Source: Aureitalea sp. L0-47 (GTDB lineage Bacteria > Bacteroidota > Bacteroidia > Flavobacteriales > Flavobacteriaceae). From it: a DNA stretch of 64,000 nt. The translations under genes and the position numbers were made by a program. The notes beneath the pieces were generated by a model that was not told the DNA's origin, ran no database searches, and worked only from the letters and a program-made list of their open reading frames with translations. Every line of letters begins with the position of its first letter. The first letter of the stretch is position 1. Below, one piece after another: positions 1-64,000 of this stretch. The stretch is taken from the NCBI RefSeq assembly GCF_026126405.1, contig NZ_JAFMTQ010000007.1, positions 1 to 64,000 of the forward strand, read 5' to 3'.

Positions 1-481
1 CGTATTCCATCTTTCAGAATTCTCAACTCATACTCTACCCGATCCAATGTTAATTACGCAGTTGAACGTACGAGAAGCGTTGCGTTTCAATTCTAAACTT
101 ACTCCTGATGCATTTCATTATACCCCAAATCGAAGGGGTGGCGACGAAATTCTTTTTTGTAAGATGATGAACACAAAAAAGAATGAGGAGCCGTGTCACA
201 TCCTTATGATCGCAACTTATAATCTGTCAAATAGTGAAATATCTCTAACTGTTTTGCCAGACGCGAGGTGTTTCTCTTCTCTCTTTATTCTCAATACTTT
301 CAGTAATTATTCAAAACGAAAGGGAAAGGGGCGAAAATGTTTTTTGTAAATTTGGCACCTCATAAAAGCAGATGAACCGTATCATAACCATTTGAATACA
401 TTTCGCATTTATTAATAGACACCATAAGAATGTAATGGTGAACGATACTGATCTTAAAGCAATGATATACCGAACTTAACT
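1..481. other. Non-coding stretch at left edge; no supported gene
   Basis: I see no convincing gene here. A 100-codon open frame at 47-349 has no recognisable motif, signal peptide or family resemblance and reads like chance translation. A small CCCC/GGGG hairpin lies near 122-138. The last ~100 bases are AT-rich and presumably carry the promoter of the START-domain gene at 482, but no clean TAnnTTTG element was found. Part may be the downstream region of a gene lying left of the window. Confidence 0.5.
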
Positions 482-1093
482 ATGTTATCTATCATAAAAA
501 CAGGTTTTGCCCTGGCACTATTCACAATATTCTCAATTAGCTCGTTTTCACAACCTAATTGGGAGCTTAAAAAAGAGAAAGATGGAATCAAGGTTTATCT
601 TACCAAAAGCGATGAGTCTAAGATCAAACAATTTAAAGTAGAGACTTTTGTAGATGCATCACCGCGTGAAGTTGCTAATGCCATAGTTGATCTTGATAAC
701 AACTATAAGTGGTTTGTAAATGTGGAGAAAGCACAACTTCTCAAGCAAATTGGAAATGACGAGTTTGTTTTTAGACAGGTAATTCAGGTACCGTTTCCCT
801 TCAAAGATCGTGAAGTTATAGAATATTGTGGTGTAAAGGAATTGCCAAACGGGGTTATACGGATTGAACTGAAAGAAGACAACACGTTCATCCCAGAAAC
901 GGATGACTATGTCCGAATGGCTATTTCCAGAGGATACTGGATACTTTCCCCATCCGAAGGTGGAACTGAAATCGAATATTCTTTTCTCGCAGATCCTGGT
1001 GGGAATATTCCGGCCTGGTTAGCGAATCAGTTTATTGTTAGTAACCCGTTTAAAACAATAAAAGGCCTGAGGAAATACCTCAAAAGCAACTAA
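482..1093 (+). CDS. START-domain (SRPBCC fold) secreted or periplasmic protein
   Basis: 203 residues. The first ~23 residues form a signal peptide ending near SSFSQ. The rest resembles the StAR-related lipid-transfer (START) family: an early segment WELKKEKDGIKVYLTK, a VDNNYKWF-like middle region and a C-terminal region ending FIVSNPFKTIKGLRKYL, corresponding to the long C-terminal helix that closes the hydrophobic cavity in this fold. Flavobacteria commonly carry such exported START proteins; ligand and role are unknown, with lipid or hydrophobic-ligand binding inferred only from the fold. It stands alone, convergent with the superoxide dismutase gene. The start is the first ATG and gives a clean signal peptide. 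Confidence 0.75.
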   Translation: MLSIIKTGFALALFTIFSISSFSQPNWELKKEKDGIKVYLTKSDESKIKQFKVETFVDASPREVANAIVDLDNNYKWFVNVEKAQLLKQIGNDEFVFRQVIQVPFPFKDREVIEYCGVKELPNGVIRIELKEDNTFIPETDDYVRMAISRGYWILSPSEGGTEIEYSFLADPGGNIPAWLANQFIVSNPFKTIKGLRKYLKSN

Positions 1094-1181
1094 TAAAATA
1101 AAATGCCCGTAACTTCATTGATCTACCTCCTTTTCTTCGAGCTATAACATTGTTAAGATCAACAAAATTTAGCCTTAAAAG

Positions 1182-1211
1182 AAAAGACCCCGTTCTATTA
1201 CGAACAGGGTC
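1182..1211 (-). terminator. Rho-independent terminator of sodA
   Basis: Read on the minus strand, a 10-bp stem (GACCCTGTTC / GAACGGGGTC, one G-T wobble) with a 6-nt loop is followed by TTTT. It lies 21 nt past the stop codon of the superoxide dismutase gene. The convergent START gene ends at 1093, so it could serve both directions. Confidence 0.75.
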
Positions 1212-1232
1212 CTAAATAATTAAATTATTCTT

Positions 1233-1841
1233 TTACTTATTAGCGGCATAGTTTGCTGCAACCTGATCCCAGTTGATCACATTGAAAAAAGCCGCTACGT
1301 AATCTGGTCTTCTGTTTTGATACTTGAGATAGTACGCATGTTCCCAAACGTCGAGGCCAAGAATCGGTGTTCCTCCGCAAGTTACTCCGGGCATCATAGG
1401 ATTATCCTGGTTAGGAGTAGAGCAAACTTCCACTTTGCCTCCCTTATGAACACATAACCATGCCCAGCCCGATCCAAATTGAGTTTTCGCAGCCGTTGAG
1501 AATGCTTCTTTAAATCCATCGAAGCTTCCGCAAGCAGCATCAATAGCAGCAGCTAATTCTCCTGATGGGGCACCTCCACCGTCAGGTGACATCACTTTCC
1601 AGAATAAATCGTGATTGAAGTATCCTCCTCCATTGTTTCGTACAGCTCCATTATTCATGTCAAGATTGGTAAGAATATCCTCGATACTCTTCCCTTCAAG
1701 GTCCGTTCCTTCTATGGCAGCATTTAACTTGCTGGTATATCCCGCATGGTGCTTCCCATGATGAATTTGCATAGTTTGAGTGTCGATATGAGGCTCTAGC
1801 GCGTCGTGAGCGTATGGTAAGGATGGTAGTTCGAAAGCCAT
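1233..1841 (-). CDS. sodA: Superoxide dismutase, Fe/Mn family (Mn-type residues)
   Basis: 202 residues, the usual length. It dismutates superoxide to H2O2 and O2 in the cytoplasm; no signal peptide is present. Metal ligands visible: His27, His77, Asp164 and His168 (in DVWEHAYY). The second-sphere positions are Mn-like: Gly73 in [10 protein letters not shown] where Fe enzymes have Gln, and Gln145 in STPNQD where Mn enzymes have it. It could still be cambialistic. Monocistronic: own -7 element at 1875-1882 and own terminator at 1182-1211. Confidence 0.93.
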
Positions 1842-1874
1842 AATTTGAAGTTTTTAGTTATTAATTTTGTGTTT

Positions 1875-1882
1875 CAAAGGTA
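1875..1882 (-). promoter_or_regulatory. -7 promoter element of sodA
   Basis: TACCTTTG on the minus strand matches the Bacteroidota consensus TAnnTTTG exactly and ends 33 nt before the sodA ATG. No clear -33 TTG at ideal spacing was found. Confidence 0.6.
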
Positions 1883-1996
1883 CATAAACTTGTAATTCAT
1901 AATTGTTATAGAATTAATAAGATTTTTATTCCTGAATAGAAGAAAATTATTGGGCCCTTACTAATCACTTTCGTTACCTTTAGTAAAATTTATTCA

Positions 1997-4900
1997 TTGA
2001 CTCGGCAAGAACCATTCTTAATCTACAATGCCTCGGCGGGAAGTGGAAAGACATATTCCCTCGTAAAAACGTACCTCCAAACCTTATTAAAAAGTAACCA
2101 CCCGGATTACTATAAAAACTTACTTGCAATTACTTTCACAAACAAGGCAGTGGCCGAAATGAAAGAAAGGATCATTCACTATCTGAAATTGTTTTCAGAC
2201 GCTGATCTTCAAGTGGATCAACCCGAAATGATGAAGAGCCTGGCAAATGACTGTGATCTTTCTCTCGATCAGATTCAGCAGAGATCTAAGAACATACTAC
2301 ATCATCTGCTTCATCACTATTCGGCTTTCTGTGTTGAAACTATAGATGGTTTTAATCACCGACTCATAAGAACCTTTAGTCGAGACCTGAAAATCTCAGG
2401 AAACTTCGAGGTTTCCCTGGATGTAGATGAGTTGCTCGACCAGGCAGTAGACAACCTTATTCAAAAAGCCGGAGAAGATGCCGCCATTACCGACACACTG
2501 GTAAATTTCGCCCTTTTGAAAACAGATGAAGATCGCTCCTGGGACGTGTCGAGAGACATTACAAAGGCGGCAGGAATACTATTCCGTGAAAACGACCTGG
2601 AGAACCTGGATCAGCTCAGGGGACTATCGCTTGCCGATTTCAAATCAATCATCAAAAAGCTCAAAAATGCCCTGAAGGATACTGAAACCAAACTCCTCGA
2701 AACAGCAAACCAAACATTGGATCTGCTTGATAAGAACGGTTTGGAGTTCACGCATTTTGACAGGTCGTCCTACCCGAAATACATGATGAAGCTCTCCGAA
2801 AATAAGCCTGTAAACCATGGGTTGCAATGGCAGGGAAAACTCCGTGAGAAACCGCTTTACCCTTCAAAAGTGGCTAAAAATGAACCGGAGGTGGCTGCCA
2901 TTATGGACCAATTGGCCCCGGAATTCGCAGATGCTTTCGACACCTCCAAGGAATTGTACTTCAGAAAAAATTACATTGAAACACTGCTTTCCAACCTCAT
3001 CCCACTTTCGGTTGTTAACCTGGTTCAACAAGAACTCGATCTAATCAAGGAAGAAGACAATATTTTGCCTATTTCCGAATTCAATAAACTCATCTATCAG
3101 GAACTAAAAGAACAACCGGCACCTTACATTTATGAGCGGCTGGGAGAACGCTACCGACATTTCTATATTGACGAATTCCAGGACACCTCCAAACTGCAGT
3201 GGAATAACCTGATGCCGCTTATCGATAATGCACTATCTCAAGAAGAAAACGGGACCCAGGGAAGCCTTCTGCTGGTAGGCGATGCCAAACAATCCATTTA
3301 CCGTTGGCGTGGTGGCCTACCCGAACAATTCATAGAACTATACAATTGCAGTAACCCCTTCTCGGTACAGGAAAAGAAAGTATTGAACCTGGAAACGAAC
3401 TGGCGTAGCTACAGCAACCTGATCGACTTCAACAACTCTTTCTTCACCTTTGTTTCCAATTATTTCGACGACATTGAACACCAGGAGTTGTACCGGATCG
3501 GAAACCAACAGGAGAAAACAGAAAAACAAGGTGGTTATGTCTCGATCGACTTCCTTGAGTATGCAACCAAAGAAGAGGCATTGCCTCTTTATTCAGAGCG
3601 AGTTTTAAACATTCTGAACAGCGCGTTTCAGGATGGTTTCGAACCGAAAGATATTTGCATCCTTACCCGAAAAAAGAAGGAGGGAATCGAACTGGGACAG
3701 GTTCTAATGGATTCAGGAATTCCAGTGGTTTCTTCCGAATCGTTGCTTTTAGCACATTCCGAGATCGTCCTATTCCTTGCAGATTTTCTAACATTCCGTT
3801 CCCATCAGGACAACGATGAGCTGAAATCGAAACTTTTGATTTTCCTTCATTCACACTTTAAAATCACTATACCTTTAGCCGATTTTCTTTCCGACTTTTT
3901 CACCGAAGAGGAACAAGAATTCAGTAATTCGCTTGAAAGTCATGGAATTGAGTTGGATGTGGAGCACACCAATGCCCTGAGTCTTTATGAGTCCTCTGAA
4001 TATCTTCTGAACACTTGCAATCTTGCTTCTAAAGCGGATGCTTACGTTGATGGTTTTTTAAATCTGATCCATGACTTTGAAAAGCGCAATGGGTTACTGA
4101 AAATATCATTTGAAGAATTCTGGGAGAGTAAAAAGGAAAAGGAGGCCATCTCCATCCCTGAAGGAGTCAATGCTGTGCGGTTAATGACCATTCACAAATC
4201 TAAAGGACTTGAATTTCCCGTGTTGATCTTTCCATATGCTGAAGTGGATATTTACAAAGAGCTATCGCCAAAAGCATGGGTGAAGCCTAAGGAGTTGACT
4301 GGTTCCGATATTCCGCTGATGATCAATTTTAACAGTGATGTGGCTGAATACAGTGCTGAAGGAACTTCGATCTACAATGAGAGAAGAAGTCAGCTTCAAC
4401 TTGACAATATTAACCTTCTATATGTTACGCTAACTAGAGCGATCCAACGTTGTTATATCCTATCCCGGAACAGTTCGAAGCCGAAGGACAATGTCCCCCG
4501 GAACTACAGTCATTTCTTCCGAAACTATCTCGAACATAAAGGGCTATGGGAAGAAGATTGTTTTCACTACGAATTTGGAACGCGAGCTTCAGGCCAAAAA
4601 ACTGCGGAAGCAATTCAGAAAAAAGAGGTGTCGCTATCCTTCATTTCTGAATTCCCCGAGTCCAATAACCTGAAAGTGATATCCAGCGATGCATCACTTT
4701 GGCTAACCGAGGCTCAGCTAGCCATATCTGCAGGGAGCGAGCTTCACGATCTGATGGAAAAGATCAAATTCAGGTATGATGCCGAGGAGGCCCTGGAACA
4801 GATGGAAACCAGGTCTGACCTTTCGGATGAAGAAAAGGCTGTATTGCGAAAAATGGTGGAAAGGATAGTTGAGCATCCGGACCTTACAGAGTTTTTTTCT

Positions 4901-5149
4901 TCAGAAGCAACCGTTATGAACGAACGTGATATCGTAACAAAAGACGGGCAGTTGTTAAGGCCGGACCGGCTTAATTTTCACGGGGCGAACGAAGTCACCG
5001 TTATCGACTATAAAACAGGTGATAAAAGTGCAAGGCATGGTCGGCAGATCAACAGTTATACTAGGGCGCTAACCGAGATGGGGTTTAGGATCAGGGACAG
5101 CTTGTTAATCTATGTTTCCGAAGATGATTTAATGATAAATAAACTTTAA
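1997..5149 (+). CDS. addA: AddA-like UvrD-family helicase-nuclease (double-strand break processing)
   Basis: 1050 residues from a TTG codon that follows a TACCTTTA element by 14 nt; no ATG exists before the Walker A motif. Superfamily 1 helicase motifs are in order: Walker A NASAGSGKT (11-19), Walker B DEFQDT (392-397), VGDAKQSIYRWRGG, MTIHKSKGLEFPV and LLYVTLTRA. A RecB-type nuclease domain closes the protein, with DRLNF at 990 and IDYKTG at 1003-1008 (Asp1004, Lys1006). The family unwinds and resects broken DNA ends for RecA-dependent repair together with an AddB subunit; the probable partner is the AddB-like gene at 7954, separated by kbl and the OmpA gene. The name RecB-like would also fit; the absence of RecC and the AddB neighbour favour AddA. 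Confidence 0.88.
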   Translation: MTRQEPFLIYNASAGSGKTYSLVKTYLQTLLKSNHPDYYKNLLAITFTNKAVAEMKERIIHYLKLFSDADLQVDQPEMMKSLANDCDLSLDQIQQRSKNILHHLLHHYSAFCVETIDGFNHRLIRTFSRDLKISGNFEVSLDVDELLDQAVDNLIQKAGEDAAITDTLVNFALLKTDEDRSWDVSRDITKAAGILFRENDLENLDQLRGLSLADFKSIIKKLKNALKDTETKLLETANQTLDLLDKNGLEFTHFDRSSYPKYMMKLSENKPVNHGLQWQGKLREKPLYPSKVAKNEPEVAAIMDQLAPEFADAFDTSKELYFRKNYIETLLSNLIPLSVVNLVQQELDLIKEEDNILPISEFNKLIYQELKEQPAPYIYERLGERYRHFYIDEFQDTSKLQWNNLMPLIDNALSQEENGTQGSLLLVGDAKQSIYRWRGGLPEQFIELYNCSNPFSVQEKKVLNLETNWRSYSNLIDFNNSFFTFVSNYFDDIEHQELYRIGNQQEKTEKQGGYVSIDFLEYATKEEALPLYSERVLNILNSAFQDGFEPKDICILTRKKKEGIELGQVLMDSGIPVVSSESLLLAHSEIVLFLADFLTFRSHQDNDELKSKLLIFLHSHFKITIPLADFLSDFFTEEEQEFSNSLESHGIELDVEHTNALSLYESSEYLLNTCNLASKADAYVDGFLNLIHDFEKRNGLLKISFEEFWESKKEKEAISIPEGVNAVRLMTIHKSKGLEFPVLIFPYAEVDIYKELSPKAWVKPKELTGSDIPLMINFNSDVAEYSAEGTSIYNERRSQLQLDNINLLYVTLTRAIQRCYILSRNSSKPKDNVPRNYSHFFRNYLEHKGLWEEDCFHYEFGTRASGQKTAEAIQKKEVSLSFISEFPESNNLKVISSDASLWLTEAQLAISAGSELHDLMEKIKFRYDAEEALEQMETRSDLSDEEKAVLRKMVERIVEHPDLTEFFSSEATVMNERDIVTKDGQLLRPDRLNFHGANEVTVIDYKTGDKSARHGRQINSYTRALTEMGFRIRDSLLIYVSEDDLMINKL

Positions 5150-5174
5150 ATTTGAAGTCTTAAAATAGCGATTT

Positions 5175-6374
5175 ATGTACGGAAAAATAAAAGACCATTT
5201 ACAAAGAGAACTTCAGGAAATAAAGGAGGCAGGTCTCTTCAAGAAAGAGCGGATCATCACTTCGCCTCAAGGTGCTGAAATTACAATTTCTACCGGGGAA
5301 ACAGTAATTAACTTCTGCTCCAATAACTACCTGGGGTTATCGGCCAATCAGGAGGTTATCCAGGCAGCCAAGGACACCATGGACTCTCATGGTTACGGTA
5401 TGTCTTCGGTGCGTTTTATTTGCGGAACTCAGGATATTCACAAAACCCTTGAAAGTAAAATAGCCCAATTTTACGGTACGGAAGACACCATACTATATGC
5501 GGCCGCATTCGATGCCAACGGCGGAGTCTTTGAACCTTTGTTAGGGCCAGAAGATGCAATTATTTCAGACTCCCTGAATCACGCTTCCATAATTGACGGT
5601 GTTCGCCTTTGTAAAGCAGCCCGTTATCGCTATCAGAATAACGATATGGCAGATCTCGAAACGCAACTAAAAGCAGCAAACGAGAATGGAGCCAGGTTTA
5701 AGATAATTGTCACCGATGGTGTTTTTTCCATGGACGGATTAGTAGCTCCTCTGGATCATATTTGTGACCTTGCCGACGCCTACGATGCCATGGTTATGAT
5801 AGATGAATGTCATGCAACCGGTTTCATTGGAGAAACTGGAAGGGGAACTCTTGAAGAAAAAGGTGTAATGGGAAGGATTGATATTATCACGGGGACCCTT
5901 GGAAAAGCGATGGGTGGCGCCATGGGTGGTTATACTAGTGGGAAAAAGGAAATTATTGAAATGCTACGACAGCGATCAAGACCGTACCTGTTCTCCAATT
6001 CGCTGGCTCCGGCCATTGTGGGTGCCTCTATTAAGGTATTCGACATGCTCACCAACGATACTAGTTTGCGAGATAAACTTATGGAGAATACTGTCTATTT
6101 CAAAAAGGGGATGAAAGAAGCAGGTTTCGATATTATTGATGGAGATTCCGCTATTGTGCCAGTGATGCTGTACGATGCCAAGCTATCGCAAACCATGGCA
6201 GACATGTTGCTGGAAGAAGGAATCTATGTAATTGGTTTCTTTTACCCGGTGGTTCCCAAAGAGAAGGCGAGAATACGCGTTCAGCTTTCAGCAGCGCATG
6301 AAAAAGAGCATCTGGATAAGGCTATAAATGCCTTCGTTAAAGTGGGTGAAAAACTAGGGGTGATAAATCGTTAA
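5175..6374 (+). CDS. kbl: Glycine C-acetyltransferase (2-amino-3-ketobutyrate CoA ligase)
   Basis: 399 residues, as in E. coli. A PLP enzyme of the alpha-oxoamine synthase family that splits 2-amino-3-oxobutyrate with CoA into glycine and acetyl-CoA, the second step of threonine catabolism. The Schiff-base lysine is Lys244 in GTLGKAMGG, the same position as in E. coli. [20 protein letters not shown] and MIDECHATG are the other family blocks. No threonine dehydrogenase (tdh) lies nearby, so related functions of the family (serine palmitoyltransferase-like) cannot be ruled out by context, but the FCSNNYLGL start and length favour Kbl. A TAAATTTG element overlaps the end of the preceding gene (about 5146-5154), suggesting an own promoter. 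Confidence 0.92.
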
Positions 6375-6432
6375 GTACCTTTATTTATCCTATATTACGC
6401 CAGAATTTTAAAAAATTTTAATAGATTTGTTT

Positions 6433-6461
6433 TTGTTATAAGTTTTAACAACTTACTTTTG
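6433..6461 (+). promoter_or_regulatory. Strong promoter of the OmpA-like gene
   Basis: TTG (6433-6435), 18-nt spacer, TACTTTTG (6454-6461): a near-ideal Bacteroidota -33/-7 promoter. The ATG lies 33 nt after the -7 element, leaving an AT-rich leader of about 27 nt, which fits a highly expressed outer-membrane protein. Confidence 0.75.
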
Positions 6462-6494
6462 CTCTAATTAACACTTAAAATTAAACAATCGAAT

Positions 6495-7892
6495 ATGAAA
6501 CATCTTAACACTTTTTTAGTTGCTGCCTTATTGCTTTTGGGCGTTGGCGTAACAAACGCACAGGACGAAAATAATCCTTGGGCAATCGAAGTTGGTGTAA
6601 ACGCGGTTGATGTTTACCCAGTCGGTCTGGATGATGAGGGAAGATTTCCTAACATGATCGGAGACCTAGCAGTCAAGGGCGATTTATTTGACGAATATTT
6701 TAATGCGAATGATCACTGGAATATTCTTCCTTCTATCTCGCGCGTTTCTGTTGGTAGATACATCGGTAGCGGATTTACTTTCACAGCAGCTGGTTCTGTT
6801 AACAAAATCACTAAGCTTGGTGAAGTAAGAATTCCTGATGTTACCTATTACTCTGCAGATGGTGAGATCGAGTATAGCTTCCGTGATGCTCTAGGTGGCG
6901 GATTCGTTGATCCTACCTTAGGAGTTGGTGGTGGTTACACTTGGGTTGACGACGTAGGATTTGGTACAGCCAATATTCTTGTTGGAACTCGTTTCTGGTT
7001 AGGCAACAACCTGGCTCTTAGCTTCCAGTCTGCTTATAAGCATTCTTTCGAGGATAGCTACGGAATCATTCACTTCCAGCATTCAGTAGGTGTTATGTTC
7101 AAATTCGGTGGAAAAGATACAGACGGTGACGGAATCTATGACAAGGACGATGAATGTCCGGAAACTCCTGGTCTTCCAGAGTACAACGGATGTCCTGATA
7201 CAGACGGTGACGGAATCGAAGATAGAAAAGATGAATGTCCAAATACTCCAGGTCTAGCTGAGTTCAACGGATGTCCTGATACAGACGGTGATGGAATCGC
7301 TGATCCTCAGGATGCTTGTCCTACTGTAGCTGGTATCGCTTCTCTAAATGGATGTCCAGATGCTGACGGTGACGGAATCACTGATGCTGAGGATGCTTGT
7401 CCGAACGAAGCAGGTCCTGCTGCTAACAACGGATGCCCATGGCCAGACAGAGATGGTGACGGTGTACTTGACAAAGACGATCAGTGTCCTGACGTTCCTG
7501 GTACTGTTGCTAACAACGGATGTCCAGAAGTAACTGTTGAGATCATCAAGCAGTTGAACGACTACTCCAAGACTATCCTTTTCGATACTGGTAAGTCAAC
7601 TATCCGTCAGGAGTCTTACGCGGTTCTTCAGAACATCGTAGACATTATGAAGGAGTATCCAACCACTTACTTCGTAATCGAAGGTCACACAGACAGTGTA
7701 GGACGTGAGAGCACTAACCAGACGCTTTCTGAAAACAGAGCAGCATCGGTACGTGACTACCTAACTACTATCGGAATGGACGGAAGCAGACTTTCTTCTA
7801 TCGGATATGGTGAGGCAAGACCTATTGCTCCTAACAACACTAAAGCTGGTAGACAACAAAACAGACGTGTAGAGATCTCTCTTAAGAACTAA
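6495..7892 (+). CDS. OmpA-family outer membrane protein with thrombospondin type-3 repeats
   Basis: 465 residues. Signal peptide 1-22 (ends NAQ). Residues ~25-205 form an N-terminal beta-barrel-like region. Residues ~210-345 are five calcium-binding thrombospondin type-3 repeats built on DxDGDGIxDxxDxCP...NGCP. Residues ~350-465 are an OmpA peptidoglycan-binding domain ([28 protein letters not shown]). It ties the outer membrane to peptidoglycan. Strong promoter at 6433-6461 and strong terminator at 7912-7943 make it monocistronic. Codon use is more uniform than in neighbouring genes, suggesting high expression; the repeat units are also similar at DNA level. Confidence 0.93.
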
Positions 7893-7911
7893 GCACTTCT
7901 AAATAAATAGA

Positions 7912-7943
7912 AAAACGCCTCCCGATAACGGAGGCGTTTTTTA
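7912..7943 (+). terminator. Rho-independent terminator of the OmpA-like gene
   Basis: AAAACGCCTCC / GGAGGCGTTTT hairpin with a 7-nt loop and a T-run, 20 nt after the stop codon. The T-tail merges with a TATTTTTA -7-like element (7942-7949) that immediately precedes the next gene. Confidence 0.9.
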
Positions 7944-7953
7944 TTTTTAAGGT

Positions 7954-10674
7954 ATGCAAACCTTCCTGGAAGAAACAATAGACGACTTATTACAAAAACA
8001 TGAAGATGTTTCCCAACTTATCATTGTGCTTCCAAGTAAACGTGCTGGAGGGTTTTTTAAGAACTACCTTCGGAAACAACTAAAAAGAACTTCCTTCCTT
8101 CCCCAGATAATTAGCATTGAAGAGTTTGTTGAGGCTATTTCAGACATCACGATCGTAGATCCTGCACATTTACTCCTGAGAAGTTATCAGGCCTATCTGA
8201 AAACCGATTCCATTAAAGAGAAAGAAGATTTCGAGTCATTCAGCACATGGATACAAACCCTGCTGAACGATTTTAATGAAATTGACCGATATCTCGTCGA
8301 TCGAAAAAGATTCTTCGACTACCTGGGCAGTATCAAATCTCTCGAAAAGTGGTCCATGCAGAACGAGACAACAGACCTGATAAAAGCCTATCTCTCCTTC
8401 TGGAACAGCCTCCCGGACTTCTACGACAATCTTAAAACTGATCTCCTAAGCGATAACCTCGGTTACCAGGGAATGGTGTACAGAAAAGCCGCAGAAGAGG
8501 TAGAACACTATCTGGCATCTAAAGGTGAAGAGCCTCACATTTTTATTGGGTTTAATGCCCTCAACCTAGCCGAGCAAACCATCTTCAAAGAATTATTAGA
8601 AACCGGGAATTCGAGTATCTACTGGGATGCGGAGTCACACTTTTTCTCAGGTGAAATACACAGTGCATCACAATTTCTCAGGTCGTATTTTGAAGAATGG
8701 AATTATTACAGTAATAAGAAACCTCAGTTCGGTGATAATTATACTAAAGAAAAGAAATTCACCTTCATTGAAACACAGAAAAACATTGCGCAGGCAAAAT
8801 ATGCCGGGCAGCTGCTCTCCTCAATGACAGCAGAGGAACTTAGCAATACCGCGGTAGTACTTGCAGACGAGAGCCTGCTAACACCCCTTCTCTATTCTTT
8901 ACCTCTTAATATTGGTGAAGTGAACGTGACCATGGGGCTAAGCATTGAAAATTCCCCTTTAAGCCTATTCTTTTCTTCCCTCTTTCACATGCAGCAAACA
9001 CAAGGGGAACGATTGTATTATAAAGATGTATTCAGAATACTAAATAATCCTATCGGGAGGAAATTGTTGCCAGCCGCAAAAGAAATAACAAAAGCTATTT
9101 CGGAACAAAACTATACCTACGTATCCGTAGAACAGTTAATCGAATTTGGTAATTCCGAAGACATTAAAAACCTACAGCTTATTTTTGGCAGCTGGCAAGA
9201 TGATCCCCAAGTTGCATTTAACAGATCAATAACGCTTCTGGTAAAGCTCAAATCACTTCTTAAGGATGACCCGCTGGAATTGGTATCAGCTTTTAAGCTT
9301 TACAAGGTGATTGAGGCCATCAAGGACCAAATCCAATCCTACCCTTACATTAAAAATTTGAAGTCTGTTTATGCGCTGTTTCAGGAATCTGTTCGTAAGC
9401 AAACGGCCGACATCGCCGGGGATGCCTATCAGGGTTTGCAGATCATGGGTGTTTTGGAAACCAGGGTTCTCGATTTTAAAAATGTGATCCTCTTATCGGC
9501 TAACGAGGGGGTTCTGCCCGCAGGTAAATCTAATGCCTCGTTTGTTACATATGATTTAAAGAAGGAATTCGGTCTTCCGCTGTTTACAGATAAGGACGCT
9601 ATTTACACCTATCACTTCTATCATCTGCTTCATCGAGCTGAGAATGTATTCCTTCTTTATAATTCAACTTCTGAAGGTCTTAACGCCGGTGAAAAGAGCA
9701 GGTTTCTTATGCAGCTTGAGAAAGAAAGGCTCCCAAATCATCAGATCGAACAAATTGTAGTGACTCTTCCGATAAGTATCACAGATTCTCCACTACAGGA
9801 GATCTCGAAGACCACTAAGGTAATGGACCGAATTAAAGCAATAGCTGAATCAGGTATTTCACCTTCTGCATTGACGTCTTACATTAGGAATCCATTCGAA
9901 TTTTACCTTTCACGTGTTCTTAAAATAAGAGAAACAGAGGTGGTAGAGGAAACCGTTGACTACAATACCCTGGGGACGATAGTTCACAACAGTCTCCAAT
10001 TACTTTACGAACCATTTGTAGGGAAAAATCTGGATTTAGAAAAGCTATCGGACCTCCATGAGTTAGTTGATGAAGAAGTAAGCCGACAGTTCAAAATTGT
10101 ATATCGAAAGGGTGATTATTCCACAGGAAAGAACCTACTCATCTTCGAAGTCGCAAAAAGATATGTGCATAATCTTATTGATCTGGACATCAATGAACTT
10201 CGTGCCGGTCACCAGATACGAATCTTACAAATTGAAACGAAAATGAAGATTCCATTAGCCATTGAATCCATACCGTTCCCAGTGAACATTCAAGGTATGG
10301 TAGACCGCGTAGACGAGCGAGATGGTGTAATGAGAATCATCGATTACAAAACGGGAATGGTGGCCCAGGGTGACCTGCAGATCATGGACTGGGCGAACCT
10401 GGCCGAAGATTATAAATACAGTAAGGCGTTCCAGGTGCTGATGTATGCCTATATTATTCATTCTGAAAGTGATGTTTCTTCTTCTGAAGCAGGCATACTA
10501 TCCTTTAAAAATTTGAGTAATGGTTTTCTGAAATTTGGCACTAAGACTTCCGTGAGAGGCCTGAGCAATAGTGTTGTTTCTGAAGACATCCTAACAGAAT
10601 TCGAATTGATACTCAAGAAAGTAATCTGCGAAATCTGCGATCCTGATATTCCTTTTGTTGAAAAGGAAGTTTAA
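7954..10674 (+). CDS. addB: AddB-like PD-(D/E)XK nuclease subunit
   Basis: 906 residues. The N-terminus has the family motif VLPSKRAGGFFKNYL (25-39) in place of a working Walker A, so the helicase domains are probably inactive. The C-terminal RecB-type nuclease has GMVDR (781-785) and IIDYKTG with Asp797 and Lys799. In B. subtilis AddB an iron-sulfur cluster is held by one Cys before the nuclease domain and three after it. Here the first position appears as Asn646 (NPFEFYL) and only a CEIC pair is left at the C-terminus, so the cluster is probably lost. Likely partner of the AddA-like protein at 1997. The ATG follows a TATTTTTA element by 4 nt, so the mRNA may be leaderless. Confidence 0.8.
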   Translation: MQTFLEETIDDLLQKHEDVSQLIIVLPSKRAGGFFKNYLRKQLKRTSFLPQIISIEEFVEAISDITIVDPAHLLLRSYQAYLKTDSIKEKEDFESFSTWIQTLLNDFNEIDRYLVDRKRFFDYLGSIKSLEKWSMQNETTDLIKAYLSFWNSLPDFYDNLKTDLLSDNLGYQGMVYRKAAEEVEHYLASKGEEPHIFIGFNALNLAEQTIFKELLETGNSSIYWDAESHFFSGEIHSASQFLRSYFEEWNYYSNKKPQFGDNYTKEKKFTFIETQKNIAQAKYAGQLLSSMTAEELSNTAVVLADESLLTPLLYSLPLNIGEVNVTMGLSIENSPLSLFFSSLFHMQQTQGERLYYKDVFRILNNPIGRKLLPAAKEITKAISEQNYTYVSVEQLIEFGNSEDIKNLQLIFGSWQDDPQVAFNRSITLLVKLKSLLKDDPLELVSAFKLYKVIEAIKDQIQSYPYIKNLKSVYALFQESVRKQTADIAGDAYQGLQIMGVLETRVLDFKNVILLSANEGVLPAGKSNASFVTYDLKKEFGLPLFTDKDAIYTYHFYHLLHRAENVFLLYNSTSEGLNAGEKSRFLMQLEKERLPNHQIEQIVVTLPISITDSPLQEISKTTKVMDRIKAIAESGISPSALTSYIRNPFEFYLSRVLKIRETEVVEETVDYNTLGTIVHNSLQLLYEPFVGKNLDLEKLSDLHELVDEEVSRQFKIVYRKGDYSTGKNLLIFEVAKRYVHNLIDLDINELRAGHQIRILQIETKMKIPLAIESIPFPVNIQGMVDRVDERDGVMRIIDYKTGMVAQGDLQIMDWANLAEDYKYSKAFQVLMYAYIIHSESDVSSSEAGILSFKNLSNGFLKFGTKTSVRGLSNSVVSEDILTEFELILKKVICEICDPDIPFVEKEV

Positions 10675-10705
10675 TTTCCGAAAAAATAGTATTTTCGCAT
10701 CCCAA

Positions 10706-10779
10706 GGGGCATTAGCTCAGCTGGCTAGAGCGTTTGGCTGGCAGCCAAAAGGTCATCGGTTCGACTCCGATATGCTCCA
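10706..10779 (+). tRNA. tRNA-Ala (anticodon GGC)
   Basis: 74 nt folding into a full cloverleaf: 7-bp acceptor stem (GGGGCAT / ATGCTCC) with the G3-U70 pair that identifies alanine tRNAs, D-arm GCTC/GAGC, anticodon stem TTTGG/CCAAA with loop CTGGCAG, and T-arm ATCGG/CCGAT with TTCGACT loop. CCA is not encoded. Followed by a terminator at 10786-10812 and by repeated copies of its own 3' end. Confidence 0.96.
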
Positions 10780-10781
10780 CA
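10763..10781 (+). repeat. tRNA-Ala 3'-end repeat, copy 1 (in the tRNA gene)
   Basis: GACTCCGATATGCTCCACA spans the T-arm 3' half, acceptor 3' strand and two downstream bases. It recurs at 10862-10880 (19/19) and, over its 17-base core, at 11031-11047. This is the reference copy. Confidence 0.9.
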
Positions 10782-10785
10782 GGAG

Positions 10786-10812
10786 AAAGCAAGGTTTTCA
10801 CCTTGCTTTTTT
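10786..10812 (+). terminator. Terminator after tRNA-Ala
   Basis: AAAGCAAGG / CCTTGCTTT stem (10786-10794 and 10801-10809), 6-nt loop, T-run. Lies 6 nt after the tRNA. Confidence 0.85.
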
Positions 10813-10842
10813 GCTTTCAAAAATATCGGAGGAGAAGTTTAT

Positions 10843-10862
10843 CCTGAGCGTCAGTCGAAGGG
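10843..10862 (+). repeat. Dispersed repeat fragment (CTGAGC...GTCGAAGG type)
   Basis: The stretch CCTGAGCGTCAGTCGAAGGG resembles a short dispersed repeat common between flavobacterial genes. A second, more degenerate relative occurs on the minus strand at 45536-45556. It sits between tRNA 3'-end copies 1 and 2. Confidence 0.4.
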
Positions 10863-10880
10863 ACTCCGATATGCTCCACA
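10862..10880 (+). repeat. tRNA-Ala 3'-end repeat, copy 2
   Basis: Exact 19-base duplicate of 10763-10781, without the 5' part of a tRNA. Nine bases (ATATCGGAG) at 10823-10831 are the reverse complement of its core, so the copy could also pair upstream. It is followed by a terminator-like hairpin at 10889-10916. Confidence 0.9.
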
Positions 10881-10888
10881 TCAAGCAG

Positions 10889-10916
10889 AAAACCAGGACA
10901 AAGGTCCTGGTTTTTT
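10889..10916 (+). terminator. Terminator-like hairpin after repeat copy 2
   Basis: AAAACCAGGAC / GTCCTGGTTTT, 11-bp perfect stem with a 4-nt loop and a T-run. No gene ends just upstream; it may be the leftover terminator of a lost tRNA gene. Confidence 0.8.
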
Positions 10917-11030
10917 GTTTCTGAAGAACACCAAGCTTGCTTGTGTGTTCGGAAGAAATAAAGAAATGACATTGGAACAATGTCTGGTTTTCTATTTTCA
11001 GAAGCGGAACTGTGAGGACGGGTGAAAACC

Positions 11031-11047
11031 ACTCCGATATGCTCCAC
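11031..11047 (+). repeat. tRNA-Ala 3'-end repeat, copy 3
   Basis: 17 bases (ACTCCGATATGCTCCAC) identical to 10764-10780, again without the tRNA 5' part, and again followed by a hairpin (11052-11096). Confidence 0.9.
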
Positions 11048-11051
11048 CTTC

Positions 11052-11096
11052 GCCCTCCGAAGCTTTGAGAAATTCGAGAAGCGAAGGAGGGCTTTT
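11052..11096. terminator. Terminator-like hairpin after repeat copy 3
   Basis: GCCCTCC (11052-11058) pairs with GGAGGGC (11086-11092) and is followed by TTTT; the loop has partial internal pairing (GAAGC / GAAGC-like). It lies 36 nt beyond the end of the minus-strand gene at 11132 and might serve that gene too. Confidence 0.55.
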
Positions 11097-11131
11097 CTAT
11101 TCTCACTTTTAAGTAATAAGATTATCGCGAA

Positions 11132-13447
11132 TTATGGTTTCTGAAGATTCTCCAAACGCACAGACTTGTTTAAATTATATCTCCTGGAAGTTATTCTGAA
11201 ATGCATTTGATCGCATTCATTAATTATTCCTGGATCGATCTGAAAATAATAATATGCACGTTGGTCTTTCCGATAACTACTCTTCTTCATATTCAACCAA
11301 TTTACCTTTCTATCCTGAACAAGTGAGTCTCCGTCATAGAATTTAAACTCCAAATCGACTGCTTGCTTCTTATTAGCTCTGAAGTTTCGACGGAAAATAT
11401 AATATTCGTCGGCAGCAACATAAACTATTCCAGTGTTTGAATGTTGGGAATTATAGTATCCAACTTCCAACTTCGCTCTTGAATCTTCTATTAAGATATT
11501 GACTGGGGTAGCACTCAATTTCCTCATCAGTTCTAAATTTTGGAAAGTAAAATCTCCAAGATACTCATCACCCTCATTGAATCTAATAGGGGATCCCGAG
11601 ATACTAGCTATTGCCTCATCGTCGCCAAACACCTCTATAAACTTTTTTTGAAGCATACTGAAGGTGTTCGAATTCACCTGATTTTTAGATAATTGATATA
11701 CCAGTATATTGTCCCTTTGCGTTGGCGCTTGAGTCCATTCAGCATTGCTCTTTACCAGTGCTGATAAATCAATCGTAGTCGTGTTAAAAAACGGCTGATA
11801 TGGGAAATTTGGGAATTGCATATTTAATTTCCCATTATTCTTGTTAAAAACGATATACTCAACTTTATCAAATCGATTATGCTGCAACATAAACCTCTGA
11901 AAAGCTGGGTCATCGAAGAATTGTAAAGCATATAAAAATTTCATCCTCTGAGTAGATTCACTAGAAGGGTGAGAATAGAAAGCACTTCTTTCGAGGAACT
12001 TGTAAGATGGGACAAAACAATTTAGGTCGAGATTGGTTAGAAGCACCTTGTTTCTAAAGTTTTCAACAGGAAATTTTTCATCTTCCAAAATAGTTGGTAG
12101 CCTGGAGTATTCGAGATCCATCATCTTCGATTTTTGCAAGTTTTCGAAGAATAATCCTTGCTGATAAAAAAGTATGCAGCTAACGCCAAGTAAAACAGGC
12201 TTAAGGCTATCAGGCTTGTAGGCTTCCAATAGGCGATGAATCCCCAAAACAAGACCAATATAGGAGACAATCAACACCAATGGGTAGACATGGCTTATCA
12301 GAATTGGCTTATTATTCATTAGCCCTATATATGCTAAAAACATAAAAAATAGACAGGACCCAAAAATTACCATCAGAAAGCGGGATAACTTTTCCTTGTA
12401 GGTTAAGGTGAAATAAAAAATACTTACCACTAAAGGCCAATTTTTTAAAGACAACCATTCGAAGCGCATTGAGTTTGCAAGAAAGAATTTATTCTGATTT
12501 GAATCTACAGGATGTGTTAACAAATCGAAAGCATACGGCAGAAGAAAGGCAGAAGCGAACACTATAGCCCAGACAACGATAATAAACTGACTCCTGTGTT
12601 CCTTGTATAGAAACCTAAAAACACCCTTCCTTTTAGAAAATATACAGTACATGATATACATAAGTACGGCCAGTACGAGAAGCATGAAAAAGAAGTAATA
12701 TGTGCCAAATAACATACCCCCAATAAAGCCACCGAATATCAGTGAAATATATTTTCCTTTTTTAAAGTTTACGAAGTAATAATAAAACCAGGGTAAAATT
12801 AGAAGTATGGTAATTATTTTATAGGGTTTCACATAATATGCATATGGTAATGCAAGAAATGAAACAATTACTATAACAGCTGCCAATATCCCTTGGCCGA
12901 TTGCTCTTTTCCAAAGTTTATAGCCAAGAATTGGCGTAACATACAATACAAAGACAACTCCCAACTTTGCCATCGTATTCGGTGCGACATTAAATAAACT
13001 GCCAATTTTACCACAGAAGAAATGATAGTAATAAGGGTAAAAACTACTTAAGCCTTTGTATGAAAAATCAGTACTGAACCACTTTTCATAATAAGTGGCA
13101 ATAAGAGCCAGATTAAAATACGCATCGCTTCGCATGCCATTGAAGCCAAATTGATATTCACGAAGTATCCAGAGAGCAGAAAACGATAACAAGACCGCAA
13201 AACAGTACGCCAAGATAAAACCAGGAGCAATTTTTCTCGACACAAATTGAAATAATACAACCGCAAAAATGGCAGTGACAGCAATTAACAAAAGCACTGT
13301 GTTTTCTACTGGTGCAATAACACGGATCTGATAGAATTGATTCTGAAATAAAACAAGTACAAATGCGCCAATTAAAAATAATGCGGTTTCATTAAGGTCA
13401 ATATTGGCTCGGATCTTTTGAAAAATTGAAGTGATTAAACTCATCAA
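11132..13447 (-). CDS. AftA-like GT-C arabinofuranosyltransferase (predicted)
   Basis: 771 residues. About 11-13 membrane helices occupy residues ~20-430, followed by a soluble, presumably periplasmic part. The order of motifs follows my recollection of mycobacterial AftA: an acidic residue in the first large loop (Asp108 in GMRSDAYF), SSFYPYYYHF (134-143, AftA has PPFYPPGWFW), a KPY segment near 207-209, FGTYY (247-251), LLPYAFDLL then HPVDSNQ (302-318; AftA WLPYLLRAARDPVSD), and a C-terminal block around FVPSYKFLERSAFYSHP. AftA uses decaprenyl-phosphoryl-arabinose as donor to prime arabinan. The last ~190 residues exceed AftA's length and look beta-rich, possibly a carbohydrate-binding domain. 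Divergent from the predicted donor-synthesis operon, which supports the call. Another GT-C specificity is possible. Confidence 0.6.
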   Translation of the reverse strand: MMSLITSIFQKIRANIDLNETALFLIGAFVLVLFQNQFYQIRVIAPVENTVLLLIAVTAIFAVVLFQFVSRKIAPGFILAYCFAVLLSFSALWILREYQFGFNGMRSDAYFNLALIATYYEKWFSTDFSYKGLSSFYPYYYHFFCGKIGSLFNVAPNTMAKLGVVFVLYVTPILGYKLWKRAIGQGILAAVIVIVSFLALPYAYYVKPYKIITILLILPWFYYYFVNFKKGKYISLIFGGFIGGMLFGTYYFFFMLLVLAVLMYIMYCIFSKRKGVFRFLYKEHRSQFIIVVWAIVFASAFLLPYAFDLLTHPVDSNQNKFFLANSMRFEWLSLKNWPLVVSIFYFTLTYKEKLSRFLMVIFGSCLFFMFLAYIGLMNNKPILISHVYPLVLIVSYIGLVLGIHRLLEAYKPDSLKPVLLGVSCILFYQQGLFFENLQKSKMMDLEYSRLPTILEDEKFPVENFRNKVLLTNLDLNCFVPSYKFLERSAFYSHPSSESTQRMKFLYALQFFDDPAFQRFMLQHNRFDKVEYIVFNKNNGKLNMQFPNFPYQPFFNTTTIDLSALVKSNAEWTQAPTQRDNILVYQLSKNQVNSNTFSMLQKKFIEVFGDDEAIASISGSPIRFNEGDEYLGDFTFQNLELMRKLSATPVNILIEDSRAKLEVGYYNSQHSNTGIVYVAADEYYIFRRNFRANKKQAVDLEFKFYDGDSLVQDRKVNWLNMKKSSYRKDQRAYYYFQIDPGIINECDQMHFRITSRRYNLNKSVRLENLQKP

Positions 13448-13683
13448 TTATGTTCGGTGTTTTAGTTTCTTGTAAAATAAGTAAAAAATACCGCCGAGTT
13501 TTGAGCTATTTCAAATTTTATGGTTGAAATTCTTCACTTCTCGATTTTTCATTAATATATCTAATAGCTAATTGATCCGAATTTCCTTTGGTTAACTCAA
13601 GATAAAGCAGTTACATTTGTGAATCTAATTTGATCAATTCGCGAAAACCGTGTTGACCTTTAGTTGTATTTCACTTTGAATTA
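13448..13683. promoter_or_regulatory. Divergent promoter region of the arabinofuranose locus
   Basis: 236 AT-rich bases between the AftA-like gene (minus) and the GT-C gene (plus). No perfect TAnnTTTG was found; a degenerate TCACTTTG ends just before the plus-strand ATG at 13684. Probably holds both promoters, giving coordinated control. Confidence 0.45.
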
Positions 13684-15150
13684 ATGAATCAACTGACCAT
13701 TAAATTTGATCGTCGCTTTTTAGCGGGTTGCATCCTTTTAGCAGCTTTCCTTTTGAGAATATACCATCTCAACTACGAGGGCCTTTGGAATGATGAATTG
13801 TTCACCGCGGACACAGCTAGTCCTAACCTATCTATTGACAGAGTGATAACCATACTACAATTGGATATTCACCCACCTTTACACAATATCCTCGCAAATC
13901 TCTGGAGTCATGCTTTTAGTCATAACGACACCTCATTAAGAATTTTTAGTGTGGTATGGGGACTACTAGGATTACTTTCAATATATCATCTTGGCAAATT
14001 ATTGTTCAATAAACGAGTGGCATTTATAGCATTACTGCTGGTGGTAGTCAACTCATTCCTTATCCGTTTTAGCCAGGAAGTTAGAGCCTATGCTATGCTA
14101 TTTGTTCTCGTAAATTACTCGGTTTACTTTTTTGTAAAACTGAGTAGGGGAGAACATGGCTATAAGAACATTATAGCATATGGTCTTTTTACGGCTGCAA
14201 TGTTGTATACGCATTATTTCGGGATGCTTGTTTTGGCATTTCAGGGAATCACATTATTCTTTTTTGTTGGGTTCAAACGGGTTTTCAAGGATATAAAAGC
14301 ATGGTCATTAAGCTTTTTAATTCCTGTTGCGCTCTACAGTATATGGATTCCATCTATGCTTGAATCCTTTTCCAGGGACCTGAATTCATGGCGTGACAAG
14401 GCTTCGATAATGCTTTTTTATGAGTATTTCAAAGAGTTCTACAACGATTATATACTCTCGAGTATCACCCTCCTATTGTTCATCCTCACAATCGTACTAC
14501 TAATCCTCAGAAAGAATTTCAAAAAAGTCTCATGGATCAACGTTGGGCTGAAAGAACATAGAAAAGAGCTTATGCTACTGGTATTATGGATTGTCATCTA
14601 CTTTAGCATCCCATTTATAAAATCATCTATATCTACGGGGATGATGGTGCCTCGCTACTTCATAGGAATGGTCGCTCCCGTGATACTCATTCTGGCATTT
14701 TACCTAAGTCTTATCAGTAAAAAAAGACTTAGGAACAATCTGTTGGGTGGAATAGTCGTTTATAGCCTAATGCTCTTGTTCCTGAATGAGCGTCCCTATT
14801 ATACTCAAACAACTTCTTATAGGGAAATTGCGAAAACAGCGAGTGAGATCAATAACGACGCTTATGTGTTATTTGTTTCAAATCACCGCAGATACTTTGA
14901 GTATTATATTCAACAATTTAATCTTGGTAAGCGCGATGGTTATTTCAACCCTTTCGTAAAATTGCTTCAAAAGGATAAGCCAGAAGAATATTTTTTATTC
15001 CTGGATCTCCGATTAACACCAAAACATTTCAGAAACAAAATTCATGTAGTGGATGGTTACAAGGAGATTAATTCCAAAGTTTTTAAAAATAACAACAACA
15101 TTAAAACCGTGCGTTTGGTGCATTACAAGCGTGTAGATTCCGTTCAATAA
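13684..15150 (+). CDS. GT-C family glycosyltransferase (GT39/PMT_2-like)
   Basis: 488 residues with about 11 membrane helices. The first extracytoplasmic loop has the GT-C acidic motif WNDE (35-38) and the second acidic site DIHPP (61-65), followed by EVRAYAM, all typical of glycosyltransferase family 39-like enzymes that transfer sugars from polyprenyl-phosphate donors on the outer face of the inner membrane. First gene of a five-gene operon; its TAA overlaps the ATG of the UbiA-like gene (TAATG). Predicted role: a second transferase using the polyprenyl-phosphate sugar made by the downstream genes. Acceptor unknown; it could instead move the acceptor's other sugars. Confidence 0.7.
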   Translation: MNQLTIKFDRRFLAGCILLAAFLLRIYHLNYEGLWNDELFTADTASPNLSIDRVITILQLDIHPPLHNILANLWSHAFSHNDTSLRIFSVVWGLLGLLSIYHLGKLLFNKRVAFIALLLVVVNSFLIRFSQEVRAYAMLFVLVNYSVYFFVKLSRGEHGYKNIIAYGLFTAAMLYTHYFGMLVLAFQGITLFFFVGFKRVFKDIKAWSLSFLIPVALYSIWIPSMLESFSRDLNSWRDKASIMLFYEYFKEFYNDYILSSITLLLFILTIVLLILRKNFKKVSWINVGLKEHRKELMLLVLWIVIYFSIPFIKSSISTGMMVPRYFIGMVAPVILILAFYLSLISKKRLRNNLLGGIVVYSLMLLFLNERPYYTQTTSYREIAKTASEINNDAYVLFVSNHRRYFEYYIQQFNLGKRDGYFNPFVKLLQKDKPEEYFLFLDLRLTPKHFRNKIHVVDGYKEINSKVFKNNNNIKTVRLVHYKRVDSVQ

Positions 15151-16010
15151 TGGAAATAGTAAAACTACTTAGAGTTCACCAATGGGTAAAGAACTTTTTC
15201 GTGTTCTTGCCACTCTTCTTTTCAGGAAGAGTTCTGGAACAAAATTTATTCCTGAATGCGCTATGGGCATTCTTTTTGTTCTCCCTGGCTGCCAGTTTCA
15301 TCTATGTAATAAATGATTACAGGGATATTGAAAAAGACAAGTTACATGAGGTTAAAAGATTACGCCCACTTGCTTCCGGCAAGATTTCGAAATCCCATGC
15401 GGTAGTTATCGCGATCCTGCTGCTTGTACTATTGGGGTTGGGTTGTGCATTCCTGTTCAGTCCAATTCAACTTATTCCTCTTCTTGTATATATAGTATTG
15501 AATCTTGCTTATAGTTGGGGTTTGAAGAATGTTGCGATCGTCGATGTTAGTATTATCGCAATTGGATTTGTTCTTAGGGTGTTGTTTGGTGGAATTACTA
15601 CCGGAGTGGTAGTTTCCAAATGGGCGTTCCTCCTCACCTTCGCCCTTGCACTTGTCCTTGCCCTGGGCAAAAGACGCGGAGAATTGATGTCTACTAAAGC
15701 CGAAACGAGAAAAGCGTTGAAAGGATACAACCTTCAATTCATCGATACTGCCCTTGTAAGCTCCGTTACCATAGTTATCGTTTGCTACATCATGTATTCC
15801 GTTTCTCCCGAGATCGCAATCAATTTTAACTTTGAATACGTTTATGCAACTGCGTTTTTCGTGATCCTGGGAATCTTTAGGTACCTGCAACAAACCTATG
15901 TTTTCAACAGAACCGAATCACCAACACAATTGGTATTTAAAGACCACTTCCTACAGCTGGTTATTGTCTTGTGGATTCTTACCTTTGCTGGTATAATCTA
16001 TTTCAGATAA
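15150..16010 (+). CDS. UbiA-family polyprenyl-phosphate phosphoribosyltransferase (DPPR synthase type)
   Basis: 286 residues with about 8-9 membrane helices. The first aspartate-rich motif is NDYRDIEKD (55-63) followed by His66, Lys69 and RPLASG (72-77); the second is YSWGLKNVAIVDV (121-133) with Arg143. These closely match decaprenyl-phosphate 5-phosphoribosyltransferase (Rv3806c of M. tuberculosis) rather than menaquinone or heme UbiA enzymes, which lack the KRxRPxASG segment in this form. The reaction joins phosphoribosyl diphosphate to polyprenyl phosphate, giving polyprenyl-phosphoryl-5-phosphoribose at the inner membrane. Its stop codon abuts the start of the DprE1-like gene. Confidence 0.85.
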   Translation: MEIVKLLRVHQWVKNFFVFLPLFFSGRVLEQNLFLNALWAFFLFSLAASFIYVINDYRDIEKDKLHEVKRLRPLASGKISKSHAVVIAILLLVLLGLGCAFLFSPIQLIPLLVYIVLNLAYSWGLKNVAIVDVSIIAIGFVLRVLFGGITTGVVVSKWAFLLTFALALVLALGKRRGELMSTKAETRKALKGYNLQFIDTALVSSVTIVIVCYIMYSVSPEIAINFNFEYVYATAFFVILGIFRYLQQTYVFNRTESPTQLVFKDHFLQLVIVLWILTFAGIIYFR

Positions 16011-17318
16011 TTGGCGGTTCGAAAGAATATTACTAACTGGGGGAATTATCCCAAAACTAGTTCCGAAATTACACATCTTCACGATGCAAATGCTCCGGAT
16101 CTAAAGCTTTCTCATGATAAAAAAGTGATCGCAAGGGGAAATGGCCGTTGCTATGGTGATGCTTCACTAGGGGAATCTGTTATTTCTACTCTGGAGCTGT
16201 CGAATTTTATCGAATTCGACGCAAAAAGTAAAACCATTACTTGTGAAGCAGGAGTTTTGCTTTCGGATCTATTGGAATTCCTCGTGCCTAAAGGGTTTTT
16301 CATTCCAGTAACTCCCGGTACTAAATTCATTACGGTAGGTGGTGCGATCGCCGCTGATGTTCACGGAAAGAATCATCACAAAGATGGCTGTTTCTCCAGT
16401 TTTGTTGAATCCTTCATGTTATTTGTGGGACCCGGTGAGATTATACAATGTTCTCCTACAGAGAACGACCAATTGTTTTACAGGACCTTTGGGGCTATGG
16501 GGCTCACGGGAGTCGTGCTTTCAGCCACATTCAAAGTAATAGCGATTGAAACGTCTTTTATTTACCAGGAATCCATTAAGGCCAGCAACCTGGACGAGAT
16601 CTTTGCGCTTTTCGAAGATTCTGCCGAATGGAAGTATACAGTTGCCTGGATAGACTGTTTGCAAAAGGGGAAATCGTTGGGGAGATCAATAATAATGAGA
16701 GGGGAATCGGCCAGCCTGGATAAGTTAAACAAAAAACAAGCAAAAAATCCACTAAAGGTTCACGACGATAGGATTAAAAACATTCCTTTTTTCTTTCCTT
16801 CTTTTGTTCTGAATACGCTAAGTGTGAAATTGTTCAACTGGGCATATTACTTAAAGCAATTCAGAAAGAAAGAAACATCTGTTGTGCATTATGATCAGTT
16901 CTTCTATCCCCTGGACAGTATAGGAGAATGGAATAAGATCTATGGAAAGCCAGGCTTTATTCAATATCAATTCGTCCTTCCTTTGGAAAACAGTAAGGCG
17001 GGTATGAGGGCCATCCTGGAAGAGATCGCAAATAGCGGACTGGGATCTTTTCTTGCTGTTCTGAAATTATTTGGTAAAAACGATTCCCGGTTTTACAACT
17101 CCTTCCCTATTGAAGGCTATACATTGGCGTTAGACTTCAAATATTCGAAGAAGCTCTCCGGGCTTGTAGAAAGAATGGACCAAATAGTCCTCGATAACGG
17201 AGGCAGGATATATCGCGCCAAAGATTGCATGTCAAGGGCGGAACTTACGAACTACATTAAAGCAGAATCGGATTGGTTCGGATCCTTACAGAGTGAACGA
17301 ATAACAATGAAATCATGA
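16011..17318 (+). CDS. dprE1: DprE1-like polyprenyl-phosphoryl-ribose 2'-oxidase (FAD)
   Basis: 435 residues from a TTG codon directly following the upstream TAA; no ATG gives a better start. FAD-binding (VAO/GlcD-type) N-terminal half: ARGNGRCYGD (41-50) and TPGTKFITVGGAIAADVHGK (101-120) with His118, the site matching mycobacterial His132. Substrate half: QFFYPLDSIGEWN (296-308), FIQYQFVLP, Lys352 in LKLFG and Lys404 in YRAKD, matching catalytic-site Lys367 and Lys418. Together with DprE2 it inverts C2 of the lipid-linked ribose to arabinose through a keto intermediate. The position of Cys387, target of benzothiazinones, is Ala373 here. Four-base overlap (ATGA) with the next gene. Confidence 0.9.
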   Translation: MAVRKNITNWGNYPKTSSEITHLHDANAPDLKLSHDKKVIARGNGRCYGDASLGESVISTLELSNFIEFDAKSKTITCEAGVLLSDLLEFLVPKGFFIPVTPGTKFITVGGAIAADVHGKNHHKDGCFSSFVESFMLFVGPGEIIQCSPTENDQLFYRTFGAMGLTGVVLSATFKVIAIETSFIYQESIKASNLDEIFALFEDSAEWKYTVAWIDCLQKGKSLGRSIIMRGESASLDKLNKKQAKNPLKVHDDRIKNIPFFFPSFVLNTLSVKLFNWAYYLKQFRKKETSVVHYDQFFYPLDSIGEWNKIYGKPGFIQYQFVLPLENSKAGMRAILEEIANSGLGSFLAVLKLFGKNDSRFYNSFPIEGYTLALDFKYSKKLSGLVERMDQIVLDNGGRIYRAKDCMSRAELTNYIKAESDWFGSLQSERITMKS

Positions 17319-18034
17319 TCGTATTAGGTGCAAATTCGGACATTTCCAAAAAGTTTACTGAACTGGTTCTTCAGAAAGAAGATATTCGTAAAGTGTATTT
17401 GTTGTCTTCCAGTCCTGATAAAACCATAAACTTTCGTTCACATCTGAAAGTCAAATACAATGCGGATGTGGAAATCATTAAACTGAATCTGCTCGACCCG
17501 CCAAAGATCGATTTTTCTTCAATGGAATACTCCCTGGTTTTTTGTGCTTCTGGATATATGGGTGCACAACAGGAAGCTGTCATCACCAATAATGAAGACA
17601 ATGCCAAGATCACTGCTATTAATTATTCAAACCTTATCCTGGTCCTGAATGAGATTGCGCAGGACATGGAACGAAAAGGAGAAGGAACCATTATTGGTGT
17701 TAGTTCCGTGGCTGGTGAGAGAGGTCGTAAAAGCAATTTCATTTATGGCAGCGCAAAGGCTGGTTTTACGGCCTATCTGAGTGGACTCCGAAATTATTTC
17801 AACAAAAAAGGGATTCATGTGCTCACCGTGAAACCGGGATTTATGTACACTAAAATGACCGAAGATCTCGAGCTCCCTAAGGCGCTGACTATTACTCCTG
17901 AAAAAGCTGCCAAACTCATCTACAGAGGCTACATAAAAAAACGAAATGTAATTTATATCGCCTGGATGTGGAAATGGATCATGCTTATAATCAAATCGAT
18001 ACCTGAATTTATTTTCAAAAGATTGTCCCTATGA
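17315..18034 (+). CDS. dprE2: DprE2-like short-chain reductase (polyprenyl-phosphoryl-2-ketoribose reductase)
   Basis: 239 residues. Short-chain dehydrogenase fold: a nucleotide-binding start GANSDIS at residues 5-11, CASG (77-80), Ser130, and Tyr144-x3-Lys148 in YGSAK. VKPGFMYTKMT (172-182) resembles the DprE2 signature VRPGFVRTRMT. The C-terminus is hydrophobic (about 212-232), as expected of a membrane-associated enzyme acting on a lipid-linked sugar. It would reduce the 2-keto product of DprE1 to the arabino form. Overlaps both neighbours by 4 nt (ATGA), indicating translational coupling. The DprE1 neighbour is the main support for the specific function. Confidence 0.82.
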   Translation: MIVLGANSDISKKFTELVLQKEDIRKVYLLSSSPDKTINFRSHLKVKYNADVEIIKLNLLDPPKIDFSSMEYSLVFCASGYMGAQQEAVITNNEDNAKITAINYSNLILVLNEIAQDMERKGEGTIIGVSSVAGERGRKSNFIYGSAKAGFTAYLSGLRNYFNKKGIHVLTVKPGFMYTKMTEDLELPKALTITPEKAAKLIYRGYIKKRNVIYIAWMWKWIMLIIKSIPEFIFKRLSL

Positions 18035-18624
18035 AGACCTTGTCTCTTTTCGACTTTGATGGTACGATCACAAAGCAGGATAGTCTTTTTCAATTTCTAA
18101 AGTTCACTTCTCCAAAATGGAAATGGTGGGTTGGTCTCATTCTTTTCATACTTCCCTTTTCTCTTGCCAGGTTTGGAATTTTAGCGCGGGGCGGCGTAAA
18201 AGAGCGATTCATCTCTTTTTTTCTGAAGGGTTATTCGAAAGATCACCTGGAATCCACTGCCAAAGAATTTCTAAAATTCCTGGAGAACCGATCATTTTTC
18301 CGATCCAGTGCAATCGCAGCATTGACAGAAGCAAAAAAAACTGGGGAGGTTGCCATAGTAACAGCTTCACTGGATATTTGGATGAGTGAGATCGCAGGTC
18401 ACCTTGGAACCGAACTCATCTGTACAATAGGTGAATTTGAAAATGGTCTGTTTACAGGAAAATTCGACGGCCAGAACTGTAATTATGATGAAAAGCCAAA
18501 ACGTGTCTCCTCCACCTACGATCTCAAATCCTATGACATGATTGTTTATTTCGGTGATTCCGAGGGCGACCTGGCTATGAAACCCCTGGTTGATGAATTT
18601 CATCTCAATAAATTTCGGGACTGA
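18031..18624 (+). CDS. HAD-IB phosphatase, probable lipid-linked phosphoribose 5-phosphatase
   Basis: 197 residues. HAD motif I DFDGT (Asp8, Asp10), motif II TAS (near residue 112), motif III lysine in DEKPKR and motif IV FGDSEGD. A hydrophobic stretch at residues ~32-50 suggests membrane contact, as in PgpC/PAP-like HAD-IB members acting on lipids. In mycobacteria the 5-phosphate of polyprenyl-phosphoryl-phosphoribose is removed by a phosphatase encoded next to the phosphoribosyltransferase (PAP2-type). No PAP2 gene lies in this operon, so this HAD protein is the candidate replacement. Last gene of the operon, overlapping dprE2 by 4 nt. Generic phosphoserine-phosphatase-like roles cannot be excluded. 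Confidence 0.7.
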   Translation: MKTLSLFDFDGTITKQDSLFQFLKFTSPKWKWWVGLILFILPFSLARFGILARGGVKERFISFFLKGYSKDHLESTAKEFLKFLENRSFFRSSAIAALTEAKKTGEVAIVTASLDIWMSEIAGHLGTELICTIGEFENGLFTGKFDGQNCNYDEKPKRVSSTYDLKSYDMIVYFGDSEGDLAMKPLVDEFHLNKFRD

Positions 18625-18647
18625 TATTTCAAGAATTAATTATTTAG

Positions 18648-18655
18648 TATCTTCG
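18648..18655 (+). promoter_or_regulatory. -7-like element before the 27-residue ORF
   Basis: TATCTTCG, one mismatch to TAnnTTTG, ending 4 nt before the ATG at 18660. Same spacing as several other putative leaderless genes in the window. Confidence 0.4.
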
Positions 18656-18659
18656 CTAT

Positions 18660-18743
18660 ATGGGAGTAGGAGCACTCGTTATAGGAACGGTATTTATGTG
18701 CCTTGCATTTGGACTGATCATAGAGATCCAGGAAAGAATCTAA
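18660..18743 (+). CDS. Possible 27-residue single-pass membrane peptide
   Basis: A 27-codon frame (starts MGVGALVIG, ends EIQERI) made of one ~19-residue hydrophobic helix and a short charged tail. A promoter-like TATCTTCG ends 4 nt upstream. It lies in the gap between the phosphatase gene and the Usp gene, before the hairpin at 18766-18788. No family is recognised. The composition is that of real small membrane proteins, but chance cannot be excluded without comparative data. Confidence 0.35.
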   Translation: MGVGALVIGTVFMCLAFGLIIEIQERI

Positions 18744-18765
18744 GGACCAGCGCACAAAACTGCAT

Positions 18766-18788
18766 AAAAAAGACGTCCGAGGACGTCT
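18766..18788 (-). terminator. Terminator of the Usp gene
   Basis: AGACGTCC-GA-GGACGTCT, 8-bp perfect stem; on the minus strand it is followed by TTTTTT, 22 nt past the stop of the Usp gene at 18811. Confidence 0.8.
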
Positions 18789-18810
18789 ATTCTGTTTTAT
18801 AGTAGTTTCA

Positions 18811-19605
18811 CTATTGCTGTCCGCACAACACCAGTAAAGGTTTACTGGTGTAGAAGTCTTTCTTAAGCACATGATTTTTCTCCGATAACTTCTTAAAGAA
18901 ACCACGCTTTCTCCTAAGAACACACAAGATATCCGGTTGATGCGACTGGAAATGCTCCAGCACTCCCTGGTAGATAGTGGCGTTTTCTGTTTCTTTATAA
19001 CCAGACATAATTTCTTTCAGCTGTTCATCCATTACATCATCCGATTCAGCCACATCCGGGGTTCTTACTCTAAGCACATTGAGCTGCGCATTGAACAATG
19101 AAAGAAGATCTTTCAAAGGATCTAACACATTCTCTTTTTCAAAATTCGGTCGCTTCAATGCCAGTAAAATGGTATTGGCCTTTCGAAACAAATAATCCTT
19201 AGGCACGATCAGCATCGGAATTTCAGTCTGTTTTACCAGCTTCCCAGTGATGCTTCCAAGATATCTCTCATCCTTGATCTCAACACTTTGAGGAGACATT
19301 ATGATCAGGTCTATCCCAAGTTGTTTTGAAATTCTCGCAATTCCTTCAGAAGGATCTCCTTTGATCGGTTTTGCCACAACCTCGACGCCTTTTGTGTCTA
19401 CCTGGCTTAAGACCTCGTCAAGTTGCGCCTGGTGGTCTTCCATAGCCACCTGGGTAACTTTTCCCATGCCGCCCACCTTGGAAAAATCCCTGTAAATATT
19501 TATCAAATACACAGTAGCTCCGCTCATTGCCGCAAAGTTTACAGCATACTTCAAATTATTCACACCATTTTCAGTAGATCCTACAGGAACCAGTATGTTT
19601 TTCAT
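18811..19605 (-). CDS. Universal stress protein (UspA family)
   Basis: 264 residues. The N-terminal Usp domain starts MKNILVPVGSTENGVNNLKYAV and has an IDLIIMSPQS strand near residue 100, then SITGKLVKQTEIPMLIVP, where ATP-binding members have GSxxxxxxxxSxxPVxVV. The second half is a more divergent Usp-like repeat. Cytoplasmic; the family helps cells survive stress and growth arrest, but the specific role is unknown. A TAGTTTTG element on the minus strand (about 19640-19647) is a plausible promoter; a terminator follows. Monocistronic. Confidence 0.85.
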   Translation of the reverse strand: MKNILVPVGSTENGVNNLKYAVNFAAMSGATVYLINIYRDFSKVGGMGKVTQVAMEDHQAQLDEVLSQVDTKGVEVVAKPIKGDPSEGIARISKQLGIDLIIMSPQSVEIKDERYLGSITGKLVKQTEIPMLIVPKDYLFRKANTILLALKRPNFEKENVLDPLKDLLSLFNAQLNVLRVRTPDVAESDDVMDEQLKEIMSGYKETENATIYQGVLEHFQSHQPDILCVLRRKRGFFKKLSEKNHVLKKDFYTSKPLLVLCGQQ

Positions 19606-19657
19606 GATCTTGGTTATTGAATTATCTTTAAACCTGGTACAAAACTAATGCTTTCTA

Positions 19658-20161
19658 ATGATACGTAAGGCGAAACCATCTGAAATTCACCGCCTCATGG
19701 AGATAACAAGAGCCTGCGCTCAGAAAATGATCCATGAAGGGATCTACCAGTGGAATGAGACATACCCGCACCCTGAGGCATTCATAACCGACATCGAAAG
19801 AGAAGAGCTATATGTTCTGATCTCAGAAGAAGTGATTGCAGGTTGTATTGTTATTTCCACCTTTAAGGATGACGTATACGAGCCTGTTACCTGGCTTTCA
19901 GAAGATGTCAACAACTATTATATCCATCGCCTGGCCATTCATCCGGACTATCAACACCGGGGAATGGCAAAAACACTGATGGACTTCGCCGAATCTTTCG
20001 CCAGGAAGCACAATGGGGATTCTATCCGACTGGATACATTCAGCAAAAACAAAAGGAATCAACGTTTCTACGAGGCCAGAGGATATACGCGCCTGGAGGA
20101 AATATATTTCCCAAAACAAAGTGAGTTTCCATTCTTTTGCTTCGAATTACTTCTGAAATGA
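19658..20161 (+). CDS. GNAT family N-acetyltransferase
   Basis: 167 residues. Typical GNAT layout: IRKAKPSEI start, central beta strands, and motif A as LAIHPDYQHRGMAKTLM (about residues 89-105) with the acetyl-CoA-binding HRGMA loop. FYEARGYTR near the C-terminus is the usual last block. The substrate (small molecule or protein amine) cannot be deduced. The start is the second of two close ATGs; the first opens only a six-codon frame. A TATCTTTA element upstream (about 19625-19632) may be its promoter. Confidence 0.85.
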   Translation: MIRKAKPSEIHRLMEITRACAQKMIHEGIYQWNETYPHPEAFITDIEREELYVLISEEVIAGCIVISTFKDDVYEPVTWLSEDVNNYYIHRLAIHPDYQHRGMAKTLMDFAESFARKHNGDSIRLDTFSKNKRNQRFYEARGYTRLEEIYFPKQSEFPFFCFELLLK

Positions 20162-20170
20162 TCCACGCAG

Positions 20171-21898
20171 TTATCGGATCAATGAAAAATGCCCCCTGTA
20201 CACCTGCCCGTCAGCAGCTTCTGCCACGTACCAATAACCTCCTAAAGGCATGGGTGTTCCATCGTATATTCCGTCCCAGCCCTTACCATTGGCGCTAAAA
20301 GAGGCTAGTACCTTTCCGAAGCGATCGTAGATGTAGATGGTGGATAATTGCAGCGGATCCACCTTCGGAGGAATGTAATTCCAGTTGTCATTGATGCCAT
20401 CGCCATTAGGCGAGAAATACGCGGGAAAGCCAGGTGCTGGAAATGCCAAACGGAAGGTTTGTTCTGTAATACCACAGCCTGCCTCATCCCTAACATAGAT
20501 GGTATAATCCCCTTCTGTTAGCCCGTCGTAGTTACTACTTGACTGCCAGGCATCCATTGAATTTAGCGAGTACTCATAATTCCCAATTCCACTTACAATA
20601 ACACTGATGTTAAAGAAATCGCCATCAATTTCTTTGAATATCGTTTCTATCTGTGGTTTCGAAGAGAGTATTGCCGTAAACACCTTATCTGCCGGGCATT
20701 CTAACTCAAATCCATTCTGTCTCAACACATTATAGGCTTCGAAGCGATATTGTCCGGGCTCCGAGAGGTCTGCAAAACTCCTATCCGAAATCAAGAACTC
20801 AGGTTCATTGGTGGGTGTCCGATACCATCGATAACCGTCTGCTTGATCTATGGCGTCTATGCGGGTAGGAAGAGACTCTTCACATATTCCTATTTCTTCA
20901 GGAAATGTAATAGTGGGAAAGAACGAAACCAATTTACCCGTGTCCGGATCAATAAGCGGTCCGCATCCTAGAATTGTGGAAAATGACTCTTGTATGCACC
21001 CTTGGGCCTGTCCGGCTTGATTAAAAGGAATAATAACGACGAAATAGCTTTTATTAGGTTCAAAATTTATCACGTTTATAATAGGGTTGATAAATATTGC
21101 CATATCCAAAACATCATTGGTGTAGGGAGAGGAGCCTACACTCACAATATATCCGTCTGCGCCTGGTACGGGTATCCACTCCAGCGTGGTGTCCAGAGGA
21201 ACATTGATTGAGCCGTTAGCCGGTCGTATGAGTGATGTGCAGCCGGGGGGGTCTCCCAATTCAGCCGTAGTAAAGCTCTCCAAACCGCATTCCGAAGCAC
21301 CTCCGATCTCATTGTACGGGATAATCGACACAAAGATCTCCGTTAGGGACGGCAGACTCATTGGAGGGTTGAAATTGAGTACATTCCCAACATCAATGTT
21401 ATCCACTATGTCACCAGAACCTTCTGTCGTGCCAAGTGATATTCGATAGCCTATAGCCCTGGGGGCATAGGCCCAAGCAATGTTAGTTTCAATATTCACC
21501 CCTGTTTCTCCATTCACAGGGTTAAGCATTGTAGTACATTCGGGAAGGGTAGTCACATTCTCCGTAGTAAAGGAAACACTGGGGCAAACAATATTTGGCT
21601 GGTTGATTATAAAAAGTGTGATAGTTACAAATACTTGGGTGAATTCCGGCAACCCTAGTGGAGGGGTGAACTGAGTCTCACTACCGACCGGTTGCTGATT
21701 AATAATGTCTCCTCCTCCGGGTGTTGTCCCTAGAGAAATAATATAACCCGTAACCCCAGGCACCTCCTCCCAGCTAATGGTAGTATCTACAGGAACACCA
21801 GACGCGCCAGCCACAGGGTCAATCAAAGACGGGCAAGCAAAAGCCCTGCCGACACACAGCATTATGGAAAGAAACAGCGTAAGTTGGAGGCTGCGCAT
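20171..21898 (-). CDS. Secreted protein with T9SS type B sorting domain (gliding-motility-associated C-terminus)
   Basis: 575 residues. Signal peptide 1-21. Three similar ~95-residue fibronectin/Ig-like repeats begin near residues 22, 115 and 212, each starting with a cysteine and L-P-G pattern followed by an aromatic WE/WA/WI and a GYxISxG-like strand. A further region follows, then the C-terminal type B sorting domain (~490-575) with FSPNGDGINDNW, IYDRFGKVL and GGYWYVAEA, which directs export through the type IX secretion system. Likely an adhesin-like cell-surface protein. It ends 9 nt from the convergent GNAT gene. Confidence 0.9.
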   Translation of the reverse strand: MRSLQLTLFLSIMLCVGRAFACPSLIDPVAGASGVPVDTTISWEEVPGVTGYIISLGTTPGGGDIINQQPVGSETQFTPPLGLPEFTQVFVTITLFIINQPNIVCPSVSFTTENVTTLPECTTMLNPVNGETGVNIETNIAWAYAPRAIGYRISLGTTEGSGDIVDNIDVGNVLNFNPPMSLPSLTEIFVSIIPYNEIGGASECGLESFTTAELGDPPGCTSLIRPANGSINVPLDTTLEWIPVPGADGYIVSVGSSPYTNDVLDMAIFINPIINVINFEPNKSYFVVIIPFNQAGQAQGCIQESFSTILGCGPLIDPDTGKLVSFFPTITFPEEIGICEESLPTRIDAIDQADGYRWYRTPTNEPEFLISDRSFADLSEPGQYRFEAYNVLRQNGFELECPADKVFTAILSSKPQIETIFKEIDGDFFNISVIVSGIGNYEYSLNSMDAWQSSSNYDGLTEGDYTIYVRDEAGCGITEQTFRLAFPAPGFPAYFSPNGDGINDNWNYIPPKVDPLQLSTIYIYDRFGKVLASFSANGKGWDGIYDGTPMPLGGYWYVAEAADGQVYRGHFSLIR

Positions 21899-22096
21899 TT
21901 ATTCCAAATTTTATTTCCTTTTAGAAATTAATCCTAACTAAAATGAGTGGTAAAAACCTGTACCACTGGCCCCATAGAAGTGAATGTTCTCATAGCAATA
22001 TATATTAGGGCAATTTTTGCCTAAAGATATTGATAAATGTTATAACTCCGTAATTTTTAACGATATGCGGCTGATAAGGCATTCCTTCGGAATGTT

Positions 22097-22104
22097 TACT
22101 TTTG
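22097..22104 (+). promoter_or_regulatory. -7 promoter element of the MATE gene
   Basis: TACTTTTG, exact consensus, ending 4 nt before the TTG start codon at 22109. Confidence 0.6.
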
Positions 22105-22108
22105 AAAC

Positions 22109-23449
22109 TTGAAAAACTACAGAACAAACATATCGTTCAAACGCATCCAGCAACTCGCCATTCCAGCAATCTTATCTGGAATTGCCGAGCCGGTACTTTC
22201 AAGCACCGATGCTGCTGTAGTAGGCAACATACCCGAATTCGGCACTGAATCCCTGGCTGCGGTTGGGATAGTAGGATCCTTTCTTTCCATGCTTATTTGG
22301 ATACTTGCTCAAAGCAGGAGTGCGATTTCCGCCATAGTTTCGCAAAATCTCGGTGCCGGTAAGATCAAAGAACTTGAAAATTTTCCTGCCCAGGCCATCT
22401 ACTTCAACATCGCATTGAGCATAATTGTCTTGCTGTCTACCTACTTTTTCGTGGAAGAGATCTTCAGTCTTTTGAACGCCGAAGGACTCATCCTCGAATA
22501 CAGTATAGATTACTACAATATCAGGGTATGGGGATTCCCATTAACCTTATTCACATTTGCCGTTTTCGGATTGTTCAGGGGGCTTCAGAATACTTTTTGG
22601 CCCATGACGATAGCCACGACCGGTGCATTAGTCAACATAGGTCTCGATTTTGCCCTGGTGTACGGAATTGACAACTTCATTGATCCAATGGGGATCCAGG
22701 GCGCCGCATGGGCAAGTTTGATCTCACAAGCGATCATGGCCCTTATGGCGTTTATTTTTGTCCTGTGGAAGACGGATGTTTCACTCCGACTTAAATTTCC
22801 ATTACACCCCGAAATAAAAAGATTGGTTCAGATGTGCATTAATCTTTTTGTGCGATCAGTAGCCCTCAATGCTGCCCTTATGCTTGCCGTTCGGGAAGCT
22901 ACAGGGCTGGGAAAAGAGTACATAGCCGCTCATGCGATCGCTATAAATATCTGGTTGTTTACGGCCTTTTTCATAGATGGTTACGGTGCCGCGGGCAATA
23001 TCCTAGGCGGCAAGTTACTTGGCGAGAAGGATTACACCACGCTTTGGAAGCTCACTAAGCGCGTAAACCTGTATAATCTTTTTGTTTCTGCAATGCTGGT
23101 TGTTGCCGGACTGATTTTCTACAAGGACCTGGGGCTGCTCTTCAATAAAGACGGCGAGGTGCTTTCCATTTTCTACGGAATGTTCTTCATGGTGCTAATT
23201 AGTCAACCGCTTAATGCGCTTGGATTCACCCTCGATGCTATTTTTAAGGGCCTGGGGGAAATGAGTTACCTGCGGAATGTACTGCTGGGTGCCACGATCT
23301 TAGGTTTTATTCCCTTTATGTTCCTGGGGCGCTATATGGGTTGGGGGTTAATTGGGATCTGGCTAGCTATCCTGGTTTGGGTAGGTTACAGGGCTGTTGC
23401 CTTGATCATTAAATACCGAAACAAATACCTTCCTTTAGTTGAAAAATAG
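22109..23449 (+). CDS. MATE family efflux transporter
   Basis: 446 residues with 12 predicted membrane helices in two related halves. The N-terminal helix has LAIPAILSGIAEPVLSSTDA, the typical opening of DinF-type MATE proteins, followed by NLGAGK (near 87). Exports drugs or metabolites in exchange for Na+ or H+; substrate unknown. Starts at TTG; no ATG occurs before the first helix. The start codon lies only 4 nt after a consensus -7 element, so a leaderless mRNA is likely. QueD-like and LpxH genes follow in the same direction. Confidence 0.88.
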   Translation: MKNYRTNISFKRIQQLAIPAILSGIAEPVLSSTDAAVVGNIPEFGTESLAAVGIVGSFLSMLIWILAQSRSAISAIVSQNLGAGKIKELENFPAQAIYFNIALSIIVLLSTYFFVEEIFSLLNAEGLILEYSIDYYNIRVWGFPLTLFTFAVFGLFRGLQNTFWPMTIATTGALVNIGLDFALVYGIDNFIDPMGIQGAAWASLISQAIMALMAFIFVLWKTDVSLRLKFPLHPEIKRLVQMCINLFVRSVALNAALMLAVREATGLGKEYIAAHAIAINIWLFTAFFIDGYGAAGNILGGKLLGEKDYTTLWKLTKRVNLYNLFVSAMLVVAGLIFYKDLGLLFNKDGEVLSIFYGMFFMVLISQPLNALGFTLDAIFKGLGEMSYLRNVLLGATILGFIPFMFLGRYMGWGLIGIWLAILVWVGYRAVALIIKYRNKYLPLVEK

Positions 23450-23476
23450 ATACTTTTACAAAAAAGTAAGTACGCG

Positions 23477-23926
23477 ATGAGCAAGATACAGATCACTAAA
23501 ATGTTCACCTTCGAAACAGGCCACGCTCTTTATGGCTATGATGGAAAATGCAGGAACGTCCACGGCCATAGCTACAAACTTTCCGTCACGGTTAACGGGA
23601 CGCCCATAGACGACCCTAATCATGTGAAATTCGGTATGGTGATCGATTTCACAGATCTGAAGAAGATCGTGAAAGAAGAAGTTGTAGACGTATTCGATCA
23701 TGCAACAGTCTTTAACAAGAACACCCCCCACGTTGAGTTAGCCAGGGAGCTGGAAACTCGAGGGCATAATGTGCTCCTTGTGGACTATCAACCCACCAGT
23801 GAGATGATGATCATCGATTTTGCGGCAAAAATCAAGAAACGCCTTCCTGAAAACATCAAATTACATTCTCTCAAACTTCAGGAGACTGATACCAGCTACG
23901 CCGCCTGGTACGCTTCCGAGAATTAG
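23477..23926 (+). CDS. 6-pyruvoyl-tetrahydropterin synthase / QueD family
   Basis: 149 residues. Zinc ligands His16 (FETGHAL), His29 and His31 (VHGHSY), catalytic Cys25 upstream of them (KCRNVHGH) and a C-terminal LQETDTSYAAW with the substrate-binding Glu. The cysteine-containing CxxxHGH form is typical of QueD (6-carboxy-tetrahydropterin synthase, queuosine pathway), but the insertion between strands and the wider spacing leave PTPS activity possible. No other queuosine genes are in the window. A TACTTTTA element at about 23452-23459 may be the promoter. Confidence 0.82.
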   Translation: MSKIQITKMFTFETGHALYGYDGKCRNVHGHSYKLSVTVNGTPIDDPNHVKFGMVIDFTDLKKIVKEEVVDVFDHATVFNKNTPHVELARELETRGHNVLLVDYQPTSEMMIIDFAAKIKKRLPENIKLHSLKLQETDTSYAAWYASEN

Positions 23927-23973
23927 CCTATTTACTAGGTTGAAACTGCTCTAAGTGAGTTTTTGTTTTTAAC

Positions 23974-23981
23974 TATCTTTA
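23974..23981 (+). promoter_or_regulatory. -7 promoter element of lpxH
   Basis: TATCTTTA, one mismatch to consensus, ending 4 nt before the lpxH ATG. Confidence 0.5.
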
Positions 23982-23985
23982 TCGC

Positions 23986-24741
23986 ATGCAGATCCCAGAG
24001 GGCAAAAAAATCTACTTCTCCAGTGATAATCACCTGGGCGCCCCTACTCCGGAAGCCAGTATGCCTCGCGAGAAGAAATTTGTGCGCTGGTTAGATACTG
24101 TAAAGGAGGATGCTGCGGCTATATTTCTTTTAGGAGATTTGTTCGACTTTTGGTTTGAATACAGAACGGTGGTGCCTAAAGGATTTGTCCGCGTCTTGGG
24201 AAAACTGGCAGAATTAAGCGATAGCGGTATCCCAATCTATTTCTTCGTTGGCAACCACGATCTGTGGATGCGCGATTATTTTGAAAAAGAACTGAATATC
24301 CCCACCTACAGAGATTCTAAGGAATTCGAATTTAACGGCAAGGCTTTTTTAGTTGGCCATGGTGACGGGAAAGGTCCGGGAGATAAAGGTTATAAACGTA
24401 TGAAGAAAGTCTTTACAAACCCCTTCTTCAAATGGCTATTCAGGTGGTTGCATCCAGAAATAGGCATGCGGCTCGCCCAATACCTTTCAGTAAAGAATAA
24501 GATCATCTCCGGTGATGAGGATAAGAAATTTCTAGGTGAAGAAAATGAGTGGCTGGCCCAATACGCCCGCCGAAAACTTGAAACAAAACACTACGATTAT
24601 TTTGTGTTCGGGCACAGACACCTTCCTATGGAGATCGAAGTAGGGCCTAATTCTACCTATTTTAACCTGGGCGACTGGATCTCTCATTACACCTACGGTG
24701 TATTCGAAGAGGATACATTCAGAATAGAAACCTTTATCTAA
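23986..24741 (+). CDS. lpxH: UDP-2,3-diacylglucosamine diphosphatase (LpxH)
   Basis: 251 residues. Calcineurin-like metallophosphoesterase of lipid A synthesis: hydrolyses UDP-2,3-diacylglucosamine to lipid X and UMP at the inner membrane. Metal-site motifs in order: SSDNHLG (Asp14, His16; Asn replaces the usual Asp-x-His middle residue without losing a ligand), LGDLFDFW (Asp51), GNHD (89-92), GHGD (His125) and FGHRHLP (His210, His212). Its ATG follows a TATCTTTA element by 4 nt. Ends 1 nt from the convergent peptidoglycan-binding gene. Confidence 0.9.
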   Translation: MQIPEGKKIYFSSDNHLGAPTPEASMPREKKFVRWLDTVKEDAAAIFLLGDLFDFWFEYRTVVPKGFVRVLGKLAELSDSGIPIYFFVGNHDLWMRDYFEKELNIPTYRDSKEFEFNGKAFLVGHGDGKGPGDKGYKRMKKVFTNPFFKWLFRWLHPEIGMRLAQYLSVKNKIISGDEDKKFLGEENEWLAQYARRKLETKHYDYFVFGHRHLPMEIEVGPNSTYFNLGDWISHYTYGVFEEDTFRIETFI

Positions 24742-24742
24742 A

Positions 24743-25354
24743 TTATTTCAGCAAATACTCCAGGGTGATCACGTCCAGTTTCCCATCGGGAAACAAGTTG
24801 TTTTTCTCTTCAAATTCTTTCAAGGCGCTAAATGTTTCGGCACGAAACAAGCCGTCGTGTTCGATGATATGCCCTTTCGAAATCAGGATGTTTTGAATTT
24901 CAAAAACCATAGCATTTCTATCTCCGATTCTCAAACTGTTTTCAGAAGGATTCGCATAAAACTGTTTACGTATTAGCTGTTTCTTTTGGTCTTCTTTCGA
25001 AAATTCTTTGGGCTTTTCCTTCTTTGGTGGTGAAGACAACAAGGCTTCAAAATACTTCACATTCGCAAGACGGTTTCCGTATTCAGCAACGGCCGCCTTT
25101 GTTTGCTCGTTGTCTTTCTTTGGATTTCGGACATCGATACCGTTGGCACTCCATTGGGTAATTACATACCCGTTCACAGCCTCTATGGCCTGATAATAAT
25201 CCAATAGCACTGCCTTATCTGCATTTGCTGTGTCTATGTTATCGGATGTTTTGTAGGCATACTCTTCAAGGCTGAAGCGTTTGTATTTTTTATACTGCCC
25301 CCATCCTATAAGGCCAATAATGACGATCAACAGGAATATTATAATTTGCTTCAT
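24743..25354 (-). CDS. Membrane-anchored protein with C-terminal peptidoglycan-binding domain
   Basis: 203 residues. One N-terminal transmembrane helix (residues 3-20), a charged middle region (EKPKEFSKEDQKKQL) and a C-terminal PG_binding_1-like domain (about 145-203: GDRNAMVFEIQNIL, DGLFRAETFSALKEFE, DVITLEYLL). Probably anchored in the inner membrane with the domain in the periplasm, touching the cell wall. No catalytic domain is present. Same strand as recJ, 33 nt downstream of it when start and stop are compared; a TATCTTTA element precedes it (about 25374-25381 on the minus strand). Confidence 0.7.
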   Translation of the reverse strand: MKQIIIFLLIVIIGLIGWGQYKKYKRFSLEEYAYKTSDNIDTANADKAVLLDYYQAIEAVNGYVITQWSANGIDVRNPKKDNEQTKAAVAEYGNRLANVKYFEALLSSPPKKEKPKEFSKEDQKKQLIRKQFYANPSENSLRIGDRNAMVFEIQNILISKGHIIEHDGLFRAETFSALKEFEEKNNLFPDGKLDVITLEYLLK

Positions 25355-25387
25355 CTGTCCGGTTAGTTTAATCTAAAGATACAAAAA

Positions 25388-27079
25388 TCAGGGTTTGATA
25401 TCTTTAATTTTAAGCTGAAGACTTACCCTGCCATTCCATTCATTCTCATCAACGGAATAAGCCATTTTAAAATAGTTGCCTTCGCAAGCGATGGATTCCT
25501 TGTCGCCAAGGCCAAATCCAATTCCGGTGATTGTTTTATTATCTCCTTGTTCCACCACCAAGCGCAAGTGAGACTTATCTGAACCCACGCATCGTCCGGA
25601 GCCGCTGTCCTTTATATCCGTAGCCATAAATACAGGAGTCATATTCCCTGGTCCGAAAGGCGCAAATTGTTTAAGTATTCGATACAATCGGGGTGTGATA
25701 TTCTTAATGGGAAGTTCCGAGTCAATTTGAATCTCTGGTGTTAGTAATTTCGGATCGATAGTTTCTGAAACAACCCTCTCAAATTCAGCTTTGAACTTCT
25801 CGTAATCCTCCTCCAACAAAGTAAGACCCGCCGCATACTTATGTCCGCCGAATTGCTCTATGTGTTCCGCGCATCCTTCAAGTGCATTATACACGTCGAA
25901 ACCTTTTACCGAGCGTGCTGATGCAGCCAGTTTATCACCACTTTTAGTAAAAACAAGGGTAGGCCTGTAGTAGGTTTCCGTGAGTCTGGACGCCACAATT
26001 CCTATAACTCCTTTGTGCCACTTCTCATTGTATACCACAGTGGTCTTCCTGTCTTCTTCTGCTTGTTCAAGAATCTGTTTAAGCGCTTCTTCAGTGATCT
26101 GTTTGTCCGTATCTCTTCGCTCTGTATTAAAATCTTCTATCTCCGCTGCAAAGGCCACCGCCTGATCAAAATCATCTTCCACGAGCAGTGCCACCGCATG
26201 ATTTCCGTGTTTCATTCTCCCTGCTGCGTTGATGCGCGGTGCGATGATAAAGACCACGTCGGTAATGGTTAGTTGATTCTTTTTTACCTGCTGAAGAATT
26301 GCCCTAAAGCCTGTCCTGGGATTAGAATTGATCACTTTCAGGCCATAATATGCCAGTACCCTGTTCTCTCCCGTAATTGGTACGATATCAGCACCGATGG
26401 CGGTAACAACGAGGTCTAAATACAGAAGCAGATCGTCTATGGTCTGTCCTCTTCCTGCCGCCAAAGCCTGCACTAGTTTAAAGCCAACACCACAACCGCA
26501 AAGTTCCTTGTACGGATAGATACAATCCTCTCGTTTTGGGTCCAGGACAGCCACCGCATCGGGTAATTCACTGCCCGGTCGGTGGTGATCGCAAATAATA
26601 AAATCGATGCCTTTTTCTGTTGCATAAGCCACCTTGTCTATAGCTTTAATTCCACAGTCCAGGGCGATAATCAATGAAATGTCGTTGTCTTCTGCAAAGT
26701 CGATTCCCTGATAGGATATACCATATCCTTCTTCATAGCGATCTGGAATATAAGTGCAGATATTCGGGTAAAAGGTTTTCAGGTAAGAGGAAAGCAGGGA
26801 AACACTGGTAGTACCGTCCACATCGTAATCACCGTAGATCAAAATGTTCTCTTCGGAAGTGATTGCACGTTCAATACGTGCTACAGCCTTGTCCATATCC
26901 TTCATCAGGAAGGGATCGTGCAGTTGTGTGAGCTCCGGACGGAAGAATGCTTTTGCCTCTTCGTAGGTTTCTATCCCTCGCTGTACCAATAGCATTGCAA
27001 TTATAGGTTCAACCTGCAGCGCCTGGCTCAGTTTAGCAACTTTTTCGGGTTGTGGTTTTGGTTTGAGTGTCCAACGCAT
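25388..27079 (-). CDS. recJ: Single-stranded-DNA-specific exonuclease RecJ
   Basis: 563 residues from the ATG reading MRWTLKPKP; a TTG eight codons upstream is in frame but gives no family-like sequence. DHH phosphoesterase motifs: GDYDVDGTTS (83-92), ALDCGIKA, ICDHHRPG (162-169, Asp164-His165-His166) and GCGVGFKL, then the DHHA1 domain with QFGGHKYAAG. The C-terminal OB-type region follows. A 5'-3' exonuclease acting in RecFOR recombination, mismatch and base-excision repair. It may work with the AddAB-like pair in the same window. Confidence 0.94.
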   Translation of the reverse strand: MRWTLKPKPQPEKVAKLSQALQVEPIIAMLLVQRGIETYEEAKAFFRPELTQLHDPFLMKDMDKAVARIERAITSEENILIYGDYDVDGTTSVSLLSSYLKTFYPNICTYIPDRYEEGYGISYQGIDFAEDNDISLIIALDCGIKAIDKVAYATEKGIDFIICDHHRPGSELPDAVAVLDPKREDCIYPYKELCGCGVGFKLVQALAAGRGQTIDDLLLYLDLVVTAIGADIVPITGENRVLAYYGLKVINSNPRTGFRAILQQVKKNQLTITDVVFIIAPRINAAGRMKHGNHAVALLVEDDFDQAVAFAAEIEDFNTERRDTDKQITEEALKQILEQAEEDRKTTVVYNEKWHKGVIGIVASRLTETYYRPTLVFTKSGDKLAASARSVKGFDVYNALEGCAEHIEQFGGHKYAAGLTLLEEDYEKFKAEFERVVSETIDPKLLTPEIQIDSELPIKNITPRLYRILKQFAPFGPGNMTPVFMATDIKDSGSGRCVGSDKSHLRLVVEQGDNKTITGIGFGLGDKESIACEGNYFKMAYSVDENEWNGRVSLQLKIKDIKP

Positions 27080-27262
27080 AGTAGTAAAAGTTCCAAACAA
27101 CAATATATCAAATTACAAACGGCTGCTTTATTTAGCCGGTAAGAATTCAAACCATAATTATTCGGACATCTGTTTAAAGGGAAGCTGAACGGCTTTGGTA
27201 AAAGTACAAATTAACTTTTAATGAAACTCATTTGACAATTGGATTATGCCTGCTTGTTTTCG

Positions 27263-27270
27263 TATTTTCG
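27263..27270 (+). promoter_or_regulatory. -7-like element of the AhpD-family gene
   Basis: TATTTTCG (one mismatch) with a TTG about 21 nt upstream (27239-27241), 20 nt before the ATG at 27291. Confidence 0.45.
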
Positions 27271-27290
27271 GGAATTAAATCAATTCACTC

Positions 27291-27881
27291 ATGCCACTTG
27301 TAACTCCTTTATCTCCCGATCACGATCCTGAAACCAAAGAACTTGCGGAATTCTTCAACGAAACCCTGGGTTTTTGCCCGAACAGCGTGCTCACTATGCA
27401 GCGCAGACCGGCCATAAGTAAAGCGTTTATCAACCTCAATAAAGCGGTGATGGCCAATGAGGGTAGGGTTACTTCGGCATTGAAAAGAATGATCGCCTGG
27501 GTGAGTAGTAATTCTACGGGCTGCCGCTACTGCCAGGCCCATGCTATTCGAGCTGCAGAACGTTACGGAGCGGAGCAGGAGCAACTGGATAATATCTGGG
27601 AATACCGAACCCATCCGGCGTTTTCAGAAGCTGAGAGAGCCGCGTTGGACTTCTCACTGGCGGCTTCGTTGGTGCCGAACGCCGTGAATGAAGAAATAAA
27701 AACCCGCCTGTACGAGCACTGGGACGAAGGTGAAATAGTAGAAATGCTGGGGGTGATCTCCTTGTTCGGCTACCTCAACCGCTGGAACGACTCCATGGGA
27801 ACGTCCATCGAAGATGGTGCTGTGGAAAGCGGAGAACAGTACTTAGGGAAACACGGCTGGAACAGAGGCAAGCATCAATAG
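27291..27881 (+). CDS. Carboxymuconolactone decarboxylase / AhpD-like peroxidase-family protein
   Basis: 196 residues. All-helical CMD fold with the redox pair Cys78-x2-Cys81 and His84 (CRYCQAH), the AhpD-like active site that reduces peroxides or adapts thiols. HWDEGEIVEMLGVISLFGYLNRWND in outline matches the C-terminal helix set. Length is that of the double-helix-bundle members. Cytoplasmic; substrate unknown. Convergent with the uracil-DNA glycosylase gene, sharing a palindromic terminator. Confidence 0.82.
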   Translation: MPLVTPLSPDHDPETKELAEFFNETLGFCPNSVLTMQRRPAISKAFINLNKAVMANEGRVTSALKRMIAWVSSNSTGCRYCQAHAIRAAERYGAEQEQLDNIWEYRTHPAFSEAERAALDFSLAASLVPNAVNEEIKTRLYEHWDEGEIVEMLGVISLFGYLNRWNDSMGTSIEDGAVESGEQYLGKHGWNRGKHQ

Positions 27882-27882
27882 T

Positions 27883-27916
27883 ATCTTAGAATATCGGGAG
27901 TTTAGAATTCTAAGAT
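27883..27916. terminator. Shared palindromic terminator
   Basis: Perfect 10-bp inverted repeat ATCTTAGAAT / ATTCTAAGAT (27883-27892, 27907-27916) with a 14-nt loop, between the convergent AhpD-like and UDG genes. The right arm lies inside the last codons of the UDG gene. Confidence 0.5.
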
Positions 27917-28474
27917 TTTCTGAATTTTTTCCTGAAGTTTCGGAACGACTTCCTTTTCAAACCAAGGGTTTCTCGAGCGCCAGAAACGATTTACCGGAGA
28001 GGGATGTGGCATCGGCCAGAATTCCGGGAGATATTCTGAATAATTTCTCACTTTTTCTGTCAGATTTCTTGAGTCCTTCCGAAGAAAATATTCCTGGGCA
28101 TATGTCCCCACTAGCAATATCAACTCCACCTTGCTAAATGACTTAAATATCTTGTCGTGCCATGCTTCCGCACATTCCTTCCTGGGTGGGAGATCTCCCG
28201 TCTTTCCTTTGCCGGGATAACAAAAGCCCATTGGCACTATCCCGAATCTTTCAACGTCATAAAACAACTGACTCGACACATTCAGCCATTCTCTTAATTT
28301 TTTGCCACTCTGGTCGTCCCAGGGTACACCGCTTTCATGAACCTTCGTTCCGGGAGCCTGGCCCACAATAATGATCTTAGAATTCTCGGATGCTTCAATC
28401 ACAGGCCGAGGTCCTAAGGGCAGGTGTTCGGAACAAATGGTGCAACTTCGTATCTCTGTGAGTAGCTGTTTCAT
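27902..28474 (-). CDS. Uracil-DNA glycosylase family protein
   Basis: 190 residues. Motif 1 is GQAPGTKVHESGVPW (38-52) and motif 3 PHPSPVNRFW near residue 155. An N-terminal CTIC pair (Cys11, Cys14) recalls the iron-sulfur UDGs, but the second cysteine pair is absent. Removes uracil (or a related damaged base) from DNA; exact specificity is not fixed by the motifs. Its ATG overlaps the rsmI stop by 4 nt, so the two are translated as an operon. Confidence 0.85.
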   Translation of the reverse strand: MKQLLTEIRSCTICSEHLPLGPRPVIEASENSKIIIVGQAPGTKVHESGVPWDDQSGKKLREWLNVSSQLFYDVERFGIVPMGFCYPGKGKTGDLPPRKECAEAWHDKIFKSFSKVELILLVGTYAQEYFLRKDSRNLTEKVRNYSEYLPEFWPMPHPSPVNRFWRSRNPWFEKEVVPKLQEKIQKILEF

Positions 28475-29142
28475 TTTTTACCCGCTACAACCAAAACAAT
28501 TTCTCCTTTTGGCGGGTGCGCACTAAAATGATCTGCCAGTTCAGCCAGTGTACCCCGAATTGTTTCTTCGTGCAGCTTGGTGAGTTCCCGTGAAACCGAA
28601 GCAGCTCGGTCTGCTCCAAATACTTCCTGAAATTGTGCAAGTGTCTTTGGTAATTTGTGTGGTGACTCGTAAAAAACCATGGTTCGGGATTCTGCGGCAA
28701 GTGAATTCAGCCTGGTTTGGCGCCCCTTCTTAACCGGCAGAAATCCTTCGAATAGAAACCTGTCATTCGGGAGTCCGCTATTTACTAAAGCAGGTACAAA
28801 AGCCGTTGCGCCTGGCAGGCAGTCAACTTCTATACCTTGCTCAACACAGGCACGGGTTAGCAAAAACCCAGGGTCGCTGATTGCGGGAGTTCCTGCGTCG
28901 CTAATTAAAGCAATGGTTTCTCCGGCTTTCAATCGGGAAACAATTCCATCCACCGTTTTATGCTCGTTGTGCATATGGTGTGACTGCATGGGTGTAGAGA
29001 TATCGTAATGCTTCAGAAGTTTACCACTGGTACGGGTATCTTCAGCAAGAATAAGGTCTACGTCATTCAGGACCTCAACGGCCCTAAAGGTCATGTCCTT
29101 CAAATTTCCAATAGGAGTGGGAACCAGGTAGAGCTTTCCCAT
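28471..29142 (-). CDS. rsmI: 16S rRNA (cytidine(1402)-2'-O)-methyltransferase RsmI
   Basis: 223 residues. SAM-dependent tetrapyrrole-methylase fold: TPIGNLKDMTFRA (9-21), AEDTRTSGKLLKHY, ISDAGTPAISDPG and FEGFLPVKKGRQ. Methylates the ribose of C1402 in the ribosomal P site. Shorter than the ~285-residue E. coli enzyme because the C-terminal extension is missing, as usual in Bacteroidota. Lies between a hypothetical gene and the UDG gene, all on the minus strand. Confidence 0.93.
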   Translation of the reverse strand: MGKLYLVPTPIGNLKDMTFRAVEVLNDVDLILAEDTRTSGKLLKHYDISTPMQSHHMHNEHKTVDGIVSRLKAGETIALISDAGTPAISDPGFLLTRACVEQGIEVDCLPGATAFVPALVNSGLPNDRFLFEGFLPVKKGRQTRLNSLAAESRTMVFYESPHKLPKTLAQFQEVFGADRAASVSRELTKLHEETIRGTLAELADHFSAHPPKGEIVLVVAGKK

Positions 29143-29151
29143 AATCCGGAT

Positions 29152-29883
29152 TTAGCTGAACCGTTTTTCAACAAGCGCCAGGAAACGTTCGGCGTACTCA
29201 TCTTTGTTCAACCAGAAATTGTAATCTGGCTTCACTTGTTCCGCAATAAATGTGTGCGCTTCTTCCACTGATTGTATGGTGTTAATTTGCGACAACACCC
29301 GGGCATAGTCGTCGGCACTTCCATTGAACAAATGCTTTATAAATGCCAGCCTGTCGTTCAAACCAATATTTAAACCGTTATTCAGGCTTTCATTGATCGA
29401 TTTAGGCTTACTCGACGTAGAATTTCCAAGAGTTTCTGTCTTAGTAGCCGTTTGAGAATTTTCCGGTTCCTTGCGCTCAAATACAGGGGTTTCCTGGTAA
29501 TGAGACGCGAACTCCTCCAGGTCGTTCTTAACGTATGACTTTTTTGGCAGGACCTGTTCGAGCAGATCATCCACCTGCCGACTTTCTTCGGGCATTTGGG
29601 CAACGATATCTTTTATCTTTTCAATTGCCGGTTCCACCAGTTCATCTTCGTGTTCCGGTCTGGGCAATGGTTCAGGTTCTACGAACCAATTTTGTTCTCG
29701 GAACGATTTTGAGTCGAAAGATTGATCTCCTCCCTCGAGTTGTCCTTGTAAATATTCAAGAACGGTAAGCTTTTCGTATATCAAACGGATCGCTTGTTTC
29801 GCTTTAAGCACGTTGAAATCGGCGCCATTCTGTCCCAGCTCCGCAGCTAAATCTGCTATTTCTTTCTGAAGTTTCTTCTTCAT
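29152..29883 (-). CDS. Conserved hypothetical protein of flavobacteria
   Basis: 243 residues, no signal peptide or membrane helix. Residues 1-50 form a predicted coiled-coil helix pair (KKKLQKEIADLAAEL, AKQAIRLIYEKLTVLEYL). Residues ~65-160 are acidic, proline-rich and probably disordered. Residues ~165-243 look folded and helical (NDRLAFIKHLFNGSADDY, EEAHTFIAEQV, DEYAERFLALVEKRF). I do not recognise a named domain. It sits directly upstream of rsmI on the same strand, divergent from tdk, and similar genes occur at this place in related genomes as far as I recall. Function unknown. Confidence 0.75.
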   Translation of the reverse strand: MKKKLQKEIADLAAELGQNGADFNVLKAKQAIRLIYEKLTVLEYLQGQLEGGDQSFDSKSFREQNWFVEPEPLPRPEHEDELVEPAIEKIKDIVAQMPEESRQVDDLLEQVLPKKSYVKNDLEEFASHYQETPVFERKEPENSQTATKTETLGNSTSSKPKSINESLNNGLNIGLNDRLAFIKHLFNGSADDYARVLSQINTIQSVEEAHTFIAEQVKPDYNFWLNKDEYAERFLALVEKRFS

Positions 29884-29985
29884 AACTTTTTATAATGAAA
29901 CGTTCTTCGCTGACTTTAGTTTTGTTAAATTTACGCAACCTATATGTAAACGTCAAGGAATTCCTTTTTATTCTAAGTTAACCTT

Positions 29986-30624
29986 ATGTTTCTAGAAAAC
30001 ACAGTAAATCAGAAAGAACAATTCGGCTGGATCGAAGTGATCTGCGGTTCTATGTTTTCAGGAAAAACAGAGGAACTAATCCGTCGATTGAAGAGGGCCA
30101 AATTCGCACGTCAGAAAGTAGAGATATTTAAACCCACTGTAGACCAGCGGTATGATGAGGATAAAGTGATCTCTCACGATAGTAATGAAATTAGATCCAC
30201 ACCGGTCCCGGCTGCAGCGAATATACCGATCCTGGCCGATGGATGTGATGTGGTAGGTATTGATGAAGCCCAGTTCTTCGATGATGAGATCGTGAAAGTG
30301 TGTAACGATCTTGCAAACAACGGGGTAAGAGTGATCGTCGCAGGCTTGGATATGGATTTTAAGGGAAATCCGTTCGGTCCTATGCCCAACCTGATGGCTA
30401 CAGCAGAATACGTCACCAAAGTACATGCAGTATGTCCCAGAACGGGAAACCTGGCTCATTACAGCTTCCGTAAATCGCAGAGTGACGAATTGGTATTACT
30501 CGGTGAAACGGAAGAATACGAACCGCTAAGCCGCGCAGCCTATTACAAGGCTATATTGCGAGATAAGGTAAAGAAAATGGATGTGAAGGACCCCATTCAA
30601 CTCCCATCGAAAAAGCAAGCATAG
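29986..30624 (+). CDS. tdk: Thymidine kinase (type II)
   Basis: 212 residues. P-loop [10 protein letters not shown] (21-30), Walker [11 protein letters not shown], and the lasso region. Phosphorylates thymidine in salvage. The C-terminal zinc site that normally has four cysteines is nearly lost: the first pair reads CPRT and the second reads SRAA, so only one cysteine is left and zinc binding is unlikely. The alanine racemase gene starts 3 nt after the stop, so the two are probably co-transcribed. Confidence 0.93.
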
Positions 30625-30627
30625 CCT

Positions 30628-31737
30628 ATGCCCGAAATCTCTGAAACCACGCTCGAAATAGATCTGAATGCGCTGGATCACAATTACAAGCAAATAACTT
30701 CAGGCTTAAAAAAAGGAACCAGGGTCTTGGGTGTTGTAAAAGCCGGTGGATACGGAAGCGATGCCGTGGAGATCGCCAGAGAATTGGAATCCCTGGGAGT
30801 GGACTACCTCGCGGTAGCCTATGTAGCCGAAGGAACAGAACTTCGGGGTGCCGGCATAAAAACTCCCATTCTGGTGCTGCATCCTCAGCCCGGGAATTTC
30901 GGAGCGCTCATCGAACAATGCCTTGAGCCGGCTCTGTACAGTCAGAGAATTTTAAAAGCCTTTATAGCTAAGGCCGAAGAAAAAGAACAAAAAGAGTATC
31001 CCGTTCACCTTAAATTCAATACAGGACTCAACCGATTAGGCTTTAGGGAAAACGATACCGAATGGATCATGGGTCAGTTGGCGAATACTTCCTCGATCAG
31101 GATCAAATCGCTTTTCTCTCATCTTGCTGCCAGTGATGATCCGAATGAAAAAGAGTTTACCCTGGAGCAGATCAACACTTTCAAATCCATTTCGGAAGAT
31201 TTGAGTGATCGCCTTGGTTATATGCCAATACTGCACCAGAGTAATACCTCGGCCATCTTGAATTATCCCGAAGCGGAGTTCGATATGGTAAGGACGGGTA
31301 TTGGACTCTATGGTTATAGCAATGAAAAGCAATACGACAGCAAATTGAAGCCTGTTCATACCCTCAAATCGGTCATTTCACAGATCCATAGGATCGAACC
31401 CGGTGAGACCGTGGGTTACAACAGGGGGTATATGGCAACCGGCAATGAGGTTACCGCCACTATACCAATTGGTCATGCAGACGGCATACCACGTGCCCTT
31501 GGCAAAGGGAAAGGGCATGTGCTGATTAATGGAGCAAAGGCTCCTATTGCAGGTAATGTATGTATGGATATGCTTATGGTAAATATAACCGGGATAGATT
31601 GCAAAGAAGGTGATGAAGTAGTGATCTATGGAAGCGTACAGCGAGCCTCCGAACTAGCAAAAAGTGCAAATACCATATCATACGAACTCTTGACGGCATT
31701 GTCCCATCGGATAAAACGGGTTGTTTGCCGAAAATAG
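30628..31737 (+). CDS. alr: Alanine racemase
   Basis: 369 residues. Fold-III PLP enzyme making D-alanine for peptidoglycan. PLP lysine Lys38 in VVKAGGYG (usual form VVKANAYG), MVRTGIGLYG, the catalytic tyrosine region VGYNRGY and IPIGHADG, then NVCMDMLMV. Three bases downstream of tdk and probably in its operon; the mscL gene follows with its own promoter-like element. Confidence 0.93.
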   Translation: MPEISETTLEIDLNALDHNYKQITSGLKKGTRVLGVVKAGGYGSDAVEIARELESLGVDYLAVAYVAEGTELRGAGIKTPILVLHPQPGNFGALIEQCLEPALYSQRILKAFIAKAEEKEQKEYPVHLKFNTGLNRLGFRENDTEWIMGQLANTSSIRIKSLFSHLAASDDPNEKEFTLEQINTFKSISEDLSDRLGYMPILHQSNTSAILNYPEAEFDMVRTGIGLYGYSNEKQYDSKLKPVHTLKSVISQIHRIEPGETVGYNRGYMATGNEVTATIPIGHADGIPRALGKGKGHVLINGAKAPIAGNVCMDMLMVNITGIDCKEGDEVVIYGSVQRASELAKSANTISYELLTALSHRIKRVVCRK

Positions 31738-31817
31738 ATAGTAAATCTCTCATTTTTAAAGGTTCAAATCGCTTTTTGTTTAACTTTACCCCGTTAACTT
31801 TAATTAAACCTATCAAT

Positions 31818-32225
31818 ATGTTAAAAGAATTTAAAAACTTTATAATGACAGGCAATGTGATCGATCTCGCAGTTGCCGTTATCCTTGCCGGAGCCGTTGG
31901 GCTAGTTGTGAACGGATTTGTTTCCGACGTTATGATGCCTATTATTGGACACTTCGCAGGCGGAATGGATTTTGCAGACTTGAAGTATATCCTTACAGAA
32001 GCAAGTGTTGATGCAGATGGTAATGAAGTTGCAGAAAACGCAATTATGTGGGGTAAATGGGTGAACACCATTATCAATCTTGTAATTGTAGGATTTGTTC
32101 TTTTCATGATCGTGAAGGCCTACAACAAAACAAAGAAGAAACAAGCAGAAGAAGCTCCAGCACCACCTCCGGGACCAACCCAGGAAGAGTTGCTTTCTGA
32201 AATTAGAGACCTTCTGAAAAAATAA
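31818..32225 (+). CDS. mscL: Large-conductance mechanosensitive channel MscL
   Basis: 135 residues from the ATG reading MLKEFKNFIM; the longer in-frame extension back to 31725 overlaps alr and does not look like MscL. TM1 holds the pore-lining GNVIDLAVAVILAGAVGLVV core, followed by the periplasmic loop and TM2 (about 75-98), then a C-terminal helix ending EEELLSEIRDLLKK-like. Opens on membrane tension to release solutes in osmotic down-shock. A TAACTTTA element (about 31795-31802) lies 15 nt upstream. Confidence 0.94.
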   Translation: MLKEFKNFIMTGNVIDLAVAVILAGAVGLVVNGFVSDVMMPIIGHFAGGMDFADLKYILTEASVDADGNEVAENAIMWGKWVNTIINLVIVGFVLFMIVKAYNKTKKKQAEEAPAPPPGPTQEELLSEIRDLLKK

Positions 32226-32263
32226 GAACGTCCGTAGCCGCTACGCTACTCATTTAAACCATT

Positions 32264-32301
32264 AACCCCTCCTTTGCGTTAAGCTTTGGAGGGTTTTTTT
32301 A
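32264..32301 (+). terminator. Terminator of mscL
   Basis: CCCTCC / GGAGGG stem with a 15-nt loop containing a small GC pair, followed by TTTTTTT. Lies 40 nt after the mscL stop. Confidence 0.8.
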
Positions 32302-32335
32302 TTGTTTTATTCTGAAAAAATAAAATAGTATCACT

Positions 32336-32343
32336 TACTTTTG
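32336..32343 (+). promoter_or_regulatory. -7 promoter element of asd
   Basis: TACTTTTG, exact consensus, ending 17 nt before the asd ATG. Confidence 0.6.
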
Positions 32344-32360
32344 ATATCAAATATGAACCT

Positions 32361-33371
32361 ATGAAAGTCGCTGTTGTAGGTGCCACTGGAATGGTTGGCA
32401 CAGTTATGCTAAAAGTCCTGGAAGAACGAAATTTTCCAATTTCTGAACTCCTACCCGTAGCCTCTGCTCGATCGGTTGGAAAACAAATGGAGTTTAAGGG
32501 ATCTTCGCATACCATCATCGGTTTGCAGGATGCTGTAGATCAGGAGCCGGACATTGCGATCTTCTCGGCCGGGGGGAGTACATCCTTGGAATGGGCGCCT
32601 GCCTTCGCGGAGAAAGGCACAACAGTAATCGATAACTCATCTGCCTGGCGGATGGATCCTAGCAAAAAGCTCATCGTTCCTGAAATAAATGCCGATGTTC
32701 TTACTTCAGAAGATAAAATAATAGCAAACCCAAATTGTTCCACCATACAACTTGTAATGGCACTTGCGCCACTTCACAGGAAATACAAGATGAAAAGAGT
32801 GGTGGTCTCTACCTATCAGTCGGTTTCGGGTACCGGGGTGGCTGCAGTGAATCAATTGGAGAACGAGATAAACGGAGTGAAAGGTGAGATGGCATACCCT
32901 TATCCTATTCACAAGAATGCTTTACCTCACTGTGATGTATTTGAAACAAATGGATATACGAAAGAAGAAATGAAGCTCGCCCGTGAGCCTCAAAAAATAC
33001 TCGACGACCGAAGCTTTTCGGTAACGGCAACTGCTGTGAGAATTCCAACGGCAGGGGGGCATAGCGAATCTGTGAATGTTGAATTCTTTGATGACTTCGA
33101 TCTTTCAGAAGTAAGGAGACTACTTCATGAAACCCCTGGAGTGACAGTTCAGGATAACCCGGATACCAATACCTATCCCATGCCGATCTACGCTCATGAT
33201 AAAGACGAAGTTTTTGTGGGCCGCCTGCGAAGAGACCTTACTCAGCCCAACTCCTTAAATATGTGGATCGTTAGCGATAATCTTCGCAAAGGAGCCGCAA
33301 CAAATGCAATACAGATCGCCGAATACCTGGTTAGAAACAATTTAGTGGGAAAAGCCATCTCTCGCTCCTGA
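32361..33371 (+). CDS. asd: Aspartate-semialdehyde dehydrogenase
   Basis: 336 residues. NADP-dependent reduction of aspartyl phosphate to aspartate semialdehyde, the branch point to lysine, methionine and threonine and to diaminopimelate. GATGMVG (7-13) binds NADP; the catalytic cysteine is Cys126 in NPNCST; the catalytic-base region is PTAGGHSESV. Length is normal. Own promoter element; a DoxX gene follows 99 nt later. Confidence 0.95.
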   Translation: MKVAVVGATGMVGTVMLKVLEERNFPISELLPVASARSVGKQMEFKGSSHTIIGLQDAVDQEPDIAIFSAGGSTSLEWAPAFAEKGTTVIDNSSAWRMDPSKKLIVPEINADVLTSEDKIIANPNCSTIQLVMALAPLHRKYKMKRVVVSTYQSVSGTGVAAVNQLENEINGVKGEMAYPYPIHKNALPHCDVFETNGYTKEEMKLAREPQKILDDRSFSVTATAVRIPTAGGHSESVNVEFFDDFDLSEVRRLLHETPGVTVQDNPDTNTYPMPIYAHDKDEVFVGRLRRDLTQPNSLNMWIVSDNLRKGAATNAIQIAEYLVRNNLVGKAISRS

Positions 33372-33470
33372 GGAACAGGTTTGAGCGCTAACACATTAAT
33401 TGTATTGTCGTTATGTGTTGGATTTTAATTTTTCTGTATCTTTAAGAGAAGATAACCTAACTCCCAGCGT

Positions 33471-33845
33471 ATGAATTCGAATTTTACTACACTCCTACGT
33501 ATTATCCTTGCCCTTGTTCTCCTTGTTTTCGGACTGAACAAATTCATCGGTTTTATCCCCGCTCCCGAATTACCTGATGAAGCTGCTAGCTTTATGAACT
33601 CACTCCTTGATACCGGCTATGTGCTTTATTTCCTTGGTATTCTTGAGATTTTTATTGGTGTTCTATTGCTTCTGAAAAAATGGGTTCCATTTGCCCTTTT
33701 GGTTTTAGTCCCTATTTCAGTAAATATCCTTTTGTTCCATATTTTTCTCGACTTACCGGACATCTTACAAGCGATAGTCGTTATAGGGCTGAATACAATT
33801 CTTATCATTAGATACTGGAAGGCGTACACACCTCTGTTCAGGTAA
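33471..33845 (+). CDS. DoxX-like small membrane protein
   Basis: 124 residues with four predicted membrane helices. The first helix reads LRIILALVLLVFGLNKFIGF, as in DoxX/DoxD-type proteins of Bacteroidota; later helices have LGILEIFIGVLLLL and VNILLFHIFLD. Function unknown in this family; some DoxX relatives act in redox defence. TATCTTTA at about 33437-33444 with a TTG 16 nt upstream is a plausible promoter. Confidence 0.75.
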   Translation: MNSNFTTLLRIILALVLLVFGLNKFIGFIPAPELPDEAASFMNSLLDTGYVLYFLGILEIFIGVLLLLKKWVPFALLVLVPISVNILLFHIFLDLPDILQAIVVIGLNTILIIRYWKAYTPLFR

Positions 33846-33926
33846 AATGAAAATTGTAAATCCAACTCGTTTCTGGTTTTAAGGCACCTCTCTTTTTAGT
33901 ACCTTTAGGGTCTAATTTATTCCATT

Positions 33927-36086
33927 ATGAAAAAGAGTATCATTCTTCTTCTCATTGGGCTCTCTATAATTGCCTGCAAAGAAGAAAAAAAAGAACCAAT
34001 TGCTGTGAATTATCCTGAAACGAATCAAGTGGATACGGTAACAACCTATTTCGGAACCGAAGTAAAAGACCCCTACCGCTGGCTGGAAGATGACATGAGT
34101 GATGAAACTGGTGACTGGGTGAAACGACAAAATGAAGTTACCTTCGGTTATCTCGACACTATCCCATTTAGGGAAGACCTCAAGCAACGTCTTGAAACAT
34201 TGTGGAATTACGAGAAAGTGGGGGCTCCTTTCAAAGAAGGTGACTATACCTACTTCAGAAAAAATGACGGCCTGCAGAACCAGTATGTTATCTATCGCTA
34301 CCAAACCGGCGCCGATCCATCCACTGCCGAAATATTCCTGGACCCAAATACCTTTAAGGAAGACGGAACGATTTCTTTAGGTGGTTTGAGCTTCTCAGAC
34401 AACGGTAAAACCGCAGCCTATAGTATTTCAGAAGGAGGAAGTGACTGGCGTAAGGTGCTTGTAATGGATACGGAAACAAAAGAGATCGTTGAGGATACGC
34501 TCATCGACGTAAAGTTTAGTGGGCTCTCATGGAAAGGAAATGAAGGATTCTACTATTCAAGTTACGACAAACCAAAGGGTAGTGAACTTTCAGCAAAGAC
34601 AGATCAGCACAAACTCTACTATCATAAAGTAGGAACTCCACAAAGTGAAGATGAATTGATCTTTGGGGGAACAGAAGCCGAAAAGCACCGCTATGTTGGA
34701 GGTTATGTTACTGAAGACAATAAATATTTGGTAGTTACCGCGAGTATTTCTACCTCTGGGAATAAGCTCTTTATTAAAGACCTGGAAGATCCGTCTGCCG
34801 GATTTGTTACTGTCCTGGATCATACCGATAGTGACACTTATGTTATCGAGAACGAAGGTTCCAAATTGTATCTGGCAACAAACCTCAATGCGCCAAATCA
34901 GAAGATTGTCACTGTAGATGCTTCAAATCCAACCTCTGAGAACTGGGTGGATTTCATCCCTGAAACTGAAAACGTTTTAAGCCCATCAAGCGGAGGTAAG
35001 TATATCTTCGCCGAGTATATGGTAGATGCGGTTTCCAAGGTTTTCCAATACGATATGGAAGGGAATATGGTTCGCGAGATCGAATTGCCTGGTGTTGGTA
35101 GCGCCGGTGGTTTTGGTGCGAAAAAAGACGAAACAGAATTGTATTATTCTTTTACCAACTACGTGACCCCTGGTAGTATCTATAAATTCGATATGGAAAG
35201 TGGTAATTCCGAACTATACCGCAAGCCTGAGATCGATTTCAATCCGGAAAACTATGAGAGCAACCAGGTATTCTACACTTCTAAGGATGGGACAAAAGTT
35301 CCTATGATCATTACTCATAAGAAAGGGTTGACGTTAGACGGAAAGAACCCAACCATTCTCTATGGTTACGGCGGATTCAATATTAGCCTTACTCCTGGCT
35401 TCAGCATCACCAATGCCGTATGGATGGAGCAAGGTGGTGTTTATGCTGTACCCAACCTTCGTGGAGGTGGTGAATACGGAAAAGATTGGCACAATGCCGG
35501 AACCAAAATGCAAAAGCAGAATGTTTTTGACGACTTTATTGCTGCTGCGGAATATCTTATAGAAAACAAGTATACCTCATCCGATTACCTGGCAATTCGC
35601 GGTGGTTCTAACGGAGGACTGCTGGTGGGAGCTACAATGACGCAGCGACCAGACCTGATGAAAGTCGCTTTACCCGCAGTAGGAGTTCTCGACATGCTTC
35701 GCTACCATACATTTACTGCAGGAGCGGGATGGGCTTATGACTACGGTACTGCTGAAGAAAGCAAAGAGATGTTCGAATATCTAAAAGGTTATTCCCCTGT
35801 TCACAATGTAAAAGAAGGTGTTGAATATCCGGCTACACTTATTACCACGGGTGACCACGATGATCGTGTAGTACCTGCACACAGTTTTAAATTCGCTGCA
35901 GAGTTACAATCAAAACAAACAGGAACCAATCCTACGTTGATACGTATCGAAACCGATGCCGGGCACGGAGCGGGAACTCCCGTGAGTAAGACCATCGAAC
36001 AATACGCAGATATTTTTGGTTTCACCCTCTACAACATGGGATATGAAGTACTCCCGGAAAAGGTGAATGAGAAGATCAAAGAATAA
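33927..36086 (+). CDS. Prolyl oligopeptidase family serine peptidase (S9A), lipoprotein
   Basis: 719 residues. The signal peptide ends in a lipobox at Cys17 (SIIAC), so the enzyme is probably tethered to a membrane in the periplasm. [16 protein letters not shown] (41-56) opens a seven-bladed propeller domain, followed by an alpha/beta-hydrolase domain. Catalytic triad visible: Ser561 in GGSNGG, Asp646 in HDDRV, His680 in DAGHG. Cleaves short proline-containing peptides. TACCTTTA (about 33900-33907) is the likely -7 element. A strong hairpin terminator follows. Confidence 0.92.
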
Positions 36087-36108
36087 TTTAATCTCTCGCT
36101 AAGAGTTC

Positions 36109-36150
36109 AAAGTTGCCTTTTATCTTTAAGACTTAAAAGGCAACTTTTTT
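36109..36150 (+). terminator. Terminator after the prolyl oligopeptidase gene
   Basis: Perfect 14-bp stem AAAGTTGCCTTTTA / TAAAAGGCAACTTT (36109-36122, 36134-36147), 11-nt loop, T-run to 36150. A TATCTTTA -7-like sequence (36121-36128) lies across the stem-loop junction and could serve the next gene. Confidence 0.9.
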
Positions 36151-36161
36151 CTTATTGTATC

Positions 36162-37109
36162 ATGCTGAAAGTAGACATTCAATCATTCTCTTATGAAAAG
36201 GAAGAAATCCTGAAGGATATCCGTTTTCAATTGGGCAAAGGTCAGCATATGGCAGTCCTGGGTGAAAGTGGCTGCGGAAAGTCCACGCTTTTACACCTAA
36301 TTTATGGATTGCTAAACCTGGATAAAGGAACGATTTTCTGGGAAGAAACGGAACTCCTGGGTCCCAATTTCAACATAGTGCCCGGAGAGTCTTTTATAAA
36401 ACTAGTTGCCCAGGAATACAACGTAATGCCATTTATAACAGTAGCCGAAAATGTCGCCGAACACCTGTCAAGGCTGGATCCTGAAGCAGATGCTAAAAGA
36501 GTGCGCGAATTGCTCGAGGTAGTGGATATGGTTCCCTTCAGCGATATAATGGTGAAGAACCTCAGCGGCGGGCAGAAACAACGCGTAGCACTTGCAAAGG
36601 CACTGGCTAAACAACCGGAATTATTGTTGCTGGACGAGCCCTTCAGTCATATTGATACCTTCAGGAAAAATAGCTTGAGGCGCAAGCTATACAGCTTTTT
36701 GAAAGAGAATAACATATCCTGTATTACAGCAACGCATGATGCAGCCGAGGCATTGGCCTTTTCGGATACCCTATTGATACTTAAAAATGGAGCCACTGAG
36801 GTCATCGGAAGTCCGGAGGAGATCTATAAATCGGTAGCCTCCGTGTATCAGGCCGGATTCTTCGATGAAGTAAATGTTTTACCTTCGGAACTTTTGACGG
36901 ATGAAAACAGCTCTGAGGAACTTCTGTTATTTCCGCATCAATTGGAAGTTAGCTCAGAAAAAACACGCCTGGAGGTTGTTGTGATAAACAACTACTTCAA
37001 AGGGAACAACTACCTGGTTGAAGGCTCCTGGCACAACAAAAAAGTGTTTTTCAGTAATGCTGAGAAGATCGTTCCCGGCAGTAAGATCTTTTTGGATTTA
37101 AGTCTTTGA
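36162..37109 (+). CDS. ABC transporter ATP-binding protein (orphan)
   Basis: 315 residues. Walker A GESGCGKST (34-42), Q-loop in VAQEYN, signature LSGGQKQR, Walker B LLLLDEPFSHID and switch His in ATHDAAEA. The C-terminal ~85 residues after FFDEVNVL form a TOBE-like domain, as in the PotA/FbpC/MalK class of importers. No permease or binding-protein gene is adjacent, so its partner and substrate are unknown. It stands alone between a terminator and a convergent gene. Confidence 0.85.
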   Translation: MLKVDIQSFSYEKEEILKDIRFQLGKGQHMAVLGESGCGKSTLLHLIYGLLNLDKGTIFWEETELLGPNFNIVPGESFIKLVAQEYNVMPFITVAENVAEHLSRLDPEADAKRVRELLEVVDMVPFSDIMVKNLSGGQKQRVALAKALAKQPELLLLDEPFSHIDTFRKNSLRRKLYSFLKENNISCITATHDAAEALAFSDTLLILKNGATEVIGSPEEIYKSVASVYQAGFFDEVNVLPSELLTDENSSEELLLFPHQLEVSSEKTRLEVVVINNYFKGNNYLVEGSWHNKKVFFSNAEKIVPGSKIFLDLSL

Positions 37110-37139
37110 TTTTATGTAATTTACCAGGAAAGAAATCTC

Positions 37140-37598
37140 TTAATCTACTTCGAGAAGCTCGATAGTTCTTTTATTGAAGGTTACGGACTCACCTTGCTTT
37201 TTACCTAAAAGCAGTTTCCCTATCGGTGATTTCAGGGAAATACAATAAAACGTCTTATCTCCTATGGATACCACTCCGGCCGAAACGCTCATGAAATAGT
37301 TTCCATTATTGGTGATCACAAGACTCCCTAAATGAACAATGTCGTTTATATGTTCCAGGGAGATTTTATTTAGTACTGCTTCTTCCTTATCTACTTCGAC
37401 CAATTGGTGACTAAACTTCTCCCGCTCAATTTGTAGCATAGCACGATTGGTGTGGTGTTTATCCCCAACGGTGCTCTTTTCCTCATCAAAAAGAGATTCT
37501 TTAACCGCGTCCAATGCATTATTGATTCTATCTCTATGCCCGCTAATATATTCCTCGCAGTTCTGAAATAGAATCTTTTTAATTTCCTGATTGGTCAT
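37140..37598 (-). CDS. GreA/GreB-like protein, possible RNA-polymerase secondary-channel factor
   Basis: 152 residues. N-terminal ~75 residues are helical and charged, consistent with the coiled-coil hairpin of Gre factors, with an acidic segment FDEEK near the expected tip. The C-terminus has the Gre signature SPIGKLLLGKKQGESVTF (about 125-142). The N-terminal half does not have the usual Gre sequence pattern, so transcript-cleavage activity is uncertain. It overlaps the upstream mtgA gene by 20 nt and is third in a minus-strand operon after an FAD oxidoreductase and MtgA. Confidence 0.65.
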   Translation of the reverse strand: MTNQEIKKILFQNCEEYISGHRDRINNALDAVKESLFDEEKSTVGDKHHTNRAMLQIEREKFSHQLVEVDKEEAVLNKISLEHINDIVHLGSLVITNNGNYFMSVSAGVVSIGDKTFYCISLKSPIGKLLLGKKQGESVTFNKRTIELLEVD

Positions 37599-38274
37599 TA
37601 TTCTTCAAATTTACGCCCCCTAAGTTATGCATTTGTCGTAAAACCCACTGCTTTCTTTGCTCTAAATATGCGGTTCTGGGGGACGCCTTATACTTTCTGG
37701 GATTTGGTAAAATAACAGCTATCGCCGCAGCTTCGTGTTTGTTGAGGTCTTTGGCCTTTTTATTAAACCAATACTTCGCTGCAGCCTGCACACCGTAAAC
37801 ACCCTCTCCGGTCTCTATACTATTGAGATACACTTCTAAAATCCGTTCTTTGCTCCACAGATTCTCGATAAGAAATGTAAAATAGGTCTCGAGGCTTTTT
37901 CTCAGCCAGCTTCTTTCAGGCCAAAGGAAGACATTTTTTGCTGTTTGTTGGGATATCGTACTCCCTCCTTTTAACCGCTTACCGGCCTTGTTATCTTCGT
38001 ATGCTTTTTTAATAGCATCATAGTCAAAACCATTGTGGTGTGGAAAGTTTTGGTCTTCGGAACTAATTACAGCCAGCTGCATATCAACTGATATTTCTTC
38101 CAGTGAAACCCACTCATGCTGTATATCCACCGGATTCTCGGATTCGAATGTTCGGATCGCCATTAAAGGAGTTGCGGGGACATCTACATATTTGTACAAC
38201 AAAACCCAAGCTACGCTCAAAACCACAAAGCTAATCGCAGTTTTTACCAAAAATCGCAACAGTTTTCGTATCAT
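37579..38274 (-). CDS. mtgA: Monofunctional peptidoglycan glycosyltransferase
   Basis: 231 residues from the ATG reading MIRKLLRFL; a longer in-frame extension lies inside the upstream gene and is rejected. One N-terminal membrane helix (8-28). GT51 motifs: SSEDQNFPHHNGFD with catalytic Glu73, GGSTISQQTAKN, RKSLETYFTFLIE and KERILEVYLN. Polymerises lipid II into glycan strands in the periplasm without a transpeptidase domain. Start codon overlaps the stop of the FAD oxidoreductase gene (TAATG). Confidence 0.93.
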   Translation of the reverse strand: MIRKLLRFLVKTAISFVVLSVAWVLLYKYVDVPATPLMAIRTFESENPVDIQHEWVSLEEISVDMQLAVISSEDQNFPHHNGFDYDAIKKAYEDNKAGKRLKGGSTISQQTAKNVFLWPERSWLRKSLETYFTFLIENLWSKERILEVYLNSIETGEGVYGVQAAAKYWFNKKAKDLNKHEAAAIAVILPNPRKYKASPRTAYLEQRKQWVLRQMHNLGGVNLKNNDQSGN

Positions 38275-39401
38275 TAGGAATCGATTAATTCTGCCAGCTG
38301 TTTCCCTATCGAGCAACCAATGGCAACGCCCATTCCTCCGAGGCGTACCCCACAATACACGTTTTCTTCTAGCTGTTTGACGATAGGCTTCTTCTTGCCG
38401 CCCACTCCCATTATTCCGCTCCAGCGACTGTCAATTTCAAACGTGATTCCAGGTAAAATTGTTGTGTTAAGTAGATCTTCAAGTTTGTTTTGTATTAATT
38501 CAGTAAGTCCCGTTTCCGCCGTCTCTTCCGTCTTAATATCGAGATTTCTACCACCTCCAAAAAGAATACGATCGTGTATATTTCTGAAGTAATAGTATCC
38601 TTTATCCAGGTGAAATGTTCCTTTAATTCCCAATGCGGGAATTGGTTTAGTGATTAATACCTGTGCTCGCGCAGGCTTTAGGTCTTCATCTAATAACTCT
38701 TTAGCGAATCCATTCGTAGCGACAAGTAGGTTTTTAACCTGAATTTCTTCAAAATCGTTCAAAATGAGTGAAATTTGACCGTTTTTCCGCCAAAACCTGC
38801 TAATTTTTGCTGAATTAAGCACAAAAATATCATTTTCTGCTACCAAGGAAAGTAGCCCTTGCATCATCGACCCAGTATCAATTTGTCCTTCGAATTGGTT
38901 AAAAACGAGCTTTTTTTGTGTGTTTTTGAACGAAAACGGATCATTTTTTACGGAAAACACCTGGTCTTGATCTAAAAAGGCATTTTTCAGTAATTTGTTG
39001 ATATGAGGAACCTTCTCAAGGCATCGTTTATAGAGTTCATTATCCTGTTGGGTGAATAATTCGTATCCTCCGTATTGCCGATAATCCATTTGTGCATCTC
39101 CAAGCAGTGATCGTAACAGTTTTAATCCTTCGATCCTACTTTGAACGATCTGAATAACTTCTTCTTCGGAATGTGATTTGAGGTCTTCAAGTATTTCCGA
39201 AACGCTTCCGAAGCAAGCAAAACCCGCATTTTTCGTGCTTGCACCGCTTGGTAACATCCCCTTTTCAAATACTACGATCTTACTGTGCGGAAATCGCTTC
39301 CGAAGAAATAAAGCACAGCTCAAACCAACGATCCCACTACCTACTATAGCGTAATCGATATTGTTAAGCCAGGTATTTCGCTCCCAATAAGACAAATTCA
39401 T
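38274..39401 (-). CDS. FAD-dependent oxidoreductase, DAO family
   Basis: 375 residues. N-terminal Rossmann motif GSGIVGLSCA (21-30), then VVFEKGMLPSGASTKNAGFACFG, the DAO-family block with the STKNAG flavin contact, and a C-terminal GVRLGGMGVAIGCSIG second FAD contact. Such proteins oxidise amines or D-amino/imino acids; substrate unknown. First gene of the operon with mtgA and the Gre-like gene. The name glycine oxidase would be guesswork. Confidence 0.85.
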   Translation of the reverse strand: MNLSYWERNTWLNNIDYAIVGSGIVGLSCALFLRKRFPHSKIVVFEKGMLPSGASTKNAGFACFGSVSEILEDLKSHSEEEVIQIVQSRIEGLKLLRSLLGDAQMDYRQYGGYELFTQQDNELYKRCLEKVPHINKLLKNAFLDQDQVFSVKNDPFSFKNTQKKLVFNQFEGQIDTGSMMQGLLSLVAENDIFVLNSAKISRFWRKNGQISLILNDFEEIQVKNLLVATNGFAKELLDEDLKPARAQVLITKPIPALGIKGTFHLDKGYYYFRNIHDRILFGGGRNLDIKTEETAETGLTELIQNKLEDLLNTTILPGITFEIDSRWSGIMGVGGKKKPIVKQLEENVYCGVRLGGMGVAIGCSIGKQLAELIDS

Positions 39402-39434
39402 TTAGTCCGGGTTTTGTGTAAAATTCATTAAAAA

Positions 39435-39486
39435 GGGCCAAATTTCATCAGTTTTTAACCTGATTTTCGAAATTTGACCCGTTTTT
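39435..39486. terminator. Bidirectional terminator / inverted repeat after accC
   Basis: Arms GGGCCAAATTTC (39435-39446) and GAAATTTGACCC (39469-39480), with inner ATCAG/CTGAT pairing. On the minus strand it is followed by TTTTT, 20 nt beyond accC; on the plus strand by TTTTTT. Confidence 0.75.
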
Positions 39487-39505
39487 TATCAAAAAATGCT
39501 GTTTT

Positions 39506-40858
39506 CTAGTCCTCTTCCGGCTCCATCATTTCCCAATCGTCCATAAAAGCCGTTGTATAATTACCAGCTACATAATCCGGATGGTCCATCAACTGACGGT
39601 GAAAAGGGATTGTAGTCTTAACTCCTTCGATCACGAATTCATCCAGTGCGCGTTTCATTTTGTTAATGGCTTCGTCACGGGTTTGTGCAGTAGTGATCAA
39701 CTTGGCGATCATGGAATCGTAATTAGGTGGGATCACATATCCGGCATAGACGTGAGTGTCCAGTCGAACGCCGTGCCCACCAGGCGCATGAAGGGTAGTG
39801 ATTCTTCCCGGTGAAGGTCGGAAGTTGTTGTAGGGATCCTCCGCATTGATCCTGCACTCTATGGAATGAAGATTTGGTGTATAGTGTTTCCCCGAAATGG
39901 GCACACCTGCGGCAACAAGGATCTGTTCACGGATCAGATCGAAATCGATCACTTGTTCCGTGATCGGGTGTTCCACCTGAATCCTCGTGTTCATCTCCAT
40001 GAAATAGAAATTACGATTTTTGTCCACCAGAAACTCAACAGTTCCCGCTCCTTCGTACTTGATGTATTCGGCAGCTTTCACGGCAGCCATTCCCATGTCG
40101 TTACGAAGTTTCTTGGTCATGAACGGACTAGGGGTCTCTTCGGTGAGTTTTTGATGTCTTCTTTGAATTGAGCAATCTCTTTCACTTAGGTGACAGGCCT
40201 TACCTGAACTGTCTCCCACGATCTGGATCTCGATATGCCTGGGTTCCTCAATGAGTTTTTCCATATACATATCATCATTTCCAAAGGCAGCTTTGCTTTC
40301 CTGCCGGGCTGAATTCCACGCTTCTTCAAGATCCTCCTCATTCCATACAGCTCTCATTCCTTTTCCTCCGCCCCCGGCGCTTGCTTTCAACATAACGGGG
40401 TAACCCACTTCAAGTGCAAGTTTCTTACATTCCTCAAAATCTTCTATAATTCCTTCACTTCCCGGAACACATGGTACACCGGCTTCATTCATGGTGGCCT
40501 TAGCTGTTGCCTTATCTCCCATTTTCTCGATCATTTCCGCTGAGGCACCTATGAACTTAATGTCGTGCTCTTCACATATTTTCGAGAACTTGGCATTTTC
40601 CGAAAGAAAACCGTATCCAGGATGAATAGCATCTGCGTTAGTTATCTCCGCTGCAGAAATTATATTTGAGATCTTCAGGTAACTCTCCGAACTTGGAGCA
40701 GGTCCAATACAAACGGCTTCATCGGCAAATCGTACGTGAAGACTTTCCTCATCGGCTTTGGAATAAACGGCTACCGTTTTAATTCCCATCTCCTTACAGG
40801 TTCGTATAACCCGTAACGCGATCTCGCCTCGGTTGGCTACTAGTATTTTCTTGAACAT
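39506..40858 (-). CDS. accC: Acetyl-CoA carboxylase biotin carboxylase subunit
   Basis: 450 residues. ATP-grasp enzyme that carboxylates biotin on Acc[20 protein letters not shown] start, GGGGKGMR glycine-rich ATP loop, [13 protein letters not shown] and [14 protein letters not shown] are the family blocks. Last gene of the fabH-accB-accC set; 61 nt after accB. Works in the cytoplasm in the first step of fatty-acid synthesis. Confidence 0.96.
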
Positions 40859-40919
40859 AATCTTCTTGAGATTTCAGGATAGATGCCAGATTAATCAGGC
40901 TCAATCCGATGAATTGAAT

Positions 40920-41417
40920 TTATGAAGGATCTACTAAAAATAGTGGTTGGTCGAATTCTACCGGGCTTGCGTCGTCTACAAGGACTTTCACAATCTTTCC
41001 GGAAACTTCACTTTCGATCTCGTTAAAGAGTTTCATGGCTTCAATTACACATAAAACATCCCCTTCGGAAATAGTATCACCAACTTCTATAAATACCGGT
41101 TTGTCTGGCGATGGTTTGCGATAGAAGGTTCCAATAATTGGTGATTTAACCACTACAAGATTAGATTCCTCTTCCGTGGGAGCTACTTTTTCAGTAGTCT
41201 CCGGTGCAGCCGGTGCTTCCGAAGCTGCCGCAGGTATAGCCTGCTGTTGTGCCGCTACGGGCATGGCCGGAACTTGTTGGATGATCGTCTTTTCTCCGTT
41301 GTCATCGGATTTACCCGTACGGATCGTGATCTTTACATCCCCCATTTCAAGCTTTACTTCGCTGGCGCCGGATTTCGCCACAAACTTGATCAAGTTTTGT
41401 ATCTCTTTTAATTCCAT
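40920..41417 (-). CDS. accB: Biotin carboxyl carrier protein of acetyl-CoA carboxylase
   Basis: 165 residues. N-terminal helix for subunit contact, an Ala/Pro-rich linker (about 50-80) and a C-terminal biotinyl domain with the biotin lysine Lys129 in EAMKLF; KPSPDKPVFIEVGD is the protruding thumb region. Carries carboxybiotin between AccC and the carboxyltransferase. Follows fabH by 21 nt. Confidence 0.96.
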   Translation of the reverse strand: MELKEIQNLIKFVAKSGASEVKLEMGDVKITIRTGKSDDNGEKTIIQQVPAMPVAAQQQAIPAAASEAPAAPETTEKVAPTEEESNLVVVKSPIIGTFYRKPSPDKPVFIEVGDTISEGDVLCVIEAMKLFNEIESEVSGKIVKVLVDDASPVEFDQPLFLVDPS

Positions 41418-41438
41418 TATAATCGTTTTTCAGTTATG

Positions 41439-42440
41439 TTAGCTATTTGAATCGTAGGCCCACTTCACATATATGGCTCCCCAGGTGAATCCACCACCAA
41501 ATGAAGCAAAGACCAGATTATCTCCTTTTGAGAGTTGTTTTTCATAATCCACCAAACACAAAGGTAGTGTAGCGGATGTTGTGTTCCCGTATTTCTGAAT
41601 GTTCACCATTACCTTTTCTTCGGGTAGATTCATTCGTTTTGCGGTGGCTCCGATAATTCTGAGATTTGCCTGGTGTGGTACCAACCAATCAACATCGTCA
41701 CCAGTTAGTCCGTTTCGAACCATTATCTGTTCACTCACATCGGCCATATTGGATACCGCAAACTTAAAAACAGTCTTTCCGTCCTGGAAGACGTAGTGCT
41801 GCTTATTATCTACTGTTTCATGGGATGCAGGCATGATGGATCCTCCTGCATCAATTTTCAGGCTTTGTCTGCCAATACCGTCGCTTCGAAGTATCTCATC
41901 CAGAACTCCATATCCATCGTGGTTGGGTTCAAACAACAAGGCTCCGCCACCATCACCAAAGATGATACAGGTAGTTCGGTCTTCGTAATCAATTATGGAT
42001 GACATCTTATCTGCGCCTAGCAGCAGAACTTTTTTGTATCGGCCGGACTCGATATAGCGAGCGGCAGTCGACATTCCGTAAAGGAAACTGGAGCAGGCCG
42101 CGACAAGGTCATATGAAAAAGCGTTTACGGCTCCAATCTCACTAGCTACGTAAACGCCTGTTGCCGCTACCGGCATATCTGGTGTGGCTGTCGCCATAAT
42201 CACCATGTCAATATCTTTTGGGTCGGTGTTGCTTTTTCGGAGAAGATCTTCAGCTGCCTTTATGGCAAGGTAAGAAGTACCTTTGCCTTCTTCTTTAAGG
42301 ATTCGCCTTTCTTTGATACCGGTTCGCGTTGTGATCCATTCATCGGTTGTATCGACCATCGTTTCCAGAATCTTGTTGGATAGCACGTAATCCGGAACAT
42401 ATCCGCCTACAGCTGTAATCGCGGCTGTTATTTTGCCCAT
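41439..42440 (-). CDS. fabH: 3-oxoacyl-ACP synthase III (KAS III)
   Basis: 333 residues. Condenses acetyl-CoA (or a branched acyl-CoA, as typical for iso-fatty-acid-rich Bacteroidota) with malonyl-ACP to start fatty-acid synthesis. Catalytic triad: Cys116 in AACSSF, His256 in VPHQANLR, Asn286 in YGNTTSA. Separated from rpmF by a terminator; a TACTTTTT element 18 nt or so upstream on the minus strand suggests its own promoter. Confidence 0.95.
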   Translation of the reverse strand: MGKITAAITAVGGYVPDYVLSNKILETMVDTTDEWITTRTGIKERRILKEEGKGTSYLAIKAAEDLLRKSNTDPKDIDMVIMATATPDMPVAATGVYVASEIGAVNAFSYDLVAACSSFLYGMSTAARYIESGRYKKVLLLGADKMSSIIDYEDRTTCIIFGDGGGALLFEPNHDGYGVLDEILRSDGIGRQSLKIDAGGSIMPASHETVDNKQHYVFQDGKTVFKFAVSNMADVSEQIMVRNGLTGDDVDWLVPHQANLRIIGATAKRMNLPEEKVMVNIQKYGNTTSATLPLCLVDYEKQLSKGDNLVFASFGGGFTWGAIYVKWAYDSNS

Positions 42441-42553
42441 AGCGTTTACTTAAATTCGCAAAAAGTACCTAAAAATGGCCTTAAAAGATGCGAAAATTAC
42501 TAAAAATTCAATTAATAACCCCTGTTTTTGCCATTTTTTGAAGAATTTGAGGA

Positions 42554-42587
42554 AATAAAAAAACTCCTGCAAAAATGCAGGAGTTTT
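42554..42587 (-). terminator. Terminator of rpmF
   Basis: AAAACTCCTGCA / TGCAGGAGTTTT, 12-bp perfect stem, 4-nt loop, T-rich on the minus strand. Lies 20 nt beyond rpmF, so the DUF177-rpmF transcript ends before fabH. Confidence 0.9.
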
Positions 42588-42607
42588 ACTTTCTATTTAA
42601 ACAGAAA

Positions 42608-42805
42608 TTACGCTTCGGCCTCTTCCGTGGCATCGATAACAACCTGTCCTCTGTAGTACAGTTTTCCTTCATGCCAATGTGCCCTGTGATAAAGATGCGC
42701 TTCTCCTGTGGTTGGGTCTGTTGCGATCTGAGGTACACTCGCCTTGTAATGTGTTCTTCTTTTATCTCGTCTTGTTTTTGAGATTTTTCTCTTAGGATGT
42801 GCCAT
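42608..42805 (-). CDS. rpmF: 50S ribosomal protein L32
   Basis: 65 residues. [21 protein letters not shown] start is the L32 signature; there is no cysteine, so this is the zinc-free form. A C-terminal acidic tail (EEAEA) is present. Nine nucleotides downstream of the DUF177 gene, the widespread yceD-rpmF pairing. Confidence 0.96.
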
Positions 42806-42814
42806 TACTATGTG

Positions 42815-43354
42815 TTATTTGTCTGTTAATAGTTTTTTTAGATCGTCCCAGCGGGGATCTGTTTCATTATCCGAAGCAGGATCTTTATCCAGCTTAGGTT
42901 TAAGTTCTTCAAGTTTATCGAGTATTTCACTTTTCAGCGTTCCATCTTCTATCCCGGGATGAATCCTTCGGGCAGGCAACGCAAGTACGATTGATTCATA
43001 GATATATTGCTGAATATTCACTTCGTGACTACCGTGTTGTAAAATGAGAAGATCTTCGTTCTCATCGTTGAACTCTTCACCAAATTTTACAACCAGGTCA
43101 TACTCCCCCTCAACCTTCTGGTCGAAAGGTTCGCTCGAAATATCGCATAATACGCCAACTACTCCATCGAATTTAAATGCAAATTCCAGCAGTGTTGGTT
43201 TTTTATTCAGCAGTACGTCAAGTTTAACCTTTGAATGATCGAACTCATCATACTCAAAATGCTCAAAGAACGAATTAGTTATTTCGAAATTAAACCGGTG
43301 TTCTCCTGTTTTCAATCCTATAAAAGGAATAGTGTATTCTTTCAGTTCCTCCAT
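42815..43354 (-). CDS. DUF177 (YceD-like) protein
   Basis: 179 residues from the ATG reading MEELKEYTIPF; a GTG two codons earlier is the alternative. VFDGVVGVLCDISSEPFDQKVEGEYDL (in part, near 65-90) is the core of DUF177, which in other bacteria is needed for normal 23S rRNA and L32 assembly. Only one cysteine is left of the usual C-x2-C. DDLKKLL at the C-terminus is typical. Upstream partner of rpmF in one transcript. Confidence 0.88.
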   Translation of the reverse strand: MEELKEYTIPFIGLKTGEHRFNFEITNSFFEHFEYDEFDHSKVKLDVLLNKKPTLLEFAFKFDGVVGVLCDISSEPFDQKVEGEYDLVVKFGEEFNDENEDLLILQHGSHEVNIQQYIYESIVLALPARRIHPGIEDGTLKSEILDKLEELKPKLDKDPASDNETDPRWDDLKKLLTDK

Positions 43355-43434
43355 GATCACACCCGTTAAGTTTCTCAGCCCACTAAAAAGGCGGCTGCAA
43401 AGATATAAAATTATTTAATTTACACCGGGTTTAC

Positions 43435-44496
43435 CTATTTCTTTTTGGCAAATGTCCTTTTCAAATTAGTCTTCAAAGGGTCTTTAGACAATTCCAGGTA
43501 TTCCATTCGGCACCTGTAAATCTCAATGGCCTTGAAAACGGCTTGTTTGAACGACTCGTAGTTGGCTTCGTTCTTTCCTGCCATATCAAAGGCAGTACCA
43601 TGGTCCGGTGAGGTTCGAATTTTATTCAATCCGGCAGTGTAATTTACCCCTCTTCCAAAGGCCAGTGTTTTAAATGGCACCAATCCCTGATCATGATAAG
43701 AAGCAATAACCACATCGAAATTCTTATAATTCCCGGATCCGAAAAAGCTGTCGGCCGCATAGGGCCCGAACACGAGTTTTCCATTATTCCTCAAATTGGT
43801 AAGTGTTGGTTCCATGACCTCATCGTCCTCGGTTCCAATTACTCCGTGATCTCCGTTGTGTGGATTGATTCCCAAAACCGCAATCTTCGGTTTGCTTATT
43901 CCAAAATCCTGGATCAATGTTTTATGAACTGTATTGATCTTTTTCTCGATCAACTCACGGGTTATATTGCTCGACACCTCTTTCACTGCCACATGATCTG
44001 TAAGTAGCCCAACCCTTAGTCCGTTTGAGATCATCAGCATCAGGCTTTCACCTCCCAGTTCTTTTGCCAGGTAATCTGTATGCCCGGGAAAGTTGAATGA
44101 TTCCGATTGTACATTCGACTTGTTTATCGGGGCCGTGACCAGCACATCGATCTTCGAGTCCTTGAGCGCGCTTACAGCTGCCTCAAGTGATCTAATTGCA
44201 TAAGATCCAATGTGTTTCTCCTCAGCGCCAAAATTGATTTCCAGTTGTTCCTTCCATACATTGATCACATTGATCTTTTTGTGAACGATCTTGTCCAATG
44301 AATCAATACCGTAAAGATTCACGTCCAAACCATAGGTCCGTTTGAAAAACGACATCAATTTCACTGAGGCAAAAATTACCGGGGTACAAAATTCCAGCAT
44401 CCGGCTGTCCTGGAAAGTTTTCAATACGATTTCACTCCCAATTCCATTCAGGTCGCCGATAGAAATCCCGACTATTATTTTCTCCTTTTTGCTCAT
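43435..44496 (-). CDS. pdxA: 4-hydroxythreonine-4-phosphate dehydrogenase
   Basis: 353 residues from the ATG reading MSKKEKIIVGISIGDLNG; a 48-codon in-frame extension crosses the promoter region and is rejected. Metal-binding and substrate blocks: GISIGDLNGIGSE, FPGHTDYLA, INPHNGDHGVIG and ASYHDQGLVPFK. Oxidises 4-phosphohydroxy-L-threonine in the DXP-dependent pyridoxal-phosphate pathway. Divergent from riboflavin synthase with interleaved promoters. Confidence 0.94.
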   Translation of the reverse strand: MSKKEKIIVGISIGDLNGIGSEIVLKTFQDSRMLEFCTPVIFASVKLMSFFKRTYGLDVNLYGIDSLDKIVHKKINVINVWKEQLEINFGAEEKHIGSYAIRSLEAAVSALKDSKIDVLVTAPINKSNVQSESFNFPGHTDYLAKELGGESLMLMISNGLRVGLLTDHVAVKEVSSNITRELIEKKINTVHKTLIQDFGISKPKIAVLGINPHNGDHGVIGTEDDEVMEPTLTNLRNNGKLVFGPYAADSFFGSGNYKNFDVVIASYHDQGLVPFKTLAFGRGVNYTAGLNKIRTSPDHGTAFDMAGKNEANYESFKQAVFKAIEIYRCRMEYLELSKDPLKTNLKRTFAKKK

Positions 44497-44516
44497 TCGG
44501 CCTGCGCTATTATTCG

Positions 44517-44538
44517 TATTTTTGTTACTGCAAATGTA
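44517..44538. promoter_or_regulatory. Interleaved divergent -7 elements of ribE (+) and pdxA (-)
   Basis: Plus strand TATTTTTG at 44517-44524; minus strand TACATTTG at 44531-44538; both exact consensus and only 6 nt apart. Each promoter's start point falls in or next to the other's -7 element, so RNA polymerase probably cannot use both at once. Confidence 0.65.
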
Positions 44539-44551
44539 AGTAATACTATCC

Positions 44552-45139
44552 ATGTTCACAGGAATAATTGAATCTCTTGGCACAATCTCAGATTTGAGAA
44601 AAGAAGGAGATAATCTCCACCTAGTTATTAGCAGCTCCATAAGCCCCGAACTTCACGTAGATCAAAGCGTTTCTCACAATGGGATCTGCCTTACCGTGGT
44701 CGAGGCAACACCCGAAAATTATACAGTTACCGCTGTCAGGGAAACCTTAGATAAAACAAACCTCGGTGAACTCAAGGTCGGGAGTCTGGTTAATTTAGAA
44801 CGGTCCATGATAATGGGTGGTCGACTGGACGGACACATTGTTCAGGGTCATGTGGATGGCACTGCGGTATGCACTTCTGTTGAAGAGGCCAACGGTAGTT
44901 GGTACTATACATTCCGATATGATTCTTCCAATGAGAATGTTACAATTGAGAAAGGGTCCATTTCCGTGAACGGAGTTAGCCTTACGGTAGTGAATTCAAA
45001 AGAAAACGAATTCAGTGTTGCCATAATACCGTACACTTACGAGAATACAAACTTCAAAGAAATAAAGGAAGGAACTAAGGTAAACTTGGAATTCGACGTT
45101 ATCGGGAAATATGTTCAACGCCTTATGCACGAGTCTTAG
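44552..45139 (+). CDS. ribE: Riboflavin synthase, alpha subunit
   Basis: 195 residues. MFTGIIESLGTI start and two tandem lumazine-binding domains: first SVSHNGICLTVV then GHIVQGHVDG; second GSISVNGVSLTVV. Dismutates two 6,7-dimethyl-8-ribityllumazines to riboflavin. Also called ribC/ribE depending on organism. Its 3' end overlaps the end of the convergent short gene by 17 nt. Confidence 0.95.
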   Translation: MFTGIIESLGTISDLRKEGDNLHLVISSSISPELHVDQSVSHNGICLTVVEATPENYTVTAVRETLDKTNLGELKVGSLVNLERSMIMGGRLDGHIVQGHVDGTAVCTSVEEANGSWYYTFRYDSSNENVTIEKGSISVNGVSLTVVNSKENEFSVAIIPYTYENTNFKEIKEGTKVNLEFDVIGKYVQRLMHES

Positions 45140-45341
45140 CCAACCTAATTCTTTTGGTTAACACAACACTTCCATAGATCAAACCAGCTAACAATAAGAT
45201 AATGATTCCGCTATCCAACGGCAGCTCTGGGGGTGCTGTAGGGGGGGGTGGCGGAGGTGTGTCCGCGGACTGCGCAAGCATAACAGTACTGTTTAGTAAA
45301 CTAAGTACTATGGCTAATATGGCTACGATTTGGGGTCGCAT
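45123..45341 (-). CDS. Short PID-CTERM-like surface-sorted protein
   Basis: 72 residues: signal peptide (about 1-23), a proline run TPPPPPPTAPPE, then ELPLDSG, one transmembrane helix and a basic tail KRIRLAKTRA. This tripartite ending (P-x-D-x-G, helix, basic tail) resembles the PID-CTERM class I recall from flavobacteria, thought to be recognised by a sorting peptidase. Without a folded domain, the mature product would be a tiny proline-rich peptide or anchor. Overlaps the 3' end of ribE on the other strand by 17 nt. Confidence 0.6.
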   Translation of the reverse strand: MRPQIVAILAIVLSLLNSTVMLAQSADTPPPPPPTAPPELPLDSGIIILLLAGLIYGSVVLTKRIRLAKTRA

Positions 45342-45634
45342 ATTCAGGGTCTAAAGTAATAATTTTTTTTAAACAACAAAGAAATTATACGTTTATCAGA
45401 ATGTAAATAACTGATTTTCTCTACGTTTATTGCCTCACAGGCTATCCATTAATCTTTTTTCAAGACTCATGGAATTAGTCTCCCACGCCAAATAATTTGT
45501 CAATTATAATGATCCCTTAGGCTTCCTTCAACATTGCACTTCGACAAGTTCAGTGCGGTGCTCAGTGTAAACTTCTCGCCCTAAAAACAGGGCTTCAGAA
45601 GAAAAATTATCCCAATGAGACTAAAAAAAATTAG
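45342..45634. other. Intergenic stretch with a degenerate dispersed repeat
   Basis: 293 AT-rich bases without a supported gene, between the PID-CTERM-like gene and tRNA-Met. Holds the short inverted repeat at 45536-45556 and otherwise no recognisable element. Confidence 0.5.
45536..45556 (-). repeat. Dispersed repeat fragment (CTGAAC...GTCGAAG type)
   Basis: Minus strand GCACTGAACTTGTCGAAGTG with GCACT/AGTGC ends that can pair. Shares the CTGARC...GTCGAAG skeleton with 10843-10862. Confidence 0.35.
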
Positions 45635-45708
45635 TGGTCCCACTTGGGCTCGAACCAAGGACCCCCTGATTATGAGTCAGGTGCTCTAACCAGCTGAGCT
45701 ATGGGACC
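45635..45708 (-). tRNA. tRNA-Met (anticodon CAT)
   Basis: 74 nt, full cloverleaf: acceptor stem GGTCCCA / TGGGACC (perfect), anticodon stem CCTGA/TCAGG with loop CTCATAA, T-arm with TTCGAGC loop. CCA not encoded. It is not the initiator type (acceptor pair 1-72 is G-C). A CAT anticodon is also used by the lysidine-modified tRNA-Ile2, which the sequence alone does not fully exclude. Confidence 0.93.
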
Positions 45709-45782
45709 AGACAAGTTGCAAAAATATAATACTTTGTAAGACCTGCAAACAATTTACATTATTATTACTATTCGTTAAAGCG

Positions 45783-46184
45783 TTAGTCGATATCCTGACA
45801 TAGCTCGACGAGTACCCCATTTGACGACTTTGGATGAAGGAAAACAACCCATTTGTTGTCTGCTCCTCGTTTTGGCTCTTTGTTCAGGAGAATAAAACCT
45901 TCTTTCTCCAGGCGCTTCATTTCAGAATGTATATCCTCTACAGCAAAAGCGATATGATGCATGCCCTCACCGCGTTTCTCCACAAATTTCGTGATCGCGC
46001 TGTTCTCCGTTGTACCCTCGAGCAGCTCAATTTTGCTTTCTCCGCATTTAAAAAAAGAAGTGATCACTCCCTCCGAAGCTACCTCTTCGGTCTTATAATG
46101 CTCGTAACCAAATAATTTACGGTAGGTTTTGTTGGCTGCTTCTATATCTTTTACTGCAATTCCTATATGTTCGATCTTGACCAT
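45783..46184 (-). CDS. mce: Methylmalonyl-CoA epimerase
   Basis: 133 residues from the ATG reading MVKIEHIGIAV; the 30-codon extension crosses the divergent promoter and is rejected. Glyoxalase/VOC fold in two repeats with metal ligands His in IEHIGIAV and in MHHIAFAVEDI, plus Glu in LVELCQD. Interconverts (R)- and (S)-methylmalonyl-CoA in propionate/succinate metabolism. Divergent from rbfA. Confidence 0.93.
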   Translation of the reverse strand: MVKIEHIGIAVKDIEAANKTYRKLFGYEHYKTEEVASEGVITSFFKCGESKIELLEGTTENSAITKFVEKRGEGMHHIAFAVEDIHSEMKRLEKEGFILLNKEPKRGADNKWVVFLHPKSSNGVLVELCQDID

Positions 46185-46219
46185 GTTGTGCGAATTCAAC
46201 AAATTAACAATTAACGGGT

Positions 46220-46236
46220 TAAAAGTACTACTTTTG
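46220..46236. promoter_or_regulatory. Back-to-back -7 elements of mce (-) and rbfA (+)
   Basis: Minus strand TACTTTTA (46220-46227) and plus strand TACTTTTG (46229-46236) are separated by one base, forming a near-palindrome. The plus element ends 4 nt before the rbfA ATG. Confidence 0.6.
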
Positions 46237-46240
46237 CAGT

Positions 46241-46636
46241 ATGGCTGAAAGCAACAGACAAAAGAAAATTGCAAGTGTCCTACAGGAGGACCTGGCTAAT
46301 GAATTACAGTCCATGCTTCGGGAAGCAGGACAAACGGGAATTATTATTTCTGTGTCGAAGGTGAGTGTTTCGGTCGACCTTTCTATCTCAAAGGTCTATA
46401 TTAGTGTGTTTCCTTCGGAAAGAGCCGCCGCTATTGTTGACGAGCTTAATACCATTAAGCCATTAGTGAAGCATCGTATCGCCTTGCTCACTAAAGACCA
46501 GCTTCGGAAAATGCCAGATCTTGTTTTCTATAACGACGATAGCCTTGATTATATAGAAAACATAGAAAAAGCCGTTAAGGGTTTGGAGAATCCTCTTGAA
46601 AATCCGGATATACTCCCGAAACGTAAAAAATCCTGA
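46241..46636 (+). CDS. rbfA: Ribosome-binding factor A
   Basis: 131 residues. MAESNRQKKIASVLQEDLANEL start, KVSVSVDLSISKVYISVF strand pair and LRKMPDLVFYNDDSLDY are the KH-like RbfA blocks. Binds the 30S subunit during late 16S rRNA maturation. The ATG sits 4 nt after a consensus -7 element, so the mRNA is probably leaderless. The permease gene starts 2 nt after the stop codon. Confidence 0.94.
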   Translation: MAESNRQKKIASVLQEDLANELQSMLREAGQTGIIISVSKVSVSVDLSISKVYISVFPSERAAAIVDELNTIKPLVKHRIALLTKDQLRKMPDLVFYNDDSLDYIENIEKAVKGLENPLENPDILPKRKKS

Positions 46637-46637
46637 A

Positions 46638-47846
46638 GTGAATTACCCCTTCTATATTGCGAAACGATACCTCTTCTCAAAAAGCAGCAATAACGCAATA
46701 AATGTAATCACCATCATAGCAGCTACTGGTGTTATTGTTGGGGCCATGTCGTTATTCATAGTTTTATCTGCATTTTCTGGTTTGAAAGACTTCAGCCTTC
46801 AGTTTACCACTGTGTTCGACAGCGACTTGAAAATTTCCCCAGCGAGTGGAAAAACCATTCAGTTTTCAGAAGGAATAGCAAAGAAGCTCGAAAACGACCC
46901 GTATATCGAGGCCTATTCAAAAGTAATTGAAGAGCGAGCCTTTCTTCAATACAAAGGAAGGAATCACATCGCATACATTAAAGGTGTGGATTCCAATTAT
47001 GTGAATGTAGTTCCCGTGGACAGTATATTGTTCCTCAGCGAATGGTTCCAATACGGAAGGAATGAGGTAGTGATCGGCACTGCAACCGCCCTAAAACTTT
47101 CAGTTGGCATCAACGACTATGCAGACCCAATAGAGATCTATGTTCCTACACCGGGAACCGGAATAATCACTGAGCTTAATATCGATAAGGCCTTTATACG
47201 GGAACGGGTAGTGGCTTCGGGATTCTACGAAGTGAACGAAGATGTGAACGGCAAATATATCTTTTCCGACTTTGACTTAGCGCGATCCTTGCTTTCCATG
47301 AAAGACGACCAGCTCTCATCGGTTGAGTTTAAACTAAAAGCGGGAACCGACGAAGCTGCAGTAAGAACGCGTTTAGCAGGCTATTTTTCGGGTCAGGACG
47401 TGGTTGTCAAAAACAGAATTCAGCAAAACGATGCACTCTATAAAATGTTGAATACCGAAAACATAGCGGTCTACCTAATTTTCACTCTTGTGTTAATTAT
47501 TGCACTCTTCAATGTTATCGGGTCCATAATTATGATGATCCTCGATAAACGATCCAACATTAAGACACTGTTTAACCTGGGAGCTACTATGAGAAACCTT
47601 CGGAATATTTTCTTTTTGCAGGGAACGCTTATGACAACCCTGGGGGGAATCGTTGGGATTTTACTTGGTCTGATCGTAGTTTGGATACAATTGAAATCCC
47701 CTTTCATTTATATCACGAGCTCCCTGCCCTACCCGGTTAAATTAAAAGCAGTAAATGTTGTAGTGGTTTTTGCCACTATCACTGTACTGGGGATTATCGC
47801 CTCCAGAATAGCAGCAAGTAGAGTAAAGGCGCGTTTATTGGATTAA
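46638..47846 (+). CDS. FtsX/LolE-type ABC transporter permease
   Basis: 402 residues from the GTG one base after the rbfA stop (protein begins MNYPFYIAKRYLFSK); an in-frame TTG inside rbfA is less likely. Four membrane helices: one after residue ~20, then a large periplasmic domain (~55-265), then three helices (about 280-385). FtsX-family layout like LolC/LolE, which move lipoproteins to the outer membrane with an ATPase LolD (not in the window). SKSSNNAINVIT is the typical family opening in Bacteroidota. Ends overlap dusB by 4 nt (convergent). Confidence 0.85.
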   Translation: MNYPFYIAKRYLFSKSSNNAINVITIIAATGVIVGAMSLFIVLSAFSGLKDFSLQFTTVFDSDLKISPASGKTIQFSEGIAKKLENDPYIEAYSKVIEERAFLQYKGRNHIAYIKGVDSNYVNVVPVDSILFLSEWFQYGRNEVVIGTATALKLSVGINDYADPIEIYVPTPGTGIITELNIDKAFIRERVVASGFYEVNEDVNGKYIFSDFDLARSLLSMKDDQLSSVEFKLKAGTDEAAVRTRLAGYFSGQDVVVKNRIQQNDALYKMLNTENIAVYLIFTLVLIIALFNVIGSIIMMILDKRSNIKTLFNLGATMRNLRNIFFLQGTLMTTLGGIVGILLGLIVVWIQLKSPFIYITSSLPYPVKLKAVNVVVVFATITVLGIIASRIAASRVKARLLD

Positions 47847-48835
47847 ACAAACTGGTGGTCCCCGAATTTCTCTAAGACCTCGTCGAAGGCTGCATATACG
47901 TCGGCCGAATCGTCACTGGTAACCATTTTCATCCGATACTCCTTAAAGTTTGGAATTCCTTTGAAGTAATTGGTGTAGTGTCGTCTGGTTTCGAAAACAC
48001 CTAGCTTTTCCCCTTTCCAGTCAATTGCCATTCTTAGATGGCGCCTGGCGGCTTCTACACGTTCGGCCATTGTTGGTGGTGCGCAGCGCTCTCCCGTTTT
48101 GAAATAGTGTTTCACCTCCTTAAAAAACCAGGGGTAGCCAATACTTGCTCTGCCTATCATTGCGCCGTCTAGCCCGAATTTGTCACGCATTTCTACGGCC
48201 TTCTCCGGGGAATTGACATCACCATTCCCGAAAACAGGAATGTGCATACGTGGGTTGTTTTTTACTTCCGAAATCGGCGCCCAGTTGGCTTCTCCCTTAT
48301 ACATCTGAGCCCTGGTGCGTCCGTGAATGGAAATAGCTTTGATCCCTACGTCCTGTAGTCGCTCCGCCACTTCCACGATCTTTATCGAATCATGGTCCCA
48401 GCCCAATCGGGTTTTTACAGTTACCGGAAGTTTGGTATGCTTAACCATGGCTTCGGTGAGCGAAACCATGAGGTCTATATCCTTCAGAATTCCAGCCCCG
48501 GCTCCCTTCGAAACTACCTTCTTCACCGGGCACCCGAAATTGATGTCGATTATATCAGGACCGCTGGCTTCAACAATTTCCACGCTGCGCAACATAGATT
48601 CAAGCACTGCCCCGAATATCTGTATCCCAACGGGGCGCTCCTTTTCGTAAATATCGAGCTTCATAACGCTTTTGGCGGCGTCGCGTATGAGTCCTTCAGA
48701 AGAAATGAATTCAGTATAAACAACGTCTGCACCCTGTTCCTTACAAAGTGCGCGAAAGGGAGGGTCACTTACATCCTCCATGGGTGCGAGTAATAGTGGA
48801 AACTCGCCTACATCAATGTCACCTATCTTTACCAT
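47843..48835 (-). CDS. dusB: tRNA-dihydrouridine synthase
   Basis: 330 residues from the ATG reading MVKIGDIDVG; a 7-codon extension is rejected because it enters the -7 element. FMN TIM-barrel: LAPMEDVSDPPFR, INFGCPVKKVV with the catalytic cysteine, VKTRLGWDHDS, IHGRTRAQMY, FGNGDV and GAMIGRASIGYPW. Reduces uridines in tRNA D-loops. A TATTTTTG element on the minus strand (48844-48851) ends 8 nt before the ATG. Divergent from lepA. Confidence 0.94.
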   Translation of the reverse strand: MVKIGDIDVGEFPLLLAPMEDVSDPPFRALCKEQGADVVYTEFISSEGLIRDAAKSVMKLDIYEKERPVGIQIFGAVLESMLRSVEIVEASGPDIIDINFGCPVKKVVSKGAGAGILKDIDLMVSLTEAMVKHTKLPVTVKTRLGWDHDSIKIVEVAERLQDVGIKAISIHGRTRAQMYKGEANWAPISEVKNNPRMHIPVFGNGDVNSPEKAVEMRDKFGLDGAMIGRASIGYPWFFKEVKHYFKTGERCAPPTMAERVEAARRHLRMAIDWKGEKLGVFETRRHYTNYFKGIPNFKEYRMKMVTSDDSADVYAAFDEVLEKFGDHQFV

Positions 48836-48843
48836 AGCTGCAG

Positions 48844-48851
48844 CAAAAATA
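48844..48851 (-). promoter_or_regulatory. -7 promoter element of dusB
   Basis: TATTTTTG on the minus strand, exact consensus, 8 nt before the dusB ATG; predicts almost no 5' leader. Confidence 0.6.
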
Positions 48852-48903
48852 AGCATAATGTGCTAATAGCAGCAAAGATGCGCGGGACACGGGAAATTTG
48901 AGT

Positions 48904-48911
48904 TATATTTG
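48904..48911 (+). promoter_or_regulatory. -7 promoter element of lepA
   Basis: TATATTTG, exact consensus, 28 nt before the lepA ATG; the leader holds a purine-rich GCGAGAGGA just upstream of the start. Confidence 0.6.
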
Positions 48912-48939
48912 CATCCTATTTTACAGCGAGAGGAATGCT

Positions 48940-50736
48940 ATGAAGAATATCCGAAACTTTTGCATCATTGCCCATATCGACCATGGTAAAAGTACCCTGG
49001 CAGACCGTTTATTGGACGCAACAGGTTCGGTAACCGCAAGAGAGCAACAGGCTCAGCTATTAGATAATATGGACCTGGAGCGAGAGCGAGGCATTACCAT
49101 TAAGAGCCACGCTATCCAGATGGAGTACGAGTACGAAGGAGAAACCTATGTGCTGAATTTAATAGACACTCCCGGTCACGTTGACTTCTCCTACGAAGTT
49201 TCACGATCCATCGCGGCCTGTGAAGGTGCTCTACTCGTTGTGGATGCCGCACAGAGTATTCAGGCGCAAACCATATCCAATCTATATCTGGCGCTGGAAA
49301 ACGATCTTGAGATCATACCAGTGTTGAACAAAGTGGATCTGCCTTCTGCCAACCCGGAAGAAGTAACCGATGATATCGTAGATCTCCTGGGTTGCGACGC
49401 TGAGGAAGTAATTCCCGCTTCGGCTAAAACAGGAATTGGGATAGAAGCTATATTAAAGGCCATTATTGAGAGAATTCCGGCACCTGAAGGAGACCCTAAT
49501 GAGCCCTTACAGGCGCTAATCTTCGATTCAGTATACAATCCTTTCAGGGGTGTTGAGACTTATTTCAGAATCTTCAACGGAAAGATCACCAAAGGGCAGA
49601 ATATCAAATTCATGGCTACGGGAAAGAGCTACTTTGCAGATGAGGTGGGAACCCTTAAGCTAAAGCAACAGCCTAAAAAGGAAATCATTGCGGGAGATGT
49701 GGGTTACCTGATCACCGGGATCAAAGATGCTCGAGAAGTAAAAGTAGGAGATACCATAACGGATGCCAAAACGGCTACCACCAATATGATCGAAGGGTTT
49801 GAAGACGTTAAGCCTATGGTTTTCGCCGGAATTTATCCGGTTGATACCGACGACTACGAAGAACTTCGAAATTCAATGGAGAAGCTACAACTCAATGATG
49901 CTTCCCTGGTTTTTCAACCTGAAAGCTCTGCAGCCCTTGGATTTGGATTCAGATGTGGTTTCCTCGGAATGTTACACCTGGAGATCGTTCAGGAGCGCCT
50001 GGAAAGAGAATTCGATATGACCGTTATCACAACCGTGCCTAACGTGTCCTATCACGCATTTACGAATAAAAATCCCGATGATATCTTACTGGTTAACAAC
50101 CCATCGGACCTGCCCGAACCTTCCACCCTTAATCGGGTAGAAGAGCCCTATATCAAAGCGAGTATTATTACAAAAGCCGATTTCGTGGGCCCGGTAATGT
50201 CTCTTTGTATTGAAAAAAGAGGTCAGATCACGAATCAAACCTATCTCACTCCTGAACGTGTTGAATTGAATTTCGATATGCCTTTGGCTGAGATCGTTTT
50301 TGATTTCTATGATCGTTTAAAAACTGTTTCTCGCGGTTATGCTTCTTTCGATTATTCCCCTATCGGTATGCGCGTTTCTAAATTAGTGAAGGTGGATGTA
50401 TTGCTGAATGCAAATGCAGTAGACGCCTTATCTGCTCTAATACATCAGGATAACGCATATGATATTGGGAAGAAGATGTGTGAAAAACTCCGACAGTTGA
50501 TCCCGCGTCAACAATTCGACATCCCTATCCAGGCAGCTATTGGATCCAAGATCATTGCCAGGGAAACTGTAAAAGCGCTACGAAAAGATGTTACGGCAAA
50601 ATGTTATGGTGGAGACATCTCCCGAAAGAGAAAACTGCTCGAAAAACAGAAGAAGGGTAAAAAACGAATGAGAGCCGTAGGAAATGTTGAGATACCGCAG
50701 GAAGCATTTATGGCTGTTCTGAAGCTGAACGACTAG
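48940..50736 (+). CDS. lepA: Elongation factor 4 (LepA)
   Basis: 598 residues from the ATG reading [19 protein letters not shown]; the 14-codon upstream extension contains the -7 element and is rejected. GTPase motifs: AHIDHGKST (G1), DTPGHVDF (G3), NKVDLP (G4). The unique C-terminal domain carries GRQ-like and [10 protein letters not shown] blocks. Translational GTPase that back-translocates or remodels ribosomes under stress. Own promoter, terminator at 50764-50791. Confidence 0.96.
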
Positions 50737-50763
50737 TCTGATTTTGAACTTTTTATATTAAAG

Positions 50764-50791
50764 CCGAAGGGATTCTCCTTCGGTTTTTTTT
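50764..50791 (+). terminator. Terminator of lepA
   Basis: CCGAAGG / CCTTCGG stem with a 6-nt loop and TTTTTTTT; 27 nt after the stop. The following TACCTTTT belongs to the next gene's promoter. Confidence 0.9.
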
Positions 50792-50805
50792 GTACCTTTT
50801 TGGTT

Positions 50806-52641
50806 GTGAAACTATGGGTAGCCGTTTTAAGTTTTTTCTTGTGTTCATTCTTTTCATGGGCACAAACCGGGCAAGCAGATATTGACACTTTGCTGTCACG
50901 TTCCAAAGCAGTCTATCAATCCGACCTTGATTCAGCTCTTGTTTTTGTAAATGACGCCTATCGCCTTGCTATAGAACGCCAGGATAGTGCGGTGATCGCA
51001 ATGGTAGCGGTAACTAAGAGCTTCTATCATTTCACACGAGATGAGCCGCAAAAAGTTGAGGAAACCCTTCAGTTCCTGTTTGATAATCCCGATAAAGTTC
51101 CTTTGTCCTCTCTTGGTCAGGCATACAATCACATGGGAGGAGTTAAGTACCGGCATGTGGGGATGGATGAGGCCTTGCGGATGTATTTCAAAGCAATTGA
51201 GATCCAGGAACAGGCTAATAATTTTGCAGGTCTCGCACGAACCTACCTCAACCTGGGGATGATATACAACGGTTTGGAAAAAAAGGACCTTGCGGAATAT
51301 TTCTTCGAGAAATCAGCCTTTAACTCTTCAAGGAATTCACAAGGAAATCAGGTCCATGAGGTTTTGAACGAAAATTTTGCCGGACCTGAAAATCAATTAA
51401 AAATCACCCTGAACGCCCTTCAAAAGACTGAAAACAAGGAGCGGTCTATCCTCGCCGCTATTCTTTACAGTGACTTGAGTGCTATCCATTATGACCTGGG
51501 AGATTATTCTTTGGCTCTTCAATCGGGGAATAAGGCCCTTGAGATCATGAACCGGATCAATTTCACCACCAATTTACAGCTCACTCACTACAATGTGGGC
51601 ATGGCTCAGTTGGGACTTGGTCAATTTCGAAATGCCCAGATATCATTTGAAAAAGCCATTGCAACGACCGATATTCTAAAGCAAAAAGTGCAGTTCAACG
51701 AGGCGCTTATTAGGGCCCATAGAGAAAGTGGAGATTATCGCGCTGCATTTGAAGCACAGCGTTCTCTGGGTGCAATTAAAGACTCCATAAATACGAAGCA
51801 GGAAAACGACCGAATTGCCGAGATCACCGCTCAATTCGAAACTGAAAAGCAGGCGCAGGAAATAGAGATCTTAGAAGGTGATGTTCAGCTACAGGCGGCT
51901 CAACTTAAGAACCAGCGCGGTATCCTGATCGGTGTTGTTGCTTTGGTTGCTTTACTGGGGGTAATATTGTTTTTTGCCTATAAGAATCATAAGATCAAAC
52001 AAAACCTTCAGTTTTCGGAATTAACTCAAAAGCTACTCCAGATGCAGCTGAATCCGCATTTTTTGTTCAATGCTCTCAACGGAATTCAATATTTCATCCG
52101 GAAAAATGACACTAAGAAGTCAACGCGATACATCACAAATTTCAGTGGTTTAATGCGAAACATCCTGGAAAATTCAGTAGAAAAATTTATTTCCATTGAA
52201 GAAGATCACGCCACGATAAGCGATTTCCTGGCGTTACAACAACTAGTTCACAACAATTCCTTCAAATACTCAGTGACCATTGATAAAAATCTGGATGCTC
52301 AAAATACTGCCATTCCTCCCATGTTCACTCAGCCGTTTGTGGAAAACGCTATAATTCATGGTGTTTCCGGGCTTAAAGAGGGACAAATTGATGTTAGGTA
52401 TGGGTTTGAAGACAGCCATGTTAAAGTTGAAATTCAGGACAATGGCAAGGGAATTTATTCGGAAAAGAAAAATGCAAACAGTCTTCATAAATCGATGGGA
52501 ACATCCATTACAAAACAACGAATGGAAAATTTATCGAAGGCGGAGAAGTACCCGATCGAGTTAGAGATCATTTCGGAAAATGATCTGGAGACGCGTCAGG
52601 GAACTAAAATTGTACTAACTTTTCCGATGAAATATCTTTAG
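50806..52641 (+). CDS. TPR-containing LytS-type sensor histidine kinase
   Basis: 611 residues from a GTG that gives a good signal-like first helix (KLWVAVLSFFLCSFFSWAQ region); an in-frame TTG lies two codons upstream. Signal peptide 1-20, about six tetratricopeptide repeats (~30-330) in the periplasm, a coiled coil, one membrane helix (~373-392), then the LytS-type kinase domain with phospho-acceptor His418 in LNPHFLFNAL and an ATPase domain with ENAIIHG and DNGKGI. Phosphorylates the adjacent LytTR regulator, which starts 1 nt after its stop. The ligand sensed by the TPR domain is unknown. Start codon lies 5 nt after TACCTTTT. Confidence 0.88.
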   Translation: MKLWVAVLSFFLCSFFSWAQTGQADIDTLLSRSKAVYQSDLDSALVFVNDAYRLAIERQDSAVIAMVAVTKSFYHFTRDEPQKVEETLQFLFDNPDKVPLSSLGQAYNHMGGVKYRHVGMDEALRMYFKAIEIQEQANNFAGLARTYLNLGMIYNGLEKKDLAEYFFEKSAFNSSRNSQGNQVHEVLNENFAGPENQLKITLNALQKTENKERSILAAILYSDLSAIHYDLGDYSLALQSGNKALEIMNRINFTTNLQLTHYNVGMAQLGLGQFRNAQISFEKAIATTDILKQKVQFNEALIRAHRESGDYRAAFEAQRSLGAIKDSINTKQENDRIAEITAQFETEKQAQEIEILEGDVQLQAAQLKNQRGILIGVVALVALLGVILFFAYKNHKIKQNLQFSELTQKLLQMQLNPHFLFNALNGIQYFIRKNDTKKSTRYITNFSGLMRNILENSVEKFISIEEDHATISDFLALQQLVHNNSFKYSVTIDKNLDAQNTAIPPMFTQPFVENAIIHGVSGLKEGQIDVRYGFEDSHVKVEIQDNGKGIYSEKKNANSLHKSMGTSITKQRMENLSKAEKYPIELEIISENDLETRQGTKIVLTFPMKYL

Positions 52642-52642
52642 T

Positions 52643-53392
52643 ATGCAAAGGAAATTACTGCTTATAGAAGACGATCATTTCATGGCGGAAATGATCTTGG
52701 ATGTGCTAAAGGATAATTTTGCAGAACTCGAACTTGGGCCCATTGCAACAACCCTTTCCGAGGCAGAAGACAGGCTTGCAGAATTCCAACCGGATGTTGT
52801 TATTTCGGACATCAACCTACAAGATGAGGTTGTTTTTACTTTGTTTCAGAAATTTGAAAACATTCCGTTCAAGATCATCTTTATTACTTCACACAGCAAA
52901 TATGCCGTGCAGGCTTTTAGGTTCAGTGCGCTCGATTTCCTGGAAAAACCCTTCGAGGATGAAGCGCTCATTTCAGCGGTAAACAAAGCTATAGAGCATG
53001 TGGATGTAGAACAGTATAACGCCCAGCTAAGAACCTTTTTTCACAATTTCAATCCGGGTGAAAAGAAAAAGAAGCTGGTGTTGAAGAACCTCGAATCCAT
53101 TCATATCGTGGATATAGCAGATATTAGGTTTATTAAATCCGATAGCAACTATTCTGAATTTCACATCGATGACGGCCGAAAGATCCTGGTATCAAAGTCG
53201 CTCAAGCTTTATGACGAACAGTTGCGCGGTTTTTCTTTTTTCCGAAGTCATCAGTCCTACCTCGTCAATCTTCAATTTGCTAAAACTTTCCACAAGCAAG
53301 ACAGTGTACTTGAGCTGGACTCAGGTGATCATATCGCCGTTTCGGGGGCCAAAGTGAACGCTCTGCTGCACAATTTGAGTGAGCTTTCATGA
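52643..53392 (+). CDS. LytTR-family response regulator
   Basis: 249 residues. Receiver domain with Asp56 as phospho-acceptor in VISDINL, acidic pair Asp10-Asp11 (IEDDH), and the lysine in LEKPF. The C-terminal LytTR DNA-binding domain (~145-249) shows IRFIKSDSNYSEFH, FRSHQSYLVNLQ and ISGAKV-like ending. Regulates genes by binding direct repeats. Co-transcribed with the histidine kinase; the target could be the unknown secreted gene at 53503, which follows in the same direction. Confidence 0.92.
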   Translation: MQRKLLLIEDDHFMAEMILDVLKDNFAELELGPIATTLSEAEDRLAEFQPDVVISDINLQDEVVFTLFQKFENIPFKIIFITSHSKYAVQAFRFSALDFLEKPFEDEALISAVNKAIEHVDVEQYNAQLRTFFHNFNPGEKKKKLVLKNLESIHIVDIADIRFIKSDSNYSEFHIDDGRKILVSKSLKLYDEQLRGFSFFRSHQSYLVNLQFAKTFHKQDSVLELDSGDHIAVSGAKVNALLHNLSELS

Positions 53393-53502
53393 TTCTAATT
53401 GGAACACGGCGAATTCTAACTGAAGCATCTTAAATACTTATTACGTCCTTATTTGAAACTATTGTTTTTCATATTTGATTCGTAATCAAAACGAATAAAA
53501 TC

Positions 53503-54870
53503 ATGAAAGTCAAGATCCTCCTTTTATTTATCGCATTGACATTCTTATCCGGAACAGGTGAAATGTTCTCTCAAAGAAAAAATCCTCGAATTGATAGTGG
53601 TAAAAATCTTTATAATACCCTGGCAACAATGCTAAGACAAGCAAAGGAAGCGCCCGCCAAGGATCTTCAATGTGAACCTTCAAAACTTTTAAGATCTATT
53701 CCACGTAAAAAACTTTTGCCTACTCAAGCAGATCTAATGAAAGAGATAAGCAGAATAGTTGACGATTCTTTATCGATCGAAGACTATGTGCTCAAGGTTT
53801 CAAATCAGAGAGCCCTGGAATATTTAACGAATACAAAAACGAAAACCGAGTATCTCAAATATTTAGGGCCGGAATACAAGGGTTTTAAATTTAAACAGTC
53901 CAAATTCGATCGCTTCTATTATGCCGTTCGTCGAGCGCAAAAATCAGGATTCAAGATTTTTGATTCTTCTTTCAAGCAAGGGGAGTGTGCAATTTCTGTG
54001 GAAACTATTTTAAAACCGATTAAATTCACAGTGGACCCTAAGAGGTTTCCTGTCGCTAATGTAGACTGGGAAATAAAGACCAATATTGCCATAGAATGCC
54101 CTTGTACTACAAATAATAAGTTCAAAGTCAAAATCGCGAAATACAGTTATAGCGCCACTTGTCAAGGCTCCTTGTTGTTCAATGAAAAATATCAATCTCA
54201 TCCAGAAGCTCCGGTTAAAATTTTTGTGAAATATGGATTGCGGTTTGGTAAGATAAAAGATCCGAAGCTCGTCCTGGAATATCTTGAGTGCTGTAAGAAG
54301 CTGGAAGACCCGGTAAAGAAAAGCAGCTTCACAGATCCAAATGAAATTATTAACAATAATAATACATTGCTCGACACGGGCGTTGGAATTGGATTTGGAA
54401 AAGAAGTAGAGACCAATATTGGATTCTCCGGTGTGGTGTTATTTAATGTAACGGAAATTGGCGGCAACCCATTATTTGTTGGCCCAAAAGCTTCGGTAAG
54501 TACCACGTCAATTACCAGCGACGCCATAAACGAGTTGAAAATTCTATTCGGGCCCACTGCCGAATACCAGATTCCGCTTAATGATGGTCGAACTCGAATA
54601 GTAACTGGTGTAAATTCCGGTTACACCTTTGGAAATGTAGAATCCTTTGGATTCGATCAGAATTTTTCAGGAATTACTGTGAATACCTATGCAGGTGCGC
54701 AGATCAATGTGGGAAATAACCTTGCGATCACGGCCCTTTTGAATTTCTTAGAATTCAGTAGTCTCACGTTTAAATCGGACATGGAGAACTTCGAAAATAC
54801 AACCAGTAACACAACTTTCCTCACCGATGGAGGAGCGATAAGCGTTGGTGTGCGTATAGGCCTGGATTAA
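53503..54870 (+). CDS. Secreted protein of unknown function, beta-rich C-terminus
   Basis: 455 residues. Signal peptide 1-24 (MKVKILLLFIALTFLSG start, cut near EMFSQ). Residues ~30-270 hold scattered cysteines (QCEPSK, ECPCTT, ECCKK) and two predicted extracellular modules. Residues ~285-455 alternate short hydrophobic strands (GVGIGFGKE, GVVLFNV, VTGVNSGYTFG, AGAQINVG) and end GGAISVGVRIGLD, like an outer-membrane beta-barrel or YadA-less hydrophobic barrel end. I recognise no family. It follows the LytS/LytTR pair by 110 nt and may be under its control. Confidence 0.65.
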   Translation: MKVKILLLFIALTFLSGTGEMFSQRKNPRIDSGKNLYNTLATMLRQAKEAPAKDLQCEPSKLLRSIPRKKLLPTQADLMKEISRIVDDSLSIEDYVLKVSNQRALEYLTNTKTKTEYLKYLGPEYKGFKFKQSKFDRFYYAVRRAQKSGFKIFDSSFKQGECAISVETILKPIKFTVDPKRFPVANVDWEIKTNIAIECPCTTNNKFKVKIAKYSYSATCQGSLLFNEKYQSHPEAPVKIFVKYGLRFGKIKDPKLVLEYLECCKKLEDPVKKSSFTDPNEIINNNNTLLDTGVGIGFGKEVETNIGFSGVVLFNVTEIGGNPLFVGPKASVSTTSITSDAINELKILFGPTAEYQIPLNDGRTRIVTGVNSGYTFGNVESFGFDQNFSGITVNTYAGAQINVGNNLAITALLNFLEFSSLTFKSDMENFENTTSNTTFLTDGGAISVGVRIGLD

Positions 54871-54895
54871 GTGGCCAAATGTTGTGTATGGAGAG

Positions 54896-54922
54896 AAACC
54901 TCGGGCGAAAGTTCGGGGTTTT
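54896..54922. terminator. Convergent terminator hairpin
   Basis: AAACCTCG / CGGGGTTT stem (54896-54903, 54914-54921; one T-G pair) with a 10-nt loop and TTT. Lies 26 nt past the unknown secreted gene; its right end touches the stop of the minus-strand lipoprotein gene. Confidence 0.55.
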
Positions 54923-55148
54923 AGTTGCCGCAGGTTACCCCGTCGGCTTGCAGATCCTGTAAATAGATATTATACGGTGTGCCGGTATTCTCGCCATTTA
55001 CCGAAGCGTTCCCGTCACTTTCTTCACATAGCTGAAAGTCTAAAGTTTGAGGTGCGCTGCAGGTCGTACAGGTTACCGAGTCGTCACTTTTACAGGAAAA
55101 CAGGCAAGCTGACCCTGCCAGGATCACTAAACAAAACACAAGTTTCAT
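54921..55148 (-). CDS. Small cysteine-containing lipoprotein
   Basis: 75 residues from the ATG reading MKLVFCLVILAGSACLFSC; a long upstream extension is rejected because it covers a promoter-like TATATTTT and the neighbour gene. Lipobox with Cys19 (LFSC). The mature part has the pair CTTC and three further cysteines, and is acidic. Function unknown; no family recognised. Probably anchored to a membrane. Same strand as the antiporter gene, whose end lies 58 nt upstream. Confidence 0.6.
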   Translation of the reverse strand: MKLVFCLVILAGSACLFSCKSDDSVTCTTCSAPQTLDFQLCEESDGNASVNGENTGTPYNIYLQDLQADGVTCGN

Positions 55149-55206
55149 GGGCGTAAAATATATGCTAATCAAACGATGGAGGGTTAACTTTATTTCAGGT
55201 GTCACG

Positions 55207-57075
55207 CTAAGCGGAATTATTTTCAATTTCATTGTTCTTCTGAACAACTCTTTCAGGATCGATAGGTTTGCCCAAATAAACCAACTCACATCCTTCTCCG
55301 ACCTGCATTTTATGGGGATCGTCGATGAGCCGAATTTCATTTTGCTCATTCTTGAGAAAAAGTGCAACCACATCATCCATCTTTTCTATACTCCTGAATA
55401 AATTTATGAATTGCTCCTGGGAGTTCACTTGCAATTCCTGTATGGAGGGATATTCCGTCGCAACCTGGTCTAACTTAATATAATCGTGTGTTTGTGAAAA
55501 TATCTCTCCAGGCTCTTCCGAAGAAGCCTTTCCATATTTTAACTCTTCGGGACTGATCAGCCGATAAGTACCATTTTCTCCCAATGTCTTGCCGTATTTC
55601 GTAATAGCCTGTTTATTGATCTCGGTATTTCCTGTCATTGCCAGAAGAAAACCAACATCATTGAGTTCAATGTTGTCGGTAAGGTCGCTTGTGATAATAC
55701 TTGCATTTATCGCCTCAAGGCCCAGCTCTTTCGCTCGATCGATATTAACATTGTTTGTGTCGACCAACACTACATGTCGCTTATTTTTCAATAAATAGGA
55801 TCCTATCAGCCGCGAAACTTTGGAGGCGCCCACGATGATAATTCCTTCGGAAGATTTTAAAAATACGCCCACTATGGAAGCGAAAAGCCTAGCCGTGGCG
55901 GCGTTGAGAAGCACTGTTACCAGCACCACCGAAAACACCAACGGAGTTATATATTCTGCTCCCGGTATTCCTTGTTCAACGAGCTTGGTTCCAAAAAGCG
56001 AAGCAATACCCGCTGCAACGATACCACGAGGTCCAACCCAGCTGATAAAAAGTTTTTCATTGACTTTGAGGCTGCTGTTTGTGGTGCTGAGAAAGACAGC
56101 CATGGGCCTGAGAATAAAAATTATTATCGCCAACAGAATTGCGGTTTCCCAGGTATACACTAGCAATAGGTCGTCGAGGCTAATGTTCGCGGCAAGTAAA
56201 ATGAATAGAATTGAAATTAACAGGACGCTTAGAGATTCTTTAAAATAAAGCAGTTCTTTCAGGCTAGGCAAATCACTGTTGCCCAGGAACATCCCCATAA
56301 CAACAACAGCCAAAAGACCTGATTCGTGAGCGAAAACGTCGCTTTCAACAAAGATCAGCAGTACTACCGACAAGGAAACGACATTCAAAAGGTAATGCGG
56401 AATGAATTTCTTTTTTATTGAATAATAGAGGGCATATCCGCCGGATATTCCGAAGGAAAAACCAATAAGTACGATCTTCCCGAATTCCATGAGCGCCTGC
56501 TTGGTATAGCCGGCGTCACCACCAACGCTTATAAACTCAAACACCAAAACGGCCACCAGGGCACCAATGGGGTCGATCAGAATCCCTTCCCATTTAAGCA
56601 CAGCCGAAACTTCTTTCTTGAGTGGAATATTTCTCAGTATAGGAGTTATTACGGTCGGTCCTGTTACAATGATCAAGGCAGAAAACAAGAAGGAAATTCT
56701 CCAGTCTAAACCGAAAAAATAATGCGCAGCAACTCCACCCCCGACAAAAGTAACAGCGGCTCCAAGGCTGATAAGTTTGCCTATCACCGGCCCAATTTTC
56801 TTTACTTCATCTCGCCTCAGGGTGAGTCCTCCTTCGAATAGTATTATCCCAATGGCCAGGGACACGAAATAAAAGAGGTTCTGGTCCGGGAAGAATCCCG
56901 TTTTTCCGTTATAAATTGGTTGAATCCATTGAGAGCCGTCGTCGGATATCAGGGTCGACACGGGGCCCACAAACAACCCAATCAATATCAGTGGCAAGAT
57001 CGCCGGAATTTTCATTTTCCAGGCCACCCATTGTGCCAGGATGCCTAACACTATTATACCAGCGAGTTCGAGCAT
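55207..57075 (-). CDS. CPA1-type cation:proton antiporter with TrkA/RCK domain
   Basis: 622 residues. About 12-13 membrane helices in residues 1-405 (FEGGLTLRRDEVKK, WEGILIDPIGALVAV with the acidic ion-binding helix, and SWVGPRGIVAAGI), followed by a TrkA-N/RCK nucleotide-binding domain starting GIIIVGASKVSRLIGS and a C-terminal TrkA-C-like part. Exchanges Na+ or K+ for H+, with nucleotide or ligand control by the RCK domain. Divergent from the Usp-SulP operon, hinting at joint ion or bicarbonate homeostasis. Confidence 0.87.
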   Translation of the reverse strand: MLELAGIIVLGILAQWVAWKMKIPAILPLILIGLFVGPVSTLISDDGSQWIQPIYNGKTGFFPDQNLFYFVSLAIGIILFEGGLTLRRDEVKKIGPVIGKLISLGAAVTFVGGGVAAHYFFGLDWRISFLFSALIIVTGPTVITPILRNIPLKKEVSAVLKWEGILIDPIGALVAVLVFEFISVGGDAGYTKQALMEFGKIVLIGFSFGISGGYALYYSIKKKFIPHYLLNVVSLSVVLLIFVESDVFAHESGLLAVVVMGMFLGNSDLPSLKELLYFKESLSVLLISILFILLAANISLDDLLLVYTWETAILLAIIIFILRPMAVFLSTTNSSLKVNEKLFISWVGPRGIVAAGIASLFGTKLVEQGIPGAEYITPLVFSVVLVTVLLNAATARLFASIVGVFLKSSEGIIIVGASKVSRLIGSYLLKNKRHVVLVDTNNVNIDRAKELGLEAINASIITSDLTDNIELNDVGFLLAMTGNTEINKQAITKYGKTLGENGTYRLISPEELKYGKASSEEPGEIFSQTHDYIKLDQVATEYPSIQELQVNSQEQFINLFRSIEKMDDVVALFLKNEQNEIRLIDDPHKMQVGEGCELVYLGKPIDPERVVQKNNEIENNSA

Positions 57076-57216
57076 AGCGAAATAATTTCTGTGAAAATAC
57101 TAATTAACAAGTTAGTCCGAAAATATTTAATGTGGCTTTATTAATTCCATTCTACCAAGCACATTAATGATGTTTTTAAAAAGCACTATCTTCCCTGCTC
57201 CGGTAAAACAACCTAA

Positions 57217-58065
57217 TTGAACCACCATACCTTTCAAACCATCGGGATTGGAGTGGCCTTTTCACCTAATCTCAAGGCGAATATTTACGAAGCGGCCCGA
57301 TTGGCGATTTTCTTTGAGTCGAAACTGATCCTAATCCATGTGGGAGAACATTCCGAAGAGAAATCGGACACCATTGAATCACATCTTAAGCCTTTCAAGG
57401 ATAGGGAGCTGGATTACGAGATTCATTTTGAGCCTGGTGATCCGGTAGGTATAATTCTACAGGCGATCAATCACCACCAAATAGACCTGATCTTGCTGGG
57501 GGCCATGCAGCGGGAGAAATTTCTTCAATTCTACCTGGGGTCTATTGCGCGAAAGATTACACGAAAAGCCAGTTGTGCCGTACTACTTCACATAAACCCG
57601 TCGGTTCAGCGTATTCCCTGTCGCCATGTAGTGGTAAACGGCATGAAATCCTCAAGAAGCGCCAAAACCATAGCTTCTGCTTTCTATGTTGGTCATAAAT
57701 TGGGGAGTGAGAGAATTACGATTGTGGAAGAGATCGGACAAGATGAAGTTGCCGTTAAAGTAGAAGATGACGAGTCGTTAGAAAAGGCAACCGCTATAAG
57801 GGAAAGGCTCCGTCTTCGCGAAGATACCCGGGTAAAAAATATCGTGGATACTATCCCTGAAGCTTACAAAACGGGCATTGCTGTTACTTCTCAACCCATC
57901 TTCGGTAAAAGAGGATATTCCATTGGTCACTACGCAGAAGTAGTGCGCGCAGACCTGCTCATTATAAACGCCCAGGGGAAAAGTGGTTTGAAAGACCGGC
58001 TCTTTCCCCATGATAACGAACATATATTAAAAGAGCTGCCAACCGATGTTCTTATCCTTCAATGA
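57217..58065 (+). CDS. Universal stress protein, paired with SulP transporter
   Basis: 282 residues from TTG; no ATG before the conserved start region. Two Usp-like halves: FQTIGIGVAFSPNLKANIYEA ... ILLGAMQREKFLQFYLGSIARKITRKASCAVLLH (residues ~95-128) and a second half ending LLIINAQGKSGLKDRLFPHD ... DVLILQ. Its last 4 nt overlap the SulP start (ATGA), so the two proteins are made together and the Usp may regulate the transporter. Such Usp-SulP pairs are common in aquatic bacteria. Confidence 0.8.
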   Translation: MNHHTFQTIGIGVAFSPNLKANIYEAARLAIFFESKLILIHVGEHSEEKSDTIESHLKPFKDRELDYEIHFEPGDPVGIILQAINHHQIDLILLGAMQREKFLQFYLGSIARKITRKASCAVLLHINPSVQRIPCRHVVVNGMKSSRSAKTIASAFYVGHKLGSERITIVEEIGQDEVAVKVEDDESLEKATAIRERLRLREDTRVKNIVDTIPEAYKTGIAVTSQPIFGKRGYSIGHYAEVVRADLLIINAQGKSGLKDRLFPHDNEHILKELPTDVLILQ

Positions 58066-60257
58066 CAACGAAAAAAAACAGCATATCAATTTTTCTGAAA
58101 TCGCTTCCAAAAAACATCTTTTCGGGATTCGTAGTAAGCCTTATTGCTCTCCCCCTGGGTCTTGGACTGGCAATGGCTAGTGAAGCCCCGCCTATTGCTG
58201 GCATCATTGCCGCAATCGTAGGGGGCGTGGTGGTATCCATCCTCGGCGGTAGTCATGTAACCATTACAGGGCCTGGAAATGGCCTGGTAGGCGTACTTCT
58301 CGTTGCCATAACGGCTCTGGGGATAGAAGCTACTTATGCTGCCGTGATTTGTTCCGGTGGGCTGCTCCTGCTCCTTGGTGTTTTTCGGATGGGTAAGTTG
58401 GCCGATTTTTTTCCGTCCTCTGCTATTCAGGGAATGCTGGCGGCAATTGGACTAATCATTCTTGGAAAACAATTCCATGTAATGGTGGGAAACAAGATCA
58501 GTCGAGAACGCAGCATCGACTACCTGGTCGAAATCCCGGAGTCTGTTATTATGATCTTTCGGCAGGACAGCATGAGCCTGGTATATGCGGCTATCGCCGG
58601 TATATTAAGTTTGTTCATAATGGCGTATTACCCTAAGCTTCGAAACAGGTTTCTCCAGCTTATCCCTGCACCAATGTGGATAGTGCTTCTTTCCATCGGT
58701 TTCAGTTATTTTATGGAATATATCATCCAGGCACCTAATCCTATTCACCCGGAATACATGCTGTCTGGTATTCCGAAGCCCAATGAAATCGTCTCTCAGA
58801 TCCCGTCGCCCAATTTTTCCCAAGCCGCCGGTTTCCCCTTCTGGTTGAGCGTGATCTCACTCACTTTAATAGCCAGTATAGAATCGTTGCTAAGTATCAA
58901 AGCTGTGGATAAACTGGACCCCGGTCGAAGACGTAGTAATGTGAACAAAGATCTCAAGGCGTTGGGACTAGCTACAGTGGGAAGTGGTTTTTTAGGAGGC
59001 ATTAACGTTGTCACAGTGATCGCCCGAAGTTCGGTGAATGTGAACAACGGTGGTTCCAACAGGTCGTCCAATTTCTTTCATGCGATCTTTCTAACCCTTT
59101 TTATACTGCTTTTTAGTTCTCAGTTATTTAGAATCCCACTTCCGGCACTGATGGCAATTTTAGTTTTCACAGGCTATAAACTGGCCTCTCCTTCTATGGT
59201 GCGTAAAATTTTCAACATTGGAAAAGAACAATTGATCATCTTCTTCACCACACTTTTGTTTACACTATTTGTGAACCTGATCGTCGGAATCATCGCAGGG
59301 GTGGTCGTAACCTTTATTATTCATCTTTTTGTGTCCAAAAGCATTTTATTATTCGTGCGAAACGTACAAAAACCAAATGTGTTGATGTACAAGGAAATTG
59401 ATTCCGGTGGATACTATGTGAGCGTGAAGCATTTTTCATCATTTCTGAATTTTTACCGGCTAAAACAAAATTTGGAAATGATACCATCGAACTCAGATGT
59501 GGTAGTTGATTTTAGCCTTTGTGAGTTCGTTGATCACACGGTTATGGATAGTTTGAGCGACTACCAAAACGTATTTCAGAAAAGCAACGGAAGTTTTGAA
59601 ATCATTGGACTGGATCTGCACGATGCGGAATCCGAACACCCTTTTGCGCTCCGGAGATTACTTCCAGGGTTTCAGTTTATTGAAAAAAATCTTACTCGAA
59701 GGCAATCCACCCTAAGTGATATCGCTGAAGATTATGAGCTTAACTATGTGCCGGATAGTGTTTCGGAAGTTCGTTTTCTTGAAGATTTTATCTTTTTCAG
59801 AACAAAACAAATTCAAAGAATATACAATCAACTCCTGAACGATATTAGTAGCTTTAGGATATTCGATCTTACCTTTTCCGAAGGTGCTTTCATTGCCCGT
59901 GAAGTGGTTCGAACCACTATGCTGCATATCGAATTGGAGAAAGATATCCCCGTGTTTACCCTAGACAGGGAGGGTTTCCTGGAGAAAATTTACGCCTTTG
60001 CCGGGTTCAGGGATATTCCTATTGAAAACCACAGCGATTTTTCACGACGGTTTTATCTGCTAGGTGAAGACGAAGAGGCAATTAAAAGCTTCTTCGATGA
60101 CGATTTGGTTCATTTCTTCGAAAGCAATCCATACTATCACATCGAGTCTAACGGGCATTCGTTACTTCTCTTCGGAAAGGAACGAGTGGCGGGCGTCAAA
60201 GAGATTAAAGCCCTTCTCGATTTTGGAAAAAGACTAAAGGAAATCGTAACACATTGA
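58062..60257 (+). CDS. SulP family anion transporter with STAS and extra C-terminal domain
   Basis: 731 residues. SulP membrane domain ~15-435 (LIALPLGLGLAMASEAPPIAG, GPGNGLVGVL, SLLSIKAVDKLDPG region), then a STAS domain (~440-520: VSVKHFSSFLNF, VVVDFSLCEFVDHTVMDSL, FEIIGLDLHD). A further ~170-residue domain (~560-731) follows, with KTKQ-like helix, FSRRFYLLGEDEEAIKSFFD and HSLLLFGKE; it reminds me of DUF3137-like cytosolic domains but this is uncertain. Transports sulfate or bicarbonate, probably Na+-coupled in a marine organism. SulP proteins normally end at or soon after STAS. Confidence 0.85.
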   Translation: MTTKKNSISIFLKSLPKNIFSGFVVSLIALPLGLGLAMASEAPPIAGIIAAIVGGVVVSILGGSHVTITGPGNGLVGVLLVAITALGIEATYAAVICSGGLLLLLGVFRMGKLADFFPSSAIQGMLAAIGLIILGKQFHVMVGNKISRERSIDYLVEIPESVIMIFRQDSMSLVYAAIAGILSLFIMAYYPKLRNRFLQLIPAPMWIVLLSIGFSYFMEYIIQAPNPIHPEYMLSGIPKPNEIVSQIPSPNFSQAAGFPFWLSVISLTLIASIESLLSIKAVDKLDPGRRRSNVNKDLKALGLATVGSGFLGGINVVTVIARSSVNVNNGGSNRSSNFFHAIFLTLFILLFSSQLFRIPLPALMAILVFTGYKLASPSMVRKIFNIGKEQLIIFFTTLLFTLFVNLIVGIIAGVVVTFIIHLFVSKSILLFVRNVQKPNVLMYKEIDSGGYYVSVKHFSSFLNFYRLKQNLEMIPSNSDVVVDFSLCEFVDHTVMDSLSDYQNVFQKSNGSFEIIGLDLHDAESEHPFALRRLLPGFQFIEKNLTRRQSTLSDIAEDYELNYVPDSVSEVRFLEDFIFFRTKQIQRIYNQLLNDISSFRIFDLTFSEGAFIAREVVRTTMLHIELEKDIPVFTLDREGFLEKIYAFAGFRDIPIENHSDFSRRFYLLGEDEEAIKSFFDDDLVHFFESNPYYHIESNGHSLLLFGKERVAGVKEIKALLDFGKRLKEIVTH

Positions 60258-60323
60258 AACGAATCTTAATTATCCCTTAACAATATCGCTCAATCCCCTT
60301 ACTTTTATTAATTTGCGGCTCCA

Positions 60324-61184
60324 ATGAAATTATTCCCCATTGAATCCGGAAATTTCAAGCTCGACGGAGGTGCTATGTTCGGCGTCGTTCCCAAATCTCT
60401 TTGGTCCAGAACGAATCCCGCAGACAACAACAATATGATCGATATGGCCGCTCGTTGCCTGCTAATTGAGAATGGAGATCGGCTTACGCTTATCGACACC
60501 GGAATGGGCGAGAAACAAAGCGAGAAATTCTTTGGGTACTATTTTCGCTGGGGAGATCACACACTTGAAGGTTCCCTGAAAAAACATGGTTTTCATCCGG
60601 ACGATATTACCGATGTTTTTATGACGCATCTTCATTTCGATCATTGTGGGGGAAGTGTGCAGTGGAATAAAGACCGAACCGGCTACGAACCGGCGTTTAA
60701 GAATGCTACTTTCTGGAGCAACGCACGTCACTGGGACTGGGCTGTAAATCCTAACAGAAGAGAAAAAGCATCATTTCTGAAGGAAAATATTCTTCCTATG
60801 GAGGAAAGTGGACAGCTGAAGTTTGTAAAGGACCCCACAAGTGATTATTCGGATGCAGATGAGCTGGATTTCGGCATTTTCTTTGCAGACGGGCATACCG
60901 AAAAACAAATGCTGCCACACATCGAATACAAAGGCAAGATCATTGTTTTTGTTGCAGACCTTTTACCAACCGCAGGGCATTTGCCCCTCCCATACGTGAT
61001 GGGATATGACACTCGGCCATTATTGACACTTCCCGAAAAAGAGAAGTTTCTGAATGCGGCCGCTGATAATGAGTATTATTTGTTTCTTGAGCATGACGCT
61101 CACAACGAAATTATAACTGTTAAACATACCGAGAAAGGGGTCCGGCTGGACCAAACTTTCACATTTGATGAATTATTTAATTAG
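60324..61184 (+). CDS. MBL-fold metallo-hydrolase
   Basis: 286 residues, no signal peptide. Zinc-site motifs: MTHLHFDHCGG (His-x-His-x-Asp-His, about residues 99-109), FADGHTEKQ and VADLLPTAGH plus EHDAHNE. Resembles quorum-quenching-lactonase-like and N-acyl hydrolase MBL proteins of Bacteroidota, but the substrate is not evident. Only 8 nt separate it from the S8 peptidase gene, so the two are probably co-transcribed. TACTTTTA at about 60299-60306 is a possible -7 element. Confidence 0.85.
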   Translation: MKLFPIESGNFKLDGGAMFGVVPKSLWSRTNPADNNNMIDMAARCLLIENGDRLTLIDTGMGEKQSEKFFGYYFRWGDHTLEGSLKKHGFHPDDITDVFMTHLHFDHCGGSVQWNKDRTGYEPAFKNATFWSNARHWDWAVNPNRREKASFLKENILPMEESGQLKFVKDPTSDYSDADELDFGIFFADGHTEKQMLPHIEYKGKIIVFVADLLPTAGHLPLPYVMGYDTRPLLTLPEKEKFLNAAADNEYYLFLEHDAHNEIITVKHTEKGVRLDQTFTFDELFN

Positions 61185-61192
61185 ACTGAAAA

Positions 61193-62872
61193 ATGAAATT
61201 GACTAAACTTTTCACACTGGCCTTTATTTCGGCCATTTTATTGGCGAGTTGCGGGAATAGCATAGCGCCAATAGTATCAACGCCTATCGAAAATATCGAT
61301 TCGCTACCTCTTAAAACATCACCTTTAAGCGACGACGAAACCAAGTCCTGGGGTGCTGCAGACCTGCTTACCGACACCATCCCCGGTATGAGTGTTGACA
61401 AAGCCTATGCAGAGATCCTTAACAACACAAAAAGAAAAGGACAAAAGGTGATTGTTGGCGTTATCGACAGCGGTGTTGATATCGAACACGAAGACCTGAA
61501 AGACGTGATCTGGGTAAACGAAGATGAGATTCCCGGAAACGGCAAGGATGACGACAACAACGGATTTGTTGATGATGTTCACGGATGGAATTTCCTTGGA
61601 GATATCGTTGGCGAAAACATGGAGTATACTCGCTATATAAGAAAGTTGGGGCCAAAATTCGAAGGGAAATCGGAAAGCTCTGTTAGCGCAGCGGATCGAG
61701 CTGATTATGCAATCTACACGAAGGCAAAGGCAGAATATGACAAAGAGTACAAAGACGTTAAAGCAAATAACGATCGTTACGAGCAAATTCTGAGTCAGTT
61801 AGAACCCGCACACAGCGCAATTTCAAAGAAATTAGGAAAAGAGGATTACAACGCAGAAGACCTTTCGGGTATTGCGAATCCCTCCCCGGCCGAGCAGCAG
61901 CAAATAGGAATGCTGACTCAGATGTTGAGCTACGGCGAGTCTGTTCCGGAAGTTATTAAGCAGCTTAACGGCGGTATAGACTACTTCGGCGGTCGATTGG
62001 AAACTCATTTCAATTTGGATAAAGAATTCCGAACGGCATTGAACAACGACCCTGATGATTTTTCTACGAAAATATACGGAGACAATGATGTAGATGGGCC
62101 GGACCCAAAAGAAGAAGATGCTACTCACGGTACACACGTTGCTGGTATAATTGCTGCCAAAAGGAACAACGGAGTTGGAATGAACGGGGTGGCCAACAAT
62201 GCCGAGATCATGGTGATCCGCACCATTCCTGATGGAGATGAGTACGACAAAGATGTGGCACTGGCTATTCGTTATGCCGTTGATAACGGAGCAAAGGTAA
62301 TCAACACCAGCTTCGGAAAATATTTCTCACCGCATCCAGAGTGGGTGCGAGATGCCATTAAGTACGCCGCTTCAAAAGACGTGCTTATTGTTAACGCGGC
62401 AGGAAATGAGGCCTTCAATCTTGATACCATAGAAGTGTATCCAAACGACCAGTCTTTATCCGGTCCGGAAATCGCGAACAATGTTCTTACCGTTGGTGCA
62501 TTAAACTACAAGTACGGAGGTGAAATGATCGCAACTTTTTCAAACTACGGAAAATCCAATGTGGATGTATTCGCTCCGGGTGTGAGGATTTGGTCCACTA
62601 CCCCTCTCAACGAGTACGAATATCTGCAGGGAACCTCAATGGCGGCACCAGCTGTTGCAGGGGTTGCGGCTACAATTCGATCGTACTATCCAAATCTTAG
62701 TGCTGCTCAGGTTAAAGAAGTGATCATGAATAGTGGTTTGACTTCAAAAAGTCCTGTGGTTCTGGGCGGAGATTCATCCAACCAGGAAAATTTCGGAGAT
62801 ATTTCTAAGTCTGGAAAAATGGTAAACATGTATAATGCGCTTATTCTTGCGGATAAAATGTCGAGGAAATGA
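61193..62872 (+). CDS. S8 (subtilisin-like) serine peptidase, lipoprotein
   Basis: 559 residues. Lipobox with Cys20 (LLASC). Catalytic triad: Asp92 in VIDSGVD, His312 in HGTHVAG, Ser482 in GTSMAAP; oxyanion Asn in NAAGNE. Between Asp and His lies a ~220-residue stretch, where simple subtilisins have about 32 residues; it includes a calcium-site-like NGKDDDNNGFVDDVHGWNF and a charged, helical, probably disordered insert (~150-270). Likely exported and tethered to a membrane. Its stop overlaps the ATG of the M1 peptidase gene, so both proteases are made together. Confidence 0.9.
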   Translation: MKLTKLFTLAFISAILLASCGNSIAPIVSTPIENIDSLPLKTSPLSDDETKSWGAADLLTDTIPGMSVDKAYAEILNNTKRKGQKVIVGVIDSGVDIEHEDLKDVIWVNEDEIPGNGKDDDNNGFVDDVHGWNFLGDIVGENMEYTRYIRKLGPKFEGKSESSVSAADRADYAIYTKAKAEYDKEYKDVKANNDRYEQILSQLEPAHSAISKKLGKEDYNAEDLSGIANPSPAEQQQIGMLTQMLSYGESVPEVIKQLNGGIDYFGGRLETHFNLDKEFRTALNNDPDDFSTKIYGDNDVDGPDPKEEDATHGTHVAGIIAAKRNNGVGMNGVANNAEIMVIRTIPDGDEYDKDVALAIRYAVDNGAKVINTSFGKYFSPHPEWVRDAIKYAASKDVLIVNAAGNEAFNLDTIEVYPNDQSLSGPEIANNVLTVGALNYKYGGEMIATFSNYGKSNVDVFAPGVRIWSTTPLNEYEYLQGTSMAAPAVAGVAATIRSYYPNLSAAQVKEVIMNSGLTSKSPVVLGGDSSNQENFGDISKSGKMVNMYNALILADKMSRK

Positions 62873-64000
62873 AGCAAGTAATCAGCACCATCTCGCTGTT
62901 GCTGATTGTTTTTTCCGGCCTCGCGCAGAACAATACTAGCTATTGGCAGCAACATGTTGACTACACTATGGAGATCGACATGGATGTCGAGTCCTTTCAG
63001 TATGAAGGAAAACAAACAGCAATTTACACCAATAATTCACCCGATGTTTTAAATCGGGTGTTTTACCATCTGCATTTTAATGCCTTTCAGCCGGGAAGCG
63101 ATATGGACATTCGGTCTCGAACTATTGGTGATCCGGATTCTCGTGTGGGTGACAGGATTTCAAAATTATCTCCTTCTGAAATTGGCTATATCAAACCTAC
63201 TTTGCTTACGCAGGATGGTAAAGCCCTCAAATATGAAGTTGTGGGTACTGTTTTGGAAGTGGAATTGAACATTCCTATTCAGCCAGGGCATAGCACTGCT
63301 TTTTATATGGAATGGGACGCTCAGGTGCCCTTACAAATTAGAAGAAGCGGCCGAAACAACCGCGACGGTGTAGCACTTTCAATGACACAATGGTATCCTA
63401 AGATCGCTGAATACGATTTCCAGGGTTGGCATGCCGATCCATACATTTCGCGTGAGTTTCACGGAGTATGGGGCGATTTCGATGTCAAGATCACCATTGA
63501 TGCCGACTACACTATTGGAGGAACAGGCTATCTTCAGAATGCTGAAGAGGTTGGCCACGGTTACGGTCCTGAGGGGCTTAAGCCAATGAAACCGAAGAAA
63601 GGCAAGTATACGTGGCACTTTAAAGCGCCAAAGGTTCACGATTTTACCTGGGCTGCCGATGATGAATACATTCATGATAAACTGGAGGGGCCGAACGGTG
63701 TTATGTTGCACTTTCTTTACAAGAATGATCCTGAGATCATTGAAAACTGGAAGAAGATCCAGCCGAAAACGGCGGAGCTTATGGAATTCTTCGATGAAAA
63801 TGTTGGCCCTTATCCGTATAAACAATACTCCGTCATCCATGGTGGTGATGGAGGAATGGAATACGGTATGTGTACACTTATAAGTGGCGGCCAGCGATAC
63901 AGGGGTCTTCTGGGAACTACATCCCATGAACTGGCGCATAGCTGGTTCCAATTCGTTCTTGCAACTAACGAGAGTAAACACGAATGGATGGATGAGGGTT
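62869..64000 (+). CDS. M1 family metallopeptidase (truncated by window end)
   Basis: 377 residues visible; the gene runs off the right edge without a stop. Signal peptide 1-20 (ends GLAQ). Aminopeptidase-N-like N-terminal domain, then GGMEYG (328-333, family GAMEN motif) and the zinc site HELAH (353-357) in SHELAHSWF; the third ligand Glu lies beyond the window. Secreted zinc aminopeptidase or related. Starts within the stop of the S8 gene (ATGA), forming an MBL-S8-M1 operon. Confidence 0.88.
   Translation, partial: MKQVISTISLLLIVFSGLAQNNTSYWQQHVDYTMEIDMDVESFQYEGKQTAIYTNNSPDVLNRVFYHLHFNAFQPGSDMDIRSRTIGDPDSRVGDRISKLSPSEIGYIKPTLLTQDGKALKYEVVGTVLEVELNIPIQPGHSTAFYMEWDAQVPLQIRRSGRNNRDGVALSMTQWYPKIAEYDFQGWHADPYISREFHGVWGDFDVKITIDADYTIGGTGYLQNAEEVGHGYGPEGLKPMKPKKGKYTWHFKAPKVHDFTWAADDEYIHDKLEGPNGVMLHFLYKNDPEIIENWKKIQPKTAELMEFFDENVGPYPYKQYSVIHGGDGGMEYGMCTLISGGQRYRGLLGTTSHELAHSWFQFVLATNESKHEWMDEG

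Follow-up and report, generated by a model that had tools for sequence, protein, structure and literature searches.

The transporters with which the locus described here is most readily compared are two members of the SulP/SLC26 group, namely BicA (6ki1), the Na+/bicarbonate SulP of cyanobacteria, in which an aspartate in TM8 binds Na+ (PMC8298490), and AtSULTR4;1 (7lhv), a plant vacuolar H+/sulfate symporter with Glu347 in TM8 and Arg393 in TM10 (PMC8298490). The portion of that report drawn upon here mentions no additional C-terminal domain in AtSULTR4;1 comparable to the one described below. A third point of comparison is TtfA (MSMEG_0736/Rv0383c; 6t84), the MmpL3 accessory protein, which is anchored by a single N-terminal transmembrane segment and works in trans on this RND exporter, binding MmpL3 and being needed for its transport (PMC6593404). 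Mycobacteria cannot do without TtfA, and what it contributes to transport has been described as still unknown (PMC10171966).

The window, by which is meant the entire 64,000-nucleotide stretch of Aureitalea sp. L0-47 that was analysed, contains a SulP transporter preceded by a universal stress protein (Usp) gene and lying divergent to an antiporter gene. This layout, proposed by the initial annotation, is confirmed by the open reading frames and Pfam matches, and comprises the following features:

55207..57075, minus strand, CPA1-type cation/proton antiporter with a C-terminal RCK (TrkA_N) region, 622 aa, from Pfam matches
57076..57216, no strand, intergenic stretch between the divergent genes, 141 bp
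57217..58065, plus strand, tandem Usp, 282 aa, TTG start, Pfam PF00582
58062..58065, plus strand, ATGA overlap of the Usp stop and SulP start, 4 bases
58062..60257, plus strand, SulP/SLC26 transporter, 731 aa, Sulfate_transp 7.2e-48
58080..59339, plus strand, SulP/SLC26 transmembrane domain (residues 7-426), fold match to BicA 6ki1
59373..59660, plus strand, short STAS-type domain (about residues 438-533), from strands and helices predicted at 440-533
59697..60254, plus strand, predicted TtfA-like domain at the C-terminus (approximately residues 546-731), with homologues in a stand-alone family that has no name

The antiporter carries both Na_H_Exchanger (PF00999, 1.3e-38) and TrkA_N (PF02254, 5.8e-8), as is characteristic of the CPA1 NhaP type with RCK, and its top match among PDB sequences is 4czb, Na+/H+ antiporter 1 (9.2e-19). 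Promoter-like sites in the region are fewer than in shuffled sequence (6 against a mean of 10.7), with none inside 57076..57216, and terminator-like sites are roughly equal in number (7 against 5.7). A role in a defence system was rejected, as a PADLOC scan returned nothing notable, its single weak match being of the antiporter to JetB (0.0095).

Conservation was surveyed in 149 genomes of the host's family, one per genus. SulP matches of at least 50% identity, tail included, were found in 55 of these and matches at 37-40% in nine, two genomes possessing both types. A Usp orthologue occurs in all 55 genomes that carry this SulP subtype and in 54 is adjacent to SulP, within 38 bp and on the same strand, the pair being split by contig ends in the remaining genome; this identifies the Usp-SulP pair as a real unit. 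In two genomes that lack this SulP, short remnants of Usp adjoin the antiporter. The antiporter was initially placed in the same module, and in 38 of the 55 genomes it does flank the pair divergently; however, its orthologue is absent from the orthologue list in 13, so it is not an obligatory part of the unit and is best explained as an ion-homeostasis neighbour rather than a subunit.

The SulP protein scores 163.7 bits against PF00916 (Sulfate_transp; cut-off 23.2), and its full-length structural model, the search with which tests chiefly residues 6-426, has the SLC26 fold, matching BicA with Z 38.9 (rmsd 2.8, 364 aligned) and AtSULTR4;1 with Z 36.1. The secondary elements predicted for residues 440-533 are compatible with a short STAS domain, the STAS_2 match being below threshold in this protein (0.049) and 3.3e-4 in L056. 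Alignments place the TM8 acid at E274 and the TM10 arginine at R322, the combination of TM8 Glu with TM10 Arg or Lys found in H+/sulfate transporters of the SULTR type. E274 is present in 33/33 and R322 in 32/33 class I SulPs, with E274 kept in only 27/34 fused SulPs outside that class. In a tree of 104 SulPs, all 74 that are fused to a tail are separated from the rest by a branch with a support of 92 (0 of 500 shuffles were as low), such that the tail has perhaps been acquired once; family f1 supplied all 30 unfused SulPs, so that broader sampling could overturn this grouping. The nearest unfused relatives in the tree are the class II SulPs (L141 in the window's genome and its relatives), proteins of 522-574 aa without the tail domain, all of which (21/21 for each residue) share the equivalents of E274 and R322.

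The genomic context of these proteins favours inorganic carbon as the substrate, although the binding site is nearer to that of SULTR sulfate transporters than to that of BicA. The dabA and dabB genes lie within 5 kb of 6/21 fused SulP loci of family f8, all six in one subclade of seven, with no dabAB neighbour at the other 15 or at any of the 13 fused loci examined in family f5, and DabA was not found in the window's genome. Two further loci, not counted as dabAB, encode a DabB-like protein (22%) without DabA (L163) and a DabA-like protein (27%) near a class II SulP (L209). A carbonic anhydrase is the neighbour of SulP at 15/20 chosen class II loci; in three of these 15 its identity to the query is only 25%. 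One of the three other SulPs in the window's genome adjoins a carbonic anhydrase, and another SulP of this genome scores far higher for BicA than the Usp-linked SulP does; because of these carbonic-anhydrase-linked and BicA-like proteins, inorganic carbon may already be served.

The foremost alternative, possible though on the unlikely side, is that the protein imports sulfate or another oxyanion by H+ coupling for sulfate assimilation, with the tail and Usp tuning it to sulfur supply. In its favour, the TM8 Glu and TM10 Arg match Glu347 and Arg393 of AtSULTR4;1 (PMC8298490), but since both residues also occur in the class II SulPs, most of which are linked to carbonic anhydrase, E274 and R322 do not separate substrates. 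The window's genome contains assimilation-type genes of the PAPS-reductase family, one of them in a CysD/CysN-like pair on a contig that holds no transporter of the families looked for; the link of one fused subclade to dabAB argues in the opposite direction. In some genomes that lack this SulP its place is taken by an SLC13-type permease (CitMHS and Na_sulph_symp), identified by Pfam in L112 and only from length and start in L118 and L126, but in G024 and G070 the two proteins are neighbours and so are not simple replacements of one another. Mutual exclusion was likewise rejected, a permease match at 1e-50 occurring in 18/55 genomes with the SulP and 38/94 without it, by counts made by eye. 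Of the two circuits suggested by the initial annotation, sodium-bicarbonate or sulfate, bicarbonate is favoured by context, but the acid at the Na+ site of BicA is exchanged (Glu replaces Asp in all 33 class I proteins) and R322 is present.

The claim that SulP bears an additional C-terminal domain foreign to usual SulPs is upheld, the tail being separate and conserved. It had been placed at residues 560-731; the domain in fact starts near 546, and the block FSRRFYLLGEDEEAI within it corresponds to residues 660-674. Over 40 aligned homologues, 14 positions of residues 546-731 are invariant and another 21 nearly so. No model from Pfam, NCBIfam or PHROGs matches this region, and the profile search suggested earlier yielded no named family but did recover stand-alone homologues. 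A profile of the SulP tails (A1) matches short proteins, stand-alone or otherwise fused, over most of the domain, with E values of 8.6e-30 to 8.2e-19 in a small search set, and hhalign between 32 SulP tails and 16 of these sequences gives 99.9% and 1.2e-31 over 192 columns. Thirty-five short frames (198-248 aa) contain the domain, and the stand-alone family occurs in Lewinella-type and other Bacteroidota and on a Nostoc plasmid. A phylum-wide sample gave tail-profile matches in 10/296 genomes, so the tail is not universal in the phylum. An origin of the tail in a phage family was rejected, the PHROGs match being to Usp (3.8e-16), with none to the tail or L084 and one weak match (0.011) to the distant L085 protein; a Rhodococcus plasmid match (E 0.7) was also discarded as a TtfA relative, being an unrelated-looking ORF of 142 aa. 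Neither a SulP carrying a tail of this type nor a flavobacterial Usp-SulP pair was found described in the literature searched, which covered few subscription journals.

The structure of the domain was approached through a model (pLDDT 93) not of the window's own tail but of a stand-alone homologue, which shares about 25% identity with the SulP tails; the predicted elements of the window's tail follow an identical order. The model matches TtfA 6t84 with Z 17.3 (rmsd 2.8, 168/178 residues, 12% identity), and on this evidence the domain family is predicted to have the TtfA fold. TtfA was not among the best 50 of 421 Foldseek matches and was found by VIA-align, which re-ranks Foldseek's candidates only, so that the list of folds is limited to those. 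Three profiles of the domain family did not recover 6t84 from PDB sequences at E values of up to 5 or 10. Because the domain lies C-terminal to SulP and lacks the single N-terminal transmembrane anchor of TtfA, it is classed as a TtfA-like fold and not as TtfA. By analogy with TtfA, which binds a transporter and is needed by it, the tail may serve as a docking or assembly platform fixed in cis on the cytoplasmic face of the transporter; binding of MmpL3 by this family would not be expected outside mycolate producers.

A rather unlikely alternative gives the tail a function in assembly or stability, in which it would help the transporter to fold or dimerize in a chaperone-like manner and have no part in regulation. 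The fold matches that come after TtfA lend themselves to this idea, as they are ER translocon entry chains (Z 9.7, 7.8, and 7.2), which we take to be CCDC47, followed by a type III secretion chaperone and YbjN-like folds (Z 6.5 or less). CCDC47 is chaperone-like and part of the multipass translocon. These Z values are, however, near or within the range that the tool calls common, closely related unfused SulPs manage without the tail, and the domain also exists in the short frames described above.

In contrast to a docking tail with a separate Usp partner, the initial annotation envisaged a Usp that could bind nucleotide and gate SulP by way of its C-terminal domain, a mechanism that now appears improbable. 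Usp and tail do co-occur in every one of the 55 genomes with the subtype, and the two genes overlap, but 41 fused SulP loci not belonging to the subtype showed no Usp among their neighbours (four lie on contigs of less than 7 kb), the tail domain also occurs stand-alone, and in the window's genome another Usp follows a tail-less SulP, the one linked to carbonic anhydrase. ATP-binding Usp proteins carry the motif G-x2-G-x9-G-(S/T). Pfam PF00582 matches the window's Usp in two stretches (1e-18), of which repeat 1 keeps G95-x2-Q98-x9-G108-S109, with Gln in place of the second Gly, and repeat 2 has lost the motif; judged from these residues, nucleotide binding is doubtful. The Usp is instead proposed to be a partner dedicated to this SulP subtype and translated together with it, probably with a regulatory role. 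The reading of the tail as a common STAS extension lacking conservation, as the absence of a Pfam or NCBIfam name might have suggested, is refuted by its stand-alone homologues and is next to impossible given its invariant positions and fold elements of its own.

Taken together, these features are read, with middling confidence, as a two-gene Usp-SulP anion-transport unit with the antiporter as a neighbour only. The SLC26-type transporter would most likely carry bicarbonate, coupled to H+ or Na+ through E274, and would bear after STAS a second cytoplasmic domain, of predicted TtfA fold and shared with the stand-alone family, for docking. This delimits an SLC26 subtype that has a Usp partner of its own, connects one branch of fused SulPs to the DabAB inorganic-carbon system, and, with a putative TtfA fold fused to a transporter, offers a tractable system outside pathogens for the effect of such a domain on its transporter.

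In comparison with known systems, the window's SulP has the transmembrane fold of BicA but carries Glu in TM8 and an Arg in TM10 that BicA lacks; it scores 101.2 bits against the BicA equivalog NF050096 (cut-off 880), a model of 547 positions into which the tail does not fit. The TM8 Glu and TM10 Arg are shared with AtSULTR4;1. A DUF3592 protein from a Nostoc carneum plasmid (BAY35567.1) has the tail domain family as its C-terminal 190 or so residues, its domain partner being the DUF3592 region where that of the window is SulP. Tentatively, and with less than even likelihood, TtfA-like domains could in general be a class of cytoplasmic domains that dock to transporters, the stand-alone proteins of Lewinella relatives and cyanobacteria being accessory proteins of other transporters; the SulP fusion would then show the partner directly, in cis for an SLC26 inorganic-carbon transporter as against in trans for MmpL3. 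Unlike TtfA, to which no sequence similarity was found, the tail is fused to its transporter, yet the tail and TtfA (PMC6593404) are alike in being cytoplasmic and tied to a membrane transporter.

The SulP of the window, in a Bacteroidota genome of 3.38 Mb that probably belongs to a marine member of the Flavobacteriaceae, lies within the following run of genes:

55207-57075, minus strand, CPA1-RCK antiporter
57217-58065, plus strand, tandem Usp with a TTG start
58062-60257, plus strand, SulP of 731 aa, whose start shares four bases with the Usp stop
60324-61184, lactonase-type metallo-hydrolase, downstream of SulP
61193-62872, gene with subtilisin-type motifs (read by eye), downstream of the metallo-hydrolase

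The novel C-terminal fusion that the initial annotation had described on this SulP is real. In a whole-SulP model (40-sequence alignment, mean pLDDT 74), STAS-type elements are predicted to stop near residue 533; most unfused SulPs align only up to residues 500-517 of the window's protein, and residues 546-731 constitute an additional domain, here called the tail, which is present in 74 of the 104 SulPs of our tree and has 14 invariant positions over 40 homologues. No consistent Pfam match was found among 32 tails (the only hits were to ten families, each in a single tail and none better than 0.011), and NCBIfam and PHROGs gave nothing of note. A profile of these tails matches 10 of 296 genomes in a phylum-wide sample, where it retrieved two short proteins; the domain is thus patchy across the phylum rather than universal.

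The main addition to that earlier description is the identity of the tail, which is a TtfA-like domain of a family that has no name and is also found alone and behind DUF3592. Tail-profile matches occur in 46 of 100 genomes of family f5 and in 26 of 118 of family f8. The f5 matches make up 59 rows, of which 35 fall in short open frames (198-248 aa) and 18 in long ones (720-784 aa), while the remaining 6 are incomplete or lie at a contig end; most f8 matches are in long frames (about 700-770 aa). The unfused domain is carried by MAGs and, among named organisms, by Agaribacillus aureus, Neolewinella aquimaris and a Lewinella; the short protein of one f5 genome (G321) is identical to that of N. 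aquimaris (Lewinellaceae), and in a Nostoc carneum plasmid protein the domain sits behind DUF3592. The profile matches these unfused or DUF3592-linked proteins at 8.6e-30 to 8.2e-19 and a distant 233-aa protein (locus L085) at 4.7e-9, and profile-profile comparison of the SulP tails with the stand-alone family gave 99.9% and 1.2e-31 over 192 columns. One MAG carries two tandem stand-alone TtfA-like genes (L090:1669-2964), a single genome (G439) has four matches to the domain, and an unclassified bacterial MAG encodes a 497-aa protein (L094:239-1732) with a TtfA-like domain and a C-terminal part that by eye resembles DUF3592.

The likeness to TtfA, an accessory protein of the mycobacterial exporter MmpL3, comes from a domain model (17 sequences, Neolewinella-type protein first; pLDDT 93). 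Foldseek against the PDB returned nothing better than E 0.23 among the best 50 of 421 rows. Among Foldseek's candidates, a second aligner placed the model closest to TtfA (6t84; Z 17.3, rmsd 2.8, 168 of 178 residues, 12% identity), a score that stands out since, by the aligner's own guide, the best Z is usually 7-8 for models without a clear match. Next, at Z 9.7, 7.8 and 7.2, came chains from entries of the ER multipass/SND3 translocon, which we take to be CCDC47, and after them small chaperone and YbjN-like folds (Z 6.5 and below). Entry 9I78 is described as containing CCDC47 (PMC12572126). As the modelled stand-alone protein shares about 25% identity with the tails of the SulPs, and TtfA was not found by sequence with any profile of the domain family, what is claimed is a predicted fold shared by the family and TtfA, and homology is not proven. 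TtfA is reported to be membrane-anchored, to bind MmpL3 and to be needed for MmpL3 transport, its role as a lipid chaperone or scaffold being proposals of its authors (PMC6593404); a review notes no obvious pocket for its lipid in the TtfA structure (PMC7458404). For the tail in SulP, we infer a mechanism rather than observe one.

A single fusion event is possible, as one branch (SH-aLRT 92) separates all 74 fused SulPs from the 30 unfused ones in the 104-SulP tree, which was built by a quick method and has some long branches. The unfused SulPs are all from family f1, so that a wider sample could alter the grouping. Three clusters make up the fused group: 33 rows of class I, i.e., SulPs at least 50% identical to the window's (support 100), 30 rows in a mixed group (support 97) and 11 rows in an f8 group (support 99).

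Among 149 genomes of the host's family, one per genus, a class I SulP (a match of at least 50% identity) is present in 55, and all 55 carry a Usp orthologue. In 54 the Usp gene directly precedes SulP in the same orientation, the matched segments being no more than 38 bp apart; in the 55th (G088) the two are at contig ends, as Usp and then the start of SulP. One further genome, G103, has the Usp at a contig end and no class I SulP. Fisher's test for co-occurrence gives 2e-40, which does not count independent events because the 149 genomes are related. No association examined here is tighter than this link, which speaks for Usp and class I SulP being partners, physically or in regulation. The link does not hold for tail-bearing SulPs as a whole: 34 fused loci of f5 and f8 (four f8 contigs being under 7 kb) showed no Usp within a distance of three genes, none was seen in the stretches around seven f1 fused loci outside class I, and an eighth, L064, on a 4.1-kb contig, had no Usp match. 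The Usp's ATP motif is incomplete. Gating of SulP by nucleotide-bound Usp through the tail, as initially proposed, is possible, yet the Usp-less fused loci and the incomplete motif make it the weaker reading.

The antiporter is the divergent neighbour of the pair in 38 of the 55 class I genomes and lies elsewhere or on another contig in four; in 13, no orthologue was found in the list from the 149-genome search. Of the class I loci, 31 were retrieved together with their flanking DNA, and in 19 of these the pair sits between antiporter and lactonase (three with one extra gene in this slot); in the other 12, one or both flanking genes are absent from the stretch or frame list. The comparison set was 40 antiporter-centred loci from genomes without class I SulP, including contig-edge G103. 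Among the 35 showing both flanks, the antiporter is followed directly by the lactonase in 25, and other genes fill the slot in 10. Slot proteins adjoining the antiporter include amino acid permeases with C-terminal Usp repeats by Pfam (L095:7699-9903 and L131:8974-11184) and a putative third, judged by length and start (L096:4656-6860); Pfam also identifies an SLC13-type permease (L112) and further cation/proton antiporters (L122, L134). In this transporter-prone slot, the Usp-SulP pair thus behaves as a cassette would. The permeases with Usp repeats occupy the antiporter-side position that holds Usp-SulP in other genomes. Short Usp remnants adjoin the antiporter in G044 (29 residues) and G091 (two pieces), both without class I SulP, and at these loci (L097 and L098) it looks as though the pair decayed together. 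A metallo-hydrolase like that of the window, whose nearest model is the YtnP quorum-quenching lactonase (179.7 bits, cut-off 425), often adjoins the slot in the host's family.

Bicarbonate has, in our judgement, roughly an even chance of being the substrate of the window's SulP. Both dabA and dabB lie within 5 kb of the fused SulP in six of seven members of one subclade of the f8 group (L159, L160, L161, L167, L136 and L137; DabA identified by Pfam in two and by blastp at 65-71% identity in the other four), the seventh being on a 6.5-kb contig. The dabA screen was confined to fused loci of f8 and f5 and to the window's genome; dabAB lay near 6 of the 21 f8 loci and none of the 13 f5 loci examined, and no DabA was found in the window's genome. 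A carbonic anhydrase adjoins the class II SulP, the nearest unfused type, in 15 of 20 chosen loci, with a Usp between them in four of the 15. The window's genome has such a class II-type set on contig 4, an apparent operon (L141:2796-5848) of a 525-aa SulP without tail, a beta-carbonic anhydrase and a 271-aa protein that matches Usp weakly (23.2 bits, just under the cut-off of 24). Near a class II SulP of an f1 genome lies a 787-aa protein (L209:7166-9529) with 27% identity to DabA.

Sulfate is the more doubtful substrate, and the residues that recall a sulfate transporter do not decide the matter because class II has them too. E274 in TM8 is found in 33/33 class I, 21/21 class II, 7/7 dab-subclade and 27/34 other fused SulPs, and R322 in 32/33, 21/21, 7/7 and 32/34, respectively. 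Their counterparts in AtSULTR4;1, a plant H+/sulfate SLC26, are reported as required for H+-driven transport (Glu347) and for activity (Arg393), and the equivalent TM8 acid of BicA, the cyanobacterial Na+/bicarbonate SulP, as an Asp that binds Na+ (PMC8298490). The best BicA scorer of the window's genome is a 616-aa SulP on contig 8 (L143:2666-4516; 400.8 bits), which misses the 880-bit cut-off yet scores far higher than the window's SulP, and 7 of 9 rows of the paralogue group holding it have a BicA-like TM8 Asp. The pocket of the window's SulP resembles the SULTR type, with Glu and Arg as in AtSULTR4;1 and without the TM8 Asp of BicA. The SulP with the tail belongs to the known SLC26 transporters, of which it is a new variant.
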